Positions 1 through 64,000 of a DNA stretch of 64,000 nucleotides are shown here, piece after piece. Below the pieces are notes generated by a model, which saw only the letters and a program-made list of their open reading frames with translations, ran no database searches and had not been told where the DNA came from. This DNA is from Alloactinosynnema sp. L-07 (GTDB taxonomy: Bacteria > Actinomycetota > Actinomycetes > Mycobacteriales > Pseudonocardiaceae): NCBI RefSeq assembly GCF_900070365.1, contig NZ_LN850107.1, forward strand, positions 806,001-870,000, given 5' to 3'. Each line of letters opens with the position of its first letter. The stretch's first letter is position 1. The translations under genes were made by a program, and so were the position numbers.

Positions 1-20
1 CCGGGGCCCGTTCGATCTCA

Positions 21-3000
21 TTACGCGTTGACAGGTTGTGGATCCTCGGCAAGTGCGTGCTTGGCCGTGCGCTTGGCGTTCCGGCGTTCCTTGCGGTTCT
101 CGACCATGGTGTAGAGGGTCGGGACGAGGACCAGGGTGAGCAGGGTGCTGCTGATCAGGCCGCCGATGACGACCAGGGCCAGCGGCTTTCCGATGAAGCC
201 GCCTTCGCCGGTGATGCCCAACGCCATGGGCACCAAGGCGAAGATGGTGGCGGCGGCGGTCATCAGGATGGGCCGCAGGCGCCTGCGCCCGCCCTCGATC
301 ACCGCGTCGCGGACGCTCATTCCGTCGGATCTGTATTGGTTTATCAGGTCGATCAAGACGATCGCGTTTGTCACCACGATGCCGATGAGCATCAACATGC
401 CGATCATGGCGGGAAGGCCGAGCGGCGTGCCGGTGACCAGCAACAGGATGATCGCACCGGTGGCGGCGAAGGGGATGGAGACCAGCAGGATCAGCGGCTG
501 GATGAGGCTGTGGAAGGTGGCCATCATGATCAGGAAGACCATCACGATACCGGCCAGCATCGCCAGGCCCAGGTCGCCGAAGGTCTCGGCTTGTTCGGCG
601 CTGACGCCGCCGATCTCCCACTTGGCCCCGCCGGTCAGGTTGACACCGTTGAGCTTGTTCGTCAGGTCCTGGGTGATCTTGCCGAGGTCGGAGCCGGTGG
701 TCTTGGCCGAGACGGTGGCGCTGCGGTCGCCGCCGGTCCTGCGTACCTGCACCGGTCCGTCCACAGTGGACACCTGGGCGACCTCGCCGAGGGTGACCGG
801 TCCGGTGGCGCTGGGCAGCGGCAGCGCCTTGAGCGCCGCGACGTCGGCGGGCGCCGCGCCCGTGCGCAGGACGATGTCGTGCCTGGCCCCGCCGATGGGC
901 AGTTCGGCGACCGGGGTGCCGCGCAAGGCCTGGGTGGCGAACTGGCCGATGGCCTGACTGCTCAGCCCGCGCGCCGCCGCGGCCTGCTGGTCGACCACGA
1001 CCTGCACGCGCGGGCTGCTCTTGGCCAGGTCGTTGTCGACCTCGGCCAGGCCGGGCACCTGCTCGACGGCCTTCTGCACCGTGTCGGCGGCCTTGGTGAG
1101 CGACTCGCCGTCCGGCGCGGTGACGATGACCTGCACGCCACTGGCACCGAAGCCGTTGGCCTCCGCGCCCAGCTTGACCACGCCCATGGACGGGTCGGCC
1201 TTGAACTGGTCGCCGAGCTTGGCGCGCAGGTCGGCGACGTTGGTGCCTTCCTTGACCGTCGCGTTGATGGTGTTGGTGCCGTTGCTGGAGAAGCCGAACC
1301 CGGCGAAGGTGTCGTCGGTGCCGACGGTGACCTGGTACACCTCGATCTCGTCGGTGCGCGCCAGTACCTGCTCCAGCTTCTTGGCCGCCTCGTCGCGCGT
1401 CCGCATCGATGCTCCCGGCGGCAGCTCCTGCGACATCTGCAGGGTCGCCGCGTTGGAGTCGTCGAGGAAGTTGGTCTCCAGGCGGGACGCGAGGCCGATC
1501 GTGCCGCCGAAGATCAGCACGGCGATCAGCAGCGTGACGGCGCGACGTTTCGTGGCGAACTCCAGCACCGGCACGTACGCCCGTTGCAACGGGCTGCGCC
1601 GCTCCTTCTCCACGGCGGCGACCCGAGCGGCCTCGGCGGCCTCCGGGTCGGCCGAGACCGGCGGGCGTCGCAGGAACCAGTAGGCCAGCACGGGCACGAT
1701 CGTCAGCGACACCAGCAGCGAAGCGATCAGCGCCACCGTCACCGTGATGGCGAACGGCCCGAAGAACTCGCCCGCGAGTCCGCTGAGGAACGCGATCGGC
1801 AGGAACACCGCGACCGTGGTCAGCGTCGACGCCGTGACCGCGCCCGACACCTCCCGCGTGCCGTCGAGGACGGCGCGCTGTTTCTCCTCGCCGTAGCTCA
1901 GGTGGCGTTTGATGTTCTCCAGCACGACGATCGAGTCGTCGACCACGCGCCCGATGGCGATGGTCAGACCGCTCAGCGTCAACAGGTTGAGCGACAGGTC
2001 GCCCATCCACAGCGCGATCAGCGCCACCAGCACCGACAGCGGGATGGACACCGCCGTCACCAGCGTGGAGCGCAGCGACAGCAGGAACAGCAGGATGACC
2101 GCGACGGCGAACAGCAGGCCCAGCAGCCCCTCGGAGGTGAGCCCGCCGATGGCCTTCTGCACCTCGGGACCCTGGTCGTAGGCCACGGTCAGCTCGGTCT
2201 GGGCGTCCTTGCTCAGCTCGCCGAGCTTGTCCTTGATCGTCTTGGAGATCTCGACGGCGTTGCCGTCCTGGGACATGGTGACCATGATCCCCAGCGTCGG
2301 CTTGCCGTCGGTGCGGGTGATCGCGGTGGTGTCGGCCAGCCCGGCCTCGACGGTGGCGACGTCGCCGAGCTTCACCGGGGCGCCGCGCGAGGGCAGCGTC
2401 ATGGCGCGCAGGTCGTCGACCGACTTGATCGGGCCGCCCACCTGCACGGTGAGGCTGCGGGTGCCGTCGGTGACGGTGCCCGCCGGAATCGGGGTGCCCG
2501 CGCCGCCCAGCGTGCCCGCGAGCGCGGTCGGGTCGACCCCGGCGGCGGCGAGCTTGGCGTAGTCGAGGGTGATCGTGACGGTCTGCGCGCGGGTGCCGGT
2601 GATCGTGGCGGCGCGGACTCCGGTGATGCTTTCGAGTTCGGACACCACTTCGGTGCGCAGCCGGTTGGCCGTGGCGGTCTCGTCGGCGCCGGTCTGCGCG
2701 GCGAGGATCACCACCGGGATGTCGTCGGTGCTGCCCTGCGCCACGGTCGGCTCGACGCCTTGCGGCAGCGTCGGGCGCAGGCGGTTGACCGCCTGCTGCA
2801 TTTGGCTGACCGCGGCGTCGATGTCGGTGCCGTACGTGAACTGGACCTGGATTGTGGCCGAGCTCTCCGCGGATCTGGTGGTGATGTTGTCGACGCCCGC
2901 GAGCCCGCGCAGCGCACTCTCGATGGGTTCGGCGACCTGGCTGTCGACGGCATCGGGTGAAGCGCCCGGATACGGCGCGATCACTACGGCGGCGGGCAGT

Positions 3001-3125
3001 TGGATCGACGGCAGCAGTTGCTGCTTGAGCGACGGCAGCGCGAAGGCGCCGAAGCCGACGATCAGCAGGCTGAGCAGCCCGATCAGGCCGCGATTGGCAA
3101 GGCTCAGACGAGCCAGCACTGACAT
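21..3125 (-). CDS. RND family efflux transporter (AcrB/HAE1-like inner membrane pump)
   Basis: A 1034-residue inner-membrane protein of the resistance-nodulation-division family, which exports substrates using the proton gradient. The N-terminus (MSVLARLSLANRGLIGLLSL) is the first membrane helix, followed by a large extracytoplasmic loop, a block of helices around residues 330-510, a second large loop and a final helical block, the usual duplicated 12-helix plan. The helix-4 motif reads AIGRVVDDSIVVLENI, keeping the paired aspartates of the proton relay. I chose the ATG at 3125 because it begins exactly where the family begins and GAGGGG lies upstream; a longer frame to 3191 adds 22 unlike residues. 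No periplasmic adaptor or outer-membrane partner is nearby, as is normal for actinobacterial members. The substrate cannot be read from sequence. Confidence 0.93.
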   Translation of the reverse strand: MSVLARLSLANRGLIGLLSLLIVGFGAFALPSLKQQLLPSIQLPAAVVIAPYPGASPDAVDSQVAEPIESALRGLAGVDNITTRSAESSATIQVQFTYGTDIDAAVSQMQQAVNRLRPTLPQGVEPTVAQGSTDDIPVVILAAQTGADETATANRLRTEVVSELESITGVRAATITGTRAQTVTITLDYAKLAAAGVDPTALAGTLGGAGTPIPAGTVTDGTRSLTVQVGGPIKSVDDLRAMTLPSRGAPVKLGDVATVEAGLADTTAITRTDGKPTLGIMVTMSQDGNAVEISKTIKDKLGELSKDAQTELTVAYDQGPEVQKAIGGLTSEGLLGLLFAVAVILLFLLSLRSTLVTAVSIPLSVLVALIALWMGDLSLNLLTLSGLTIAIGRVVDDSIVVLENIKRHLSYGEEKQRAVLDGTREVSGAVTASTLTTVAVFLPIAFLSGLAGEFFGPFAITVTVALIASLLVSLTIVPVLAYWFLRRPPVSADPEAAEAARVAAVEKERRSPLQRAYVPVLEFATKRRAVTLLIAVLIFGGTIGLASRLETNFLDDSNAATLQMSQELPPGASMRTRDEAAKKLEQVLARTDEIEVYQVTVGTDDTFAGFGFSSNGTNTINATVKEGTNVADLRAKLGDQFKADPSMGVVKLGAEANGFGASGVQVIVTAPDGESLTKAADTVQKAVEQVPGLAEVDNDLAKSSPRVQVVVDQQAAAARGLSSQAIGQFATQALRGTPVAELPIGGARHDIVLRTGAAPADVAALKALPLPSATGPVTLGEVAQVSTVDGPVQVRRTGGDRSATVSAKTTGSDLGKITQDLTNKLNGVNLTGGAKWEIGGVSAEQAETFGDLGLAMLAGIVMVFLIMMATFHSLIQPLILLVSIPFAATGAIILLLVTGTPLGLPAMIGMLMLIGIVVTNAIVLIDLINQYRSDGMSVRDAVIEGGRRRLRPILMTAAATIFALVPMALGITGEGGFIGKPLALVVIGGLISSTLLTLVLVPTLYTMVENRKERRNAKRTAKHALAEDPQPVNA

Positions 3126-3232
3126 TGGCTTGCGTTTCCCCTCGGATGTGGACCGGCGCCCCCGCGTCGGTAGCACTTTCCATCCAAGCACGAACCGCGC
3201 TGGACCGATTCGGTCCAGGGTCTGAAGTCATC

Positions 3233-4288
3233 TCATACTTTAGGACTACGACCATCTGAGGGCTGATGATCGTCAGAGGTCTGACGGTCGGGGTCTTCCA
3301 GCGTCTTCCAGTCGCCCTCGTCATCGGTGGACCGGATCTGCTCGGCGGCGCGTTCGATCTCCAGCCTGCGCCAGCGGCGGCGCTGCCTGCGGGTCATCCT
3401 GGCGGGCCACATGTCCTGGATGGCGGCGTTGAAGTACGCGCCGATCACGATGGCCAGGCCGATGAAGAAGGCGAACAGCAGGAACGCGATCGGGGTGGCC
3501 AGCGCGCCGTAGGTGTAGCCGGTGGTGGTGATCCAGCCGATGTAGAGGCGCAGGCCGATGCTGGAGAGCAGGAACACGATCATCGCCAGGAACGCGCCGG
3601 GCAGGCCGCGGTGCCATGGCAGCTTGCGCGGCAGGGCGAGCTTGTAGAGCGTCGCCAGCGCCAGGACGAGCAGCAGGCCGATGATCGGGTAGTAGGTGAC
3701 ATCCACCCAGGACGTGACCGTGTCGCGCCAGGGCACCGGGAACAGCTTGGGCAGCAGATCCGGGCCCAGCGCCAGCACCGGCAGACCGATGACCAGCAGT
3801 ACCAGGCTCAGCACATACAGCAGCAGCGCGAAGATCCGCTGCCACACCTCGTTGCGCACTCCGTACTGGCCGTGCGCCACGGTGATGGCGTCGACGAAGG
3901 ACGACATCGCCGACGACCCCGCCCACAGCGAGATGAGGAAGCCGACGGAGACGATCTCGCCGCGGCCGACGGTCAGGATGTCCGACACCGTCGGCTGGAT
4001 GATCTGGGTCACCACGCTCTCACTGAACGCGGTGCGCGAGATGTCGATGATGTCGGCCTCGACGGCGGCGATCACGTCCTTGCCGAACCAGTCGGCCACG
4101 AAGCCGAGGCTGCCCAGCAGTCCGAGCAGCAGCGGCGGCAGCGACAGGACCTGCCAGAACGCGGCCTCCGCCGCCTCGGAGAACAGGTTGCCTTCCCACG
4201 CCTTGGACATCGTGCGGGAGACCAGCCGCCACGGCCCGCGCCGGGGCGCGGCGGTGTCGCCGGTCTGGGAGGTCGCCTGGTCAGTCAT
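3233..4288 (-). CDS. YihY/virulence factor BrkB family membrane protein
   Basis: A 351-residue integral membrane protein of the YihY/BrkB family. The core spans several hydrophobic segments, beginning with EAAFWQVLSLPPLLLGLLGS, then a YVLSLVLLVIGLPVLALGP helix and a final FLLFAFFIGLAIVIGAYFNA helix before a charged cytoplasmic tail rich in Arg, Glu and Asp. Biochemical function of the family is not established; some members were once misnamed ribonuclease BN. The ATG at 4288 (MTDQATSQ) is the most internal of three clustered ATGs; no strong ribosome site separates them. It lies about 110 bases downstream of the RND gene start on the same strand, so the two are probably separate units. Confidence 0.85.
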   Translation of the reverse strand: MTDQATSQTGDTAAPRRGPWRLVSRTMSKAWEGNLFSEAAEAAFWQVLSLPPLLLGLLGSLGFVADWFGKDVIAAVEADIIDISRTAFSESVVTQIIQPTVSDILTVGRGEIVSVGFLISLWAGSSAMSSFVDAITVAHGQYGVRNEVWQRIFALLLYVLSLVLLVIGLPVLALGPDLLPKLFPVPWRDTVTSWVDVTYYPIIGLLLVLALATLYKLALPRKLPWHRGLPGAFLAMIVFLLSSIGLRLYIGWITTTGYTYGALATPIAFLLFAFFIGLAIVIGAYFNAAIQDMWPARMTRRQRRRWRRLEIERAAEQIRSTDDEGDWKTLEDPDRQTSDDHQPSDGRSPKV

Positions 4289-4467
4289 GACATGCATAAG
4301 CATGGTCCATGACTCCCCGGTACGTGCGCACGCCCGTTGATCTCACCGCGTGTCGCGCCGCGCAGCGATCTTGATCGGGCGGGCGGTATCCTCGCCTTCG
4401 CCCTCAACGTCGACGCTTGGGGGCATTCGCTTGTCCAGGTATTTTGGGAAAGGGGCTGGGGGGACTC

Positions 4468-6213
4468 GTGACGCGGGCCGAGGTGCATCCGGACTCATCG
4501 GCGACCCCCGAGTCCCCAGCGGCCCGACCCCTGCGCGACTGGCAGCGGCGGGCGCTCACCAAGTACCTGACCCGCAGGCCCAAGGACTTCCTCGCGGTCG
4601 CGACGCCCGGCGCGGGCAAGACCGTCTTCGGCTTGAGGGTCGCCGCCGAACTGCTGGCCGACCGCACGGTCGAGCGGCTGACCATCGTCGCCCCGACCGA
4701 GCACCTCAAGCACCAGTGGGCGGCGTCGGCGACGATGGCGGGCATCCCCATCGACCCCAACTTCACCAACTCGATGGGCCAGACCTCCAGCGAGTACGTC
4801 GGCGTCGCGGTGACCTACGCCCAGGTCGCCGCCCACCCGAGCCTGCACCGAGTGCGCACCGAGCAGCGCAAGACCCTGGTCATCCTCGACGAGATCCACC
4901 ACGGCGGTGACGCCAAGAGCTGGGGCGACGCGGTCCGCGAGTCGTTCACCCCGGCCGTGCGCAGGCTCAGCCTGACCGGCACCCCGTTCCGCAGCGACGA
5001 CTCGCCGATCCCGTTCATCGACTACGAGCCCGACGGCGCGGGCTTCCTGCGCAGCAAGGCCGACCACACCTACGGCTACGCCGACGCGCTGCGCGACGGT
5101 GTCGTCCGGCCGGTGATCTTCCTGGCCTACTCGGGTGAGGCGAGCTGGCGCAACAGCGCGGGCGAGGAGTTCACCGCCCGCTTGGGCGAGCCGCTCACCG
5201 CCGAGCAGACAGCGCGCGCCTGGCGCACCGCCCTGGACCCGGAGGGCGAGTGGGTCCCGGCCGTGCTCAGCGCCGCCGACATGCGGTTGACGCAGCTGCG
5301 TGTGGGCGGCATGCCGGACGCGGGCGGGCTGGTGATCGCCTCCGACCACGTCTCCGCCAAGGCCTACGCCAAGATCCTCTACACGCTGACCGGCGACGAG
5401 CCGACCCTGGTTCTCTCCGACGATCCCAAGGCGTCGGGCCGGATCCAGGAGTTCGCCGACTCGACCGACCGCTGGCTCGTCGCGGTCCGGATGGTCAGCG
5501 AGGGCGTCGACGTGCCCCGGCTGGCCGTCGGGGTCTACGCGACGAGCGCGTCCACGCCCCTGTTCTTCGCCCAGGCCATCGGGCGGTACGTCCGGGCGCG
5601 CAAGACGGGGGAGACCGCGAGCATCTTCCTGCCGTCGGTGCCGGTGCTGCTCGACCTGGCCAGCCAGCTGGAGGCCGAGCGCGACCACGTCCTTGGCAAG
5701 CCGCACCGGGAGAAGGAGGGCTGGGAGGACGACCTCCTCGCCGACGCCAACCGGACCAAGGACGAGCTGGGCGAGGAGGAGAAGGCGTTCACCTCGCTGG
5801 GCGCCTCGGCCGAGCTCGACCAGGTGATCTTCGACGGCTCGTCGTTCGGCACGGCGGCGTTCGCCGGGTCGGCCGAGGAGCAGGAGTACCTGGGGCTGCC
5901 GGGGTTGCTGGAGCCCGACCAGGTTCGCGAGCTGCTGCGCAAGCGGCAGGACAGCCAGCTCGAACAGCGCACCCGCAAGGCCGCCCAGCAGGGCCCGGCC
6001 GAGCCGGTCGCGCCGAAGTCGCAGACGGTGCAGGAACGGTTGGCCGCGCTGCGCAAGGAGTTGAACGCGCTGGTCGGGATGGCCCACCACCGCACGGGCA
6101 AGGCCCACGGCATGATCCACGGCGAACTGCGCCGCACCTGCGGCGGACCGCCGACGGCGATGGCGTCGATGGAGCAGTTGGAAGAGCGGATCGCCACGCT
6201 GCGCTCCTGGTAG
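4468..6213 (+). CDS. DEAD/DEAH-box superfamily 2 helicase
   Basis: A 581-residue nucleic-acid-dependent ATPase. Motif I is ATPGAGKT near residues 45-52, motif II is DEIHH near 141-145, motif III is LTGTPFR near 170, and the C-terminal RecA-like domain carries VRMVSEGVDVPRL and QAIGRYVRAR, which match motifs V and VI. The order and spacing fit restriction-type or UvrB-like superfamily 2 helicases. The GTG start at 4468 is preferred because GGGGGG precedes it at good spacing; an ATG at 4417 would add 17 residues without such a site. A charged C-terminal tail follows the helicase core. No nuclease or methyltransferase lies nearby, so this is probably a general DNA repair or processing helicase; the actual role is unknown. 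Confidence 0.88.
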   Translation: MTRAEVHPDSSATPESPAARPLRDWQRRALTKYLTRRPKDFLAVATPGAGKTVFGLRVAAELLADRTVERLTIVAPTEHLKHQWAASATMAGIPIDPNFTNSMGQTSSEYVGVAVTYAQVAAHPSLHRVRTEQRKTLVILDEIHHGGDAKSWGDAVRESFTPAVRRLSLTGTPFRSDDSPIPFIDYEPDGAGFLRSKADHTYGYADALRDGVVRPVIFLAYSGEASWRNSAGEEFTARLGEPLTAEQTARAWRTALDPEGEWVPAVLSAADMRLTQLRVGGMPDAGGLVIASDHVSAKAYAKILYTLTGDEPTLVLSDDPKASGRIQEFADSTDRWLVAVRMVSEGVDVPRLAVGVYATSASTPLFFAQAIGRYVRARKTGETASIFLPSVPVLLDLASQLEAERDHVLGKPHREKEGWEDDLLADANRTKDELGEEEKAFTSLGASAELDQVIFDGSSFGTAAFAGSAEEQEYLGLPGLLEPDQVRELLRKRQDSQLEQRTRKAAQQGPAEPVAPKSQTVQERLAALRKELNALVGMAHHRTGKAHGMIHGELRRTCGGPPTAMASMEQLEERIATLRSW

Positions 6214-6330
6214 TCGATCACGCGAACGTCCATTTCGGCCGGTCAGCAAGCATGGCCTGCCTGCGATTCCGGCGCGCGCACGTCCAGCTCATGTCCGTCC
6301 CGTTGCCAAAATGTGTCCACTTGATTGGCT

Positions 6331-6344
6331 CTGGATCGATCCAG
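6331..6344. promoter_or_regulatory. 14-bp perfect palindrome upstream of the xylose operon
   Basis: CTGGATCGATCCAG is a perfect palindrome 114 bases before the xylF start. It has the symmetry of a LacI-type operator, but no LacI gene is in the window. It may be a second regulatory site of the sugar operon or chance in GC-rich DNA. Confidence 0.4.
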
Positions 6345-6374
6345 TGTGGTTCACATCACCGGTGTGTCCGGCAT

Positions 6375-6393
6375 ATGTTGTGAGCCACAACAT
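6375..6393. promoter_or_regulatory. Probable ROK (XylR-type) operator
   Basis: ATGTTGTG AGC CACAACAT is a perfect inverted repeat with 8-base arms and a 3-base centre, 65 bases before the xylF start. It is AT-rich compared with its surroundings. The operon it precedes ends with a ROK-family repressor gene, so autoregulated sugar-responsive repression at this site is the simplest reading. The assignment is inferred from position and symmetry. Confidence 0.7.
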
Positions 6394-6457
6394 TTAACCG
6401 AGACGACTGCCGCCCGGGCCCAGGCGACGCGTCGACCGTTCTTGAAAGGGACGACCA

Positions 6458-7579
6458 ATGCGCAGCAAGAAGCTGGTTCTGCTCGCCGCAGGTGTGGGTG
6501 TCTCCCTCGCCATGACGGCCTGTGGTGCCAACCAGGAGACCCCCTCCGGCGGTTCCGGGCAGACCCAGGCGACGGGTGCCGGTGGGATCAAGGTGGGCGT
6601 GATCCTGCCCGAGACCGCCACCTCGGCCCGGTGGGAGGGCTTCGACAAGCCGATGATCGAGGCCGCGATGAAGGCCGAGGGCCTCTCGCCCGACATCCAG
6701 AACGCCCAGGGCGACGTGCAGAAGTTCAGCACGCTGGCCGACGGCATGATCAGCCAGGGCGTGAAGGTCCTGGTCATCGCCGCGATCAACAGCGAGGTCG
6801 GGGCCGCGGTGGCGGCCAAGGCGAAGGCCCGTGGGATTCCGACGATCGACTACGACCGGCTCAACCTCGGCGGCAGCTCCGAGTACTACGTCTCCTTCGA
6901 CAACGTGAAGGTCGGCGAGTTGCAGGGCCAGGGTCTGGCCACGGCGCTGAAGGACAAGGCCGGTGCCCAGGTCATCGAGATCGAGGGCGCCCCGACCGAC
7001 AACAACGCCACGCTCTTCTACAACGGACAGCAGAAGGTCCTCAAGCCCCTCTACGACTCGGGCGCGCTCAAGCTGGTGCGCAGCCAGCCGATCGACGGCT
7101 GGGACAACCAGAAGGGCGGCGTGACCTTCGAGCAGATCCTGACCGCCAACGGCGGCAAGGTCGACGGCGTGGTGGCCGCCAACGACGGCCTCGCGGGCGC
7201 GGTGATCACCGTGCTGCGCAAGAACGGGCTCAACGGCAAGGTCCCGGTCACCGGTCAGGACGCCACCCCGGACGGCCTGATGGCGGTCCTGCGCGGCGAC
7301 CAGTACATGACGGTGTTCAAGCCGATCAAGGCCGAGGCCCAGGGCGCGGCCAAGCTCGCCGCGGCGCTGGCCAAGGGCGACACGGCGGCGGCGGACAAGA
7401 TCGCCTCCGGCTCGACCGACGACACCAAGTCCGGCCGCAAGGTCAAGTCCCTGCTCCTGGAGCCGAAGCTGACCACCAAGGACGGGGTCAAGGAGGTCGT
7501 CTCCGAGGGCTACGTCAAGGCGACCGAGATCTGCACCGGTGACCTGGCCGCGGTCTGCACGCAGCTCGGCATCAGCTGA
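6458..7579 (+). CDS. xylF: Xylose-type ABC transporter substrate-binding lipoprotein
   Basis: A 373-residue periplasmic-type sugar-binding protein anchored as a lipoprotein: the N-terminus has a basic start, a hydrophobic stretch and the lipobox LAMTAC with the lipidated cysteine near residue 22. The body aligns by eye with E. coli XylF: YDRLNL, VSFDNVKVGELQGQGL, DNNATLFYNGQQKVLKPL, DGWDNQKGG, AANDGLAGAV, GQDATPDG and MTVFKPIK all have counterparts. It captures xylose or a related sugar outside the membrane and hands it to the permease at 8500. The ATG at 6458 follows GAAAGGGACGACC. It heads an operon with the ATPase, permease and ROK regulator, and a hairpin follows its stop, consistent with higher expression of the binding protein. 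Confidence 0.92.
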   Translation: MRSKKLVLLAAGVGVSLAMTACGANQETPSGGSGQTQATGAGGIKVGVILPETATSARWEGFDKPMIEAAMKAEGLSPDIQNAQGDVQKFSTLADGMISQGVKVLVIAAINSEVGAAVAAKAKARGIPTIDYDRLNLGGSSEYYVSFDNVKVGELQGQGLATALKDKAGAQVIEIEGAPTDNNATLFYNGQQKVLKPLYDSGALKLVRSQPIDGWDNQKGGVTFEQILTANGGKVDGVVAANDGLAGAVITVLRKNGLNGKVPVTGQDATPDGLMAVLRGDQYMTVFKPIKAEAQGAAKLAAALAKGDTAAADKIASGSTDDTKSGRKVKSLLLEPKLTTKDGVKEVVSEGYVKATEICTGDLAAVCTQLGIS

Positions 7580-7589
7580 CGATCCTTCG

Positions 7590-7624
7590 CCCCCGGCGCG
7601 GCCTGAACGGGTCGCGCCGGGGCC
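7590..7624 (+). promoter_or_regulatory. GC-rich intercistronic hairpin after xylF
   Basis: CCCCGGCGCG and CGCGCCGGGG form a strong stem just after the xylF stop, with no U-run. Such stems in binding-protein operons typically stabilise the upstream mRNA or weaken read-through, raising binding protein over ATPase and permease. That role is inferred. Confidence 0.6.
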
Positions 7625-7717
7625 TTGCCCAGGAGTTTCCGCCATGAACGAGCTTGCGAGTGAATCAATGTCACAGGGCGACCACGAGTGGCGCCACGGA
7701 GCCTGCGAGGGGGCGTC

Positions 7718-8491
7718 ATGAGCGATCCCATTCTCGAAGTTCGTAAACTCAACAAGAGCTTCGGACCTGTGCACGTGCTGCACGACGTCGACTTCACCGT
7801 GCGCGCGGGCGAGGTCACCGCGCTCGTCGGCGACAACGGCGCCGGGAAGTCCACTTTGGTCAAATGTGTCGCGGGCATCCACCCGATGGACTCCGGCGAG
7901 GTCGCCTTCAACGGCGAACCCGTGCATGTCCACGGCCCCCGGGACGCGGCCCGGCTGGGCATCGAGGTCGTCTACCAGGACCTCGCCCTCGCCGACAACC
8001 TCGACATCGTGCAGAACATGTTCCTCGGCCGCGAACGCGGCAGCGGGTGGCTGCTCGACGAGGCGTCGATGGAGAAGGCCGCGCGCGACACCCTCGCGTC
8101 GCTGTCGGTCCGCACGGTGAAGTCCGTGCGCACGCCCGTCTCCTCGCTGTCCGGCGGGCAGCGGCAGACCGTGGCCATCGCCAAGGCGGTGCTGTGGGAG
8201 AGCAAGGTCGTGCTCCTCGACGAGCCGACCGCCGCGCTCGGTGTCGCGCAGACCCGGCAGGTGCTCGACCTGGTCCGCAGGCTGGCCGAACAGGGCCTCG
8301 GCGTGGTGCTGATCAGTCACAACATGGCCGACGTGTTCGAGGTCGCCGACCGCATCGCCACGCTCTACCTGGGCCGGATGGTGGCCGAGGTGCCGACCCG
8401 TGAGGTCACCCACGGCCAGGTGGTCGAGCTGATCACCGCGGGCCGCTCCGGCGACCTTGGCCTCGCCCGCCCCGAGACCGCAACCGTCTGA
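7718..8491 (+). CDS. xylG: Sugar ABC transporter ATP-binding protein (xylose type, single domain)
   Basis: A 257-residue ABC ATPase that powers import through the adjacent permease. Walker A is VGDNGAGKSTLVK near residue 36-48, the signature is VSSLSGGQRQTVAIAK, and Walker B is VVLLDEPTAAL, followed by the switch histidine in VLISHNM. E. coli XylG has two fused ABC domains of about 510 residues; this protein has only one, as in many actinobacterial sugar importers, so it presumably acts as a homodimer. The ATG at 7718 follows GCGAGGGGG and matches the family start (MSDPILEVRKLNKSFG); the upstream in-frame ATG at 7688 lacks similarity. Confidence 0.92.
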   Translation: MSDPILEVRKLNKSFGPVHVLHDVDFTVRAGEVTALVGDNGAGKSTLVKCVAGIHPMDSGEVAFNGEPVHVHGPRDAARLGIEVVYQDLALADNLDIVQNMFLGRERGSGWLLDEASMEKAARDTLASLSVRTVKSVRTPVSSLSGGQRQTVAIAKAVLWESKVVLLDEPTAALGVAQTRQVLDLVRRLAEQGLGVVLISHNMADVFEVADRIATLYLGRMVAEVPTREVTHGQVVELITAGRSGDLGLARPETATV

Positions 8492-8499
8492 GGAACACC

Positions 8500-9927
8500 A
8501 TGACCAACACTCCAGCGGCCGCGCGGACCGACTCCGGCGGCGCGATCTCCGACTTCGGCATCGACACCACCACCCAGTCCACGGGTGAGGCGGTGCGTGA
8601 CTTCTTCGCCCGCCTGCGTGGCGGCGACCTCGGCTCGATGCCCGCCGTGCTCGGCCTGGCCGCGCTCGTCGTCTACTTCTGGACCCAGTCCGAGAACTTC
8701 CTGACCCTGGACAACACCGCGAACCTGATCGCCCAGGGCGCGGGCAAGATGATCATCGCCATGGGTTTGGTCTTCGTCCTGCTGCTCGGCGAGATCGACC
8801 TGTCGGCCGGTACCGCGTCGGGTGTGTGCGCCGCGGTGATGGCGATGCACTACGTGCGCTCCGGGAACCTGTTGGGCGGCATGGGTTCCACGGTGTTCTA
8901 CGTCTTCGTCGGCGGCATGGTCGTCGCCGCGCTGCTCGCGGTGTTCATGCGGATCTGGGCGGGCGCGGTCCTGGCCATGGTCGCGGTCACGATCGCGATG
9001 ATCGGCGCGGCGCCGAACCCGTGGATCGAGATGCTGCTCGCCCTGTGCGTCGGCACCGCGATCGGTGTGATCACCGGGTTTCTGGTGTCGAAGATCGGCA
9101 TGCCGTCGTTCGTGGTGACCCTGGCACTGTTCATCACCTGGCAGGGCGTGATCCTGCAGTTCATCGGCCAGGGCGGGGTACTCGGCATCGGCACCCAGCC
9201 GGTGCTGTTCAACGTCGCCAACGGCAACCTGTCGGTGCTGGGCAGCTGGATCCTGTTCGCGGTGATCGCCGTCGGCTATGGGGGCGTGGTGCTCGGCGAG
9301 CACTTCATCCGGCTGAGCAAGGGGCTGGTGACCGCGCCGACGCCGATCGTGCTGGCCAAGGTGGCCGGGATCACCGTGCTCGCCGCGCTGGCCACCTTCG
9401 CGCTGACGGTCAACCGGTCGCCCAACGACTTCGTGGTGATCCAAGGCGTGCCGTACGTGGTCCCGATCGTCCTGGTCCTGCTGGTCGCGGGCACCTACGT
9501 GCTCAACCGGACCCGCTACGGCCGCCACATCTACGCCGTCGGCGGCAACGCCGAGGCGGCCCGCCGTGCGGGCATCAACGTGCCCAAGATCCGGGCCAGC
9601 GTGTTCATCGTCTGCTCGTCGGTGGCCGCGATCGGTGCCATCGTCTACTCCTCGAAGGTAGGGTCGGTCGACCCCCAAGCGGGTGGTCTCAATACGCTGC
9701 TGTTCGCCGTGGGCGCGGCGGTGATCGGTGGGACGTCGCTGTTCGGCGGTCGGGGCAAGGTCATCCACGCGGTGATCGGCGGGCTGGTGCTCGCCGTGGT
9801 GGAGAACGGTCTCGGCCTGCTGCAGCAACCCGCCGCGGTGGTCAACATCGTCACCGGGCTGGTTCTCCTGCTGGCCGCGACGGTCGACGCGCTGTCCCGC
9901 AGGCGGGCGGCGGTGGCGGGCAGGTAG
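8500..9927 (+). CDS. xylH: Sugar ABC transporter permease (xylose type)
   Basis: A 475-residue membrane permease of the BPD_transp_2 family that forms the sugar channel of the importer. After a soluble leader of about 45 residues there are at least ten hydrophobic segments. The motifs GLVFVLLLGEIDLSAGT and GTSLFGGRGK in the C-terminal part are typical of ribose/xylose-class permeases, and the loop NRTRYGRHIYAVGGNAEAARRAGI matches the conserved cytoplasmic coupling region. It starts 8 bases after the ATPase stop and ends 10 bases before the ROK gene, so all four genes are one transcription unit. At 475 residues it is longer than E. coli XylH (about 390), owing to the leader and central loops. 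Confidence 0.92.
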   Translation: MTNTPAAARTDSGGAISDFGIDTTTQSTGEAVRDFFARLRGGDLGSMPAVLGLAALVVYFWTQSENFLTLDNTANLIAQGAGKMIIAMGLVFVLLLGEIDLSAGTASGVCAAVMAMHYVRSGNLLGGMGSTVFYVFVGGMVVAALLAVFMRIWAGAVLAMVAVTIAMIGAAPNPWIEMLLALCVGTAIGVITGFLVSKIGMPSFVVTLALFITWQGVILQFIGQGGVLGIGTQPVLFNVANGNLSVLGSWILFAVIAVGYGGVVLGEHFIRLSKGLVTAPTPIVLAKVAGITVLAALATFALTVNRSPNDFVVIQGVPYVVPIVLVLLVAGTYVLNRTRYGRHIYAVGGNAEAARRAGINVPKIRASVFIVCSSVAAIGAIVYSSKVGSVDPQAGGLNTLLFAVGAAVIGGTSLFGGRGKVIHAVIGGLVLAVVENGLGLLQQPAAVVNIVTGLVLLLAATVDALSRRRAAVAGR

Positions 9928-9937
9928 GGGAGGGCTG

Positions 9938-11098
9938 GTGAGCACACCGACGGCGGGCGCGCGGCCCGACGAGGTGCGCAGGCACAACCGCACCGCTCTG
10001 CTGCGCCGCCTGCACGTCGACGGGCCGAGCACCCGGGCCGAGCTGGCCACGGAACTGGGCCTCAACCGCAGCACGATCAAGGCGCTGGTCGACGGCCTGG
10101 CCGAGTCGGGGATCGTGCAGGAACGAGTGCCGCGGGCGCGGTCGGGGGCGGGCAGGCCCTCGCTGCTGGTGCTGCCGCAGCCGCAGGCCGCGGTGGTGCT
10201 CGCCGTCGACATCCGGGTCGAGCAGGTCGCCATCGCGCTGGTCGGGCTCGGCGGGGAGATGCTGGGCCGCAACCGGTGGAACCTGCACGGCCGCACCCGC
10301 GAACCCGACGAGGTGATCACCCACATCGTCGAGTCGACGAGGGTGCTGGCCGAGGAGTTGGACGTGAAGACCTTCGGTGTCGGCGTCTCGGTGCCCGGCG
10401 TGGTCCGCCGGTCCGACGGCTTCGTGCACGAGGCGCCCAACCTGCGCTGGCGCGACGTGCCGCTGGGCGACCGCCTCGGTGCCACGCTGGGTGTGCCGAT
10501 CCGGGTCGGCAACGACGCCGAGATCGGCGCCCTGGCCGAGCACCTGCGCGGCGCGGCGCGGGGTTCCGAGGACGTCGTCTATGTCTCCGCCGACATCGGT
10601 GTCGGCGCGGGCGTGATCTCCGACGGCGCGGCGCTGCGGGGGACCGGCGGATACATCGGCGAACTCGGCCACATGGTGGTCAACCCGGCCGGGCGCGACT
10701 GCCACTGCGGCAGCCGCGGGTGCTGGGAGACCGAGGTGGGCGAGCTGGCCATGTGCCGCGCGCTGTCGCTGCCCGAGGGTTCTCCGCGCGGGGCCGTGGT
10801 GGCCGAATTGCGGGCACTGCGGCCAGGCGACGACACGCTTGCCGAGTTCCGGCGGTGGCTCACCATCGGCGTGATCAACATCGTCAACGCGTTCAGCCCG
10901 GAGCTGGTCGTGCTGGGCGACCTGTTCACCGCGTTGCCCCGAGACTTGGTCGACGCAGTCGGCTTGGAGGTGGGCAAGCGCAGCCTGGTGAGCCGCGCCA
11001 TCGGCGGTACCCGCATCCTCCCGTCCACCCTCGGCGCGGACGGGAAACTGATCGGGGCCGCGGAACTGGCCTTCGAGCCGGTCCTGGGCACCGTCTGA
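9938..11098 (+). CDS. ROK family transcriptional regulator (XylR-like)
   Basis: A 386-residue repressor combining an N-terminal winged helix-turn-helix (about residues 15-70, with TRAELATELGLNRSTIKALVDGL) and a ROK sugar-kinase fold. The zinc motif CHCGSRGCWE, typical of ROK repressors, is at about 248-258. As last gene of the transporter operon it probably binds the ATGTTGTG inverted repeat upstream of xylF and releases it when a sugar is bound; this is inferred. The GTG at 9938 is preceded by GGGGAGGG. It could instead respond to another aldose, since only the binding protein family argues for xylose. Confidence 0.88.
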   Translation: MSTPTAGARPDEVRRHNRTALLRRLHVDGPSTRAELATELGLNRSTIKALVDGLAESGIVQERVPRARSGAGRPSLLVLPQPQAAVVLAVDIRVEQVAIALVGLGGEMLGRNRWNLHGRTREPDEVITHIVESTRVLAEELDVKTFGVGVSVPGVVRRSDGFVHEAPNLRWRDVPLGDRLGATLGVPIRVGNDAEIGALAEHLRGAARGSEDVVYVSADIGVGAGVISDGAALRGTGGYIGELGHMVVNPAGRDCHCGSRGCWETEVGELAMCRALSLPEGSPRGAVVAELRALRPGDDTLAEFRRWLTIGVINIVNAFSPELVVLGDLFTALPRDLVDAVGLEVGKRSLVSRAIGGTRILPSTLGADGKLIGAAELAFEPVLGTV

Positions 11099-11125
11099 CG
11101 CGTCAGGTCGCCTCGGGAAAGAGAA

Positions 11126-11154
11126 CGGGCGGCACCCTTGAGGGGTGCCGCCCG
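11126..11154. terminator. Bidirectional hairpin terminator between the ROK gene and DUF7455
   Basis: CGGGCGGCACCC, a TTGA loop, then GGGTGCCGCCCG form a 12-bp stem in the 78-base gap between two convergent genes. There is no strong U-run, common for terminators in high-GC actinomycetes. Confidence 0.75.
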
Positions 11155-11176
11155 CTTGACGGATCAGGACGTGGGA

Positions 11177-11359
11177 TCAGCCCTTCTGGAGCTCGGCCGC
11201 CAGCTCGCGCAGTCGCACCTCGTGCGCGCGGGCGTGGTGGCCGCAGAACAGTAGCTCTCCTCCGGAGGGAAGTACGGCGCGAACCTGTGCGGCGGCGCCG
11301 CAGCGGTCGCACCGATCGGCAGCGGTCAGCTCGGGGCGGGTGAGCGTCGTTGTCGTCAT
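11177..11359 (-). CDS. DUF7455 family small zinc-ribbon-like protein
   Basis: A 60-residue protein with CDRCGAAAQ near residue 17 and CGHHARAH near residue 39, giving a CxxC and a CxHH pair that could bind one zinc ion. Small proteins of this type are widespread in actinobacteria and commonly sit beside the principal sigma factor gene, as here. No activity is known. The ATG at 11359 follows GGGAGAACTCCC at fair spacing. It is on the same strand as sigA but separated by about 380 bases and a terminator, so it has its own promoter. Confidence 0.8.
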   Translation of the reverse strand: MTTTTLTRPELTAADRCDRCGAAAQVRAVLPSGGELLFCGHHARAHEVRLRELAAELQKG

Positions 11360-11685
11360 GGGAGTTCTCCCTCCGTCCCGGCACCGGATGGCCCGGCGCC
11401 CTCATCGGCCGTGAACCCGGTGGCTGGTGACTCCGCCGTGTTCACGATTCCTACTCTTACAGACGCGCGAGCGAATAGCAGTGTTCCCGCGCCCACATAG
11501 CAATCAGGTAACCCTGGATTAACCCGGTCGGCCTAGCCATTCGCCCCGAAATCGACTGGGAGCAGGGCATATCGATCAACGAGTCCATGGTCAAAACGCC
11601 CGGTCGCTGCCCCTTGTTCACCACGGGCGAACACGTCCACGACTCGGGAACGTGACGCCTGCCACATCCGATCGTCGCTCTGTGT
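11360..11685. other. Gene-free stretch between DUF7455 and sigA
   Basis: No convincing coding frame. The stretch should hold the promoter of the DUF7455 gene on the minus strand and the 3' end of the sigA transcript. It is less GC-rich than its neighbours around 11450-11530. I see no tRNA or obvious structured RNA. Confidence 0.5.
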
Positions 11686-11727
11686 AAAGAAAGACGCCGC
11701 CCGCGCCACGAAGGCACGAGCGGCGTC
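11686..11727 (-). terminator. Intrinsic terminator of sigA
   Basis: On the minus strand GACGCCGC and GCGGCGTC pair as an 8-bp outer stem, with further GC pairing inside, followed by TTTCTTT. It lies 15 bases past the sigA stop. Confidence 0.75.
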
Positions 11728-11741
11728 GTAAATCCCGTGGC

Positions 11742-13061
<1,320 letters not shown>

Positions 13062-13234
13062 GTACGCCCTTTCACAACTGTCCATCACGGCGGCGCCCGA
13101 GGGGAAAACGTCTGGTCGCCGCCGGAGTTCGGGGGAGTGCCCTGCGGCTGCTGAGCCAGGGGCGTGTTCCATTGTAGCGACGTGCGGCGTTTCGTCGGGA
13201 CACGCCAAGCCGGAAAGTCGCCGGGGTCGACCCC

Positions 13235-13975
13235 TCAGCCGTCCGCGGCGGCCACCGCGGCTCCCACGATGCCCGCGTCATTGCGCAGCTCAGCGGCCAC
13301 GATCTTGGTCCGGACGTCGAGCAGCGGCAGCCACTTGTCCGCCTTCTTGCTGACTCCGCCGCCGACGATGATCAGGTCCGGCCAGATCAGGTTCTCCAGG
13401 CTGGTGATGTAGCGGGTGACCCGGTGGGCCCACTCGCCCCAGGAGAGGTTCTCCTCTTCCTTGATCGAGGCCGCGGCCCGGGTCTCGGCGTCGTGGCCGT
13501 CGACCTCCAGGTGGCCGAACTCGGTGTTGGGCACGAGTTCGCCGTCGAGGAACAGGGCACTGCCGATGCCGGTGCCGAAGGTCAGCAGCACGACCACGCC
13601 GTCGCGGTCGCCCGGCCAGCCGTAGCGGATCTCGGCCACCCCGGCGGCGTCGGCGTCGTTGAGCACGACCACCTCCCGCTCCAAGCGCTTGCCGAACAGG
13701 GCGGCGGCGTCGGTGTCCAGCCACGACTTGTCGATGTTGGCCGCGGTGTGCGCGACGCCCTTCTTGACCACCGCGGGCAGCGTCACCCCGACCGGTCCGT
13801 CCCAGCCGAACTTGCCGACGATCTCGGCGACGACGTCGGCGACCGCGTCCGGGGTGGACGGGTTCGGGGTGGGGATGCGTAGGCGTTCGCCGTCCAACCT
13901 GCCCGTGACCAGGTCCACCACGCCGCCCTTGATGCCGGAGCCGCCGATGTCCACGCCGAAGCCAGTCGCGCCCAT
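13235..13975 (-). CDS. ppgK: Polyphosphate glucokinase
   Basis: A 246-residue ROK-family kinase that phosphorylates glucose with polyphosphate or ATP. It begins [18 protein letters not shown], the phosphate-binding motif near residue 4-21, contains [14 protein letters not shown], and has [15 protein letters not shown] with the catalytic-site His/Glu cluster. The motif [12 protein letters not shown] is typical of the actinobacterial polyphosphate enzyme. The ATG at 13975 is preceded by AGGAAGG; a frame open to 14017 overlaps the opposite suhB promoter region. It lies upstream of sigA on the same strand with a 173-base gap. Confidence 0.93.
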
Positions 13976-14052
13976 GCCGGACCTTCCTACTCGATTCAGA
14001 ACCATTGCCGCAGACATTAGCCGCCGCCGTCCGCTTGTGGTCGGATAGTGGT

Positions 14053-14853
14053 GTGAGCCATTCCAACAGCGACCTGCTGAAGATCGCCGTGACAGTCGCG
14101 ACCGAGGCGGGCGACCTCGTGCGCACCGAGCGGTCCAAGGCCATCCAGGACGTCGACACCAAGTCCACCGCCACCGACGTCGTCACCGCCGCGGACAAAG
14201 CGGCCGAGGTACTGATTCGCGACCGGCTGGCCGACCTGCGCCCGGACGACGCGGTGCTCGGCGAGGAGGAGGGCGGTGCCGTGGGGGCCGGGGTGACCTG
14301 GGTGGTCGACCCGATCGACGGCACGGTCAACTACCTCTACGGCTACCCCTGGTACTGCGTGTCCGTCGCCGCCCAGGTCGACGGGGTCTCGGTGGCGGGC
14401 ACGGTGATCGAACCGGTCAGCGGTCGGCAGTGGACCGCGGTGCGCGGCGGGGGAGCGTTCCTCGACGGCCTGCCGCTGTCGGTGTCGCGGCCGGAGTCGG
14501 TGGAGCTGTCGCTGGTGGCCACCGGGTTCGCCTACTCGCGGGAGCGTCGGATCGCGCAGGCAGCGGTGGCGGCGCGGGTGGCGGGTCGGGTTCGTGACAT
14601 CCGCCGGTCAGGGTCGTCGGCGTTGGACCTTTGCTCGGTGGCCGCGGGGTGGGTTGACGCTTACTACGAGCGCGGGCTGTCCGCATGGGACTGGGCGGCG
14701 GGAGCGTTGATCGCCGCCGAAGCAGGCGCTGTGGTCACTCTTCCCGGCGCCGCGCCGGAACTGGGCACGGACACGATGTTCGCCGCTTCGCCGTCGATTG
14801 TGGATGGGCTGCGTCAGGTGTTGGTTGAGGAAGGTGTGGGCGGGGACTATTAG
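14053..14853 (+). CDS. suhB: Inositol monophosphatase family protein (SuhB-like)
   Basis: A 266-residue magnesium-dependent sugar phosphatase. The metal-binding motifs are visible: GEEEGG (about residue 75), [18 protein letters not shown] (about 86-103) and the C-terminal [17 protein letters not shown]. Substrates in the family include inositol-1-phosphate and related phosphates; in mycobacteria the syntenic enzyme is SuhB. The GTG at 14053 fits the family start; the frame extends upstream to 14005 with unlike residues. The gene is divergent from ppgK with about 77 bases between starts, so the two promoters overlap. No strong ribosome site is seen, so it may be leaderless. Confidence 0.9.
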
Positions 14854-14866
14854 GGCGTGCTGCGGC

Positions 14867-15005
14867 GCCTGTTTGGGTGGTTCGCCTTGATTTGGGGCCC
14901 CTCGAATGGGCCTGCGCGGGCTAAAAAGGTGGGCGAGGTGAAGCCCACCCGCGCCGAAAGTTTAGGCCCATTCACCCCAAATCAAGGCGAACCACCCAAA
15001 CAGGC
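14867..15005. repeat. 139-nt nested palindromic element between suhB and cei
   Basis: The outer arms at 14867-14897 and 14975-15005 are perfect 31-base inverted copies. Inside them AGGCCCATTC at 14963-14972 pairs with GAATGGGCCT at 14904-14913, and GGTGGGC at 14928-14934 pairs with GCCCACC at 14943-14949. The whole can fold into one very long hairpin. It sits between convergent genes, so it could be a two-way terminator, but the length and arm perfection suggest a miniature or REP-like mobile palindrome. No coding capacity and no flanking direct repeat was recognised. Confidence 0.85.
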
Positions 15006-15046
15006 CGTTCTGCTGGGCCCGTTGCGTTTGTGCTGGTGGAGGCCTT

Positions 15047-15745
15047 CTAACAGCGGATGTCCAGGGCTGTGGTGATCAGTTCTGATGGGATCGGGGCTGC
15101 GCTTGAGCCGTCCGAGAGCAGGCCGCCTTGGTCTGGGTTGGACTGTGCCCATTCGGCCAGGAGGTCCAATATCCGACGGGCTTCCGGGCGAGGCTTGAGG
15201 TGGTCGAACAGCTTGCCCACGGCCAAGTCGACCGTCGCGTCCTGCCTGTCGTCCTTCACCAGTTCCGCGCACGGCTCCAGCAGGTTCAGCGTGCGGGCCA
15301 CGGCCATCCCCTGCTGGCCGAAGCGGATCTGGGTCCGGCATGACAGCGAACCCTCGGGATAGAGCGTGTCGTCCCCGGGGGCGGCGATCTGGGTGAAGCC
15401 GAGTTCGCGCAGCGTCTCGGTGACCGTGGTGGCCTGGCGTCGGGTTCCGCTGGCGTTGAGGACGCGGACCAGAGCGGTGGCCGCGGGCGCGGGCGAGGTG
15501 CGGTCCAGGCTGGTGCGGTCCATCGGTTGACCGACCAGCGGAGCGGGAACGCCCTCCACCGGAACCCCAGCGGGCGGCGGGTTGCAGCTCATCGTGCGCG
15601 AGCCCGCCTCGTCGGTCTTGATCACCTGGAGCCAGACGACGCCCGCGGCAACGCCTAGCAGCACGATCAGGATGAGCGCCGGGAGCGGGCGACGCTTTCG
15701 ATACCCGCTCGGACGCCCACCCCGCGTCAGGTTCCCGGCCGGCAC
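15047..15745 (-). CDS. cei: Envelope integrity protein Cei-like, LytR_C domain
   Basis: A 232-residue membrane-anchored protein. A short basic N-terminus (YRKRRPLPA) precedes one membrane helix (LILIVLLGVAAGVVWLQVI), and the exported part carries a LytR_C-type domain with VLNASGTRRQATTVTETLRELGF. In mycobacteria the syntenic gene is cei (Rv2700), needed for cell envelope integrity. The GTG at 15745 is chosen because GAGAGGA precedes it by seven bases; an upstream ATG at 15790 has no such site. The gene converges on suhB, with the large palindrome between them, and diverges from the DUF4193 gene. Exact biochemical role is not known. Confidence 0.85.
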   Translation of the reverse strand: MPAGNLTRGGRPSGYRKRRPLPALILIVLLGVAAGVVWLQVIKTDEAGSRTMSCNPPPAGVPVEGVPAPLVGQPMDRTSLDRTSPAPAATALVRVLNASGTRRQATTVTETLRELGFTQIAAPGDDTLYPEGSLSCRTQIRFGQQGMAVARTLNLLEPCAELVKDDRQDATVDLAVGKLFDHLKPRPEARRILDLLAEWAQSNPDQGGLLSDGSSAAPIPSELITTALDIRC

Positions 15746-16152
15746 GAGCGGGTCCTCTCTACGGACTTCATGCCCTACCCCCGCAGGCATTCGGAGTGAG
15801 CGTGACTCACTCGACAGTCGATGGTGATCAGCCTATTCGGTTTGGCGGATTCCGCAGCCCGACACCCCCGTCGTGTCCGGACCGCAACCCTGGGTTCGAG
15901 CTTCGCATCCGGGCGGCCGACGCGCCCGAAACACCCCCAGACGGGTGATGCGGTGCGGGACGGGCCGTAGATGAGCTACCCTCTGCCCGCTCCGGTCGCC
16001 GAAGACGTCCAGCCGAATCGATTCCGATGGCTGCCTGACCCTGACGCGACCGGCGAGACCTCCGTCACTCGATTGGCGGGCACAAACCGGGGCGCTGGAA
16101 CGTTGACCAGCGGCACGACCCACATCCTGATGGACCGCAGGGGTGAAAGACG
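15746..16152. promoter_or_regulatory. Divergent regulatory region between cei and DUF4193
   Basis: About 400 bases without a convincing gene, holding promoters for both flanking genes. The clearest element is GAGTGAG CGTGA CTCACTC at 15794-15812, a perfect inverted repeat with 7-base arms about 50 bases upstream of the cei start. It may be an operator or a 5' leader hairpin. No regulator can be named. Confidence 0.5.
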
Positions 16153-16461
16153 ATGGCTACCGACTACGACGCACCACGCCGCAGCGAGGCGGACGATCTC
16201 GCGGAGGACTCCCTAGAGGAACTCAAGGCGCGACGGAACGAAACCCAGTCCGGCGTCGTCGATGTCGACGAGACGGACACGGCGGAGAGCTTCGAGCTGC
16301 CCGGCGCCGACTTGTCGGCGTTGTCCGGCGAGGACCTCACCGTCCGCGTGGTGCCCAAGCAAGCAGACGAGTTCACCTGCTCGAAGTGCTTCCTTGTGCA
16401 TCACCGCAGCCGACTCGCCGAGGACAACAACGGCGTTTTCGTCTGCCGGGACTGCGCGTAA
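16153..16461 (+). CDS. DUF4193 family protein
   Basis: A 102-residue acidic protein. The N-terminal half is rich in Asp and Glu (EADDLAEDSLEELKARRNE) and the C-terminus holds FTCSKCFLVHHRSRL and FVCRDCA, two CxxC knuckles suited to one structural zinc. The family is confined to actinobacteria and always sits in this neighbourhood; no function is established. The ATG at 16153 is preceded by GAAAG. A strong terminator follows, so it is a single-gene unit. A link to RNA polymerase or ribosome regulation would be speculation. Confidence 0.88.
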   Translation: MATDYDAPRRSEADDLAEDSLEELKARRNETQSGVVDVDETDTAESFELPGADLSALSGEDLTVRVVPKQADEFTCSKCFLVHHRSRLAEDNNGVFVCRDCA

Positions 16462-16510
16462 GCCCACGACGCGCGGCCCCCGGCAGGGGCTGACCACACC
16501 GACGACAAAA

Positions 16511-16540
16511 CAGCCGGGCACCCGATGGGGTGCCCGGCTG
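16511..16540. terminator. Bidirectional terminator between DUF4193 and DUF3093
   Basis: CAGCCGGGCACCC, loop GATG, then GGGTGCCCGGCTG form a 13-bp perfect stem between two convergent genes; GACGAC and GTCGTC outside could extend it. Confidence 0.85.
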
Positions 16541-16550
16541 TCGTCGTGCG

Positions 16551-17030
16551 TCAGTCCTGGCGCAGGGCGGCGACCAGCGCGGCGGGCTTGCGCGTGCTGA
16601 ACACCCAGTACGGCGTCGGGTCGGCCGGGTCGGTGATCTGGACCCGCACCAGCGGCCCGACCCAGCCCCGGTGCAGCATGAACGCCGCCGGGTCCAGGCT
16701 CCGGCCGAGCACCTTGCGCTTGTCGCCCGCGCCGAAGGTCTCGACGGTGCCGAGGAACTCCAGCGGCACGTGCGCGTCGCCGACCTTCAGTTCGCCGTCC
16801 TCCACCGTGACCTTGGTGCGCCCGGAGCGCACGATCAGCAGCAGCGTCATGGGCAGGAGCACGACATAGGGCAGCCACGAGCGCACGCCCGGATAGCCCA
16901 TGTGGATCTCGGCGGCGAGCAGCCCGGCCGCCAGCAACGGCAGTGGCCACCAGTACCACGTCACGTACAGCCGCTCCGCGAACTGTTGGCCGGTGGTCGT
17001 CGAAGGGGCCGTGCCTGAGCTGTCTGTCAC
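16551..17030 (-). CDS. DUF3093 family membrane protein
   Basis: A 159-residue protein with two adjacent hydrophobic segments ([18 protein letters not shown] and [16 protein letters not shown]) in the first 70 residues, then a compact soluble domain that includes [20 protein letters not shown] and ends in [18 protein letters not shown]. This matches the actinobacterial DUF3093 family, located between DUF4193 and dut in mycobacteria too. I take the GTG at 17030; the frame stays open to 17495, but that part lies opposite dut and is not real. The gene is divergent from dut with a 24-base gap, so their promoters overlap. Confidence 0.85.
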
Positions 17031-17054
17031 CACCTCAGGGTAGTCTCGCCGCTC

Positions 17055-17531
17055 GTGTCCAGCGTGGAGGTCCTGCTCACCCGGTTGGATCCGGACGTGC
17101 CCCTGCCGTCGTACGCCCGCCCGGGTGACGCGGGGGCCGACCTGGTGACCACCGTGGACGTCATCATTCCGCCGGGCCGCCGGGTGACCGTCGGCACGGG
17201 GATCGCGATCGCTCTGCCCGTGGGCTACGCCGGGTTCGTCCATCCGCGTTCGGGTCTGGCGGCCAAGTCGGGGCTGAGCGTGGTCAACTCTCCTGGCACG
17301 ATCGATTCGGGGTACCGCGGCGAGATCAAAGTCTGTTTGATCAACCACGACCTGACCGCACCGATCAGCCTGCGCCGCGGCGACCGCGTCGCACAGCTGG
17401 TGGTGCAGCGGGTCGAGCACGCGGTGTTCCGCGAGGTGGACGACCTGGGGGAGTCCCAGCGCGGCACCGGCGGATACGGGTCGACCGGGGGGCACGAGGT
17501 GCTCACCGGCTCGGCGGGGACGGAGGACTAG
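17055..17531 (+). CDS. dut: Deoxyuridine 5'-triphosphate nucleotidohydrolase
   Basis: A 158-residue trimeric dUTPase that hydrolyses dUTP to dUMP and pyrophosphate, keeping uracil out of DNA and supplying dTMP synthesis. All five motifs are visible: RPGDAGADL (residues 22-30), [31 protein letters not shown] with the catalytic Asp, RGDRVAQLV, and the flexible C-terminal [11 protein letters not shown] that closes over the nucleotide. Length is normal. The GTG start at 17055 agrees with the family. It runs directly into the DUF3710 gene (stop and start adjacent). Confidence 0.96.
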
Positions 17532-18176
17532 GTGGCACTGTTCGGAAAGCGCAAGCGCAAGGACGAGGAACCGCGCGTCGAGGAGGTCGAGTCACCGGAC
17601 TTCGACGAACTCGACGACGTCGACCAGGTCGACCGCGCTGACGGCCCCTACGACGAGTCCGAGGCGCCGGACGACGAGTCCCCCCGCCTCGACCTCGGCT
17701 CGCTGCGGATCCCGGTCCCCGACGGCGCCCAGCTGCAGGTGGAGATGGACCCGGCTGGCCCGGTGCGCGCGGTGCACGTGCTCACCCCCATCGGCCAGCT
17801 CACCCTCAACGCCTACGCCGCCCCCCGCTCCGGCGGCCTCTGGCGCGAAGTTTGCGGCGAACTCGCCGAACAACTCCGCACCGACGGCGCCTCGGTCCGC
17901 AGCCAGACCGGCGAGTGGGGCCAGGAACTGTCGGCTTCCCTGAACGAGGTCGCCCTGCGCTTCGTCGGCGTCGACGGCCCCCGCTGGATGCTGCGCGGCG
18001 TCGTGGCAGGCCCCCCGGAACTCGCCGACACCAGCACCGAGGCCTTGCGGGCGATGCTCCGCAACACGATCGTCGTACGCGGCACCCAGCCGATGCCGGT
18101 GCGCACCCCCCTGCAGATCGACCTGCCGCAAGCCATCGCCGAACACATCGCCCAAGCTGACCAGCAGCAGGCATAA
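17532..18176 (+). CDS. DUF3710 family protein
   Basis: A 214-residue soluble protein beginning with a Lys/Arg segment (FGKRKRKDEE) and an acidic stretch of about 40 residues, then a folded domain containing GSLRIPVPDGAQLQVEMDP, ITLNAYAAPRS-like strands and WMLRGVVAGPPELADTS. The family is actinobacterial, unknown in function, and always adjacent to dut. The start is immediately after the dut stop, so translation is probably coupled. Nothing in the sequence suggests an enzyme active site. Confidence 0.88.
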   Translation: MALFGKRKRKDEEPRVEEVESPDFDELDDVDQVDRADGPYDESEAPDDESPRLDLGSLRIPVPDGAQLQVEMDPAGPVRAVHVLTPIGQLTLNAYAAPRSGGLWREVCGELAEQLRTDGASVRSQTGEWGQELSASLNEVALRFVGVDGPRWMLRGVVAGPPELADTSTEALRAMLRNTIVVRGTQPMPVRTPLQIDLPQAIAEHIAQADQQQA

Positions 18177-18263
18177 CTCCGTTGGGCTGTCGTGTTCGGC
18201 CCGTTGCGCTCTGTGGGTGGGCGGGACCGGAAACCACTAGCCGACCACCACTAGGCTGATCGT

Positions 18264-21200
18264 GTGCGCCCGCCTCTGATCCTGCTAGACGGTGTCCGCT
18301 GGCAGGGCACACCTGTGGTCGGTGAGCGCTCGCAGACGTTGTTAGCCGAACTGGTCCGCCATTCCCGCGACGGGGTGAGCGACGAAAGGCTGGTGGCCGA
18401 GCTGTGGCCCGACGCATTGCCGTCGCACCCCACCAAAGCGCTCCAAGTCGTGGTCTCCCGAACCAGAGCGGCCACCGACACCCACGTGATCACCAGGTCC
18501 TCCAACGGCTACCGCCTCGGCATAGCCCCCGACCAGGTCGACGCACTGAAACTCGCCATCGCCGTCCAGCAGGCCCGCGCCAGGCTCGCGGCCGGTGACG
18601 CCCCCGGAGCGAGATCAGCCGCCGAGGAAGCGGTCGAGCTGGGACGCACCATCGCTGTCTCCACCGACGAAGGCGCCCTGGGCGACCTGCTGGCCGCCGC
18701 TCTTGCTCAGGCCGACGAAGCCCGCGACCTGCTCGGCCTGGCGCTGAGTCGAGTCGGCGAGCACGAGCGCGCCCTGCCGATGCTGGCCGCCGCCGTGGTC
18801 AAGCGTCCGGCCGACGAGGATCTGCTGGCGTGCCTGCTGCGCAGCGAGAGCGCCGTGCACGGCCCCTCGGCGGCGCTGCGGCACTTCGAGGACTACCGGG
18901 CGCGGCTGGCCGACACCCTGGGCACCGACCCCGGCGAGTCGCTGCGCAGGCTGCACTCCGAGTTGCTCGCCAAGGACCGACCGGTCCGCCAGGGGCTGCT
19001 GTTCGACCACACCGAGCTCGTCGGCCGCGACGCCGACATCGCCGCCATGCGCGCGCTGGTCCGCTCCGCCAGGGTCACCTCCATCGTCGGCGCGGGCGGG
19101 CTGGGCAAGACCCGCTTGGCGCACGTGCTGGGCCGCGAGGCCGACCAGCCGGTGGTGCACTTCGTGGAGCTGGTCGGCGTGGTGGCCGCCGAGGACGTCG
19201 TCGGCGAGGTCGGCTCGGCGCTGGGCGTGCGCGACTCGCTGGCCGGTCGGCGGGCGCTGACCCCGGTGCAACGGGCCGACGTGCGCGCTCGGATCGCCCA
19301 GCAGCTCGACCAGTCGCCCGCCCTGCTGATCCTGGACAACTGCGAGCACGTGGTCGACGCGGTGGCCGACCTGGTCGCCTTCCTCGTCTCCGCCGACCGC
19401 GACCTGCGCGTGGTGACCACCACCCGGGCCCCGCTCAACATCTCCGCCGAGCGGGTCTACCCGCTGGGCCAGCTCGGGACCGGCGACGCGGTGGAGCTGT
19501 TCGGCAGGCGCGCGCAGGCCGCCCGGCCCGATGTGGCCCTGGACGAGGCTGTGGTCGCCGACATCGTCACCCGGCTCGACGGGCTGCCGCTGGCCATCGA
19601 GCTGGCCGCGGCCCGGGTCCGGGCGATGTCGGTGGAAGACATCGCCCGCAGGCTGGAGGACCGTTTCGCGCTGCTGCGGGGCGGCGACCGCACGGCGCCC
19701 GACCGGCACCAGACGCTGCTTGCGGTCATCGACTGGTCCTGGAACCTGCTGGCCGAGCGCGAGCGGCGCGGCCTGCGGTGGCTGTCGGTCTTCCACGACG
19801 GATTCACCCTGGCCGCCGCCGAGCAGCTCATCGGACCGGCCGCGATCGACGCGGTCGAGTCGCTGGTGGACCAATCCCTGCTGAGCGTGTTCGAGTCCGC
19901 GGGCCGGGTCCGCTACCGGATGCTGGAGACCGTCCGCGAGTTCGGCCGCGACCGGCTCGCCGACGCGGGGGAGACCGAGCAGGCCAGGTCGGCGCACTGG
20001 TCGTGGGCGTGCCGGTTCGCCCGGTCGGCGGGCGACTCCCTGTTCACCCCGGCCCAGTTCGAGCTGATGGACGAGGTCCTGCTGGAGGAGACCAACCTCG
20101 CCGACGTGCTGCGCCAAGCGCTCGCCGCGTCCGATGTGGACACAGTGATCGTGGTGTTCGCCGCGCTGGGGCCGTTCTGGATGGTGCGTGGTGAGCACCC
20201 CAGGGTGATCGTGCTCGCCGAGGCACTCGACCAGGCCATCCTCGGGTGGACGCCCACGGAGGACATCGCCGACCACGCTCGCACCTGCATGGCCGTGCTG
20301 ATCAGCAACGCCGCCGCGCTGCAGGGCGCCGACTCGGCGGCGGCCACCGCGCTGCTGCGCGAACTCGGCCCCGGCACGGCGTCGCCGGTCATCGCCGCGC
20401 ACGTGTCGGTGGTGCTGTCGCTCGACCACGCCGACCCCGACGGCAGCACCGCCGAGCTGGCGGCGCTGTGCGACCACCCGGACCGGCGCACGGCGTGCCT
20501 GGCGCTGCAGTGGTACGCCCACGCGCTGGAGAACCAGGGCGATCCCGAGGGCGCGCTCGAACACGCCACCCGCGCGCTGGCCCTGGCCCGCGACGAGGAA
20601 GGCCCATGGCACCGGGCGATGCTGCACACCCAGGTCGCCGACCTGTACGGACAACTCGGGCTGCTGGAGGACGCGCGACCGCACGCCATCGCCGCGCTCC
20701 CGGTCCTGGACCGGCTACGCGCCTTCGACGACGCGTGCCAGCTGCGTGCGTTGCTCGCGGTCGTGGCGATGAGCGCGGGCAGGCTGACCGAGGCACAGGA
20801 CTGGATCGAGCAGATCGACGCCGCCGATGGCTCCCATGGGGGCTTCGGCGGCGACTTGGTGCGTACCGTCGCCGAGGCGGAGATGGCGCTGGTGCGGGGC
20901 GACCACGCCGAGGGGTTGCGGGCCTACCGCGATGTCGTCGCGCAGATGCGCGAGCTGCGCTTTCCCGGATTCGGCGAGCCGACCGGCTTCGAGCCGTGGA
21001 CCCTGTTCGGCGAGGCCGCCGCGCTCGGCGCGCACGCCCAGTTCGGCAAGGGAACCGAGGGCGCGGAGCTGTACACCGTGCTGAGCGCCAAGGTCGAGGG
21101 CGTCCTGGACCCGACTCGGCCGAACCTGGACCACCCGGTCATCGGCATCGTCCTCGTCGGGCTCGCGGTTTGGGGGTTGCAGCGCGACACGCTGCCCGCG

Positions 21201-21404
21201 TCGGAGGCGGCCCGGCTGCTCGCGCTGGCCGACCGGTTCGGCTACAACCGGGCCTATCCGACGATGGCCTGGCAGGCAGTGACCGCCCCCGCCGAGGCGA
21301 AGGCGGCAGGCGAGGTCGCGCGGTGGCTGGCCGAGTACGGCGACCGCCGCGGGCCTCAGCTGCTCGATGAGGCCCGCGCGGTCGTCGACAGCCTCTTCGG
21401 CTAG
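18264..21404 (+). CDS. SARP-like regulator with BTAD, NB-ARC ATPase and TPR-like repeats
   Basis: A 1046-residue regulator of the AfsR class. An OmpR-like winged helix covers about residues 20-90, a bacterial transcriptional activator domain about 95-235, and an NB-ARC ATPase about 250-550 with Walker A GAGGLGKTRLA near 275, Walker B LLILDNCEHV near 353 and GLPLAIELAAARVRAM near 440. The last 450 residues are Ala/Leu-rich helical repeats like TPRs. Such proteins usually control specialised metabolism or export. TAGGCT lies 4 bases before the GTG start at 18264, suggesting a leaderless transcript. It converges on a Drr-type ABC exporter, which may be a target; this is inference from proximity only. 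Confidence 0.88.
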   Translation: MRPPLILLDGVRWQGTPVVGERSQTLLAELVRHSRDGVSDERLVAELWPDALPSHPTKALQVVVSRTRAATDTHVITRSSNGYRLGIAPDQVDALKLAIAVQQARARLAAGDAPGARSAAEEAVELGRTIAVSTDEGALGDLLAAALAQADEARDLLGLALSRVGEHERALPMLAAAVVKRPADEDLLACLLRSESAVHGPSAALRHFEDYRARLADTLGTDPGESLRRLHSELLAKDRPVRQGLLFDHTELVGRDADIAAMRALVRSARVTSIVGAGGLGKTRLAHVLGREADQPVVHFVELVGVVAAEDVVGEVGSALGVRDSLAGRRALTPVQRADVRARIAQQLDQSPALLILDNCEHVVDAVADLVAFLVSADRDLRVVTTTRAPLNISAERVYPLGQLGTGDAVELFGRRAQAARPDVALDEAVVADIVTRLDGLPLAIELAAARVRAMSVEDIARRLEDRFALLRGGDRTAPDRHQTLLAVIDWSWNLLAERERRGLRWLSVFHDGFTLAAAEQLIGPAAIDAVESLVDQSLLSVFESAGRVRYRMLETVREFGRDRLADAGETEQARSAHWSWACRFARSAGDSLFTPAQFELMDEVLLEETNLADVLRQALAASDVDTVIVVFAALGPFWMVRGEHPRVIVLAEALDQAILGWTPTEDIADHARTCMAVLISNAAALQGADSAAATALLRELGPGTASPVIAAHVSVVLSLDHADPDGSTAELAALCDHPDRRTACLALQWYAHALENQGDPEGALEHATRALALARDEEGPWHRAMLHTQVADLYGQLGLLEDARPHAIAALPVLDRLRAFDDACQLRALLAVVAMSAGRLTEAQDWIEQIDAADGSHGGFGGDLVRTVAEAEMALVRGDHAEGLRAYRDVVAQMRELRFPGFGEPTGFEPWTLFGEAAALGAHAQFGKGTEGAELYTVLSAKVEGVLDPTRPNLDHPVIGIVLVGLAVWGLQRDTLPASEAARLLALADRFGYNRAYPTMAWQAVTAPAEAKAAGEVARWLAEYGDRRGPQLLDEARAVVDSLFG

Positions 21405-21416
21405 CCACTAGAGCTG

Positions 21417-22229
21417 CTACATCCGGCGGCGGAAGCTGCGCACCGACAGCGGCGCGAACACCGCGACCAGCGCTGCGCAGCCCAGCAGCGCCCAGCCGAC
21501 CTCAGCGGTGACGGTGCCGGTGTTGGCCAGGTCGCGGATCGCCGACACCACATGCGAGACCGGGTTGACCCGGACGAACGCGGCCAGCCAGCCCGGCAGC
21601 GACTCGGTCGGCACGAACGCGTTCGACATGAAGGTCAGCGGGAACATCACCATCAGCGAGATGCCCTGCACGCCTTGGGCGCTGCGAGCGATGGTGCCGA
21701 ACCAGGTGAACAGCCACGCCAGCGACCAGCCCGCCACCACGGCGAGCAGCCAGCCCGCGAGCACGCCCAGCGCGCCGCCGCCGGGGCGGTAGCCCATCAG
21801 GATGCCCATGCCGAAGGTGAGGCCCGCGGCGACGCCGTAGCGGATCAGGTCGGCGATCATCGGCCCGGCCAGCGGCGCGATCCTGGCGATGGGCAGGGAC
21901 TTGAACCGGTCGAAGACGCCCTTCTCCATGTCCTCGCGGAGCTGGACCCCGGTGGCCATGCAGGCGGTGAGCGTGGTCTGGGCGATGATGCCCGGGATCA
22001 TCAGCGGCAGGTACGCCGCGACGTTTCCGGAGATCGCGCCGCCGAAGATGTAGGCGAACATCGCGGTGAACAGGATCGGCTGGATGGTCACGTCGAAGAA
22101 CTGCTCCGGGTTGCGGCGCATCTTCTTCAGTGCCCGCCAGGCCAGCGTCATGGTCTGGCTGAACGTCTCGGCCATGGTCACCCGCGGCTTGGCTGCGGCG
22201 ACGGCCGGGTGCAGGGTCACGGTGGTCAT
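21417..22229 (-). CDS. ABC-2 type exporter permease (DrrB-like)
   Basis: A 270-residue membrane subunit of an antibiotic or lipid exporter. It has six hydrophobic segments, starting at FFDVTIQPILFTAMFAYIFG and ending WALLGCAALVAVFAPLSV, with the family motif LPIARIAPLAGPMIADL and FMSNAFVPTESLPGWLAAFVR in the middle. It pairs with the ATPase at 22229, whose stop codon overlaps this start by one base (TGATG), so the two are translationally coupled. The substrate is not deducible; daunorubicin-resistance-type exporters handle varied drugs and lipids. Confidence 0.9.
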   Translation of the reverse strand: MTTVTLHPAVAAAKPRVTMAETFSQTMTLAWRALKKMRRNPEQFFDVTIQPILFTAMFAYIFGGAISGNVAAYLPLMIPGIIAQTTLTACMATGVQLREDMEKGVFDRFKSLPIARIAPLAGPMIADLIRYGVAAGLTFGMGILMGYRPGGGALGVLAGWLLAVVAGWSLAWLFTWFGTIARSAQGVQGISLMVMFPLTFMSNAFVPTESLPGWLAAFVRVNPVSHVVSAIRDLANTGTVTAEVGWALLGCAALVAVFAPLSVRSFRRRM

Positions 22230-23230
22230 CAGGCTTCTTCCTCGGCGGTCGGGTCCTGGGTGTCGTGGCCGGTCAGGGCCAGGAACACCTCGTCAAGGCT
22301 GGGTTTCTGCACGCTCACCGACGCCACCGACACCGACGCGGTCCGCAGCGCGATGAGCACGTCGGCGGCCTGGTCGGCGCGGTCGAGCGCGACGTTGATC
22401 CGGCCGTGCTCCGGGGTGAGCACCGGCTCCTCCCGCAGCACCCGGCGGATGGTGTCGGTCGCGGCGGCCAGGTCGGCCGGGTCGGTCAGCAGGACCTGCA
22501 GTGTCGAGTTGCCGACCTGGCTCTTGAGCTGGTCCGGCGTGCCCTCGGCGACCTTGCGGCCGCGGTCGATCACCGCGATGCGGCCCGCGAGCTGGTCGGC
22601 CTCGTCCAGGTACTGCGTGGTCAGCAGCACGGTGCAGCCGTCGGACACCAGCGCGCGGATCGTGTCCCACATCTGTCCGCGGGTGCGCGGGTCGAGCCCG
22701 GTGGTCGGCTCGTCGAGGAAGATCAGCGGCGGGCGGGTGATCAGGCTGGCCGCGAGGTCGAGCCTGCGTCGCATGCCGCCGGAAAACTGCTTCAGCGGCC
22801 GGTTGGCCGCCTCCTCCAGACCGAACTGGCCGAGCAGGTCGGCGGTCACCTGCTTGGCCTTGGCCGACGGCAGGCCCTGCAGGCGGCCGAACATCCACAG
22901 GTTCTCGGTGGCGGTGAGGTTCTCGTCGACCGACGCGTACTGCCCGGTCACGCCGACGAGCTGGCGGACGATGTGCGGGTGCTCGCGCACATCCACGCCG
23001 AAGATCTCGGCGTGGCCGCCGTCGATCTCCAACAGCGTGGCCAGCATCCGCAGCATGGTGGTCTTGCCCGCGCCGTTGGGGCCGAGCACGCCGAAGATCT
23101 CGCCCTGGCGGACTTCGAGGTCGATGCCGTCGACGGCGCGGTTGTCGCCGAAGACCTTGACCAGCTCGTGCGTGCGCACGGCCAGGTCCACGCTGTCCCG
23201 CGCGACGCCGCGGGTCTCCGATGTCGTCAT
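22229..23230 (-). CDS. Drug-resistance ABC transporter ATP-binding protein (DrrA-like)
   Basis: A 333-residue ATPase of the DrrA family. Walker A is GPNGAGKTTMLR, the signature is KQFSGGMRRRLDLAASL, Walker B is LIFLDEPTTGLD, and the H-loop is in VLLTTQYLDEAD. The extra C-terminal segment after about residue 230 is typical of DrrA proteins. I take the ATG at 23230 (MTTSETRGV); GTG at 23239 is possible and no ribosome site decides between them. It forms an exporter with the overlapping permease gene. Confidence 0.9.
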   Translation of the reverse strand: MTTSETRGVARDSVDLAVRTHELVKVFGDNRAVDGIDLEVRQGEIFGVLGPNGAGKTTMLRMLATLLEIDGGHAEIFGVDVREHPHIVRQLVGVTGQYASVDENLTATENLWMFGRLQGLPSAKAKQVTADLLGQFGLEEAANRPLKQFSGGMRRRLDLAASLITRPPLIFLDEPTTGLDPRTRGQMWDTIRALVSDGCTVLLTTQYLDEADQLAGRIAVIDRGRKVAEGTPDQLKSQVGNSTLQVLLTDPADLAAATDTIRRVLREEPVLTPEHGRINVALDRADQAADVLIALRTASVSVASVSVQKPSLDEVFLALTGHDTQDPTAEEEA

Positions 23231-23314
23231 TGTGGTCACGGGAGGAACTGTCCGCCCCGCGAGTTTCACGACGCCTTCAAGCGGCCTTCAGCCGATGTCA
23301 CCCACTTGCGGCAG

Positions 23315-24037
23315 TCACGGCGTGACGGCCCGCAGCCAGGCCAGCACCGTCGCGCGGCCCAGGGCCTCCGGGTCGGCGCCGACGATCTGGAGGCGGGTCG
23401 TGCACAGGGTGGCCTGGGGGAGGGCTTTGGCCCACGCGGTGGCGACCTCGACCGGGTGCACGGCGTCGTCGGTGAAGCCCGCGACGCCGCAGGGGATGTC
23501 GAGCGTGGCCAGGTCATCGAGCGTGGGCGCGACATGGTCGGCGGCGACGTCGAGGGCCTCGGCGAGGTCGTCGCCGTAGCCGGACCAGGCGCGGGTCAGC
23601 TCGGCGGCCAGCCACGGGTCCAGCCCGGCGACCGCGGCCTCGGTCGCCGCGGTCGGCCCGAGTTCGCGCACGGCGGCGGCGCTGTAGCGGGCGGCGACGG
23701 CGGCCGGGGCACCGTCGGGCGCCCCGGTCCAGCCCGGCAGCGCCAGCAGCAGCCCGGCACAGCGGTCCCGGTTCTTCAGCGCCCACTCGACGGCCAGGTG
23801 CGCGCCCAGCGAGATGCCGCCCGCGATGATCGGCTGCCCGGCCTCGGCCGCCTCGTCGAACGCGGCGAGGTAGGCGGCCACATGCCCTGGTCCACGCACC
23901 GGTGCGGGCATGACGGCGGCCATTCCGACGGCGGCGAGCGGGACCTCGAACACCGCCCGGACGAACACGTCGTCCGACGCGGTGCCGGGCAGCAGCACGG
24001 CCGTGTGCGCGGCGGCGGGCGGCTGGGTCACACTCAC
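23315..24037 (-). CDS. Alpha/beta hydrolase
   Basis: A 240-residue protein with an alpha/beta-hydrolase outline. The nucleophile elbow is GGISLGA near residue 94, and an HPVE-like sequence near residue 205 (DDAVHPVEVA) may carry the catalytic His. The N-terminal strand AVLLPGTASDD matches the family's first beta strand and oxyanion region. The gene sits where Rv2695 lies in mycobacteria, between the dut block and the OB-fold gene, so it belongs to the conserved backbone. No substrate is known. It is divergent from the OB-fold gene with a 95-base gap. Confidence 0.8.
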   Translation of the reverse strand: MSVTQPPAAAHTAVLLPGTASDDVFVRAVFEVPLAAVGMAAVMPAPVRGPGHVAAYLAAFDEAAEAGQPIIAGGISLGAHLAVEWALKNRDRCAGLLLALPGWTGAPDGAPAAVAARYSAAAVRELGPTAATEAAVAGLDPWLAAELTRAWSGYGDDLAEALDVAADHVAPTLDDLATLDIPCGVAGFTDDAVHPVEVATAWAKALPQATLCTTRLQIVGADPEALGRATVLAWLRAVTP

Positions 24038-24132
24038 CCCTCGTTCCCTGTCCTCGGGTTACCTGGCGCGGTTAACCTGATTGTGCATGGGTCGTTCGTC
24101 GGGGCCGACCCCCACCACAGGAGCGGGACAAC

Positions 24133-24510
24133 ATGGGCACCAAGGGGGACGGCTATTGGCACCGTCTCGTCAAACGGCTGACGACCGATGTCGCGCAGCT
24201 GGACGCGGACGACCTGTCCGAACGGGCCGAGGCGCAAGGCGCGCGCCGGGCCTGTGACTGCAAGTCCGGTGACGAGGTCACGGTGCTGGGCCGCTTACGC
24301 ACGGTCGAGCTGTGTCCGCGCGACGCCGTGGCCACGCTGGAGGCCGAGCTGTTCGACGGGACCGAGGGCGTGACACTAGTCTGGCTCGGTCGTCGCCGGA
24401 TCCCGGGAATCGAGCCGGGCCGCACCGTCAAGGCGCAGGGCCGGATCGCGGTCCGCGACGGTCGCAAGGTTCTCTACAACCCCTACTACGAGTTGCAGAC
24501 CACCACATGA
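24133..24510 (+). CDS. OB-fold nucleic-acid-binding domain protein
   Basis: A 125-residue protein with a single OB fold: GDEVTVLGRLRTVELCPRD, ATLEAELFDGTEGVTLVWLG and GRTVKAQGRIAVRDGRKVLY are its strands. The closing YNPYYEL is characteristic of this actinobacterial family (Rv2694c in M. tuberculosis). It probably binds single-stranded nucleic acid or another protein; function is unproven. The ATG at 24133 follows CAGGAGCGGGACAAC. The DUF3159 gene overlaps its stop by 4 bases (ATGA), so they are co-translated. Confidence 0.88.
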   Translation: MGTKGDGYWHRLVKRLTTDVAQLDADDLSERAEAQGARRACDCKSGDEVTVLGRLRTVELCPRDAVATLEAELFDGTEGVTLVWLGRRRIPGIEPGRTVKAQGRIAVRDGRKVLYNPYYELQTTT

Positions 24511-25205
24511 CGAAACCGACCGCCGAGGTCAACGAACCAAAGTCCGAGCCAACGCTGCTGGAGCAGATGGGCGGGGTCAGCGGACTGATCTACTCGTCCG
24601 TCCCGGTGGTCGTGTTCGTGCTCGCCAACCTGGCCTTCGGGCTCACCGTCGGCATCTGGAGCGCCGTCGGGTGCGCCGTGCTGATCACGGTTGTGCGCGT
24701 CGTGCGCAAGGAGCCGCTGCAGCCCGCCATCTCCGGGTTCTTCGGCGTGGCCATCGCCGCGCTGATCGCCAACCAGACCGGGTCGGCCAAGGGCTTCTTC
24801 CTGCTCGGGATCTGGACCAGCCTCATCTACGGCGGTGCCTTCCTGGCCTCGGTGCTGGTGCGCAGGCCGCTGGTCGGGGTGATCTGGTCGCTGCTCAACG
24901 GCCTCGGCCAGAGCTGGCGCGAGGACAAGGTGTCCCGGCGGGCCTACGACATCGCCACCCTGACCTTCGTCGCGGTGTTCGCCGCGCGGTACGTCGTCCA
25001 GAAGTGGCTCTACGACGAGGACCAGACCGGCTGGCTGGCCGTGGCCCGACTCGCGATGGGCTACCCGCTGTTCATCGGCGCGCTGGCGGTCACCGTGTGG
25101 GCCGTGCGCAAGGCCAAGCACCGCCAGGCCGAACGCGAAGCACTCGTGGAGAGCGACGAAGAGGTGGAGGCCCGGCTGCGGGCCAAGTACGGCGAAACTT
25201 CCTGA
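24507..25205 (+). CDS. DUF3159 family membrane protein
   Basis: A 232-residue integral membrane protein with about five hydrophobic segments, among them YSSVPVVVFVLANLAFGLTV, ISGFFGVAIAALIANQTG and LFIGALAVTVWAV, and a charged C-terminal tail. DUF3159 is an actinobacterial family of unknown role, found next to the OB-fold gene in mycobacteria as well. It starts inside the upstream stop codon (ATGA). A strong terminator follows 14 bases after the stop, closing the two-gene operon. Confidence 0.88.
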   Translation: MTKPTAEVNEPKSEPTLLEQMGGVSGLIYSSVPVVVFVLANLAFGLTVGIWSAVGCAVLITVVRVVRKEPLQPAISGFFGVAIAALIANQTGSAKGFFLLGIWTSLIYGGAFLASVLVRRPLVGVIWSLLNGLGQSWREDKVSRRAYDIATLTFVAVFAARYVVQKWLYDEDQTGWLAVARLAMGYPLFIGALAVTVWAVRKAKHRQAEREALVESDEEVEARLRAKYGETS

Positions 25206-25218
25206 TCTTCCGGGTCCG

Positions 25219-25253
25219 AAAGGCCACCATCCATGCCGGATGGTGGCCTTTTG
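25219..25253 (+). terminator. Intrinsic terminator after DUF3159
   Basis: AAAGGCCACCATCC, loop ATGCC, then GGATGGTGGCCTTTT: a 14-bp stem followed by a T-run. A clean rho-independent terminator. Confidence 0.92.
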
Positions 25254-25303
25254 TCGTCCCGAGACTTTCGTCTCTCGGTCATCAGGCACTCTCCGTACTC
25301 GCG

Positions 25304-25327
25304 TAGGCTTACGGTTACGTAACCGTA
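25304..25327 (+). promoter_or_regulatory. Promoter -10 element overlapped by an 18-bp operator palindrome
   Basis: TAGGCT at 25304-25309 looks like a -10 box; immediately after it, TACGGTTACGTAACCGTA at 25310-25327 is a perfect 18-bp palindrome. A repressor bound there would cover the transcription start of the desaturase gene, whose start is 45 bases on. Symmetry and size fit a TetR-type operator; the cognate regulator is not in the window. Confidence 0.75.
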
Positions 25328-25371
25328 GGGACGTCTTGGGGGAGACGACCGGAGATCCGAGGTAGCCGCAC

Positions 25372-26325
25372 GTGACGACAACTCTCGAGCCCCCACTCGC
25401 CCCGGGGGCGAAGCCGCTCACCGACCGCCGCCGCAACGGCGCGGAGCAGTTCGGCGTCTACGCCTTCGTGGTGATCCCGCTGCTGGCCGTCGGCGCCGCC
25501 GTGCCGTTCGCCTGGGGCTGGGGCCTCGGCTGGGTCGACGTGGGCATCGCGCTGGCGTTCTACATGATCAGCGGCCTTGGCGTGACCGTCGGCTACCACC
25601 GCCTGTTCACCCACGGTTCCTTCCGCGCGAAGCGGGGCCTCAAGATCGCCCTCGCCGCCGCCGGTGGCCTGTCCGCCCAGGGCTCGGTCATCGAGTGGGT
25701 CGCCGACCACCGCCGCCACCACGCCTTCTCCGACAAGGAGGGCGACCCGCACTCCCCGTGGCTGTTCGGCACCGGCCCGGTCGCCATCGCCCGCGGCTTC
25801 TGGCACTCGCACGTCGGCTGGCTGTTCGACCGCGACTGCACCACCATCGACCGCTTCGCCCCCGACCTGGCCGCCGACGCCGACCTGCGCGCCGTCGACC
25901 GCATGTTCATCCCGCTGACCGTGGCGTCGCTGACCGTCCCCGCACTGCTCGGCGGCCTGCTGACCTGGTCATGGTGGGGCATGCTGACCGCGTTCTTCTG
26001 GGCGGGCCTGGTCCGCATCGCGCTGCTGCACCACGTCACGTGGTCGGTCAACTCGGTCTGCCACATGATGGGCGACCGCCCCTTCAAGTCCCGCGACAAG
26101 GCCGCCAACGTCTGGCCCCTGGCCATCCTCAGCTTCGGCGAGTCGTGGCACAACCTGCACCACGCCGACCCGACCTCGGCCCGCCACGGCGTGCTCCGCG
26201 GTCAGCTCGACATCTCGGCTCGGGTGATCTGGATCTTCGAGAAGCTCGGCTGGGCGAGCAACGTCCGCTGGCCCACCGAACAGCGCATCGACAAGCTCCG
26301 CGTCGAGAAGGCGCTCGCCAAGTAG
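25372..26325 (+). CDS. Membrane fatty acyl-CoA desaturase
   Basis: A 317-residue di-iron desaturase that introduces a cis double bond into fatty acyl chains. The three histidine boxes are present: HRLFTH near residue 82, HRRHH near 120 and HNLHH near 262. Four main hydrophobic segments flank them, as in the delta-9 type. The GTG at 25372 follows GGAG and GAGG at long spacing. It is a monocistron preceded by the 18-bp palindrome and followed by a terminator, so it is probably controlled by lipid status. The redox partner is not encoded nearby. Confidence 0.92.
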   Translation: MTTTLEPPLAPGAKPLTDRRRNGAEQFGVYAFVVIPLLAVGAAVPFAWGWGLGWVDVGIALAFYMISGLGVTVGYHRLFTHGSFRAKRGLKIALAAAGGLSAQGSVIEWVADHRRHHAFSDKEGDPHSPWLFGTGPVAIARGFWHSHVGWLFDRDCTTIDRFAPDLAADADLRAVDRMFIPLTVASLTVPALLGGLLTWSWWGMLTAFFWAGLVRIALLHHVTWSVNSVCHMMGDRPFKSRDKAANVWPLAILSFGESWHNLHHADPTSARHGVLRGQLDISARVIWIFEKLGWASNVRWPTEQRIDKLRVEKALAK

Positions 26326-26335
26326 TTCGTCAGTC

Positions 26336-26381
26336 ACCACGGGCCGGGACGCACCCACAGCGGTGCTGCCCGGCCCGTGGT
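26336..26381. terminator. Terminator between the desaturase and a convergent lipoprotein gene
   Basis: ACCACGGGCCGGG and CCCGGCCCGTGGT form a 13-bp perfect stem around a 20-base loop in a short convergent gap. Confidence 0.8.
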
Positions 26382-26399
26382 CTGTCCTGGCTCGCGCGG

Positions 26400-27392
26400 T
26401 CAAGCCGCGGGCAGCTTCGGCCAGACGGAGGCCGCGATCTTCCTGGCCACGGTGCACAGGTCGGCTCTGTCAGGTCCGGTCGTCTCGACCGAGACGACCG
26501 CGTACTCGTTGTTCGGCATCGAGGACTGAGGCCCCTTCGCGCGGTTGTGCTCCAGCGCCACCTCGCACATCACGCCTGGCGGATTGTTGTTCGGGGAGTC
26601 GTTGACGAAGCTCGCCCTGCCCGCGATCGTCTCCGGCTTCCCAAGCTTCTCGGTGCCGTAGATCGACGCCATCCCTTCGGTGAAGGCAAGACGTACGTCC
26701 AGGTCGGTGTCCCGCCAGTCGCACATGTGGGATGACAGCCCGACAGGTTTGCCCGCACCCGTCACCACTCCGGCAGGGACGACCTGACAGGCGTCGACGC
26801 CGCGCAGCGACTTCGGGTCCGGTGACGGGAATCTGGCGCCCTTGCCGTCGCGCGCCCGCGCACTCACCGATGTGACCACCGTGGCGGCGATGTCGCACGC
26901 CGCGATGGGCTTGTTCGCCTCGGGTGTCACCAGGATGTCGAGCTCGATACCGTCGGTGAAGGTGATTCTGTGCGCGCACTCCCCAGGGTCGGCGTCCACT
27001 CGATTGTCGGTCAGCCCGCCAGGGAGCCCGGTGACCCCTGGCCTCGAGTTGCCAGGAGTCGGGTGGTGCCATGGCCCGATCACCACGAAGGCGGGCGCCG
27101 CGGCATCGATGTGGACGTCACACTGGTCGTACGACCGGCCGAGAGCCGGGCGGACCATCCCGCCGATGGAGAGGGTCGGGTGGTCGACGAGGCTGCACAT
27201 GTCGAAGTCGACGAAGTCTCCCGCGACGACGGCGACCGCCTTGATCGAGTTCGGGTCCACCAGGCTGGACGGGGTCGGCGAAGTGGTCTTCGCCGGTGTT
27301 GTGGTGCTCGGTGTGTCCACCGAAGCCGGGGCCGGGCCGCAGCCCGCCGCGCCGAGTGCCGCCACCGTCGCCAGGGCGAGCTTGATCCGCAT
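26400..27392 (-). CDS. Predicted lipoprotein of unknown function
   Basis: A 330-residue secreted protein. The N-terminus is a lipoprotein signal (MRIKLALATVAALGAAGC), with the lipidated Cys at residue 18, then a Pro/Thr/Ser-rich linker (STTTPAKTTSPTPSS). The rest shows two similar halves, each with conserved cysteines (DMCSLVD, QCDVHID, DACQVV, MCDWRD), resembling by eye the DUF3558-type lipoproteins of actinomycetes, so disulfides outside the membrane are likely. Function is unknown. It lies upstream of nothing on its strand; the TrkA genes end 57 bases before its start. Confidence 0.75.
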   Translation of the reverse strand: MRIKLALATVAALGAAGCGPAPASVDTPSTTTPAKTTSPTPSSLVDPNSIKAVAVVAGDFVDFDMCSLVDHPTLSIGGMVRPALGRSYDQCDVHIDAAAPAFVVIGPWHHPTPGNSRPGVTGLPGGLTDNRVDADPGECAHRITFTDGIELDILVTPEANKPIAACDIAATVVTSVSARARDGKGARFPSPDPKSLRGVDACQVVPAGVVTGAGKPVGLSSHMCDWRDTDLDVRLAFTEGMASIYGTEKLGKPETIAGRASFVNDSPNNNPPGVMCEVALEHNRAKGPQSSMPNNEYAVVSVETTGPDRADLCTVARKIAASVWPKLPAA

Positions 27393-27448
27393 GTGTCCCC
27401 CAGGTCTCGCCGAGTCTTACTTTCGGTATCGGCGCACTGAGAGATGCG

Positions 27449-28105
27449 TTAGTGCCCCAGGGCCTTGCGGATCTCGTTCTCCACATCGGCCGAGGCGACG
27501 AACAGCAGCTCGTCCCCACCCTCCAGCGGATCGTCCGCCTGCGGCACGATCACCCGCCCGCCCCGCAGGATCGTCACCAACGCCGCGTCCCGAGGCAGTT
27601 TGACCTCCCGGACCGGCCGCCCCGCCCAAGGCGTGTCCTCCGGCAGCGTCATCTCCACCAGGTTCGCCTGCCCCTGGCGCAGCGTCAGCAGTTGCACCAG
27701 CCCGCCGACGCTCACCGCCTCCTCGACCATCGCCGCGAGCACGCGCGGGGTCGACACGGCGACATCCACGCCCCAGGCCGAGGTGAACAGCCACTCGTTC
27801 GACGGGTCGTTCACGCGAGCCACCACCCGGCGGACCGCGAAAACCGTCTTGGCCAGCAGCGACACCACGAGGTTGACCTTGTCGTCGCCGGTCGCGGCGA
27901 TCACGACGTCGCACAGCTGGATGCCCGCGTCCTCCAGCGACGCCAGCTCGCAGGCGTCGGCGAGGACCCACTCGGCCTGCTCGACGGTGTGCGGCTCGAA
28001 CTGCTTGGCCTCACGCTCGATCAGCATCACCTGGTGGTCGCCGCCCACCAGTTCCGCGGCGATGGAGCGGCCGACGGCGCCTGCCCCGGCGATCGCGACA
28101 CGCAT
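27449..28105 (-). CDS. ceoC: TrkA-type potassium uptake regulatory protein (CeoC-like)
   Basis: A 218-residue cytoplasmic protein with an RCK_N Rossmann fold (MRVAIAGAGAVGRSIAAEL, NAD-binding glycine motif at residues 7-12) and a C-terminal RCK_C domain from about residue 140. Such proteins gate Trk or Ktr potassium channels in response to NAD(H) or nucleotides. It is the second of two adjacent TrkA paralogues, matching ceoB-ceoC in mycobacteria. Its ATG overlaps the upstream stop by one base (TGATG). No channel subunit is in the window. Confidence 0.9.
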   Translation of the reverse strand: MRVAIAGAGAVGRSIAAELVGGDHQVMLIEREAKQFEPHTVEQAEWVLADACELASLEDAGIQLCDVVIAATGDDKVNLVVSLLAKTVFAVRRVVARVNDPSNEWLFTSAWGVDVAVSTPRVLAAMVEEAVSVGGLVQLLTLRQGQANLVEMTLPEDTPWAGRPVREVKLPRDAALVTILRGGRVIVPQADDPLEGGDELLFVASADVENEIRKALGH

Positions 28106-28770
28106 CAGTGACCCTCCTCCGGCGCCTGGGCGGCGGCCGTCGTGACCTCGGTGACCGTGCCGGACAGGGCCGCGACGTAGACCTGGTCGTCGGCCTGGAT
28201 GACGGTCTTCGACTCGGCGAGCACGCCAGTGCCGAACCGCATGATGAACGCGACCCGGCAGCCGGTCGCCGACTGGAACTCCCGGACCGTGCGGCCCACC
28301 CAGTCCTCGTGCACCGGCACCTGCAGCAGCGCCACCTTGCCCGACGGGTCCCGCCACGCCGACGCCACGCCGTCGGGCAGCAGGGTGCGCAGCAGCCGGT
28401 CGGTCGTCCACGGCACCGTCGCCACGGTCGGGATGCCCAACCGCTCGTAGACCTCGGCCCGCTTGGGGTCGTAGATGCGGGCCACGACGTGGTCGACGCC
28501 GAAGGTCTCCCTGGCCACGCGGGCGGAGATGATGTTGGAGTTGTCGCCGCTGGACACCGCCGCGAAGGCCCCCGCGCGCTCGATGCCCGCCTCGATCATC
28601 ACCTGGCGGTCGAATCCGGGCCCGACGACCTGCTGACCGTGGAAGTCGGCACCGAGGCGCCGGAACGCCTGCGGGTCCTTGTCGATCACGGCGACGGTGT
28701 GGTCCAGGCGCTCCAGGGCGTGGGCCATCGAGGCCCCGACGCGTCCGCAGCCCATGATCACCACGTGCAC
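28105..28770 (-). CDS. ceoB: TrkA-type potassium uptake regulatory protein (CeoB-like)
   Basis: A 221-residue paralogue of the downstream gene. The N-terminal motif MGCGRVGASMAHAL differs from the neighbour, and HVVARIYDPKRAEVYERLGI is the conserved RCK_N end. The C-terminal RCK_C domain spans about residues 135-205 and a short Ala/Glu tail follows. Together the two TrkA proteins probably form a hetero-oligomeric gating ring. The gene is divergent from the APC permease across 125 bases. Its ATG at 28770 gives a standard family start (MHVVIMGCGRVG). Confidence 0.9.
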   Translation of the reverse strand: MHVVIMGCGRVGASMAHALERLDHTVAVIDKDPQAFRRLGADFHGQQVVGPGFDRQVMIEAGIERAGAFAAVSSGDNSNIISARVARETFGVDHVVARIYDPKRAEVYERLGIPTVATVPWTTDRLLRTLLPDGVASAWRDPSGKVALLQVPVHEDWVGRTVREFQSATGCRVAFIMRFGTGVLAESKTVIQADDQVYVAALSGTVTEVTTAAAQAPEEGH

Positions 28771-28895
28771 GAGCAGCCTCCTCGCTGGCTGTATTCACGC
28801 GAAACGGACACCCGTCGACTTCTCGGCGAGCGACACTGATGAACCTACCGGTGCCTGCTCCGAAACGGTGACGCGACCGCCTACGCTGTGCACCC

Positions 28896-30905
28896 GTGTC
28901 CAAGTTCTCAACGGCGGCCAAGCGGCTGCTCGTCGGACGGCCGTTCCGCAGTGACCGCCTGGCGCACACCCTGCTCCCGAAACGCATCGCGCTGCCGGTG
29001 TTCGCCTCGGACGCGATGTCCTCGGTGGCCTACGCGCCTGAAGAGATCTTCCTGATGCTCTCCGTGGCGGGCTTGTCCGCCTACGTCTTCGCGCCCTGGG
29101 TCGGGCTCGTGGTCGTGGTGGTGATGCTCACCGTGGTCGCCAGCTACCGGCAGAACGTGCGGGCGTACCCGTCCGGCGGCGGCGACTACGAGGTCGCCAC
29201 CGTGAACCTGGGGCGCCGGGCGGGCCTGACAGTGGCCAGCGCGCTGCTTGTCGACTACGTGCTCACCGTCGCGGTGTCGATCGCGTCGGCCATGGCCAAC
29301 ATCGGCTCGGCCGTGCCCTACATCGGCGAGCACAAGACGTGGTTCGCGGTGGCGGCCATCGTCGTGCTCACCGCCATGAACCTGCGCGGCATCCGCGAGT
29401 CGGGCGCCGCGTTCGCGGTGCCGACCTACGCGTTCATGGCCGGCATGATGGTGATGATCGGCTTCGGCTTGTTCCGGGGGCTGGTGCTCGACGAGGAGAT
29501 GCCCGCCGAGAGCGCGAACCTGACGATCAACGCCGAGCACGGCGAGCTGATGGGCCTGGCCCTGGTCTTCCTGATCATGCGCGCCTTCTCGTCGGGCTGC
29601 GCGGCGCTGACCGGTGTCGAGGCGATCAGCAACGGCGTGCCAGCTTTCCGCAAGCCCAAGTCGAAGAACGCGGCCACGACGCTGCTGCTGATGGGCCTGA
29701 TCTCGGTGGTCATGCTGATGGGCCTGATCACGCTGGCCCAGCTCACCGACGTCAAGTTGGCTGAGGACCCGGACACTCAGCTGGTCAACGCCCCCGAGGG
29801 CTACGAGCAGAAAACGTTGGTCGCCCAGATCGCCCAAGCGGTGTTCTCCGACTTCTCGGCGGGCTTCTATTTCATCACGATCGTCACCGCGCTGATCCTC
29901 GTGCTCGCCGCGAACACCGCGTTCAACGGCTTCCCGGTGCTGGGCTCGATCCTCGCCCAGGATCGCTACCTGCCCCGGCAGCTGCACACCCGCGGCGACC
30001 GCCTCGCCTTCTCCAACGGCATCATCGGCCTGGCCGCGTTCGCCATCGTCTTGGTGATCGCCTTCGACGCCGAGGTCACCAAGCTCATCCAGCTCTACAT
30101 CGTGGGCGTGTTCGTCTCGTTCACGATGAGCCAGACCGGCATGATCCGGCACTGGAACCGGCACCTCGCCACCGAGACCGACCCAGCCGAGCGCCGCCGT
30201 ATGCGCCGCTCGCAGGCCATCAACGCCTTCGGTCTGGCCATGACGGGCGCGGTGCTGGTAGTCGTGCTCGTCACCAAGTTCCTGCTCGGCGCCTGGATCG
30301 CCATCGCCGCCATGGCCGCGCTCTACGCGATGATGACCGGCATCCGCCGCCACTACGACCGGGTCAGCGACGAACTGGCCAAGGCCGAGGGCAAGGACCC
30401 GTTCGTGCTGCCGTCGCGGATCCACACGATCGTGTTGGTCTCCAAGCTGCACCTGCCCACCAAGCGAGCCCTGGCGTATGCTCGCGCGACCCGGCCGGAC
30501 GTGCTGGAGGCGATCACGGTCAACGTCGACGACGTCGACACCAAGCGCCTGGTCGCCGAGTGGGACAAGCAGGACTTCAAGGTCCCGCTGAAGGTGATCG
30601 AATCGCCCTACCGGGAGATCACCAAACCGGTCCTGGACTACGTCAAGCGCATGCGCACCGACAACCCGCGCGACGTGGTCACGGTGTTCATCCCGGAGTA
30701 CGTGGTCGGGCACTGGTGGGAGCAGTTCCTGCACAACCAGAGCGCGCTGCGGCTCAAGGGGCGGCTGCTGTTCCAGCCCGGCGTGATGGTGACGAGCGTG
30801 CCGTGGCAGCTGCAGTCGTCGGAGGGCGTGCACGAGCCCGAGGTGGTGGCGCCCGGCCTGATCCGGCGCGGCCTGGCAATCGATGAGGAGACCGAGCGAC
30901 GATGA
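28896..30905 (+). CDS. APC superfamily amino acid permease
   Basis: A 669-residue transporter. The first 480 residues hold twelve hydrophobic segments of the APC fold, including VFASDAMSSVAYAPEEIFLML with the helix-1 break; the rest is a long cytoplasmic domain starting near HTIVLVSKLHLPTKRALAYA that resembles a universal-stress-like fold. The position next to ceoB and the RNA methyltransferase matches Rv2690c. Possible substrates are amino acids or potassium-linked solutes; a role related to the neighbouring TrkA pair is plausible but unproven. TACGCT a few bases before the GTG start suggests a short or absent leader. The next gene overlaps its stop by four bases. Confidence 0.88.
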   Translation: MSKFSTAAKRLLVGRPFRSDRLAHTLLPKRIALPVFASDAMSSVAYAPEEIFLMLSVAGLSAYVFAPWVGLVVVVVMLTVVASYRQNVRAYPSGGGDYEVATVNLGRRAGLTVASALLVDYVLTVAVSIASAMANIGSAVPYIGEHKTWFAVAAIVVLTAMNLRGIRESGAAFAVPTYAFMAGMMVMIGFGLFRGLVLDEEMPAESANLTINAEHGELMGLALVFLIMRAFSSGCAALTGVEAISNGVPAFRKPKSKNAATTLLLMGLISVVMLMGLITLAQLTDVKLAEDPDTQLVNAPEGYEQKTLVAQIAQAVFSDFSAGFYFITIVTALILVLAANTAFNGFPVLGSILAQDRYLPRQLHTRGDRLAFSNGIIGLAAFAIVLVIAFDAEVTKLIQLYIVGVFVSFTMSQTGMIRHWNRHLATETDPAERRRMRRSQAINAFGLAMTGAVLVVVLVTKFLLGAWIAIAAMAALYAMMTGIRRHYDRVSDELAKAEGKDPFVLPSRIHTIVLVSKLHLPTKRALAYARATRPDVLEAITVNVDDVDTKRLVAEWDKQDFKVPLKVIESPYREITKPVLDYVKRMRTDNPRDVVTVFIPEYVVGHWWEQFLHNQSALRLKGRLLFQPGVMVTSVPWQLQSSEGVHEPEVVAPGLIRRGLAIDEETERR

Positions 30906-32119
30906 CCGGAACTGAACCCGCCGCGGACTGGACTGGGCGCCGGGTCGAGGTCGAGGTCGGCGCCGTCGCCCACGGCGGCCACTGCGTCGCGCGGGTCGAG
31001 GGCCGGGTCGTGTTCGTCCGGCACGCGCTGCCGGGGGAGCGGGCCGTCGTCGAGATCACCGAGGACCGCGGCGGATCCTTCTGCCGCGGCGACGCCGTCG
31101 AGATCCAGACACCGTCCCCGGACCGCGTCGAACCACCGTGCCCCCTGGCCCGCCCCGGCGGCTGCGGCGGCTGCGACTGGCAACACGCGACAGCGAACGC
31201 CCAGCGCGCGTTGAAGAAGGCGGTACTGGCCGAACAACTCCGGCGGCTGGCGGGCCTCTCGTGGGATGGAGAGGTCGAGGAACTGGCGGGCGGCCTGACC
31301 CACTGGCGCACCCGCGCTCGCCTCGCCGTCGACCGACGCGGCCAGGCGGGCTTCCGTGCCCACCGCAGCCACCGGGTCGTACCGGTCACCGACTGCGTCA
31401 TCGCCGCCCCCGGCACCGTCGACGCTGTCGTCCCCAACCGCTGGACCCCGGGCGCTGAACTGGACGTCGCTGTCGACGCCAACGGCTACACCCACGTCAG
31501 CGAACTCATTCAGGAAAAGGGCCGCAGACAACCCCGTGCCCACCGCGTCATCGGTTCGGCCACCGTCACCGAACGCGCCGCCCGCCGCGAGTGGAAACTC
31601 GACGCCCAGGGCTTCTGGCAGGTCCACCCAGATGCCGCGGATGTACTGGCCGAGGTCGTGGAACAGTGGTCGGGCATCACCCCCGGCGAATGCGCCTGGG
31701 ACCTCTACGCGGGCGTCGGCTTGTTCGCGGCCGTGCTGGCCGACCAGGTCGGTCCACAAGGGACAGTCGTAGCCGTCGAATCCGGCCGCAAGGCAGCCGA
31801 AGACGGCGCCGAGAACCTACGAGACCTACCCCAAGTACGCGTGTTCTCGGGCCGAGTGGAGGACGTACTGGGCGCCGACCTCCCCTCCCCGGACGTAGTC
31901 GTCCTGGACCCGCCCCGAAAGGGCGCGGGCCGCGAGGTGGTCGAAGCAATCGCTGACCGAGAACCAAAACGTGTGGTCTACGTTGCCTGTGATCCGGCGG
32001 CCCTGGCGCGTGACATAGCCCTGTTCGCCGACCACGGATACCGCCTGACGAACCTGAGGGCCTTCGACACTTTCCCGATGACCCACCATGTCGAAAGCGT
32101 CGCGCTGCTCGAGCGCTAG
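30902..32119 (+). CDS. TRAM-domain class I SAM-dependent RNA methyltransferase (TrmA/RlmD-like)
   Basis: A 405-residue enzyme that methylates uridine in tRNA or rRNA. An N-terminal TRAM domain (VEVEVGAVAHGGHCVARVEGR, about residues 15-70) is followed by an iron-sulphur cysteine cluster (CPLARPGGCGGCDWQHA, near 80). The methyltransferase part has CAWDLYAGVGLFAAVLADQ for SAM binding, VVLDPPRKGAGREVV and the nucleophile region VYVACDPAALARDI. The GxxxxC nucleophile fits the TrmA/RumA class. It starts in the APC stop (ATGA), as in mycobacteria, and its stop shares CTAG with the convergent gene. Confidence 0.92.
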   Translation: MTGTEPAADWTGRRVEVEVGAVAHGGHCVARVEGRVVFVRHALPGERAVVEITEDRGGSFCRGDAVEIQTPSPDRVEPPCPLARPGGCGGCDWQHATANAQRALKKAVLAEQLRRLAGLSWDGEVEELAGGLTHWRTRARLAVDRRGQAGFRAHRSHRVVPVTDCVIAAPGTVDAVVPNRWTPGAELDVAVDANGYTHVSELIQEKGRRQPRAHRVIGSATVTERAARREWKLDAQGFWQVHPDAADVLAEVVEQWSGITPGECAWDLYAGVGLFAAVLADQVGPQGTVVAVESGRKAAEDGAENLRDLPQVRVFSGRVEDVLGADLPSPDVVVLDPPRKGAGREVVEAIADREPKRVVYVACDPAALARDIALFADHGYRLTNLRAFDTFPMTHHVESVALLER

Positions 32120-32808
32120 CGCTGGCCTCCGGGAGGCCCGCCCCGATAGGGCATCGGCGGCACCGCGCCAGGACGGCCGGGCTGAAACCCACCCGGAGCG
32201 GGGTGCCGCGGCGGCGGACCCGGCGGCGGCATCCGCGGACCCGGATGCGGCGGCGGACCCCCTGGAACGGGCGGCAGCCCACCAGGCGTTGCCGGACCGG
32301 AGCGCGGTGGTGCGGGCTGCGCGGGCAGCCCTCCCGGAGGAGTGTGGGCAGCCTGCTGTTCGGCTGTCACCGCGGGCGGCATCCCCGCCCGAACCCGCAG
32401 CCAGTCCGGGATGTGCTCGTCCGACCTAGGAAAGAACCTCAACTCGTCCAGGAACCCGATCGGCGGCGGCACCCGTCGCCATTCGGGCTCCACGTCCGGC
32501 TCGAACTCGACCTCGAAAGTCCCCGAAGGCTCGATCGAGTACGTCGCCGAGATCCACGTTCCCCGGCCCGCCCGGTACATCCCGCCGCGCAGCCGGGCGA
32601 ACCCGGAGACGACCTCCCCAGGCGGCCGGATGACGTGGTCATGACCATCCGCGCCCAACACCGTGACGTCGACCTCGACATGCCGCCCGGCCGAGCGGTA
32701 GGACGCGCGAATGCGCTGCCAGTGCTGCCCGGCCACGCGCACCAAAGCGCGGCCGACCTCCTTGGTCAGTCGGTCCTGTTCGACCGGTTCCATGACCGAC
32801 TCCGTCAT
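32116..32808 (-). CDS. YezG/immunity-like domain protein with proline-rich tail
   Basis: A 230-residue protein. The first 145 residues form a mixed alpha/beta domain whose RGGMYRAGRGTWISATY, SGTFEVEFEPD and FPRSDEHIPDWLR resemble, from memory, the YezG-like immunity or antitoxin domains common near actinobacterial secreted toxins. The last 80 residues are low complexity, rich in Pro and Gly (PPGGLPAQPAPPRSGP). I take the ATG at 32808 because GGGGGAACG precedes it. No toxin gene is adjacent, so if the domain match is right it is an orphan, or it works in another protein interaction. Function unknown. Confidence 0.6.
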   Translation of the reverse strand: MTESVMEPVEQDRLTKEVGRALVRVAGQHWQRIRASYRSAGRHVEVDVTVLGADGHDHVIRPPGEVVSGFARLRGGMYRAGRGTWISATYSIEPSGTFEVEFEPDVEPEWRRVPPPIGFLDELRFFPRSDEHIPDWLRVRAGMPPAVTAEQQAAHTPPGGLPAQPAPPRSGPATPGGLPPVPGGPPPHPGPRMPPPGPPPRHPAPGGFQPGRPGAVPPMPYRGGPPGGQR

Positions 32809-32986
32809 CGTTCCCCCGTTAGCAAACATCCCCCTGGCTGCGAAGAGACACTACCGCTGTGGGGGAGAACATGTGCACGATCGGTGATGGTGTCGTGCAT
32901 GTGTCGGACACCTCGGGCGATCATCGGAGCCCCACTCGTAGACTGGATCGAGCGGGAACAGCCGACGATGACGAGGTGACGACGCG

Positions 32987-34906
32987 GTGACGCTGCTCGA
33001 TTCCGTGCACGAACCGGCTGATCTGATGCGGTTCACGCCGGAGGAACTGGACCGGCTCTCCGCCGAGATCCGCTCCTTCCTCGTGGACAAGGTCACCAAG
33101 ACCGGTGGCCACCTCGGGCCCAACCTGGGGGTAGTGGAACTCACGATCGCGTTGCACAGGGTGTTCGACTCGCCCCGTGAGGCCATCGTGTTCGACGTGG
33201 GCCACCAGGCCTACGTGCACAAGATCCTCACCGGCCGCCGGGACGGGTTCGACGACCTGCGGCAGCAGGACGGCATCTCGGGCTACCCGTGCCGCGACGA
33301 GAGCGAGCACGACCACGTCGAGAACAGCCACGCCTCGACGGCCCTGTCCTACGCCGACGGCCTGGCCAAGGCCTACGAGCTGCGCGGCGACAAGCGCAGC
33401 GTCGTGGTCGTGGTCGGCGACGGCGCGCTGACCGGCGGTATGTGCTGGGAGGCGCTCAACAACATCGCCGCGGGCACCGACCGCTCTGTGGTGATCGTGG
33501 TCAACGACAACGGCCGCAGCTACTCGCCCACCATCGGCGGTGTCGCCGACCACCTGGCCGCGCTGCGGCTGCGTCCGGGCTACGAGCGCGCGCTCGAAGG
33601 CGGCAAGCGGGTTCTGCAGGGCACGCCGGTCGTCGGCAAGCCCCTCTACGCGGCCTTGCACGCGGCCAAGCGCGGAATCAAGGACGCGCTGGCGCCGCAG
33701 GCGATGTTCGAGGACTTGGGCATGAAGTACCTCGGCCCGGTCGACGGCCACGACTTCGAGTCGCTGGAGGCCGCGCTGCGCCGGGCGAAGGACTTCGGCG
33801 GGCCGGTGATCGTGCACGCCGTCACCCGCAAGGGCAACGGCTATCCGCTCGCCGAGAACGACGAGCTCGACCAGATGCACCAGACCGACCCGATCGACCC
33901 GGTCACCGGCAAGCCGCGCAAGTCCAAGGGCACTGTCTGGACCAGCGTCTTCGCCGACGAACTGGCGCGCATCGGCGCCGAGCGCGAGGACGTCGTGGCG
34001 ATCACGGCGGCCATGCTGCGCTCGACGGGTCTGGCCCCGTTCGCCGAGCGGTTCCCCGAGCGGTGTTTCGACGTGGGCATCGCCGAGCAGCACGCCATCA
34101 CCTCGGCCGCGGGCATGGCGATGGCCGGGCTGCACCCGGTGGTCGCGATCTACTCGACGTTCCTCAACCGCGCGTTCGACCAGCTGCTGATGGACGTCGC
34201 GCTGCACAAGCAGCCGGTCACGGTCGTGCTCGACCGCGCGGGCATCACCGGCCCGGACGGCGCCAGCCACCACGGCATGTGGGACCTGTCGATCCTCGGT
34301 GTCATCCCCGGCATCCACATCGCCGCCCCCCGCGACGCCGCCACGCTGCGCGAGGAGCTGCGGGAGGCGGTCGCCATCGACGACGGCCCGTCGGTCCTGC
34401 GTTTCCCCAAGGCCACCGTCGGCGACGACATCACCGCCGTCGAACGGGTCGGCCCGGTCGACGTGCTGCGCCGAGGCGACAGCTCCGACGTGCTGCTGGT
34501 GACGGTCGGCTCGTTCGCCGAACTGGGCCTGGCCGCGGCCGAGCGCCTGGCTGACCAGGGCATCGGCGTGACGGTGGTCGACCCGCGCTGGGTCGCCCCC
34601 GTCCCGCGTGAGCTGGTCGAGCTCGCGGCGAAGCACCGACTCGTGGTGACGGTCGAGGACAGTGGCCGCCACGGCGGTTTCGGCTGGGCATTGGCCGCTC
34701 TGCTGCGTGACAGCGACGTCGACGTCCCTCTGCGTGACCTGGGCATCCCCAACGAGTTCCACGCCCACGGCTCGCGCGACGAGGTCCTGGTCCGCCTTGG
34801 CCTGACGGCCCAGGACGTGGCCCGCCGGGTCACCGGCTGGGCGTCGGACCTGCTCGGCAGCGAGACCGCCGAGTCGGAGGAAGAGCCCGGCCGAGTTAGG
34901 CCCTAG
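32987..34906 (+). CDS. dxs: 1-deoxy-D-xylulose-5-phosphate synthase
   Basis: A 639-residue thiamine-diphosphate enzyme that condenses pyruvate and glyceraldehyde-3-phosphate, the first step of the MEP isoprenoid route. The N-terminal domain has [16 protein letters not shown] with the catalytic His and [19 protein letters not shown] for ThDP binding; the pyrimidine domain has [15 protein letters not shown] and [17 protein letters not shown]; the C-terminal transketolase domain includes [16 protein letters not shown]. Length is typical. The GTG at 32987 begins as relatives do ([11 protein letters not shown]). An inverted repeat TGCACGA/TCGTGCA lies 88-113 bases upstream. The stop shares CTAG with the convergent phosphotransferase gene. 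Confidence 0.97.
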
Positions 34907-35787
34907 TCGGCGAGGACTTCGCCGACCACCCGCCTGCCGAGCGCCGCGAACACGGGGTTCCGTACCTCGTAGTAGTCCGCCGCGCCCAGCCCGAAGCACA
35001 ACGCCCACCCACGCCCCCGCGCCCAGGTCGCGTCATCGACGTCGACCTGGGCGCGGAACAGCGGGCGGGTCTCGGCCGACAGGACTGTCCAGACGGGCAT
35101 TGTGTCGCACGCCGGATCGCCGACACCGCACGCGCCGAAGTCGATGACCGCGGTGAGCCTGCCGTCGCGGGCCAGCAGGTTGCCGGGCAGCAGGTCGCTG
35201 TGCAGCCAGACCGGGTCGCCCGTCCACTCGGGCGTCGCCAGCGCCTTCTCCCAGGCCGCGGTCGCCGCCGCCGCGTCGATCGTGCCGCCCAGATCCCGGA
35301 CCGCCGCCCGAACCCCGGCGTCGCGCGTCGCCAGCGGTCCACCCCGAAACGCGGGCGGCCCCTCCGCGTCGACCTTCCGTAGGGCGCCGATGAACCGCCC
35401 GAGGTCGATCGCGGCGTGGTGCTCGTCCACGTCGGGGTTGGTGAGGACGTCATCGCCGTCGAGCCAGCGACAGACCGACCACTGAAGCGGATATCCGTCT
35501 GTCGGGAGTCCTTCGCCGAGGACTTCCGGCACCGCGAACGGCAGCTCCGGGGCGAGCCGCGACAGCCACCGAGACTCCAGCGCCACACTGTCGGCCGCGC
35601 CTGGGGTGCGGGGAAGGCGCACGACCATGTCTTCGCCGAGGCGGTAGAGGACGTTGGAGGTCCCGGCCTGGCTGGTCACCAGGGTCAGGGAAAGGTCGGC
35701 CCACCGCGGGAACTGTGCGGCCAGTAGGCCGCCGACCAGAGAACTGTCGATCTCGACCTCGTCGGCGTGCAGCTTCGAGACGGACAA
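34903..35787 (-). CDS. Aminoglycoside phosphotransferase family protein
   Basis: A kinase-like protein of about 294 residues from the APH family. It has [16 protein letters not shown] (N-lobe strands and lysine-equivalent region), the catalytic [10 protein letters not shown] and the metal-binding [15 protein letters not shown]. Members phosphorylate aminoglycosides, macrolides or other small molecules; the exact substrate cannot be deduced. The start is uncertain: no ATG or GTG fits the family start, and I placed it at the TTG at 35787, preceded by AGGTGG at short spacing. The frame stays open well upstream. It converges on dxs and is divergent from the two-component system. Confidence 0.82.
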
Positions 35788-35928
35788 CGGACCACCTGAC
35801 TGTGCTGAGGGACTCAGCTCACAGTGCCTCAGGTGGATCTGTTCCCGCACCTCGGTTTCCAGGTGCTCGCTGTCCGCCGAGGACGGCCTGTCCGACCTTG
35901 TCGGCGGGGGTGTGGCACCGTTGTAGGG

Positions 35929-36600
35929 GTGCGGATCCTGATCGTGGAAGACGAAGCCCCCCTGGCCGACGCGGTGGCGCGTGGGCTGCGGCGGGAGGGT
36001 ATGGCGGTCGACATCGCCTATGACGGGAACGACGGGCATGAGAAGGCGTCCGTGACCCGGTATGACGTGGTGGTCCTCGACCGGGACCTGCCCGGCATGC
36101 ACGGCGACGAGCTGTGCCGGGAGATCGTCGCGTCCGGGGCGTTGACCAGGGTGCTGATGCTCACGGCCAGCGACGCCGTCGCCGATCGGGTCGAGGGGCT
36201 GTCGATCGGGGCCGACGACTACCTGGCCAAGCCGTTCGCGTTCCCCGAGCTGGTCGCGCGGGTCCGGGCCCTGGCCCGCCGGGCGACGCCGGTGACGCCG
36301 CCGGTGCTGGTGGCGGGCGACGTCGAGCTGGACCCGGCGCGGCGGACGGTGTCGCGGGCTGGGCAGCAGATCGATCTCACCCGCAAGGAGTTCGGGGTCC
36401 TGGAGGTCCTGCTGTCGGCGCGCGGGTCGGTGGTGAGCAGCGAAGAGCTGCTGGAGCGGGTCTGGGATGAGAACGCCGACCCGTTCACCACGACGGTCCG
36501 GGTGACGGTCATGACCCTGCGCAAGAAGCTCGGTGAGCCCGGAGTGATCGACACGGTCGTCGGCTCCGGCTACCGCGTGCCGTCCTCCGCCGTGCGGTGA
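35929..36600 (+). CDS. OmpR-family response regulator
   Basis: A 223-residue two-component regulator. The receiver domain (residues 1-115) begins VRILIVEDEAPLADA, has the phosphoacceptor Asp in VVVLDRDLPGMHGDE near 51, and the switch Lys in YLAKPFAFPELVAR near 101. A winged helix follows (about 130-220), with ARGSVVSSEELLERVW and TLRKKLGEPGVIDTVVGSGYRV. The GTG at 35929 gives the standard start. The kinase gene overlaps its stop (GTGA), so the two are one operon and a partner pair. Signal and targets are unknown. Confidence 0.92.
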   Translation: MRILIVEDEAPLADAVARGLRREGMAVDIAYDGNDGHEKASVTRYDVVVLDRDLPGMHGDELCREIVASGALTRVLMLTASDAVADRVEGLSIGADDYLAKPFAFPELVARVRALARRATPVTPPVLVAGDVELDPARRTVSRAGQQIDLTRKEFGVLEVLLSARGSVVSSEELLERVWDENADPFTTTVRVTVMTLRKKLGEPGVIDTVVGSGYRVPSSAVR

Positions 36601-37733
36601 CCGGACGCCGTCGCGGTCCCGGATTGCGGGCCAGGGTCACCCTGCTCGCCACTGGGCTGGTGGCCGTGGTCAGTGTGCTGCTGTTGTGGCTCGGTTGGCT
36701 CCTGGCCGGCGGCGTGGTGGCATCGGTTCCGTCGCTGCCCGATGGGACCACGGTGGTGGTCGACGGCGTGCGGGTGCGGGCCGAGCAACTCGCGGAAGTC
36801 CTGGCAGACAACGCGCGCGAGCGGGTTCTGCTGGCGGGCTCGGTGGCGTTCGTGTGCGTGGTCGCCGCGACGGCCCTGCTGGCGTGGCTGGTCACCGGGC
36901 GGGTGCTCCGGCCGCTGCGTGAGGTCACCGCCACCGCCCACCGGCTGTCGGTCGAGTCCCTCGGCGAACGCATTGGGCATCGCGGCGCCCGCGACGAGGT
37001 CGCCGAACTCGCCGACACGTTCGACGCCATGCTCGACCGGCTGCAAGCGGCGTTCTCGACCCAACGCCAGTTCGTCGCCAACGCCAGCCACGAGCTGCGC
37101 ACCCCGCTGGCCGTCATCCGCACCGAACTCGACGTCACCCTGGCCGACCCCGACGCCGACGAGGCTGAGCTGCGCCGGATGGCCGAGGTCGTCCGCGCGG
37201 CGACCCTGCGCGCGGGCGAACTGGTCGAGGCGCTGCTGGTCCTGGCCCGCACCGACGGCCTGGGCGTCGGCGCGACCGGCCCGGTCGACCTGGCCACCGT
37301 CATCGCCGGTGCCTGGCGCTCGGCCCGCACGGAAGCTGAACAACGAGGCATCACCGCGACCTTCCACGACGGCAACCCGACGGTCATCGGCGACTCGGCC
37401 CTGCTGGAACGGGTCGCGGGGAACCTGCTGGAGAACGCGGTCCGCCACAATCTGGACGGCGGCTGGATCGACGTGCGGACCAGCCGGGGTCCACAGTGGA
37501 CGACGCTGACGGTGACGTCGTCGGGGCAGGCGGTGGATCCGCACCGGGTGGCGGAGCTGTTCGAGCCGTTCCGTCGGGGTGGGGTGGACCGGACCGCGCA
37601 CACGGGGACCGGGTTGGGGCTGTCGATCGTGCGGGCGGTGGCGAGGGCGCATGGGGGACAGGTGACCGCTGAGCCGGTGCCGGGCGGTGGGTTGAGCGTG
37701 ACGGTGCACCTGCCGTCGGTGGCGCATCTGTAG
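36597..37733 (+). CDS. Two-component sensor histidine kinase
   Basis: A 378-residue membrane kinase. Helix 1 is at about residues 10-38 (VTLLATGLVAVVSVLLLWLGWLL), a short 40-residue outer loop follows, helix 2 ends near 105, and a HAMP domain leads to the dimerisation helix with the phosphorylated His in NASHELRTPLAV. The ATP lid carries NLLENAVRHN (N box) and THTGTGLGLSIVRAVA-type G box (TGTGLGLSIVR). The small sensor loop suggests a membrane-proximal signal. It overlaps and partners the response regulator. Confidence 0.92.
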   Translation: MTGRRRGPGLRARVTLLATGLVAVVSVLLLWLGWLLAGGVVASVPSLPDGTTVVVDGVRVRAEQLAEVLADNARERVLLAGSVAFVCVVAATALLAWLVTGRVLRPLREVTATAHRLSVESLGERIGHRGARDEVAELADTFDAMLDRLQAAFSTQRQFVANASHELRTPLAVIRTELDVTLADPDADEAELRRMAEVVRAATLRAGELVEALLVLARTDGLGVGATGPVDLATVIAGAWRSARTEAEQRGITATFHDGNPTVIGDSALLERVAGNLLENAVRHNLDGGWIDVRTSRGPQWTTLTVTSSGQAVDPHRVAELFEPFRRGGVDRTAHTGTGLGLSIVRAVARAHGGQVTAEPVPGGGLSVTVHLPSVAHL

Positions 37734-37751
37734 CTCATCTACGGTGGTTTC

Positions 37752-38015
37752 ATGAGTCCGGTCAGTGGTCGCGACGCCAACGCCGAGATCATGCCGCCCG
37801 AAGCAGGGGCCGCGCCGAGGCGGCGAACCCTGGGTGAAGCGCAGGCGGCGTTCCGCAGGCTGCCGCCTATGGATGCGCAACGGTGGTATCGGCAACGCGA
37901 GTCTGATGATGAAGTGTTCGGCGCCGATGATCCTTTCGACTGCGCGTGGCCGGATACGCCGAGCATTCGGATTGATGGTGTCTCACAAGGAGAAACAGCT
38001 CCACCGATCGAGTGA
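37752..38015 (+). CDS. Small hypothetical protein
   Basis: An 87-residue protein I do not recognise. It is hydrophilic, with RTLGEAQAAFRRLPPMDAQRWYRQRE as a likely helix and an acidic middle (DDEVFGADDPFD). It lies 18 bases after the histidine kinase and 36 before the XRE regulator, so it may be a companion of either. It lacks the WxxS and EVA motifs of DUF397, the usual partner of XRE-DUF5753 genes. Codon use looks normal for the region. Confidence 0.5.
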   Translation: MSPVSGRDANAEIMPPEAGAAPRRRTLGEAQAAFRRLPPMDAQRWYRQRESDDEVFGADDPFDCAWPDTPSIRIDGVSQGETAPPIE

Positions 38016-38051
38016 GTGCCGGATGCGCGGTGAGCCTGGTCTCATGGTCAT

Positions 38052-38891
38052 ATGAGCGAACAGCGATCGGCACGGTCACGCGCGTTGGCGCGGGAGTTGC
38101 GAGAGAAGCGCAAGGCATCCGGGTTGAACCTCCATGAAGTCGCCGCGCAGGTGGGGATCTCCATCGCCAGCCTGAGTCGGAGAGAGACCGGGCGGCGGAT
38201 GGCCTCGGTCACCCAGGTCGCGGCGCTGCTGGCGGTCTACAAAGTGGTAGGGCCAGAGCAGAAACGCATCATGGACATGGCGGAGGACGTGCACACAGTC
38301 GGCTGGTGGCACCTGAACCGTGTGACCGGCACGCCCGTCAATGAGCTGGCCTACTTCGAGTCCCAGGCGAGTTCGATCGTGAACTACTCATCAGGCCCCG
38401 TACCTGGGCTATTGCAAACCCCGGCGTATGCCAGGGCCGTCATGGGGTCGTTTCCCTACGAACGCACCGAGGTCGAGCGGAGGGTAGGTGAGCGCATGCA
38501 GCGCCAGGCGACCCTGCACCGGATCGTTCCGCCGCGTTACACCGCGTTCATGGACGAGGCGTCGTTGCGGCGGCCGTTTGGTGGGAGGGACGCGATGGTG
38601 GAACAGATCCGCTGGCTCATCGACATGGCGAAGCGCCCTGAGATCGCTATTCGGGTCATCCCCTTTCGTCGTGGCAGCTACGACCAGTCCGGGTACTTCT
38701 CCCTTCTCGGATTCCGGGACGCGCCGCCTCTGGTCTTCGTGGAAGGCAGTCAGATGAGCGGCTTCCTTGACGATGCCGATGACATCGACCGACTCGAGCA
38801 AGTGGTCGCCAGCCTGCGGAGGATCGCGCTGGATTCGTCCGAAACGGTGGAGTTCCTTGGGAAAATGATCGCTGATCACGAGCGGGGCTGA
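38052..38891 (+). CDS. XRE family regulator with DUF5753 domain
   Basis: A 279-residue DNA-binding protein. The helix-turn-helix is at about residues 15-70 (LNLHEVAAQVGISIASLSRRETG), and a DUF5753 domain covers about 100-270, with VPGLLQTPAYARAVM and DEASLRRPFGG as hallmarks. Such genes are numerous in filamentous actinomycetes, often paired with a small DUF397 protein and related to WhiJ/BldB-type developmental control. The usual DUF397 partner is missing here; an unrelated 87-residue gene lies upstream instead. Targets are unknown. Confidence 0.88.
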   Translation: MSEQRSARSRALARELREKRKASGLNLHEVAAQVGISIASLSRRETGRRMASVTQVAALLAVYKVVGPEQKRIMDMAEDVHTVGWWHLNRVTGTPVNELAYFESQASSIVNYSSGPVPGLLQTPAYARAVMGSFPYERTEVERRVGERMQRQATLHRIVPPRYTAFMDEASLRRPFGGRDAMVEQIRWLIDMAKRPEIAIRVIPFRRGSYDQSGYFSLLGFRDAPPLVFVEGSQMSGFLDDADDIDRLEQVVASLRRIALDSSETVEFLGKMIADHERG

Positions 38892-38947
38892 AACAGGGTG
38901 CACGGAGAGTGGCAGTCGGTATGGCCGGCTGCTCACCCGTGGCCTGA

Positions 38948-39757
38948 TCACAGCCTGCTGATCAACGCCTGCGCGTCGCGGGGAGCGTGGGCCTTCACGT
39001 CGTTGTCGAAATACACATACACATCGCCCGATTCGCGCCACTTCGTCACCTTCGCCGCCCAGGCATCAAGGGCTTCGGACGTGTAGCCGCTGGTGTAAAG
39101 CTCCTCATCCCCGTGCAGCCGCACGTACGCGAAGTCCGCCGTCACCTCATCGAACCGTGGCCACCGACCGGCCGTGTCCGCGACAACCACCGCCACCCCG
39201 TGCTCCCGCGCCAAGTCCACGAACTCCGGTCGCTTGAACTCCGGATTGCGCACCTCCAGCGCGTACCGCACCGGCCGGTCCGCATCGGTCTCCGTCCACG
39301 CGCGACCGTCCAAACGGGAGTCGTGCGCACGGGCGACGGACGCTGCCGCCACAGTGGTTCGAGGGAGGGCCTTGAAGAAGTTCTCCAAGACCGAAGGCTC
39401 GTACTTGAAGTTCTCCGGCAGCTGCCACAGCACCGGCCCCAGTTTCGCGCCGAGGGCGAGTACGCCGGAGGCGAAGAAGTTGGCGAGGGTGACGTCCGCG
39501 TCCTTGAGTCGCTTCATGTGGGTGATGAATCGCGGGCCCTTGACCGAGAACACGAACCCGTCGGGCGTCTCGTCGCGCCACTTCTGGTAGCTCTCGGGGC
39601 GTTGCAGGGCGTAGAACGAGCCGTTGATCTCGATCGACGTCACCTGCCGCGACAGGTACTCCAGCTCACGTTTCTGGGTCAGCCCCTTCGGGTAGAACAC
39701 GCCCCGCCAGGGTGGGTAGACCCATCCCGACGTGCCGACCCGAATCGTTCCGGTCAC
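38948..39757 (-). CDS. DUF72 family protein
   Basis: A protein of 269 residues from the DUF72 (YecE-like) family, a TIM-barrel-like fold of unknown activity. Diagnostic segments are IRVGTSGWVYPPWRGVFYP, TSIEINGSFY, VFSVKGPRFITH, GPVLWQLPENFK, ALEVRNPEF and AYVRLHGDEE. I use the GTG at 39757, which follows GAGG at eight bases and fits the family start; the ATG at 39790 adds 11 residues. No neighbour hints at its job. Confidence 0.88.
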   Translation of the reverse strand: MTGTIRVGTSGWVYPPWRGVFYPKGLTQKRELEYLSRQVTSIEINGSFYALQRPESYQKWRDETPDGFVFSVKGPRFITHMKRLKDADVTLANFFASGVLALGAKLGPVLWQLPENFKYEPSVLENFFKALPRTTVAAASVARAHDSRLDGRAWTETDADRPVRYALEVRNPEFKRPEFVDLAREHGVAVVVADTAGRWPRFDEVTADFAYVRLHGDEELYTSGYTSEALDAWAAKVTKWRESGDVYVYFDNDVKAHAPRDAQALISRL

Positions 39758-39989
39758 CGCTTCAGCCTCGTTGTCGCTGGTCAGCCACATGCGAGCCCGA
39801 CCGGAGGCTGATCAGTACCGCCACCAGGGTGAGACGCATGCGCCGGATTCTAGGTCATCTTCGCCACGTCAAGCCGACCTGCGGAAATGTGGTCGGCGAC
39901 ACTCTGGCGTGACTTTCCCGAGTCCGTTTCGTAATGTTGCCCCGGCTCCGCCCCGAGGAGTCGCCCCCGAGCCAAGTGGTGATCAACGA

Positions 39990-40673
39990 ATGTCAGGTCG
40001 ACATAGGAAGCAGTCCGTGGGCTGGCACGTGCCCGCGGGCGTAGGTGTTGTCATCGGCACCGGTTTATGTGCAGCTGTCTGGCTCTCCGAGGGTCCCGTT
40101 CCCGAGACCCGCACGATGAACGCCGCCTTCTCGCTCCGGGCTCCGCTGACGACCACGTCGACCCCGTCGAGCACCCCGCCCCCCGCCGCGCCCGTCGCGC
40201 CGCCCGTGACCACCACGCCGCCTCCGCCGCCGGTCACGACCACTCCACCGCCGCCGCCGGTCACCACGACCCCGCCGCCGCCGAAGACCACCACCAAGCC
40301 CAAGCCCGTCACGGGCTCGTGTTCGACCACGCTGGACGGCGTCAAACCGCACGTCGCGCAGGTCGGCAACCACATCGCGGCCAAGTTCGGCGTTCGGGAC
40401 ATCGGCGGGGTCGCGGGCCGCAGCGGCACCAGCGACCACCCGTCGGGCCTGGCGCTCGACTTCATGGTCGACACCGCCACCGGCAACGCCGTCGCCGAGT
40501 ACATCCTCGCGAACCGCCAGGCCTTCGGCGTCACCTACGTGATCTGGCGCCAGCGCTACAACGACGGCGGCGGCTGGGACGCGATGGAGAACCGCGGCAG
40601 CCCGACCGCCAACCACATGGACCACGTCCACGTGTCCTTCAAGGCCGCCGCCACGGTGTCTGTCTCCTGCTGA
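39990..40673 (+). CDS. Secreted peptidase-like protein with Thr/Pro linker
   Basis: A 227-residue exported protein. A basic start (MSGRHRKQSVGW) and a hydrophobic helix (VGVVIGTGLCAAVWLS) serve as anchor or signal. Residues about 50-105 are a low-complexity linker with three runs of TTTPPPPPV type. The C-terminal 115 residues hold GTSDHPSGLALDFMVD and NHMDHVHVSF, with His and Asp spaced as in M15-like or ARB-07466-like cell-wall peptidases, so peptidoglycan is a likely target. The ATG at 39990 has no strong ribosome site. Its stop is one base away from the stop of the convergent gene. Confidence 0.8.
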   Translation: MSGRHRKQSVGWHVPAGVGVVIGTGLCAAVWLSEGPVPETRTMNAAFSLRAPLTTTSTPSSTPPPAAPVAPPVTTTPPPPPVTTTPPPPPVTTTPPPPKTTTKPKPVTGSCSTTLDGVKPHVAQVGNHIAAKFGVRDIGGVAGRSGTSDHPSGLALDFMVDTATGNAVAEYILANRQAFGVTYVIWRQRYNDGGGWDAMENRGSPTANHMDHVHVSFKAAATVSVSC

Positions 40674-40674
40674 G

Positions 40675-41241
40675 TCAGCGGTGCACGGCCGCCAGCAGGG
40701 CGGCGTAGGACCTGACCAGCGCGGCCCGTTCCATGGCGATCGACGGGCTCAGCGGGTCACACCCGTCGGCGACCCACTCGTCGGAGATCACCATGGCCGC
40801 CGCGCGCTCCTGGGCGGCGAGCCGCATCGACTCCGGCGTCGCGTCGTAGACGTGCGCGTAGAGGGCGATCAGGGCGTCCACCAGTTCCTCGCTCGCCACG
40901 CCCGCGCGCTGGGCCTCCCGGTGCACGCGCCACCACTCGACCTCCAGGCGGGCCGCCTCGGTCGGGTCGAACGGCTCGGCGTGCGCCTCGATGACCAGTT
41001 CGTAGAACCGGCGCATGCACCGCCGCGCGCCGTCGGGGTCGTTGCCCTCGGCGGGCGCCCAGAGCTGGTTGGCGCGCAGCACCAGCCACGCGCCGTACAG
41101 GGTCTTCGGCCAGGACATCTCGAAGCCTGCCCGCACCATCCCCACCGCGTAGCGCAAGAACCGGAACCACTGCCTGCGGTAGTAGGCCACCCAGGCTCCG
41201 CATTCCCGCCGCCCGACGGCGCGGGGGTCGAATGTCCGCAT
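40675..41241 (-). CDS. Conserved hypothetical protein
   Basis: A 188-residue soluble, largely helical protein rich in Trp, Arg and Ala. It begins MRTFDPRAVGRRECGAWVAY and includes YYRRQWFRFLRYAVGMVR and FYELVIEAHAEPFDPTEAARLEVEWWRVHREAQ. I do not recognise a named family and see no catalytic motif. The length and motif-like WWRVHR suggest a conserved fold rather than chance. It converges on the secreted protein gene with a one-base gap between stops. Confidence 0.7.
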   Translation of the reverse strand: MRTFDPRAVGRRECGAWVAYYRRQWFRFLRYAVGMVRAGFEMSWPKTLYGAWLVLRANQLWAPAEGNDPDGARRCMRRFYELVIEAHAEPFDPTEAARLEVEWWRVHREAQRAGVASEELVDALIALYAHVYDATPESMRLAAQERAAAMVISDEWVADGCDPLSPSIAMERAALVRSYAALLAAVHR

Positions 41242-41292
41242 GTCGCAGACGCTACCGGCCGCGTGGTGGCCCTCAACCGCTGAGACGACGAC

Positions 41293-41952
41293 TCAGACGG
41301 TCTGGACGCGGTCCTCCGGAATCGTGACCCGGCGGCCCTGGATCAGCAGCCAGACGAGCAGCGCCACCTCGCCGAAGCCCGCCACCGTGCCGATGTCGAG
41401 CTGGTAGCCGGCGAAGATCACCTTGCCGATGCTGTCCACGACGTAGCCCGCGCCCGCGATCGCGAGCAGGGCGCCGACCCAGGTGGGGACGTAACTCGAC
41501 TTGAACGTCAGGTAGGCGAGTAGGAGCAGGTGGGCGCCGAAGAGGACGAGGCCCAGATTCCAGATGTCGAAGAATGTGTCCACTTCGGACATCATCAGCC
41601 CCGGGTCACTCCCGGCGAGCCGCAGCGCCCCAAAGAGATGGATGATCCCCACCAGGAACACTCCCGAGTAGACGATCCGGAACCACGCGGCGAACGTGGA
41701 GACACTCGTCGGGCCGTAGAAGATCCACAGCGCCCACGCCACGATCACGTCGAGCACCACGATGACGACAAAGGCGGCCACGCCAAGCCGGAACAAGCCC
41801 TCGGAAGCCAGGATGTCCCCCGCCGTCTTGGCCGTGTCGCCTCGGGTCACCAGCTTCTCCACGACCACGAAGTTGGCGACGAAAGCGAGTAAGGCCATCA
41901 GTAGCAGGCCGATCCCTCCTGTGACTGCGGCTCTTCGGGTCTGGGTCAGCAT
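41293..41952 (-). CDS. DUF4386 family membrane protein
   Basis: A 219-residue protein with six hydrophobic segments, for example GGIGLLLMALLAFVANFVVV, VAAFVVIVVLDVIVAWALWIFY and VALLVWLLIQGRRV. The layout and ASEGLFRLGV match DUF4386, a family of unknown role. The ATG at 41952 is preceded by AAGGAG at five bases, an excellent site; the frame continues upstream to 42066 through the operator region and is not coding there. Several overlapping inverted repeats lie upstream, implying tight regulation. Some DUF4386 genes respond to stress via HTH regulators, but none is adjacent. Confidence 0.85.
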   Translation of the reverse strand: MLTQTRRAAVTGGIGLLLMALLAFVANFVVVEKLVTRGDTAKTAGDILASEGLFRLGVAAFVVIVVLDVIVAWALWIFYGPTSVSTFAAWFRIVYSGVFLVGIIHLFGALRLAGSDPGLMMSEVDTFFDIWNLGLVLFGAHLLLLAYLTFKSSYVPTWVGALLAIAGAGYVVDSIGKVIFAGYQLDIGTVAGFGEVALLVWLLIQGRRVTIPEDRVQTV

Positions 41953-41968
41953 CGTCGCTCCTTGTGTA

Positions 41969-42031
41969 AAGAAAACTTGACACCGATGAAGGTAAAGTGG
42001 CATTGACATGATGTCAAGTTTTCTTAACTTG
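41969..42031. promoter_or_regulatory. Cluster of overlapping operators upstream of DUF4386
   Basis: AAGAAAACTTGACA at 41969-41982 and its inverted copy TGTCAAGTTTTCTT at 42012-42025 form a 14-bp repeat pair. Between and over them lie TTGACATGATGTCAA (42003-42017, a perfect 15-bp palindrome) and CAAGTT N5 AACTTG (42015-42031). The stretch is AT-rich. Dimeric repressors could bind several registers; the regulator is unknown. Confidence 0.7.
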
Positions 42032-42073
42032 CCTGGCGATGTTACCGTGGGTGGTAAGATCAACACCTTGAGT

Positions 42074-42095
42074 GATATAGCATAGGTGGTATATC
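42074..42095. promoter_or_regulatory. Inverted repeat upstream of the toxin-antitoxin remnant
   Basis: GATATA, ten bases, TATATC. Antitoxins of this class repress their own promoters at such short AT-rich repeats, so it may be the operator for the HTH protein at 42439. The arms are only six bases. Confidence 0.4.
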
Positions 42096-42096
42096 C

Positions 42097-42433
42097 TGGG
42101 GTATCGTAGAACTCGAACCAGAGGTTCGGAACTGGCTGAGTGATCTCTCAACTGCGCACTTCGCGACGGTGGCGTTCTACATTGATCTGCTGTCGGAGCA
42201 GGGGCCGCTGTTGAGCGAGCCGTATACGCGGCAGTTGGAAGGCAAGTTGCGTGAGCTTCGCCTGCACCTCGACGGTGATGCGGTCAGGGTGACGTACTGG
42301 ATCGCGGCAGGGAGGCGGATCATCCTCCTCACTGTCTTTCGCAAGACTCGTATGCGGGAAGAGCGGGAGATTTGCCAGGGCCGTGCGGGCGTTACGACGA
42401 TGCGTCGCGCAGGAACATGTGGTGGAGGACTGA
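42097..42433 (+). pseudogene. Broken RelE/HigB (phage Gp49-like) toxin gene
   Basis: The reading frame encodes WGIVELEPEVRNWLSDL, LLSEPYTRQLEGKLRELRLHL, VRVTYWIAAGRRIILLTVFR and KTRMREEREI, an almost complete Gp49-like RelE-superfamily toxin that would cleave mRNA. Two lesions are visible. First, no ATG, GTG or TTG opens this frame before the tryptophan; the nearest GTG, at 42086, is one base out of frame. Second, one extra T in GAGATTTGCC near 42370-42373 shifts the frame: reading on from 42374 gives ARAVRALRRCVAQEHVVED and a stop at 42431-42433, five bases before the antitoxin start, as expected for the intact operon. Unless these are sequencing errors, the toxin is inactive. Confidence 0.8.
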
Positions 42434-42438
42434 GGCGG

Positions 42439-42738
42439 ATGTCGGATGATCGGGACTGGGAACAGCTTCGTGACCGCAGGCTGACCGAACCAGGCGCCCA
42501 CGAGGCGTATGAGGCGGCTCGGCTCGCATACGAGCTGGGGACGTCGGTGCGCCGGATGCGCGAAGCGCGTGGGTGGACGCAGGCCAAGCTGGCGGAGACG
42601 GCCGACATGACTCAACCGGCGATCGCACGCTTTGAAGCGGGTGGGACGGTGCCCACGATTCCGCTTCTCGAACGGCTGGCGCACGCACTGTCGGCGGACC
42701 TGGTCGTTCGGTTCGACCCGCGTCCATCGGCCGCCTAA
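42439..42738 (+). CDS. HTH antitoxin (HigA/XRE-like) of a type II toxin-antitoxin pair
   Basis: A 99-residue protein beginning MSDDRDWEQLRDRRLTEPGA. The helix-turn-helix lies at about residues 40-80 (VRRMREARGWTQAKLAETAD and MTQPAIARFEAGGTVP). Such antitoxins bind the toxin through their N-terminus and DNA through the HTH. The ATG at 42439 follows GAGG at good spacing, directly after the toxin remnant. Because the toxin frame is shifted by one base it runs into this gene, giving an artificial 189-residue fusion frame. The antitoxin itself looks intact. Confidence 0.85.
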   Translation: MSDDRDWEQLRDRRLTEPGAHEAYEAARLAYELGTSVRRMREARGWTQAKLAETADMTQPAIARFEAGGTVPTIPLLERLAHALSADLVVRFDPRPSAA

Positions 42739-42806
42739 CTCGACATCGCCCGGGCGGCTACGCCCACCCGGAACGTGCCTTCGCCGGGGTCGCATACAGT
42801 GGGCCC

Positions 42807-43238
42807 ATGTCGGCCCTCTGGGACCGGACACCCCTCCCAGCCGAACACGCGGTCACGATGACCGCGGGCCTCCTCCTGCACGCGCGCACCCGCACCCGCC
42901 TGCCCGAGGGCCTCGCGCCCGCCGGCTGGATCGTCCTGGTGGCCGGATTGGGCCTCAACCTGTGGGCCGTCCGAGCACGGGGAGTGGGCGACATCGACGA
43001 CCCGGACCGACTCGTGACCGCAGGGCCGTACGCGCTCACCCGCAACCCCATGTACGTCGGCTGGAGCCTGCTCCACCTTGGCACTGGGCTCGCCGCCCGC
43101 TCGCCGTGGCTGCTCGCGGGCTGGCCGCTCGCCGCCGTCATGGTCCATCGCGCCGTCCTGCGCGAGGAGCGCCAACTGGCCTCGCTGTTCGGCGACGAGC
43201 AGGCGAGCTACGCGCGGCGGGTCCCGCGGTACTGGTGA
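42807..43238 (+). CDS. Isoprenylcysteine carboxyl methyltransferase (ICMT)-family membrane methyltransferase
   Basis: A 143-residue membrane protein. Hydrophobic segments lie at about residues 36-52 (PAGWIVLVAGLGLNLWAV) and 90-115, and the SAM-binding motif GPYALTRNPMYVGWSLLHLG with the C-terminal EERQLASLFGDEQASYARRVPRY is characteristic of bacterial ICMT/PEMT-like methyltransferases. These methylate lipids or small molecules; the substrate here is unknown. The ATG at 42807 is the only reasonable start. A strong terminator follows six bases after the stop. Confidence 0.85.
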   Translation: MSALWDRTPLPAEHAVTMTAGLLLHARTRTRLPEGLAPAGWIVLVAGLGLNLWAVRARGVGDIDDPDRLVTAGPYALTRNPMYVGWSLLHLGTGLAARSPWLLAGWPLAAVMVHRAVLREERQLASLFGDEQASYARRVPRYW

Positions 43239-43243
43239 AACGA

Positions 43244-43283
43244 CAGCGCCCCTGGTGTCTCCGAGGAGACACCAGGGGCGCTG
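43244..43283. terminator. Bidirectional terminator between the ICMT gene and fadB
   Basis: CAGCGCCCCTGGTGTCT and AGACACCAGGGGCGCTG form a perfect 17-bp stem around a six-base loop in a 54-base convergent gap. Confidence 0.9.
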
Positions 43284-43292
43284 CGAAACCGG

Positions 43293-45401
43293 TTACGCCA
43301 CCGGCACCGAGGCCACGCCCGGAGCCAGGAACGGCTTGCCGTTCACCTTCTCCGAGATGCCCTCACGGTCCAGATACGGCGTGACGCCACCCAGCCAGAA
43401 CGGCCAGCCCGCGCCCAGGATCATGCACAGGTCGATGTCCTGTGCCTCCGCGACCACGCCCTCGTCGAGCATGATGCGGATCTCCTCGGCCAGGCCCTCC
43501 AGGGCCCGCGCGCGGACCTGCTCCGCGGTCAGCGGGGCGTCGCCGAACTGCCAGAGTTCCTGGACCTCGGGGTCGACGCTCGGCTTGCCGGTCGAGTCCC
43601 AGGTCCACACCGCGGCCTTGCCCGCCGCGACGAACGCCTTCATGTTGTCCGAGACGCCGAAGCGGTCAGGGAAGGCGCGGTTCATCGTCTCGGCGACGTG
43701 CAGTGCGACCGGCGGGCCGACCAGTTGCAGCAGCACCAGCGGGCTCATCGGCAGGCCCAGCGGCTCCAGCGCGTTGTCGGCGACCTCGAACGGGGTGCCC
43801 TCGTCGATCGACTTGACGACCTCGCCCATGAAGCGGGTGAGCAGGCGGTTGACCACGAACGCCGGGGCGTCCTTGACCAGCACCGACGACTTCTTCAGCG
43901 CCTTGCCCACCGCGAACGCCGTGGCCAGCGTCGCGTCGTCCGTCTTGTCCGCGCGGACGATCTCCAGCAGCGGCATGACCGCGACCGGGTTGAAGAAGTG
44001 GAAGCCGACGACCCGCTCCGGGTGCTTGAGCTTCGAGGCCATGTCGGTGATCGACAGCGACGAGGTGTTCGTCGCCAGCACGCACTCCGCGCTGACGTGC
44101 TCCTCGACCTGGGCGAACACCGTCTGCTTGACGCCCAGTTCCTCGAACACGGCCTCGATGACGAAGTCCGCGTCGGCGAACGCGGCCTTGTCCAGCGAAC
44201 CGGACACCAGCGCCTTGAGGCGGTTGGCGCCGTCGGGGGAGACCCGGCCCTTGCCCTGCAGCTTGTCGATCTCGCTGTGGACGTAGCCCACACCCTTGTC
44301 CACGCGCGCCTGGTCGATGTCGGTCAGCACGACCGGCACCTTGAGCTGGCGGGCGAACAGCAGCGCCATCTGGCTGGCCATCAGACCCGCGCCGACGATG
44401 CCGACCTTGGTCACCGGGCGGGCCAGCGACTTGTCCGGGGCGCCCGCGGGCTTGCGCGCGCGCTTCTGGACCAGGTTGAACGAGTACAGGCCTGCGCGCA
44501 GCGGGTCGGTCATCAGGACGTTGGCCAGGGCCTCGGTCTCGGCGGCGTAACCCTTGTCGAGGTTGTTCTCGCGAGCCAGCTCCAGCAGCTCAAGAGCCTG
44601 CTCGGCGCCCGGCGACGCGCCCTTGGTCTTGCCGTGGACGATCGCCTTCGCCCGCGCGACGGCCGCGTCCCACTCGGCGCCGCGGTCGATCTCGCGGCGG
44701 GCCGGGGTGACCTGGCCGTTGACCACCGAGGCCAGCCACAGCAGCGACTGCTCCAGGAAGTCGGCCGAGTCGAACAGCGCGTCGGTGATGCCCAGCTCCA
44801 GCGCCTGCTTCGGCTTGAGCATCTTGTTCTGCGCCAGCGCGTTCTCGAAGATCACCGTCACGGCCGCGTCCGGGCCGATCAGGTTCGGCAGCAGCTGCGT
44901 GCCGCCCCAGCCGGGGAACAGGCCGAGGAACACCTCGGGCAGGGCGATGGCCGCCGCGCCCGCGGAGAGGGTGCGGTAGTGGCACGACAGGCCGAGTTCG
45001 AGGCCGCCGCCCATGACCGCGCCGTTGATGAAGGCGAAGGTCGGGATCTTCGACTCGGTGAACCGGCGGAACACGTCGTGCCCGGCCTGGGCGATCTCCA
45101 GCGCGCGCTCGCGCTCGGCGATCTGCTCCACACCGGACAGGTCCGCGCCCACGGCGAAGATGAACGGCTTGCCGGTCACGGCGATCGCGGCGGGCTCAGC
45201 CGCCACGGCCGCGTCGAAGGCGGCGTTCAGCGACACCAGCGACTGCGGGCCGAACGTGGACGGGCGGGTGTGGTCGTGGCCGTTGTCGATGGTGATGAAG
45301 GCGACCGGCTTGTCGAGGCCGGGAACCTTGATCAGCCGCGTGACCGCGCGAGTGACGACCTCGTCCGGGAAGGCCGCGAGGGCCTGTTCCTGGGTCAGCA
45401 T
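43293..45401 (-). CDS. fadB: Fatty acid oxidation multifunctional protein (enoyl-CoA hydratase / 3-hydroxyacyl-CoA dehydrogenase)
   Basis: A 702-residue alpha subunit of the beta-oxidation complex. The N-terminal crotonase domain (about 1-300) has the oxyanion loop VTGKPFIFAVGADLSG and the catalytic segment MGGGLELGLSCHYR with ALPEVFLGLFPGWGG. The dehydrogenase domain starts at TKVGIVGAGLMASQMALLFA (NAD motif) and includes NTSSLSITDMA and HFFNPVAVMPLLEIV. It converts enoyl-CoA to 3-ketoacyl-CoA for the thiolase encoded just upstream, whose stop overlaps this ATG by one base. The NAD motif is GAGLM rather than GAGxMG, a known variant. Confidence 0.95.
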   Translation of the reverse strand: MLTQEQALAAFPDEVVTRAVTRLIKVPGLDKPVAFITIDNGHDHTRPSTFGPQSLVSLNAAFDAAVAAEPAAIAVTGKPFIFAVGADLSGVEQIAERERALEIAQAGHDVFRRFTESKIPTFAFINGAVMGGGLELGLSCHYRTLSAGAAAIALPEVFLGLFPGWGGTQLLPNLIGPDAAVTVIFENALAQNKMLKPKQALELGITDALFDSADFLEQSLLWLASVVNGQVTPARREIDRGAEWDAAVARAKAIVHGKTKGASPGAEQALELLELARENNLDKGYAAETEALANVLMTDPLRAGLYSFNLVQKRARKPAGAPDKSLARPVTKVGIVGAGLMASQMALLFARQLKVPVVLTDIDQARVDKGVGYVHSEIDKLQGKGRVSPDGANRLKALVSGSLDKAAFADADFVIEAVFEELGVKQTVFAQVEEHVSAECVLATNTSSLSITDMASKLKHPERVVGFHFFNPVAVMPLLEIVRADKTDDATLATAFAVGKALKKSSVLVKDAPAFVVNRLLTRFMGEVVKSIDEGTPFEVADNALEPLGLPMSPLVLLQLVGPPVALHVAETMNRAFPDRFGVSDNMKAFVAAGKAAVWTWDSTGKPSVDPEVQELWQFGDAPLTAEQVRARALEGLAEEIRIMLDEGVVAEAQDIDLCMILGAGWPFWLGGVTPYLDREGISEKVNGKPFLAPGVASVPVA

Positions 45402-46630
45402 CAGTTGCCACCACCGTTCCAGTGCGGGTTCTCCCAGATCACGGTGCCACCCATGCCGATGCCGATGCACATCGAGTTGATGCCGTAGCGCACCTCGGGG
45501 TGCTCGGCGAACTGGCGCGAGAGCTGGGTCATCAGACGCACGCCCGAGGAGGCCAGCGGGTGGCCGCACGCGATGGCGCCGCCCCACTGGTTGACCCGCG
45601 GGTCGTCCTGGTCGATGCCGAAGTGGTCGAGGAAAGCCAGCACCTGCACCGCGAACGCCTCGTTCAGCTCGAACAGGCCGATGTCCTCAATGGACAGACC
45701 GGCGCGCTTGAGCGCCTTCTCCGTCGCGGGGACCGGGCCGACGCCCATGACCTCGGGCTCGACGCCGACGAACGAGAAGCCCACCAGGCGCATGCCGATC
45801 GGCAGACCAAGCTCGCGCGCGGTCTCCTCCTCGGCCAGGATGCAGCCGGTCGCGCCGTCGTTGAGGCCCGCCGCGTTGCCCGCGGTGACGCGGCCGTGCG
45901 GACGGAACGGGGTCTTGAGGCTCGCCAGCTGCTCGACGGTCGTTCCCGGGCGCGGCGGCTCGTCCTCGGTGGCCAGGCCCCAGCCCAGCTCGGCCGAGCG
46001 GGTCGACACCGCGACGAACTCGGGGCCGATTTTGCCCGCCTTGACCGCCTCGGCGTACTTCTCCTGGCTGCGCGCGGCGAACTCGTCGCAGCGCTGCTTG
46101 GTGATCGCCGGGTAGCGGTCGTGCACGTTCTCCGCGGTCTGGCCCATGATCAGCGCGGTCGGGTCGACGATCTTGTCGGCCACGATGCGCGGGTTCGGGT
46201 CGACGCCCTCACCCATCGGGTGACGGCCCATGTGCTCGACGCCGCCGGCGATCACCACGTCGTAGGCGCCGAAGGCGATGCCGCTGGCGCTGGTGGTGAC
46301 CGCGGTCATCGCGCCCGCGCACATGCGGTCGATGGCGTAGCCGGGGACGGACTTGGGCAGGCCCGCGAGCAGCGCCGCCGTCCGGCCGATGGTCAGGCCC
46401 TGGTCGCCGATCTGCGTCGTCGCGGCGATGGCGACCTCGTCCACCCGCTCCGGGGGCAGCTCGGGGTGCCTGCGCAGCAGTTCACGGATGACCTTCACGA
46501 CGAGATCGTCGGCGCGGGTCTCCGCGTAGATGCCCTTCGGGCCTGCCTTGCCGAACGGCGTGCGTACACCGTCGACGAAGACCACGTTCCGAACGGCGCG
46601 CTCGGCTGCGGATGCAGCGGGTGCGGCCAC
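45401..46630 (-). CDS. fadA: Acetyl-CoA C-acyltransferase (3-ketoacyl-CoA thiolase)
   Basis: A 409-residue thiolase that cleaves 3-ketoacyl-CoA to acetyl-CoA and a shortened acyl-CoA. The nucleophile Cys is in IDRMCAGAMTAVTTSASGI near residue 90, the His in GGAIACGHPLASSGVR, and the second Cys in NSMCIGIGMGGTVIWE. The GTG at 46630 is set by AAGGAG seven bases upstream. With fadB it forms a coupled two-gene operon. The promoter holds two copies of a GTTACCAGT-type element, suggesting repression lifted by fatty acyl-CoA. Confidence 0.95.
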   Translation of the reverse strand: MAAPAASAAERAVRNVVFVDGVRTPFGKAGPKGIYAETRADDLVVKVIRELLRRHPELPPERVDEVAIAATTQIGDQGLTIGRTAALLAGLPKSVPGYAIDRMCAGAMTAVTTSASGIAFGAYDVVIAGGVEHMGRHPMGEGVDPNPRIVADKIVDPTALIMGQTAENVHDRYPAITKQRCDEFAARSQEKYAEAVKAGKIGPEFVAVSTRSAELGWGLATEDEPPRPGTTVEQLASLKTPFRPHGRVTAGNAAGLNDGATGCILAEEETARELGLPIGMRLVGFSFVGVEPEVMGVGPVPATEKALKRAGLSIEDIGLFELNEAFAVQVLAFLDHFGIDQDDPRVNQWGGAIACGHPLASSGVRLMTQLSRQFAEHPEVRYGINSMCIGIGMGGTVIWENPHWNGGGN

Positions 46631-46655
46631 GTGGGTGCTCCTTAGTCGAATATGG

Positions 46656-46706
46656 GCTACCGACTGGTAACAAGCCCTACTCTAGCGCTGGTTACCAGTG
46701 AGTAAC
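46656..46706. promoter_or_regulatory. Double operator in the fadA promoter
   Basis: GTTACCAGTGAGTAAC at 46691-46706 and, on the other strand, GTTACCAGTCGGTAGC at 46656-46671 are two 16-bp half-palindromic copies facing each other; their ACTGGTAAC/GTTACCAGT cores are a perfect 9-bp inverted pair. They lie 26-77 bases upstream of the fadA start, over its promoter. The design fits a TetR-family fatty-acid repressor; the binding protein is not identified. Confidence 0.7.
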
Positions 46707-46730
46707 ATAGCGGCGCGCTTATGGAGTGGG

Positions 46731-47396
46731 TCACAGTCCGACGAAGTCCGCCATCGCCGCGGCGGAGAAGTCGAACAACGCGTCGGCCGGGTCGGCCGAA
46801 CCGACGAGCTGACCGAACAACTCGAAGCCGACGACGCCGAACAGCTGTGTCCACGCCACCATTACCCGCGCGAACGCCCCCGGCGGCAAGTCGATCGAGA
46901 TCGCGTCCGCGACGGCGGCGAGCTGTCCGCGCAATGTCGTGTCGATCTCCGCGTCCGCGACCTCGGCCGCTCTGGCGATGGTGAGCAGCAGCAGGGGCAC
47001 GCGGCCCGCTGGGGCGATGGTGTCCTGCGGGGCCTTGTAGCCGGGGACGGGGGAGCCGTAGATCAGCGCGTACTCGTGCCGGTTGGCCAGCGCCCAGGCC
47101 CGGACGGCCCGCCAGATGTCGAGCCAGCGCTCGCGCGGCGTGCCCTGGTGGTCGGCTCGCTCCACCGCGTCGGCCAGCGAGGTGTACGCGTCGATGATCA
47201 ACGCGGTGAGCAGGTCGTCGCGGCAGGGGTAGTAGCGGTAGACCGCCGACGAGGACATGCCGAGGTTGCGCGCCACGGCGCGCAGGGACAGGGCCTGCGC
47301 GCCCGCGGTGGCCAGCTGGTCGCGGGCGTCCTCCTTGATCGCGAGCGTCAGCGCGGCCCGGTTGCGGTCGCGCGCGCCTGGGGTCTTCGTCGTCAT
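46731..47396 (-). CDS. TetR/AcrR family transcriptional regulator
   Basis: A 221-residue repressor. The helix-turn-helix covers about residues 15-62 with LSLRAVARNLGMSSSAVYRYYP and RDDLLTALIIDAYTSL; the remainder is the ligand-binding domain of the WHG (TetR_C_33) type, including YALIYGSPVPGYKAP. It is divergent from the deazaflavin-type oxidoreductase and three copies of ACGAGAGC-N3-GCTCTCGT lie between the starts, so it very probably represses itself and its neighbour. Ligand unknown. Confidence 0.9.
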   Translation of the reverse strand: MTTKTPGARDRNRAALTLAIKEDARDQLATAGAQALSLRAVARNLGMSSSAVYRYYPCRDDLLTALIIDAYTSLADAVERADHQGTPRERWLDIWRAVRAWALANRHEYALIYGSPVPGYKAPQDTIAPAGRVPLLLLTIARAAEVADAEIDTTLRGQLAAVADAISIDLPPGAFARVMVAWTQLFGVVGFELFGQLVGSADPADALFDFSAAAMADFVGL

Positions 47397-47407
47397 GGAC
47401 CGAGCAT

Positions 47408-47479
47408 ACGAGAGCGCCGCTCTTGACGAGAGCCCCGCTCTCGTATTTACTGGAGACCAAGAGAGAGCGGTGCTCTCGT
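47408..47479. promoter_or_regulatory. Three tandem TetR-type operators
   Basis: ACGAGAGC GCC GCTCTTG at 47408-47425, ACGAGAGC CCC GCTCTCGT at 47426-47444 (perfect) and AGAGAGC GGT GCTCTCGT at about 47461-47479 share one 8-3-8 design. They occupy most of the 101 bases between the TetR and oxidoreductase starts. Two abut directly, which would favour cooperative binding. Confidence 0.85.
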
Positions 47480-47497
47480 TTCTTGGAGGGATTGACG

Positions 47498-47944
47498 ATG
47501 TCGACTCGCTACCAGCGTCCGGGCAGGCTCACCACGGACGTGTTCAACCGTTTCGTGGCCTTCCTGGTCCGCCGCGGCGTGAATGTGTGGGGCTCGCGGG
47601 TGCTGTCGGTGCGCGGCCGAAAGTCCGGCGAGATGCGGTCGACCCCGGTCAACCTCCTCGTCCACAACGGCGAGAACTACCTCGTCGCCCCGCGCGGCCA
47701 CACGCAGTGGGTGCGCAACCTGCGGGCGGCGGGCGAGGGCGAACTGCGCCTGGGCCGCAAGGTCTTCACGTTCACCGCGGTCGAACTGGCCGACGACGAG
47801 AAGCCGGAGTTGCTGCGCGCCTATCTCAAGCGGTGGAAGTTCGAGGTGGGAATGTTCTTCGACGGAGTCGACGCTTCCTCAGCCGACACCGACCTCCGCC
47901 GAGTCGCCCCGGACCACCCGGCCTTCCGGATCACCCTGGCATGA
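47498..47944 (+). CDS. Nitroreductase / deazaflavin (F420)-dependent oxidoreductase family protein
   Basis: A 148-residue split-barrel protein of the DUF385 family. GVNVWGSRVLSVRGRKSGEMRSTPVNLL and YLVAPRGHTQWVRNLRAAGEGEL are the family signature; the fold binds F420 or a related cofactor and reduces small molecules. The ATG at 47498 follows GGAGGG. The last 124 bases overlap the MFS gene on the other strand. The upstream triple operator shows TetR control, so the inducer of the TetR protein may be a substrate of this enzyme. Confidence 0.88.
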   Translation: MSTRYQRPGRLTTDVFNRFVAFLVRRGVNVWGSRVLSVRGRKSGEMRSTPVNLLVHNGENYLVAPRGHTQWVRNLRAAGEGELRLGRKVFTFTAVELADDEKPELLRAYLKRWKFEVGMFFDGVDASSADTDLRRVAPDHPAFRITLA

Positions 47945-49101
47945 GGGCCCGCGGTCAGCGCGATCACCCCGAGTAAGCCGACCAGCGCGCAGACCCCGAG
48001 CCACCCGAACGCCGTGTACGCGCGGGTACCCGCCCAGGAGCCCACGGTGCCGCCGAGGTAGGCGCACGTCATGTAGGCGGTGTTGAGCCTGCCGCGGGCG
48101 TCGGGGCGGATCGCGTAGACGCGGACCAGGTTGGCGACCATTCCGCTTTGCATCGCCACGTCCAGCACCAGCGTGCCGAGGACAAGCGCGCCAAGCCCCA
48201 CCACGCCGCCAAACCCACCCGGGATCAAGAGCACCGCCGACCCGATGACGGCGATCATGCAGACCAAGTTGATCGGGTCGGACCCACGCCGGTCGACTTG
48301 GCGGCCCGCTATCGGGGTGCAGATCATCGTCGCCGCGCCGATGAGTGCCAGCCAGCCGACCGCTTCGGCGCCGTAGCCGTAGGTGGGGCCGGTGAGCAGG
48401 AGGGCGACCGTGGTCCAGACCGCGGAGAAGCCGCCGAAGATCGTCGCCTGGTAGAAGCACGAGCGGCGCAGGTCGGGCTCGGTTCGCAGCAGGCGCAGTG
48501 GCTCGATGATGAGTGACAGGTACCGCTGGCGAGTCGCCGGGACCGACTTGGGCACGACGAAAGCCAGCATCACGGCCAGGACGGCGGTGACCGCGCCCGC
48601 GATGAGGTACGGAGCACGCCAGCCAATCCAGTCGCCTGCGGTGCCCGCGAAGGTGCGGGCCAGCAGCATGCCGCCGATGGAGCCCGCGAGCAGTGTTCCT
48701 GAGACCTCGCCACGGCGGTCCGCGGCGACGAGGCCTGCGGCCATCGGGCCGATCACGGGGGCGATAACCGTGGTGACACCGATGAGGACGCTCGCCCCGA
48801 CCAACGGTGGCAGCCCGGGGGCGAACCCGGCCGCGAGCAGGCTCAGGGCGGTGACGGCGACCAGGCTGACGATCAGCGGCCGGTGCGGAAGCCGGTCGCC
48901 GAGGGGGACCAGCAGGAAGATCCCCAGCGAGTAGCCGAGCTGCGTGCCGGTCACCACGAGCGTGGCCGAGTCGGGCGACACGCCGAGACCCGAGGCGACC
49001 AGCGGGCTGACCGCCTGCGGGAAGTACACGTTCCCGACAGCGACCCCACAGGCCATGGCCAGCAGCAGAAGCACCCGACGGCTCAGGCCGCGTTCGATCA
49101 C
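47821..49101 (-). CDS. Major facilitator superfamily transporter
   Basis: A 426-residue exporter with twelve hydrophobic segments of the DHA1 type. Landmarks are VTGTQLGYSLGIFLLVPLGDRLPHRPLI (loop 2-3 motif) and AGSIGGMLLARTFAGTAGDWIGWRAPY. It probably exports small compounds. I use the GTG at 49101, preceded by GAGG at eight bases; a TTG at 49137 is the alternative. The final residues after about ARVIRKAG are a hydrophilic tail read antisense to the end of the oxidoreductase gene, an unusual convergent overlap of 124 bases. Confidence 0.88.
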   Translation of the reverse strand: MIERGLSRRVLLLLAMACGVAVGNVYFPQAVSPLVASGLGVSPDSATLVVTGTQLGYSLGIFLLVPLGDRLPHRPLIVSLVAVTALSLLAAGFAPGLPPLVGASVLIGVTTVIAPVIGPMAAGLVAADRRGEVSGTLLAGSIGGMLLARTFAGTAGDWIGWRAPYLIAGAVTAVLAVMLAFVVPKSVPATRQRYLSLIIEPLRLLRTEPDLRRSCFYQATIFGGFSAVWTTVALLLTGPTYGYGAEAVGWLALIGAATMICTPIAGRQVDRRGSDPINLVCMIAVIGSAVLLIPGGFGGVVGLGALVLGTLVLDVAMQSGMVANLVRVYAIRPDARGRLNTAYMTCAYLGGTVGSWAGTRAYTAFGWLGVCALVGLLGVIALTAGPHARVIRKAGWSGATRRRSVSAEEASTPSKNIPTSNFHRLR

Positions 49102-49231
49102 CGGGCGAGCCTCGCGTGGTCGACGAAGCTCACGCAAATGATTTGCCTGTGGATCACGGTGGGGCGGGATCCGTGATGGCCAGGGGCCGCGCGGGTGCGG
49201 ATAGCGTCTGCCGTGATCCTCAGGACACGCC

Positions 49232-50485
49232 CTAGGACTGCGGTGTGACAGTCGTGCGCAGGGCCGTGACCAGCGCCTCCCCGGTCAACGCGATCTGCCA
49301 TTCCCGCGCGCTGCCCACGCGAAGGGCGGCGGTGACGGTGTCGAGGTCGATGTCCTCCGGCGGCTGCCAGCAGGTCCGCCGGACCAGGTCCGGCTGCAGC
49401 AGGTTCTCCACCGGCAGTCGATTGGCCTCGGCGATCGCGGTCAACGCGGTCCTGGCCGCGCCCAGGCGGGCCGCCGCTTCCGGGAACTTGTCGGCCCAGC
49501 GGTTTGCGGGTGGCGGGCCGTCGTTCGGCGGCGACGGGTCGGGCAGGTCGCTCTTGGGCAGGGCGGCCGAGGCGCGCAGGGCGCGCATCCAGGTTCCGGC
49601 GAGGCGGCGCTGGGCGCGACCCTTGAAGACGGGGAGCTGGAGCAGGGCCTGTTCGTCGGTCGGGGACACCGCCGCGGCCTGGATGATGGCGCTGTCGGGC
49701 AGGACGCGGCCGGGGGCGATGTCGCGGTCGCGGGCCATCGTGTCGCGCGCCTCCCAGAGGGCGCGGATCGCGGCCAGGCCGCGCGCGGTCCGGACGCTGT
49801 GGATGCCGGACGTGCGCCGCCAGGGCTCCTTGCGGGGGGCGGCGGGCCCTGCGGTGCGCAGGGCCTCGAACTCCTCCAAGGCCCAGTCGAGTTTGCCCTG
49901 GGCGCGCAGTTCGGCCTCCAGCGCGTCGCGCAGCGGCACCAGGAGCTCGACATCCAGCGCCGCGTAGTTCAGCCAGTCCAGGGGCAGCGGCCTGCGGGAC
50001 CAGTCGGCGGCGCCGTGGCCCTTCTCCAGGCGGTAGCCGAGCAGCAGTTCCACGAGCGTGCCGAGGGCGACGCGGTCGAAGCCCGCGAGCCGACCCGCCA
50101 GTTCGGTGTCGAAGAGTTCCTTGGGGCGCAGGCCGAGATCGGCCAGACACGGCAGGTCCTGTGAGGCGGCGTGCAGCACCCACTCGTCCGCGGCGAGGGC
50201 CTCGATGAGCGGTTCGACCTCGTCGTCGACCGCCACCGGGTCGACCAGGAAGGTGCCCGCGCCCTCGCGGCGGATCTGCACTAAATACGCGCGCTGGGAG
50301 TAGCGGTAGCCGGAGGCCCGCTCGGTGTCGACGGCGATGGGGCCGGTGCCCGCGGCGATGAGATCCGCGGCGCGGCGCAGGGCCTCGCGGTCGGCAACGA
50401 CGTCGGGGGTGCCGTCGGCTGGCTCGGTGAGCAGCACCGGGACGGGAGGGTCAACGGCCGCCGAGCTGGGTCCTGGTCCGGGCAT
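49232..50485 (-). CDS. rnd: Ribonuclease D-like 3'-5' exonuclease with HRDC domains
   Basis: A 417-residue exonuclease of the DEDD superfamily that trims RNA 3' ends. The first acidic pair is IAVDTERASGYRY, the second is HAASQDLPCL and the third is YAALDVELL, giving the DEDDy set. A HRDC-type helical domain follows (IRALWEARDTMARDRDIAPGRVLPD), and a second helical region ends the protein. The syntenic gene in M. tuberculosis is Rv2681. I take the ATG at 50485; a GTG two codons upstream is possible. DUF3000, its usual neighbour, is now separated by about six kilobases. Confidence 0.9.
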   Translation of the reverse strand: MPGPGPSSAAVDPPVPVLLTEPADGTPDVVADREALRRAADLIAAGTGPIAVDTERASGYRYSQRAYLVQIRREGAGTFLVDPVAVDDEVEPLIEALAADEWVLHAASQDLPCLADLGLRPKELFDTELAGRLAGFDRVALGTLVELLLGYRLEKGHGAADWSRRPLPLDWLNYAALDVELLVPLRDALEAELRAQGKLDWALEEFEALRTAGPAAPRKEPWRRTSGIHSVRTARGLAAIRALWEARDTMARDRDIAPGRVLPDSAIIQAAAVSPTDEQALLQLPVFKGRAQRRLAGTWMRALRASAALPKSDLPDPSPPNDGPPPANRWADKFPEAAARLGAARTALTAIAEANRLPVENLLQPDLVRRTCWQPPEDIDLDTVTAALRVGSAREWQIALTGEALVTALRTTVTPQS

Positions 50486-50537
50486 AGTCACGGCGACTGA
50501 CCCTACGGCACGACCGAACAAGATCGCGGTAGATCAG

Positions 50538-50585
50538 CAGCAGTCGTGTGGCTGGGCCATGCCCTGCCCGGCCACACGACCGCTG
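50538..50585 (-). terminator. Hairpin downstream of the LuxR-type response regulator
   Basis: Two 20-base arms (50538-50557 and 50566-50585) pair along their full length if two G-U pairs are allowed. It lies four bases past the stop of the regulator gene and upstream of RNase D, and has no U-run. Confidence 0.65.
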
Positions 50586-50589
50586 TTGT

Positions 50590-51306
50590 CTATCGGATGA
50601 CGCCCGCTCGCATGGCGAGAGCCACCATTTGCGCCCGGTCGCCGGTGCCCAACTTGCGGCCGATCCGCGACAGGTGAGACTTCACCGTCAGCGCTGAAAG
50701 GTTCAGCGCCTCGCCGATCTCCTTGTTGGACTGACCGTCCGCGACGAGCTGGAGCACCTCGACCTCGCGCGCCGAAAGCTCACGCGGAGTGTTGTCGGTG
50801 CCCGGGACCCTGGTGCCCGTGGCGAGGACCGGGGCGACACTCGGGTCGGCGTAGACGCCACCCTCGAGCACCCGGCGGACCCCGTCGGTCACCACGACCG
50901 GCGATGCGGACTTCAGCAGGTAGGCCTGTGCGCCTGCCTGGAAGGCCGACCGTACGGCGTACGGGTCGTCGGACGAAGCCAGCACGACGATCCGCGGCCA
51001 ACCATGGCTGCGGAGCTCCGTGACGAGCTCGATCCCACTGCCGTCCGGCAGACCCAAGTCGAGGATCGCCAGGTCACACGGCCCAGTGGCCTGTGCCCTA
51101 GCCCTCGCCTCGGCCACCGTGGCGGCCTCGTGCACTGTGCCCGCGCCCATCTGCGTGAGCCGGGCGGCTATCGCCTCCCTCAACAGTGGGTGGTCGTCAA
51201 CCACCAGCACTGAGAACAACTCTTCCCGCGGGTGCGGGACCATGTTCGCAGGCAAACTGCCTGCTGGCGTGGTACGAACGGCCTGACCTAAGCCGACGGC
51301 AGCCAC
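50590..51306 (-). CDS. NarL/LuxR-family response regulator (orphan)
   Basis: A 238-residue regulator. After a 30-residue leader, the receiver domain begins LFSVLVVDDHPLLREA, with the phosphoacceptor Asp in DLAILDLGLPDGSG and the Lys in AYLLKSASP. The C-terminal LuxR helix-turn-helix is LSAREVEVLQLVADGQSNKEIGEALNLS. No histidine kinase is adjacent. The GTG at 51306 is supported by GGGAGG at seven bases. It is divergent from the dipeptidase gene across 242 bases containing three ATCGGGT repeats. Confidence 0.9.
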   Translation of the reverse strand: MAAVGLGQAVRTTPAGSLPANMVPHPREELFSVLVVDDHPLLREAIAARLTQMGAGTVHEAATVAEARARAQATGPCDLAILDLGLPDGSGIELVTELRSHGWPRIVVLASSDDPYAVRSAFQAGAQAYLLKSASPVVVTDGVRRVLEGGVYADPSVAPVLATGTRVPGTDNTPRELSAREVEVLQLVADGQSNKEIGEALNLSALTVKSHLSRIGRKLGTGDRAQMVALAMRAGVIR

Positions 51307-51548
51307 GTCACTACCTCCCTGGAGTCGGTCGTTGCCCCCCGACCGGCACTGGGACTTTCGACCAAACAGCCGCGCCGCCGTTGGACCGAAAGTGGTGTCG
51401 ACAGGGGCAGCCTAGCCGCCCAAGCGGGTTAGCGGGACGATCAATCGGGTAAGTATCCGATCGGGTTGTCACTGAGGGACGTGAATGTCCCACGATCGGG
51501 TGACTCACCGAACGGTGACGTAACGGATGGACTTAGTCACACGATGGA
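51307..51548. promoter_or_regulatory. Divergent promoter region with ATCGGGT repeats
   Basis: ATCGGGT occurs three times in the same orientation, at 51444, 51460 and 51495, and GGGAC-N6-GTCCC forms an inverted repeat at 51476-51491. Repeated direct heptamers are typical of response regulator binding, and an orphan regulator is encoded on one side. Position of the actual promoters could not be fixed. Confidence 0.45.
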
Positions 51549-52715
51549 ATGGAGTCACGGGTAGTGCACAACCCAGGTATCGACCGCGCGCGAGCGCTCT
51601 TGTCGAGCGTCCCTCTGGTCGACGGACACAACGACCTCCCGTGGGCGCTGCGCGAGAAGTTCGGCTCCGACCCCCGCGCCATCCTCGCCGGGATCGACCT
51701 CGCCGTCGAGCAGCCCGACTTCCACACCGACCTGGTCAAGCTGCGCCGCGGCGGCGTCGGCGGCCAGTTCTGGTCGGTCTACGTGCCCTGTCAGCTGACC
51801 GGCCACGCGGCGGTGTCCGCGGTACTGGAACAGATCGAGATCGTGCACACCCTCGCCGCGCGCTACCCGGCCGACCTGGGCCTTGCCTACACCGCTGACC
51901 AGGCCGAATCCGCTTTCGCCAGCGGCCGGGTCGCCTCCCTGCTCGGCGCCGAGGGCGGCCATTGCATCGCCGAGTCGATCGGTGTTCTGCGGGCGCTGTA
52001 CCGCCTTGGCGTGCGCTATCTGACCCTCACCCACAACGACAACGTGCCGTGGGCGGACTCGGCAACGGACGTGCCGAACGTCGGCGGGCTGTCGGATTTC
52101 GGCCGGGAGGTCGTGGCCGAGATGAACCGGCTGGGCATGCTGGTCGACCTGTCCCACGTCGCCGCGACCACCATGCGCGACGCGCTGGACGCGAGCACCG
52201 CGCCGGTCATCTTCAGCCACTCGTCCTGCCACGCGGTCACCAACCATCCCCGAAATGTGCCCGATGACGTGCTGAAACGTCTCCCGGACAACGGTGGCGT
52301 GCTGATGGTGACTTTCGTACCGCGCTTCGTCTCCCCGGCCATCGCGGCCTGGGACGACCGAATGGCCGAGGCGATGGCGGCGGTGGGGGAGAAGCACGCC
52401 GACCTGGCGGCCCGGGAGCGGTTCTTCGCCACCTGGGAGGGCCGAGACGAGCAGCCCGAGGCCACATTGGCCGAGGTGGTGGCCCACTTCGAGTACGCCC
52501 GCGAGGTCGTCGGGATCGACCACATCGGCGTCGGCGGCGACTACGACGGATGTCCGCAGCTCCCGCGCGGGCTGGAGAACGTCGGCACCTACCCCGCCCT
52601 CTTCAACGCGCTTCTGGACGCGGGCTGGAGTGAGGACGACTGCGCGAAGGTTGCTGGCCGTAACGTCCTGCGGGTGCTGCGTTCGGCCGAACGGGTGGCG
52701 GCCGAGCGTACATAA
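51549..52715 (+). CDS. Membrane dipeptidase (renal dipeptidase family, M19)
   Basis: A 388-residue zinc dipeptidase. Metal-ligand segments are VDGHNDLPWAL near residue 25, EGGHCIAES near 140, HSSCHAV near 225 and NHPRNVPDD. The core DHIGVGGDYDGCPQLPRGLENVGTYP-type region (GVGGDYDG) completes the site. Members cleave dipeptides including D-amino-acid ones. I use the ATG at 51549; a GTG at 51564 with GGAG upstream is nearly as good. There is no obvious signal peptide, so it may be cytoplasmic. Confidence 0.92.
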   Translation: MESRVVHNPGIDRARALLSSVPLVDGHNDLPWALREKFGSDPRAILAGIDLAVEQPDFHTDLVKLRRGGVGGQFWSVYVPCQLTGHAAVSAVLEQIEIVHTLAARYPADLGLAYTADQAESAFASGRVASLLGAEGGHCIAESIGVLRALYRLGVRYLTLTHNDNVPWADSATDVPNVGGLSDFGREVVAEMNRLGMLVDLSHVAATTMRDALDASTAPVIFSHSSCHAVTNHPRNVPDDVLKRLPDNGGVLMVTFVPRFVSPAIAAWDDRMAEAMAAVGEKHADLAARERFFATWEGRDEQPEATLAEVVAHFEYAREVVGIDHIGVGGDYDGCPQLPRGLENVGTYPALFNALLDAGWSEDDCAKVAGRNVLRVLRSAERVAAERT

Positions 52716-52914
52716 CTGGCAAAAGTTAAAAACTTCTTCGCCTTACCTTCGATTCCGATCATGTCGTGGGCTCGTCGGACGCAACCCCTTCGGCCAGTCG
52801 TCCCCAAATTGGGCACTGGCAACTGGTAATCCCTTAAAACTGTGGACGCTGTGGTTAGCGTCACGCTGCCGGCTCCAGGCATGGGGGCCGGCGAATCTTT
52901 GGGAGGAGTCGAGC

Positions 52915-55395
52915 GTGAGCTCATCAGCAAGACGAATTCCGGCGTGGAAGCTCGCTGCCGCCGTCGGCCTGAGTGGGGCCGTGGTCGCGGGCCTCACCGC
53001 GTCGACAGCGGTCGCGGAGGACAACGTCCTGCGCAGTGACCGGGACGTCGCCCGCTCCTGCTTCGCCAAGCTGCTGCCGGGCGGCACCAGGGGGACCGAC
53101 CGCCGCGAGGTGACCTCGACGGTCGACGGCCTGATCCAGGCCAGGCTGACGGCGCGGGGTGCCGACGCGGGTGACTGGGACCTCGCCGTGTTCGACAAGG
53201 CCACCGGGAACGTGGTGGCCGCCTCGACGGCGCTGCGCAGCGCCGAGCTCGCCGAGAGCTTCGTGACCAAGGGCCAGGAACTGGTGGTCCAGGCCTGCCG
53301 CTACGCCGGGTCCGCGCGCACGGTCAACCTGGGCGTCGACTTCCTGGCGATCAACGCCCAGGGCGGGCCCACAGCGGCCCAACGAGCCGAGATCGTCCGG
53401 GTGGAGACACCCACCAAGCAGCACAAGGACCGGCTGTTCGCCCTCGGTCTCGACGTCACCGAGAAGGCCGACGCCACCGGCGTCGAGGTCGTCCTCGCGG
53501 GCGACGCCGACCGGAAGACCCTGCGCGACAGCGGCATGAAGTCCACCGTCGTGCAGGCCGACATCTCGGCCCGCTCGATCGCCAACGCCAAGACCGACAA
53601 GCAGTACGCGGCCACCAAGTCGGGCTCTGAGCTGCCGTCGGGCCGTACGGCGTACCGGCACCTGTACGACTACAACTACGAGATGAAGGAACTGGCCAGG
53701 GCCAACCGCGGCCTGGTCAAGGCGTTCACGCTGCCCGAGTCGACCTGGGAAGGCCGCGAGGTCGTCGGCGTGGAGATCGCCGCCGACGTCGACAACATCA
53801 AGGACGGCAAGGCCGTCAACTTCACCATGGGCATCCACCACGCGCGGGAGTGGCCCGCCGGTGAGCACGCGATGGAGTGGGCCCACGAACTGGTCAAGGG
53901 CTACCGGGCGGGCGGCGAGCTGCGGTCGCTGGTGACCAAGACCCGCAACATCGTGGTGCCGATCGTCAACCCCGACGGCTTCAACGTCTCGCGCGAGGCC
54001 GAGCCCAAGGGCGACTTCTCCCGGTTCGACTACGAGATGAAGCGCAAGAACTGCAACGTCAACGACTCGCCGGAGGCCTTCCGCACGGGCGTGTGCAAGG
54101 CCAACCCGGCCGGTCGCCTGCGCGGCACCGACCCCAACCGCAACTACGCGGGCTTCTGGGGCGGCGCGGGCGCGTCGACGGCGTGGAGCAGCGACACCTT
54201 CCGCGGCTCCGGCCCGTTCTCCGAGCCCGAGACCCGCAACGTCCGGTCGATCGTGTCCAACCGTCAGGTCACCAACCTGATCACGCTGCACACGTACTCG
54301 AACCTGGTGCTGCGCGTGCCCGGTGTCGCCGACGTCCGGCCGCCGCTCGACGAGCCCGCCTACAAGGCCCTCGGCGACAAGATGGCCTCCCGCAACGGCT
54401 ACGTCAGCCAGCCGTCGTGGGCGCTCTACGACACCACCGGAGGCACTGAGGACTGGTCGTACTTCGCCACCGGTGGCTGGGGCTTCACCTTCGAGGTCGG
54501 CCCCAACGAGTTCCACCCGCCGTTCCAGAACGTCGTGGCCGAGTACGCGGGCCTGGCCCCGGCCGCGGGCGCGGGCAAGGGCGGCAACCGCATGGCGTTC
54601 ATCGACATGCTGACCAACGCCGCTGACCCGGCGGCCCACTCGACGCTGGTCGGTTCGGCGCCGAAGGGCTACCAGCTGCAGCTGCGCAAGGCGTTCCAGA
54701 CGCCGACCTCGCCGGTGGTCCAGCCCGACGGCAGCGTCAAGGACCCGATCTTCGTGTCCGACGTGCTCAAGTCCGACCTGGCCAGCACCGGCGGCCGGTT
54801 CAGCTGGGCGGTCAACCCGTCGACGCGTCCCTACGTCGCGGGCCGCTACGGCCGCGAGCCGCAGGGCCCGGCGCAGGCGACGATCGCGCTGGCCAACCCG
54901 GCGGGCGTCCCGGCCGAGAACACCAACTTCCCGGCCGACATGACCGGCGAGGTCATCCCGTTCCACGTGGACGGCATGCCCAAGGTGGACAACGGCAAGA
55001 TGCAGGTCTCCGTCGGCTGGGGCACCGCCGACACCGACTGGGACCTCTACATCTTCGACGCGGCGGGCAACCTGGTGAGCTCGTCGGCCAGCGGTGGCAC
55101 CAACTCGGAGAAGGCCGTGCTGTTCGACCCGCCCGCGGGCGACTACACCGCGGTGATGGTCAACTACTCGCAGGCCAACCCGTCGACTCCGGACGACTGG
55201 TCGAACCTGAAGGTCGACTTCTTCTCGCCGCTGCCGACGACCTACGGTCCGAAGGAGCCCTACACGCTGACCTGCAGTGACAAGCGTGGCAGGCTCGTCG
55301 GACTCGCGGAGATCTACGTCGACCGCGGCCAGACCGTGGACGTCGGCGATGTCTGCGTCCGCTCGGCCGTCGCGGCCAAGGAGCGCAAGAAGTAA
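52915..55395 (+). CDS. Secreted M14 family zinc carboxypeptidase with C-terminal beta-sandwich domain
   Basis: An 826-residue exported protease. A signal peptide spans about residues 1-36 (SGAVVAGLTASTAVA before the mature start). The M14 catalytic domain holds the zinc ligands in GIHHAREWPAGEH near 307 (HxxE), DPNRNYAGFWGG, and HTYSN near 458; the catalytic Glu is in FTFEVGPNEFHPP near 525. The C-terminal part has GTADTDWDLYIFDAAGN, like a pre-peptidase beta-sandwich, and a similar DWDLAVFDKATGN occurs in the N-terminal pro-region. The GTG at 52915 is set by GGGAGGAG. It is a monocistron closed by a terminator. Confidence 0.93.
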   Translation: MSSSARRIPAWKLAAAVGLSGAVVAGLTASTAVAEDNVLRSDRDVARSCFAKLLPGGTRGTDRREVTSTVDGLIQARLTARGADAGDWDLAVFDKATGNVVAASTALRSAELAESFVTKGQELVVQACRYAGSARTVNLGVDFLAINAQGGPTAAQRAEIVRVETPTKQHKDRLFALGLDVTEKADATGVEVVLAGDADRKTLRDSGMKSTVVQADISARSIANAKTDKQYAATKSGSELPSGRTAYRHLYDYNYEMKELARANRGLVKAFTLPESTWEGREVVGVEIAADVDNIKDGKAVNFTMGIHHAREWPAGEHAMEWAHELVKGYRAGGELRSLVTKTRNIVVPIVNPDGFNVSREAEPKGDFSRFDYEMKRKNCNVNDSPEAFRTGVCKANPAGRLRGTDPNRNYAGFWGGAGASTAWSSDTFRGSGPFSEPETRNVRSIVSNRQVTNLITLHTYSNLVLRVPGVADVRPPLDEPAYKALGDKMASRNGYVSQPSWALYDTTGGTEDWSYFATGGWGFTFEVGPNEFHPPFQNVVAEYAGLAPAAGAGKGGNRMAFIDMLTNAADPAAHSTLVGSAPKGYQLQLRKAFQTPTSPVVQPDGSVKDPIFVSDVLKSDLASTGGRFSWAVNPSTRPYVAGRYGREPQGPAQATIALANPAGVPAENTNFPADMTGEVIPFHVDGMPKVDNGKMQVSVGWGTADTDWDLYIFDAAGNLVSSSASGGTNSEKAVLFDPPAGDYTAVMVNYSQANPSTPDDWSNLKVDFFSPLPTTYGPKEPYTLTCSDKRGRLVGLAEIYVDRGQTVDVGDVCVRSAVAAKERKK

Positions 55396-55411
55396 GCAGT
55401 CCGAACCAAGA

Positions 55412-55447
55412 CGGCGGCAGGCGCATCCCGCGCCTGCCGCCGTTTTG
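55412..55447 (+). terminator. Intrinsic terminator after the M14 peptidase
   Basis: CGGCGGCAGGCG and CGCCTGCCGCCG form a 12-bp stem followed by TTTT. It also lies just past the convergent small membrane protein gene. Confidence 0.9.
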
Positions 55448-55457
55448 CTGTGTCAGG

Positions 55458-55766
55458 TCAGCGGCCCGGCCACTGCTGCTGCTGCTGCTGGCCGGGTGCG
55501 GCCTGGGGGATCGGGCCGGAGTGCTGGCCCGGGTACTGCTGCGGGGCGGCCTGGACCTTGGCGGGTTCGAGCCCGGTCGGCCGGAACGCCATCGCGCCGA
55601 GCGAGGCACCCATGGTCATGAAGGCGCACGTGATGGCGCAGGCGATCCACGCGGCGATCTCGATGGGCTTGGTGCTGTTCTCGCCGCCGAGGACGGCGAC
55701 GGTGATGACGGAGGCGAGGGCGCCGAGGAAGGCCAATGCGGCGGCGGCGATGCAGACTTTGCGCAT
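55458..55766 (-). CDS. Small membrane protein with glutamine-rich tail
   Basis: A 102-residue protein with two hydrophobic segments (KVCIAAAALAFLGALASVITVAV and IEIAAWIACAITCAFMTMGAS) and a Pro/Gln-rich cytoplasmic or outer tail ending in a run of six glutamines, encoded by a repeated CAG track on the minus strand. I do not recognise a family. It is 11 bases downstream of the GNAT gene on the same strand and may be co-transcribed. The glutamine run could vary in length between strains. Confidence 0.7.
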   Translation of the reverse strand: MRKVCIAAAALAFLGALASVITVAVLGGENSTKPIEIAAWIACAITCAFMTMGASLGAMAFRPTGLEPAKVQAAPQQYPGQHSGPIPQAAPGQQQQQQWPGR

Positions 55767-55777
55767 GGGCCCGCATC

Positions 55778-56332
55778 CTAGGTGGGTCTCTGACCCTTAG
55801 CTCCCGGAACTGGGAAATCGCGGACGAAGCGCAGCTCGTCGGTGACCGTGCCGTCGCGGCGGGTCCAGCTCGCGGTCGTCCGTTCGCGGAAACGGAAGCC
55901 CGCCCGCTCGAACAGGGCGGCGCTGCGGGTGTTGTCGACATCGCAGATCGCCTCGACCGTGGTGATCGGCAGGCCTGCGAGCAGTGCGTTGGTCATCGCG
56001 GTGACGGCGGCGGTGGCCAGGCCGCGGCTCTGGTGGCCGGGGACGAGCGTGATGCCCAGTTCGACGGCCTCCGCGCGCTCCCGGGCGACATAGAGGTCGC
56101 CGACCAGCGGGCCGCCAGGGGACTCACGGATCGCGAGTTGGATGCCGGTGCCGACCGCGAACGTGGCCTCGCCCATCGACTCGATGAAGGCCAGCGCGTC
56201 GGCGGGGGACAGCGGCGACGGCCAGCCCTGGAACCGGGCGTTGTCTGGATCGGAGTGCGACACCGACAGCACCTCGGCGTCGGCGGGGGCGAGGCGGTCG
56301 ATCACGACGCCATTTCCGGTGACCGGCAGCAT
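55778..56332 (-). CDS. GNAT family N-acetyltransferase
   Basis: A 184-residue acetyltransferase of the RimJ/RimL-like subgroup. ELGITLVPGHQSRGLATAAVTAMT is the acetyl-CoA pyrophosphate-binding region, and CDVDNTRSAALFERAGFRF is the C-terminal beta-bulge motif. It may acetylate a protein N-terminus or a small molecule. Its ATG overlaps the DUF3000 stop (TAATG), so translation is coupled. A frame open to 56776 is not coding beyond this start. Confidence 0.88.
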   Translation of the reverse strand: MLPVTGNGVVIDRLAPADAEVLSVSHSDPDNARFQGWPSPLSPADALAFIESMGEATFAVGTGIQLAIRESPGGPLVGDLYVARERAEAVELGITLVPGHQSRGLATAAVTAMTNALLAGLPITTVEAICDVDNTRSAALFERAGFRFRERTTASWTRRDGTVTDELRFVRDFPVPGAKGQRPT

Positions 56333-56916
56333 TAGTTGCCCGAGCGCTGGGTGAACAGGGTGATCCCGACCGGCGGCAGGCCAACGACGCTGGCCATGAG
56401 GTCGCAGAACGCCTCGCCGTGTGGGCGCAGGTCGGCGGTGCGCGGCGTCCAGGACGCGCGCAGCTCCAGGTCGTCGACGCGGGCCGGGCCCGAGATGTCG
56501 CCGAACCGGGCCGACGAGGTGTCGGTGACCGTGCCGCCGAGCGCGGTGAAGTCGGCCTTCGACGCGGCCAGGGCGTCGGTCAGCCAGGACCAGCCGACGG
56601 TGGGCAGCAGCGGGTCGTCGGCCAACTCGGCGTCGAGTTCGGCGCGGACGTAGGCCACCACCCGCAGCTCCCCGTCCCAGGCCTCCTGGCCCTGCGGGTC
56701 GTGCAGGAGGATGAGCCTGCCGGTGGCCGCCACGTCGGCGGGGCCGATGGCCTCGGCGGACAGGGCGTAGGCCCACGGGGCCAGCCGCTGCGGCGGGCGA
56801 ACCTCGGCGAGCTGCAGCTCCGGTCGAGGTCGCAGCGACTTCAGCGCCTCGACAGCCAGTCTGAACAGCTCAGGCGCAGACGACGGTCCGGTCACGACTG
56901 GTAACTGTAGGACCAC
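56332..56916 (-). CDS. DUF3000 family protein
   Basis: A 194-residue actinobacterial protein of unknown function, near hemE in mycobacteria too (Rv2680). Conserved-looking parts are PPQRLAPWAYALSAE, RLILLHDPQGQEAWDGELRVV, VGWSWLTDAL and the C-terminal LRPHGEAFCDLMASVVGLPPVGI. No catalytic motif. The GTG at 56916 is likely; a GTG at 56895 is the alternative. It is divergent from hemE across 128 bases. Confidence 0.88.
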   Translation of the reverse strand: MVLQLPVVTGPSSAPELFRLAVEALKSLRPRPELQLAEVRPPQRLAPWAYALSAEAIGPADVAATGRLILLHDPQGQEAWDGELRVVAYVRAELDAELADDPLLPTVGWSWLTDALAASKADFTALGGTVTDTSSARFGDISGPARVDDLELRASWTPRTADLRPHGEAFCDLMASVVGLPPVGITLFTQRSGN

Positions 56917-57044
56917 CCGAGCTAGTGAGTGGGAACGGCGCGCCGAGCATTTGTGGCCCGATCACGCCACCGACAGTGTGACCTGGGTCGGTTCGGCTCC
57001 CGCTCGACCGGCGGGAAACCACAACGTGGGACGATGTCCGCGCG

Positions 57045-58130
57045 ATGACTGACACCAACACGGCCCTTCAGGCGCGCGCCGCCCGTCGGAGTCTGCCCGA
57101 GTCCCCGTTCCTGGCCGCCGCCCGTGGTGAGCGGCCCGCGCGGGTCCCCGTCTGGTTCATGCGCCAGGCGGGCCGCTCGCTGCCCGAGTACCGCGCCCTG
57201 CGCGCGGGCACGAAGATGCTCGCCGCCTGCTTCGACCCGGACCTGGTCTGCGAGATCACCATGCAGCCGGTGCGCAGGCACGGCGTCGACGCCGCGATCC
57301 TGTTCAGCGACATCGTGGTCCCGCTGGTCGCCGCGGGCGTCGACCTCGACATCGTGGCCGGGACCGGCCCGGTCGTGGCCGAGCCGATCCGCTCGGCCGA
57401 CGCCGTGGCCGCGCTGCCGACGCTCGCCGCCGAGCAGGTCGCCCCGGTCGCCGACGCCGTCCGCCTGCTCACCAAGGAACTGGGCGACACGGCGCTGATC
57501 GGCTTCGCGGGCGCCCCGTTCACCCTCGCGTCCTACCTGGTCGAGGGCGGGCCCAGCCGCAACCACGAGCGCACCAAGGCGCTCATGTACGCCGACCCGA
57601 CGACCTGGCACGCGCTGCTGGACCGGCTCGCCGACACCGCGCTGACCTTCCTGCGCGCCCAACTGTCCGCCGGGGTCGACGCCGTGCAGCTGTTCGACTC
57701 CTGGGCGGGCGCGCTCTCGCTGCGCGACTACCGCGAGTTCGTCCTGCCGCACTCGACCAAGGTCCTGCGCGGCCTGGCCGACGCGGGCGTGCCCCGCATC
57801 CACTTCGGTGTCGGCACCGGCCACCTGCTCGGCGCGATGCGCGAGGCGGGCGCCGATGTGGTCGGCGTCGACTGGCGGACCCCGCTGGACGACGCGGTCA
57901 CCCGGATCGCCGCCGCGCCCGGTGAGTACGCCACCGGCCCGGTCGTGCAGGGCAACCTCGACCCGGCGGTCCTGTTCGCGGGCGAGGACGTCGTGCGCCG
58001 CGAGGTCGCCCGGATCATCGAGGAGGGCCGCGCGGCCCAGGGGCACGTGTTCAACCTCGGCCACGGCGTGCTGCCCGAGACCGACCCGGACGCGATCACC
58101 AAGGTCGTCGACCTGGTCCACGGCGGGTGA
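57045..58130 (+). CDS. hemE: Uroporphyrinogen decarboxylase
   Basis: A 361-residue TIM-barrel enzyme converting uroporphyrinogen III to coproporphyrinogen III. The signature [16 protein letters not shown] lies at residues 35-50, with catalytic Asp and Tyr in [13 protein letters not shown] and [23 protein letters not shown] and the C-terminal [14 protein letters not shown] complete the family. Length is normal. It starts a three-gene haem operon; hemY overlaps its stop by four bases (GTGA). Confidence 0.97.
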
Positions 58131-59530
58131 CCCCGGTGCGGGTGGCGATCGTCGGCGGAGGGATCTCTGGGCTCGCCGCCGCCCACCGCCTGCGGGACCT
58201 GCTCGGTCCGGACGCGGTGATCACGGTGGTCGAGCAGACCGACCGGCTCGGCGGGAAGCTGCGCACGGTCGACCTGGCGGGCATCCGCTATGACGTCGGT
58301 GCCGAGGCGTACCTGGTGCGCAGGCCCGAGGCGGCGGCGCTGGTCGCCGAACTGGGCATCGAGATCACCCACCCGACCGCGGCGCGCTCGACAGTGCGCG
58401 CGGGCGGCGTCACCCGGCCCATTCCCGGCGGCACGATGCTGGGCATCCCCGCGTCGGCCGGAGCTGTGTCTGACGTGTTGTCCGAGGAAGGACTTCGCCG
58501 GGTCGAGGCAGAGCCCGCGTTGCCGCCGCTGCGGCTCGAAGGTGCCGACCTCGGACTCGGTGCCCTGATCCGGTCCCGGTTCGGTGACGAGCTGCCCGAC
58601 CGGCTGATCGACCCGCTGCTCGGCGGCGTCTACGCGGGCGGCGTCGACAGCCTCGGCCTGCGCGCGACGCTGCCGCAGCTCGCCGCCGCCATCGACGGCG
58701 GCGCGACCTCGCTGACCGCCGCCGCCGCGACCGTCATCGGGAACCCCACTGGCGGACCGGTGTTCGGCACCGTCCCTAGTGGACTCAGCACCCTGGTCGA
58801 CCGGCTCGCGCGCGATGTCGACGTCCGACTCGGGGTGCCCGTGCGGCTGCTGGAGCGGACCGAGTCCGGCTGGCGGCTCACCCTGGGCGCGGCAGCCTCG
58901 GGCCACGAGCCCGCCGACCCGGTCCTCGACGTGGACGCCGTAGTGCTGGCCGTCCCGCCCGCCGCCGCGCGCAGGCTGCTCGACGGCGTGGTCGCGGTGG
59001 CGGCCATGGCCTACTCGCGGATCGAGACGGCGTCGGTCGGCGTGGTGGCCCTGGCGCTGCCGCCGGGTACGCCGCTGCCGGACACCTCGGGCGTGCTGGT
59101 CGGCGCCGCGGAACGGCGGGGCGACGGCAAACCGTTCGCGGTCAAGGCGTTCACCTACTCGGCGACCAAGTGGGCCCACCTCGACGCGGTGGTCGTGCGC
59201 GGCTCGGTCGGCCGCTTCGGCGACCCGGGGGCGCTGCTGGCCGACGACGACGAGTTGGTCCGGCTGGTCCGCGATGATCTCGCCGAACTCGCGGGCGTGA
59301 CCGCCGCCCCGATCGACACCCTGGTCACCCGCTGGGGTGGCGGACTGCCGCAGTACGGCGTCGGCCACGTTGAGCTGGCTCGGCGGATCGAAGAGGCCGT
59401 GGCCGCCGAACCCGGCCTCGCGGTCGCGGGCGCGGCACTGCACGGGGTGGGGGTCCCGGCCTGCATCGGCACCGGCGAGGCCGCCGCCCGACGTGTCGCC
59501 GCCCACCTGCACACCTTGGTCGCCAAGTGA
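58127..59530 (+). CDS. hemY: Coproporphyrinogen III / protoporphyrinogen oxidase (HemY/CgoX)
   Basis: A 467-residue FAD enzyme that oxidises coproporphyrinogen III to coproporphyrin III in the Gram-positive haem route. The FAD motif [20 protein letters not shown] is at residues 4-23, DRLGGKLRT follows, and the C-terminal [19 protein letters not shown] closes the dinucleotide fold. A shorter start at GTG 58136 is possible. It overlaps hemE and is followed within five bases by hemQ. Confidence 0.95.
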
Positions 59531-59534
59531 GACG

Positions 59535-60236
59535 ATGGACGGTATGGCCCGCCTGAACTACAACGAACTCAACGACACCATCCGCTACACCATGTGGTCG
59601 GTGTTCCGGATCGAGCCCGGCCGCCTGCCGGAGGACCGCGGCCCGGCCGCGACCGAGGCGAGCGACTACCTCGACGCCCTGTCGGGCAAGGGAGTCGAGG
59701 TGCGCGGGGTCTACGACGTCGCGGGCCTGCGCGCCGACGCCGACTATATGATCTGGTGGCACGCCGAGGAGATCGAGCAGGTCCAGGCCGCCTACACCGG
59801 CTTCCGCCGCACCGCCGTCGGCCGCGCGTCGACCCCGGTCTGGAGCCAGGTCGCGCTGCACCGGCCCGCCGAGTTCAACCGCAGCCACATCCCCGCGTTC
59901 CTCGCCGGGGAGGAGCCGCGCAAGTACGTCTGCGTTTACCCGTTCGTGCGCTCGTACGACTGGTACCTGCTGCCCGACGACCAGCGGCGCAAGATGCTCG
60001 CCGATCACGGTATGGCCGCCCGCGACTACCCGGACGTGCGCGCCAACACCGTCGCCTCGTTCGCCCTGGGCGACTACGAGTGGATGCTCGCTTTCGAGGC
60101 CGACGAACTGCACCGGATCGTCGACCTGATGCACCACATGCGCAAGACCGAGGCCCGCCTGCACGTGCGTGAGGAGATCCCGTTCTACACGGGCACCCGC
60201 GTCCCGGCCGCCGAACTCGTCGCCAACCTGCCTTGA
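59535..60236 (+). CDS. hemQ: Coproheme decarboxylase (HemQ/ChdC, chlorite dismutase family)
   Basis: A 233-residue member of the chlorite dismutase superfamily, which makes haem b from coproheme by decarboxylating two propionates. It begins [21 protein letters not shown], has the catalytic-tyrosine region [17 protein letters not shown] near 135-150, and the proximal haem ligand in [15 protein letters not shown]. The ATG at 59535 or at 59544 may be used. With hemE and hemY it shows that the organism uses the coproporphyrin-dependent route. Confidence 0.95.
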
Positions 60237-60661
60237 CCTACGTCCCGGGCCCGTACCGGGTCGCCGACGCCGCCACCTGGTGTGTCGAACAGGCGACTTT
60301 GGCCGCGGCGGAACTGCTGCGGGCCAGGGGGACGGACCCCGGCCCGGTGTCGGTCGACCCGGCCCACGCGATGGCGGCGTTCCGCAGCGAACGCCACTTG
60401 CTGATCGACGGGGAGTCGACAGGGGACCTGTGGTCGCCGCTGTCGGGGGACTACAAGGCCGCCGACGGCTGGGTGCGGCTGCACTGCAACTACCCACACC
60501 ACGAAGCCGCCGCACTCACGGCCATCGCCAATCTCCCCGCCACCCCACGCCACGAGTTTCTAGCCGGCCCGGACGATGAGGACGCTGTAGCTGTTGCCCC
60601 GATTGAGTCTGTGCGTGTTGAACTTGCCGCGCCAAGCCACGGCGAGCGGGCGCCTGGCTAG
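60233..60661 (+). pseudogene. Truncated CoA-transferase (CaiB/BaiF-like) N-terminal fragment
   Basis: A 142-residue frame coupled to hemQ (TTGA overlap). Up to about residue 108 it resembles the N-terminus of actinobacterial CaiB/BaiF CoA-transferases: VDPAHAMAAFRSERHLLIDG, SPLSGDYKAADGWVRLHCNYPHHEAAAL. Full-length members exceed 400 residues and carry the catalytic Asp later. After RHEFLAGPDD the similarity stops and the frame ends in an unlike tail. It is probably a deletion remnant; a short stand-alone function cannot be excluded. The start TTG is weak. Confidence 0.65.
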
Positions 60662-60663
60662 TG

Positions 60664-61320
60664 CTAGATCAGGCGGCTGGTGAAGCCCGCGTCGGCGAGC
60701 CGCTGGTAGGCGGCGTGCACTTGCTCGGGCACGTCCTGCTCGATGGCGAAGCCGAGGCGGGCGTACTCGGTGATGCGCTGGGTGTCGCCGACGAGCATGT
60801 TGATGACGCGGTCGACGTCGCCGATCGAGCCGATGTAATCGTCGAGAGGCAGCGGCCGTGATGAGCAGATGACCTCGACTTCGGGCCAGACCTTGCGGCA
60901 GGTCGCGTAGGCGCGTCGCTGTTGGTAGGGCCGGGAGATCAGCATGACGGAGTCCGGGTGGATGCCCGCGTCGGCGAGGACGGCGCGGGTGTTGGTGAGG
61001 TTCTGGCTGGTGTTGGTCGCCTTGGTCTCGATGAGGATCGCGTCGGCGGGGACGCCGAGTTCGATGGCGTGCTCGCGGTAGTGGACGGCTTCGCCGCGGG
61101 GGAAGCGTTCGATGGTGGTGGGGGCGTTGGCGCCGGTGAACACGATCCGCTCGAACAGGCCCTGCTGGTAGAGCTGCGCGGTGTGGATGGCGACGCCGAG
61201 GTCGTGGGAGCCCAGGCCGATGCCGAGATCGCAGCGGCGAGTCTGGTGGCCCATGTCGTGGTAGGCCCACAGGGTCTCGACGTCGTTCCGCAGTTGGGGC
61301 AGCAGTTCGGTGGTAGCCAT
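60664..61320 (-). CDS. YdcF family protein (DUF218)
   Basis: A 218-residue cytosolic protein of the YdcF/ElyC/SanA group. Typical parts are CDLGIGLGSHDLGVAIHTAQLY, IVFTGANAPTTIERFPRGEA, ETKATNTSQNLTNTRAVL and MLISRPYQQRRAYATCRKVWP. YdcF binds a nucleotide-like ligand in E. coli; other members act in envelope metabolism; no activity is assured here. The ATG at 61320 is preferred over the TTG at 61329. It lies 11 bases after the XRE gene on the same strand and is probably in its operon. Confidence 0.85.
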   Translation of the reverse strand: MATTELLPQLRNDVETLWAYHDMGHQTRRCDLGIGLGSHDLGVAIHTAQLYQQGLFERIVFTGANAPTTIERFPRGEAVHYREHAIELGVPADAILIETKATNTSQNLTNTRAVLADAGIHPDSVMLISRPYQQRRAYATCRKVWPEVEVICSSRPLPLDDYIGSIGDVDRVINMLVGDTQRITEYARLGFAIEQDVPEQVHAAYQRLADAGFTSRLI

Positions 61321-61331
61321 GACCGGCAAGG

Positions 61332-62567
61332 TTACGGCTGGCGAGGGTCGGTGCCGTGTACGCCCATCCGGTGCGCGAGTTCGATCGCCCGGTCCGCCGG
61401 TCGAGGGTGGCGGATCATCTCGCGGACCAGCACGCGGGAGAGCCGGTGGTAGCGGACCTGCTCAGGCGCGTACTGCTCGGCGCCGAGGAGCAGCCCGAGG
61501 GCGTCGTCGGCGCGGTTCCAGCGCACGAACGCCCGCGCGGTCTCGATGGCATGTCGGACGCGGCGCTCGACAGGTAGTGCCCGTGTGTCGACGCGGGGGC
61601 CGAGGTCGACGGCGATCTGGACGTCGCCGAGCTCCATCGCGGCGGTGACGCGGTGGATGTTGACGTTGGTGGGGCCGAACGCCGTCCACAGGTGGTTGGC
61701 GTCGTGCCCGATCCGGGTGGCGGCAATGTCCGCCTCGGACAGGAAGGTCGTGGTGTCGGAGCGGTCCTCGCGCCGCGATGAGGCGACCGCGCCGACCAGG
61801 TGCAGCATCCCGTAGACCGACAGGTACTCGGGGGTGGCGTCGCCGAGGCCGGGTTCGAGGTGTTCGGCGGCGGCGCGGATGAGCGCGACGGCCTGCTCGA
61901 ACTCTCCGATGGAGACCAGTGCGTGGGCGACGGAGCGGTAGAGGGAGGCGATCATCAGGTTGTCGCCGCTGGTGTTGGCGGCGGACAGGCCGCGGGTGGC
62001 GGAGATCGCGGCGAGGTCGGCCTCGCCGAGCTTGGTGAGGAACGCGGTGGCGACCTGGTGGGCGCTGGCGGCCAGCGCGTGGGCGCTCAAGCCGTCGTCG
62101 CTGCTGGTTCCGTACTGCTGGCAGGCGGCCTGAACGTCGGTGATCAGCAACGGGAGCCGCTGGGTGAGCCGGGCGTAGCGGGAGTTCTGGTAGTCGTCCC
62201 ACTGGGCGGCGATCTCGGCCGCGAGGACGTCCAGCCGGGCCGGTTCGCCTTCGCGCGGGCCGGTGAGGAACTGGCGGTGGTCCATCAGCGCGACCCGCAG
62301 CGCGGGCACGGTTCGGCGGCCTGACTCATCGGCCCAGGCCAGGAGGACAGGTTCGCCGATCAGGTCGCCAAGGGAGATGTCCAGCGCGGCGGACAGTCGG
62401 CGCAGCACGGAGAGACGGTCGACGGGGAGCACGTCGTGCTCGACCTTGCGCAGCCAGTCCTCGGTGCGCGCGACCAGCCCGGCCAGCACGGCCTGGGTCA
62501 GCCCGCGTCGCTGCCGGTAGAACGCGACGCGTTCGCCGATGGTCATGTCGTCGGTCATCCCTCGCAT
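61332..62567 (-). CDS. XRE family regulator with C-terminal helical repeat domain
   Basis: A 411-residue regulator. The helix-turn-helix is at about residues 10-65 (RVAFYRQRRGLTQAVLAGLV and ARTEDWLRKVEHDVLPVD). From about residue 95 to the end it is Ala/Leu-rich and helical, with repeated units such as LGEADLAAISATRGLSAA and GEFEQAVALIRAAAEH, as in TPR-containing peptide-sensing or developmental regulators. The ATG at 62567 follows GGAAGG; ATGs at 62558 and 62546 are close alternatives. It is divergent from the small-gene operon at 62728, with which it probably forms one module. Confidence 0.85.
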   Translation of the reverse strand: MRGMTDDMTIGERVAFYRQRRGLTQAVLAGLVARTEDWLRKVEHDVLPVDRLSVLRRLSAALDISLGDLIGEPVLLAWADESGRRTVPALRVALMDHRQFLTGPREGEPARLDVLAAEIAAQWDDYQNSRYARLTQRLPLLITDVQAACQQYGTSSDDGLSAHALAASAHQVATAFLTKLGEADLAAISATRGLSAANTSGDNLMIASLYRSVAHALVSIGEFEQAVALIRAAAEHLEPGLGDATPEYLSVYGMLHLVGAVASSRREDRSDTTTFLSEADIAATRIGHDANHLWTAFGPTNVNIHRVTAAMELGDVQIAVDLGPRVDTRALPVERRVRHAIETARAFVRWNRADDALGLLLGAEQYAPEQVRYHRLSRVLVREMIRHPRPADRAIELAHRMGVHGTDPRQP

Positions 62568-62664
62568 GAGGTTCAACCTTCCAGCTCCGGCCGCGACGAA
62601 CCCAGAGAAATCCTCCCGGTTCACCACATTCGCCGCACCTAGCGTCCTGAATCAAGCACTCCCC

Positions 62665-62681
62665 GTGACATAGGACGTCAC
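62665..62681. promoter_or_regulatory. Inverted repeat in the divergent region of the XRE/small-gene module
   Basis: GTGAC, seven bases, GTCAC. It lies between the XRE start and the first small gene, where an autoregulatory operator would be expected. The arms are only five bases, so the call is tentative. Confidence 0.4.
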
Positions 62682-62727
62682 GAGGAGATCGTCCCACGCA
62701 GGCGTGTGAGCGAACTGGGGAGCGACC

Positions 62728-62838
62728 ATGCCCATGGTCAAGCGGACGCATGAGATATCAGCACTGGCTCCTGCCGTGTCGGGCGTACCCCGACCGGTCG
62801 GCACGGCAGGTTTCAACCCTGGCCGGGGCCGGTCATGA
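62728..62838 (+). CDS. 36-residue small protein, first gene of the overlapping operon
   Basis: ATG at 62728 is preceded by GGGGAG at five bases, one of the best ribosome sites in the window. It encodes a basic, flexible peptide starting MPMVKRTHEISALAP and ending in GFNPGRGRS. Its stop overlaps the next ATG by four bases (ATGA), the same coupling as between all genes that follow. There is no hydrophobic segment and no cysteine. It may be a leader peptide for translational coupling, or a bioactive or precursor peptide; neither can be shown here. Confidence 0.6.
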   Translation: MPMVKRTHEISALAPAVSGVPRPVGTAGFNPGRGRS

Positions 62839-63068
62839 CCGGGTGGGGGCTGGTCCTGGCGGTGGCGGTGATCGTCGGCTGCGCGGTCGCGCCGGTGCTG
62901 GTCGGGTGGGCGATCAACGTCTGGTGCACCCGCCGCAGGCTGGCGCGTTGCCGGGCGGCGGACCTGCGCTGCCGAGTGGACGAGATCCGTGACCGCAACC
63001 GGCGAGCGCTGCCCGGCCCGGCGGAGCCCTACCGGCTGCGGCCAGTCCCTGGCCGGGTCGCGTCGTGA
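62835..63068 (+). CDS. Small single-span membrane protein
   Basis: A 77-residue protein with one long hydrophobic segment at residues 4-31 (GLVLAVAVIVGCAVAPVLVG onward) and a basic C-terminal half containing CTRRRLARCRAADLRCRVDE. I do not recognise it. It overlaps its neighbours by four bases on each side (ATGA before, GTGA after). The positive-inside rule puts the basic tail in the cytoplasm. Confidence 0.7.
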   Translation: MTGWGLVLAVAVIVGCAVAPVLVGWAINVWCTRRRLARCRAADLRCRVDEIRDRNRRALPGPAEPYRLRPVPGRVAS

Positions 63069-63322
63069 GGGCCGTCCGCGCGGCCCGGCGGTGGCGCCCG
63101 CGCTGGTGGCGGCACCCGGCCCAGCCGGTCGCGGTGCCGGAACCGGACACCGAGCTGATCTTCCTCGACCAGCCCACCGTGCGGTTCCCGCGTCGTTCGC
63201 ATTCGCCCGTCCAGGCCGGGCTCCGGGTCGCCCCCTACGCCTCCGTCGGCTGGCGCACCCAGCCGATCCTCCGCGTCCCCGCGTCCTCCCGGGACCCGCG
63301 ATCGAACAGGACACCTCGCTGA
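63065..63322 (+). CDS. Small basic hypothetical protein
   Basis: An 85-residue, Arg- and Pro-rich protein that begins with a Trp/Arg segment (RAARRWRPRWWRHP), followed by EPDTELIFLDQPTVRFP. No family recognised. The GTG start at 63065 lies in the previous stop, and its own stop overlaps the next ATG by one base. The tryptophan-arginine start could bind membrane or nucleic acid; this is a guess from composition. Confidence 0.6.
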   Translation: MRAVRAARRWRPRWWRHPAQPVAVPEPDTELIFLDQPTVRFPRRSHSPVQAGLRVAPYASVGWRTQPILRVPASSRDPRSNRTPR

Positions 63323-63489
63323 TGAGTGCTCGACGAGCGGCGACCCGGCCGCGTGTGGCCCGTCCGGCGTTGACGTTCCCGGTTGGCAACCACTGTTGCC
63401 ACCAGTACCGGATCGTCTGCGGCTACTACGAATGCGTGCACGGGCACGTGCTCAAGGTCGGCTATCCCGGAAGGGGTGGGCGACGGTGA
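63322..63489 (+). CDS. Small cysteine/histidine-rich protein
   Basis: A 55-residue protein with a basic N-terminus (MSARRAATRPRVARP) and a Cys/His cluster: GNHCCHQYRIVCGYYECVHGH. Four cysteines and four histidines lie within 20 residues, suited to zinc or another metal. No known zinc-finger spacing matches exactly. It is coupled at both ends, by one base before and four bases after. Confidence 0.6.
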   Translation: MSARRAATRPRVARPALTFPVGNHCCHQYRIVCGYYECVHGHVLKVGYPGRGGRR

Positions 63490-63779
63490 GCCTGGACTAC
63501 ACCCCTGGCCGGTACACAGCGCTGCGGCTGGCGGCCCGTGAGCTGATCGTCTCCGACCGGACGGTGCTGCGGCGCCGCGACCACGTCGACCTGCCACCGG
63601 AGGTGTTCGCGGCGCTGCTCGTCCTCGCCCGCGACGGCTATCTCCAGCATCAGTTGCCTAAGCCGGGCAGCGACTTGGCGGTGCGGCCGGTCGGCTTGAG
63701 CCTGCCCGGGACGCGGTTGCTGCTCTCGTTCAACACCGAACACGTCCGTCGTGGACAGCAAGCCGGTGACCTGCGATGA
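63486..63779 (+). CDS. Small hypothetical protein
   Basis: A 97-residue soluble protein. RYTALRLAARELIVSDRTVLRRRDHVDL and PPEVFAALLVLARDGYLQHQL suggest helices, perhaps a small winged-helix-like fold, followed by strands ending LSLPGTRLLLSFN. No family recognised. GTG start in the preceding stop (GTGA) and ATGA overlap with the following gene. Confidence 0.6.
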   Translation: MSLDYTPGRYTALRLAARELIVSDRTVLRRRDHVDLPPEVFAALLVLARDGYLQHQLPKPGSDLAVRPVGLSLPGTRLLLSFNTEHVRRGQQAGDLR

Positions 63780-64000
63780 CCAGCGCGATCGAGCAGCCGG
63801 TGTGGTGGGGCACCAACCGGGGGAACAGCACCTTCTACGCCGGCCGCGCGCACGTCGTGTGGCCAGGCAGCGGCCGGGCCGGGCTGTGCGGGCTGCCAGT
63901 GGACGACCTGTGGGAGCTGCGGCCGTCGGTGCCGGAGCTGCTGTGCCCGGACTGCTGCCTGCTGGCCATGGCGGCACTGTTCCCCGCCTTCCCCACCGAC
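63776..64000 (+). CDS. Cysteine-rich zinc-finger-like protein, partial (cut by window end)
   Basis: The first 75 residues of a gene that runs past the window. It contains FYAGRAHVVWPGSG, LCGLPVDDLWEL and LLCPDCC. The pattern of a His, one Cys and a later CPDC pair resembles the small zinc-finger proteins that accompany XRE regulators in Pseudonocardiaceae, as I recall them. The ATG at 63776 overlaps the upstream stop by four bases. It is the sixth gene of the overlapping series. Confidence 0.6.
   Translation, partial: MTSAIEQPVWWGTNRGNSTFYAGRAHVVWPGSGRAGLCGLPVDDLWELRPSVPELLCPDCCLLAMAALFPAFPTD

Follow-up and report, generated by a model that had tools for sequence, protein, structure and literature searches.

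The run of small genes at the end of the window (the whole analyzed stretch, 64,000 nucleotides from Alloactinosynnema sp. L-07, contig NZ_LN850107.1) continues past its edge into genes for an OxsB-like cobalamin radical-SAM enzyme, an aldo/keto reductase, and a CYTH enzyme, all within one block that splits a CoA-transferase gene. The block is acquired, and we place somewhat more than even trust in the reading that it is an island, controlled by an XRE regulator, for a ring-contracted nucleoside like oxetanocin or albucidin, in which the small proteins g4, g5, and g6 would form the switch.

Anatomy of the regulator and small-gene region

A divergent XRE gene facing a tight run of small frames, with a linked YdcF gene, had been described in the original prediction, and the frames, coordinates, and overlaps are all confirmed (Table 1). 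Consecutive frames from g1 to g6 overlap by 4, 4, 1, 4, and 4 bases, and the YdcF gene lies 11 bases behind the XRE gene. The run is not an operon of six as had been proposed, since the same strand carries on into the three enzyme genes, the OxsB-like gene starting 42 bases past g6.

Table 1 Features of the island and its flanks. w.e., window-equivalent position; L009, the source locus.
Feature	Position	Strand	Remarks
CoA-transferase family III, N-terminal piece	60233-60513	+	rest at w.e. about 68240-69175
Island (acquired), left part	60514-64000		runs past the window to w.e. about 68239, ~7.7 kb in total
YdcF/DUF218 protein, 218 aa	60664-61320	-	PF02698, 64.5 bits (cut-off 27.6)
XRE regulator, 408 aa from ATG	61332-62558	-	PF13560 (HTH_31), 28.7 bits (cut-off 27)
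Inverted repeat CTCCCCGTGAC-N7-GTCACGAGGAG	62659-62687		divergent gap upstream of XRE and small frames
g1, 36-codon frame	62728-62838	+	doubtful gene; start and stop kept in L057
g2, 77 aa	62835-63068	+	single apparent membrane span by eye
g3, 85-codon frame	63065-63322	+	unsupported as separate gene
g4, 55 aa	63322-63489	+	C-x11-C-x-H-x-H motif; putative metal binder
g5, 97 aa	63486-63779	+	predicted winged-helix protein
g6, 99 aa in the genome	63776 to w.e. 64075	+	putative zinc protein; cut by the window edge at 64000
OxsB-like cobalamin radical-SAM enzyme	w.e. 64118-66256	+	read in L009
Aldo/keto reductase	w.e. 66377-67348	+	read in L009
CYTH enzyme	w.e. 67329-67883	+	read in L009

An alternative GTG start at 62627 gives an XRE protein of 431 residues. 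Its C-terminal region aligns to a TPR-like model: residues 104-410 align to that of the NsdA family of TPR-like regulators (NF053720), though the score (42.5 bits) is under the cut-off of 75. Compared with the copy in Actinoalloteichus spitiensis (L057), omega is 0.18 for the XRE gene and 0.22 for the YdcF gene. The inverted repeat in the divergent gap is possibly an operator; in L057 its 3′ arm is changed, yet a complementary arm is there again. A scan for sigma-70 promoters and terminators, uninformative in a GC-rich actinomycete, gave 0 and 0.

Insertion site of the island

The CoA-transferase gene is whole in relatives and is split here by the 7.7-kb block; therefore, judging from this comparison, the island is horizontally acquired. 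Relatives lack the island at the corresponding place, the two flanks being 13, 31, and 26 bases apart in L144, L148, and L153, respectively. In L148 and L153 they join into a single open frame, and the whole L148 protein matches PF02515 with 138.3 bits. A 7.6-kb block is 88.8% identical in another genus, in A. spitiensis. No transposase or integrase is found among eleven island frames and any repeat common to the ends of the island is shorter than 9 bases, and movement by such an enzyme is thus rejected.

Enzyme genes and comparison with known pathways

OxsB is the only PDB sequence match of the OxsB-like enzyme at E up to 1e-3 (E 2e-74, 254 bits, query residues 22-608 on 16-619, about 31% identity). 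The similarity covers most of the length, spanning the N-terminal, cobalamin, and radical-SAM domains and the start of the C-terminal domain. The match to the cobalamin-binding family PF02310 (31.8 bits) is slightly under the cut-off (32.1), and a precomputed PF02310 assignment is found in most of the 120 relatives listed out of 707 in the database. The three-Cys motif for the iron-sulfur cluster is CX3CX2C, against CX4CX2C in the aligned OxsB chain. Asn186 is the residue under the cobalt in OxsB; it is replaced by Thr in the island enzyme, as in every sequence compared (14/14). This replacement and the modest identity to OxsB weigh against the nucleoside reading. The CYTH enzyme matches PF01928 (91.3 bits, cut-off 23.2) and TIGR00318 (83.5 bits, cut-off 57.95). 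One abstract describes phosphatase activity as typical of CYTH proteins, with nucleotide cyclization by some of them (PMC8233210). A literal class IV cyclase making cAMP is not preferred here, because the CYTH gene adjoins the reductase gene in all eight CYTH loci surveyed.

Both the island and the oxetanocin A pathway (OxsB/OxsA) of Bacillus megaterium would need an aldehyde reductase and a phosphohydrolase. According to two papers, the phosphohydrolase of oxetanocin biosynthesis is OxsA, and no reductase is encoded among the oxetanocin genes (PMC13331322; PMC7074753); reduction of the aldehyde falls to a nonspecific enzyme (PMC13331322). In contrast, the island has its own reductase gene, and a CYTH gene where the oxetanocin pathway has the HD protein OxsA; no HD match is found among eleven island frames scanned. 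The albucidin pathway (AlbB/AlsB and AlbA/AlsA) resembles the island in having an OxsB-related ring-contraction enzyme in an actinomycete. A seed for a second radical-SAM enzyme, putatively AlsA-like and taken from the Agrobacterium plasmid locus L141, has no match in 16 actinobacterial loci or within 6 kb in 20 OxsB-like loci, and no second radical-SAM match is found in the island frames.

Partner genes in OxsB-like loci and the proposed pathway

An aldo/keto reductase is found within 6 kb in all 20 actinobacterial OxsB-like loci examined. Eight of these loci have a CYTH gene, 11 an EEP phosphatase gene, one neither, and none both. The loci represent every actinobacterial place above the search thresholds, together with L057 and L087 that were met via g6; L139 and L140 each carry part of the G520 gene and count as one, and three weak non-actinobacterial plasmid matches (24-28% identity) lie outside the survey, as does the remainder of the 707 database relatives. 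As a control, 43 other fetched loci of at least 9 kb (675,191 bases) gave nothing that exceeds 38% identity with the reductase seed and no match to the CYTH or EEP seed. In a tree that leaves out L086, L139, L142, and L172-L175, seven CYTH-type enzymes form one group with support of 90/99, just under the star threshold of the program. Among the open-access papers covered, none was seen to mention OxsB together with a partner of the aldo/keto reductase, CYTH, or EEP type. These partners, a reductase in 20 loci and CYTH or EEP in 19, provide named candidates for the missing steps to oxetane nucleosides, and the OxsB-like gene family provides clusters in which they can be tested.

Whereas the anatomy, homology, acquisition, and partner co-occurrence are observed here, the reactions and product given next, like the regulation discussed below, are inferred. 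The OxsB-like enzyme would act on a deoxyadenine nucleotide and contract its sugar, the resulting aldehyde would be reduced by the aldo/keto reductase, a step left to a nonspecific host enzyme in oxetanocin biosynthesis, and CYTH, replacing OxsA, would take off the triphosphate to give an oxetanocin-like nucleoside. The state of the reductase gene should be mentioned here. In the source genome its usual start and the rest of the gene are in different frames, and the frame is open only from a GTG at position 7378 of L009, giving 323 residues against 348-357 in five relatives; the pathway may therefore be dead in this strain, or the base calls may be wrong. Decay is also observed in relatives: a stop in L080, an internal loss in L086, a rearrangement and a Cys-to-Tyr change in L083, and a gene in two frames in L175.

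Selection, conservation, and folds of the small frames

All six small frames are present as predicted, but not all stand as genes. Synonymous and replacement changes were compared with one close relative only, L057 (Fisher p). Synonymous change exceeds replacement change in g4 (p 0.0014, omega 0.25) and g5 (p 3e-5), and weakly in g2 (p 0.075, omega 0.56, 82% identity), which among the loci compared matched this close copy only. The comparison is not significant for g6 (p 0.42 for the whole, 0.105 for the conserved part). The g6 family is wide: 92 proteins, a few from the same genome, are listed by the database search, and 72 of them aligned with g6 keep three Cys residues. Cys38, Cys57, and Cys60 of g6 are invariant in the 73 aligned sequences, and His26 is kept in at least 90%. 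The Cys/His motif of g4 is common to all eight members found. In g1 no selection signal is observed (omega 1.06, p 0.65). For g3 the value is p 0.07, but the relative has 4- and 1-base deletions and no start codon in this frame. We regard g1 and g3 as doubtful genes on this comparison. The overlap between g5 and g6 is not kept in L057, where the g5 stop falls a few bases before the g6 start.

No significant Pfam match was found for the g4-g6 families. The best AlphaFold model of g5 has a pLDDT of 86.3 (68-76 for the other four), and PadR, MarR, and RTP proteins make up most of the 50 Foldseek matches listed (probability 0.89-1.00), although the lowest E is 0.012 and no match reaches 0.001; g5 is a predicted winged-helix protein. 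The g6 model has a pLDDT of 86.7, and a search with its fold gave no match. Both g4 and g6 are putative metal-binding proteins. The idea that g6 is a phage or plasmid gene is rejected, as neither the phage nor the plasmid collection searched gave a match.

Recurrence of the small genes and their relation to the enzymes

The combination of a regulator with small genes recurs, as expected from the original prediction: an XRE-type gene lies within 5 kb of g6 in 37 of 44 g6 loci, a set that still contains at least one repeat (L091 = L135). XRE matches occupy 48 of 256 half-bins at 0-3 kb from g6 versus 4 of 219 at 5-8 kb, the seeds being drawn partly from the same g6 loci. Strict coupling of the six genes is not borne out. 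Only 15 of the 44 loci have g5 beside g6, and only 6 have g4. The homologues are scattered without each other, the outcome set in advance as refuting, and with g1 and g3 also unsupported, a complex of six proteins is rejected. In the source genome, seven g5-like and seven g6-like places are the same seven sites, with g5 before g6; A1 and A2 include rows from this genome, so that the 7/7 pairing is partly built in, which does not apply to the lack of unpaired copies. Relatives of g4-g6 are found repeatedly next to XRE genes and to lanthipeptide clusters of the FxLD type, suggesting that g4, g5, and g6 are probably movable regulators rather than one machine.

When 16 actinobacterial OxsB-like loci were scanned with small-gene profiles, only the source locus and L057 gave g4 and g5, and four gave g6-like genes, so that the link between the small genes and the enzymes is young. 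The absence of g4 and g5 from the other 14 loci, together with the many unrelated genes that g6 adjoins, also suits a different explanation, that a wandering XRE/small-gene module untied to the enzymes landed before an OxsB cassette and reads through into it. We consider this unlikely but worth keeping in view, as the gap to the OxsB-like gene is only 42 bases on the same strand, the whole block is kept in another genus at the identity given above, and L080, L081, L087, and L129 likewise have an XRE-type gene no more than 2.4 kb from the OxsB-like gene. In the preferred reading of a nucleoside island, g5, g6, and g4 would be small regulators that switch the operon together with the divergent XRE protein. 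Similar g4-g6 sets may act likewise beside FxLD lanthipeptide clusters, and these families are candidate regulators for silent clusters.

Alternative products and a wider reading

The position of the small frames directly upstream of a radical-SAM gene, the FxLD clusters beside relatives of g4-g6, and a weak match to the C-methyltransferase model TIGR03975 (24 bits, cut-off 281.85) could indicate a RiPP pathway, in which the enzyme methylates a small protein serving as the precursor peptide. This is improbable, considering the 254 bits to OxsB with the N-terminal domain included, the prediction of g5 as a folded winged helix, and the lack of an OxsB-like gene within 5 kb in most g6 loci; a reductase with CYTH or EEP is also better suited to a nucleotide. 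Prokaryotic viperins make chain-terminating nucleotides on infection. An anti-phage operon of this kind, fitting a compact, patchily spread island with its own regulator and the dATP preference of OxsB reported in the available portion of PMC13331322, is likewise a poor candidate, since a reductase and a phosphohydrolase point to nucleoside release and a PADLOC search with nine island proteins and one L010 protein was negative, which also leaves the defensive role once suggested for the small genes without support.

Returning to the nucleoside island, a wider form of this reading is offered tentatively, and we would not rely on it: a self-contained actinomycete pathway, spread by transfer, to a third family of natural oxetane nucleosides, in which CYTH, a triphosphate-tunnel enzyme related to class IV adenylate cyclases, would be a dedicated partner of OxsB-type enzymes that removes the triphosphate or closes a cyclic nucleotide analogue, and movable g4-g6 with XRE would be a switch not described before that lanthipeptide clusters also use. 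The review PMC13331322 puts the number of known natural oxetane nucleosides at two. The XRE regulator with its small partners resembles the XRE/DUF397 pairs of Streptomyces, in which an XRE regulator and small partners affect antibiotic production (PMC10364602). The island differs from these pairs in having YdcF, not a DUF397 gene, behind the XRE gene, and it gives no DUF5753 match and, within 5 kb of g6, no DUF397 match. Elsewhere, a DUF397 match lies within 5 kb in 12 of the 44 g6 loci.

Gene organization and acquisition of the island

The window (G000:C1:806001-870000) belongs to a genome of one 7.4 Mb contig. Since the island runs beyond the window edge, positions are also given in L009, the island locus of the same genome, where adding 58999 gives the window position. 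The frames, coordinates, and overlaps of the six small genes (g1-g6) in the original prediction are correct on re-reading of the sequence. On their shared strand, 42 bases separate the end of g6 from the gene of an OxsB-like radical-SAM protein.

Coordinates and features of the island and related loci
Feature	Position	Remarks
CoA-transferase family III gene, interrupted by island	window 60233-60513 and L009 9241-10176	intact in related genomes
142-residue frame	window 60233-60661	hybrid of CoA-transferase start and island sequence
Island flanks	L009, left to ~1513, right from ~9241	
g6	L009 4777-5076	same strand as OxsB-like gene; frame reading
OxsB-like radical-SAM protein	3′ of g6	712 residues; frame reading and family profiles
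Aldo/keto reductase	3′ of radical-SAM gene	family profiles
Frame change at reductase start	L009 7284-7378	
CYTH protein	after aldo/keto reductase	184 residues; family profiles
~200-residue protein next to OxsB-like gene	L127 9105-9725; L085 7081-7695; L138 7087-7731; L173 9255-9851; L174 6758-7414; L175 7994-8614	alike by eye
Two overlapping radical-SAM genes (one OxsB-like)	L141 5761-9631	NUDIX also present
g5-g6 locus, present island	L009	one of seven in the genome
g5-g6 locus, exonuclease operon	L010 8523-11977 (G000:C1 ~3.88 Mb)	402-residue protein without family match, PF00929 exonuclease, AAA_28 protein, CxxC protein, g5, g6 divided over frames
g5-g6 loci, FxLD lanthipeptide clusters	L055 (G000:C1 ~2.79 Mb); L056 (~4.39 Mb)	pairs upstream of both clusters; TIGR04363 precursor and TIGR04364 methyltransferase models above cut-off
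g5-g6 loci, XRE with DUF397	L053; L054	
g5-g6 locus near ferrochelatase	L052	same arrangement in related genomes (L038, L070, L071)

The prediction that all six frames are genes stands in part. Selection was assessed by pairwise comparison with Actinoalloteichus spitiensis (G061), a single pair that gives weak evidence. In this comparison, g4 and g5 are under purifying selection, the signal for g2 is borderline, and that for g6 is not significant taken alone. The claim lacks support for g1, with no selection signal in this pair, and for g3, whose frame in A. spitiensis has deletions and lacks a start codon. Wider families exist for g4, g5, and g6.

The island recurs in A. spitiensis as a 7.6 kb block, 88.8% identical, in different surroundings. 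Relatives from the window's genus have the island flanks 26 (L153), 31 (L148), and 13 bases (L144) apart, joined in a single frame in L153 and L148. By Pfam, the undivided L148 protein belongs to CoA-transferase family III. With the window's genome counted, the PF06778 gene is present in 13 of 13 genus genomes searched, and an S8 protease copy above threshold in 12 of 13, G136 having no protease match. The two genes are 1.3-1.9 kb apart in eight genomes. G862 has them 5.1 kb apart and the window's genome 8.9 kb, and they are unlinked in G433 and G100. The close flanks in the relatives and the longer PF06778-protease distance here show that the block is an insertion at this site. No end repeats were found on comparing the island ends.

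The OxsB-like enzyme and its partner genes

The radical-SAM protein has OxsB as its single match among PDB sequences (E 2e-74, residues 22-608, identity ~31%); the best NCBIfam model, BchE, scores 43.5 bits, far under the cut-off. The residue at the position of OxsB Asn186 is changed in the OxsB-like enzyme; this and the ~31% identity count against the proposed pathway. Two papers (PMC13331322, PMC7074753) describe OxsB as contracting the sugar ring of deoxyadenine nucleotides for oxetanocin A, a route finished by the phosphohydrolase OxsA and an unassigned reductase.

At E ≤1e-60, OxsB-like genes are found in 8/397 genomes of the order, 5/394 of the class, and 3/396 of the phylum, counting the window's genome in each set. 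These loci, four actinobacterial plasmids, and two loci reached via g6 make up 20 actinobacterial OxsB-like loci. An aldo/keto reductase (45-100% identity) lies no more than 6 kb away in every one of the 20. The second partner is CYTH in eight and an EEP phosphatase in eleven, never both; L175 has neither. Three EEP proteins checked with Pfam match PF03372 above cut-off. The reductase is 5.6 kb from the OxsB-like gene in L129, and the EEP match in L084 is 5.8 kb away on the opposite strand. In 43 other loci of at least 9 kb (675,191 bases), retrieved from genomes and used for control, there was no CYTH or EEP seed match and no reductase seed match above 38% identity. Seven CYTH-type enzymes form one group in the tree (90/99), which does not settle the branching order of the EEP type. 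Among the open-access matches listed, no paper names an aldo/keto reductase, CYTH, or EEP partner of OxsB.

The ~200-residue protein of L085 has no Pfam match. Outside actinobacteria, the OxsB-like gene of an Agrobacterium pusense plasmid (L141) lies beside a second radical-SAM gene (NF045502), an arrangement similar to the albucidin gene pair; the locus has no reductase match.

Distribution and predicted nature of g4, g5, and g6

Profile searches place g5 and g6 at seven places each in the window's genome, the identical seven loci, with g5 preceding g6 at the paired loci. The L010 operon faces another XRE gene. A lanthipeptide dehydratase is matched in L056 (Pfam). In the ferrochelatase-type loci, g5 is long or tandem (163-190 aa) and g6 comes next, mostly with no XRE match within 5 kb.

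The best AlphaFold models score 86.3 (g5) and 86.7 (g6); the remaining four g5 models score 68-76. The predicted g5 resembles PadR/MarR winged helices with modest fold-search E-values, and the predicted g6 structure gave no match in the fold search. Three cysteines of g6 are retained in 73/73 aligned sequences (72 of 92 listed family proteins and the window's own g6), and at least 90% share one histidine. The g4 motif C-x11-C-x-H-x-H is kept in all eight members found. Two of these lie in OxsB islands (L009 and the A. spitiensis copy, L057), and four adjoin FxLD precursors (L048, L058, L090, L094; dehydratase Pfam-confirmed in L048 and L090). The remaining two, in L089 and L050, have neither a LanB nor an OxsB match nearby.

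Across 44 g6 loci, an XRE-type gene lies within 5 kb of g6 in 37, g5 in 15, DUF397 in 12, and g4 in 6. A LanB or FxLD methyltransferase match occurs in six of the 44, that of L057 belonging to a separate neighboring cluster. In general, g4-g6 show no tie to OxsB, a further point against the proposed pathway. XRE/DUF397 pairs are already described as antibiotic regulators (PMC10364602); none of the open-access papers searched combines FxLD, lanthipeptide, and XRE.

Proposed pathway

We infer the following reactions and regulatory role. XRE would control one operon together with g5 and two metal-binding candidates, g4 and g6. The OxsB-like enzyme would contract the sugar, the aldo/keto reductase would then reduce the aldehyde, and CYTH would remove phosphate. 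The best indirect support for the CYTH step comes from the occurrence of two phosphate-handling families, unrelated to each other, in one and the same slot.

In the window's genome, the usual start of the reductase is in a different frame from the remainder, through either a sequencing error or real loss. Relatives have full-length copies. OxsB-like loci are damaged in several relatives, which, together with the reductase here, weakens any case for synthesis of the product in this strain. The same damage and the out-of-frame start mean that the pathway is often lost, and frequent loss fits a transferable, dispensable trait.
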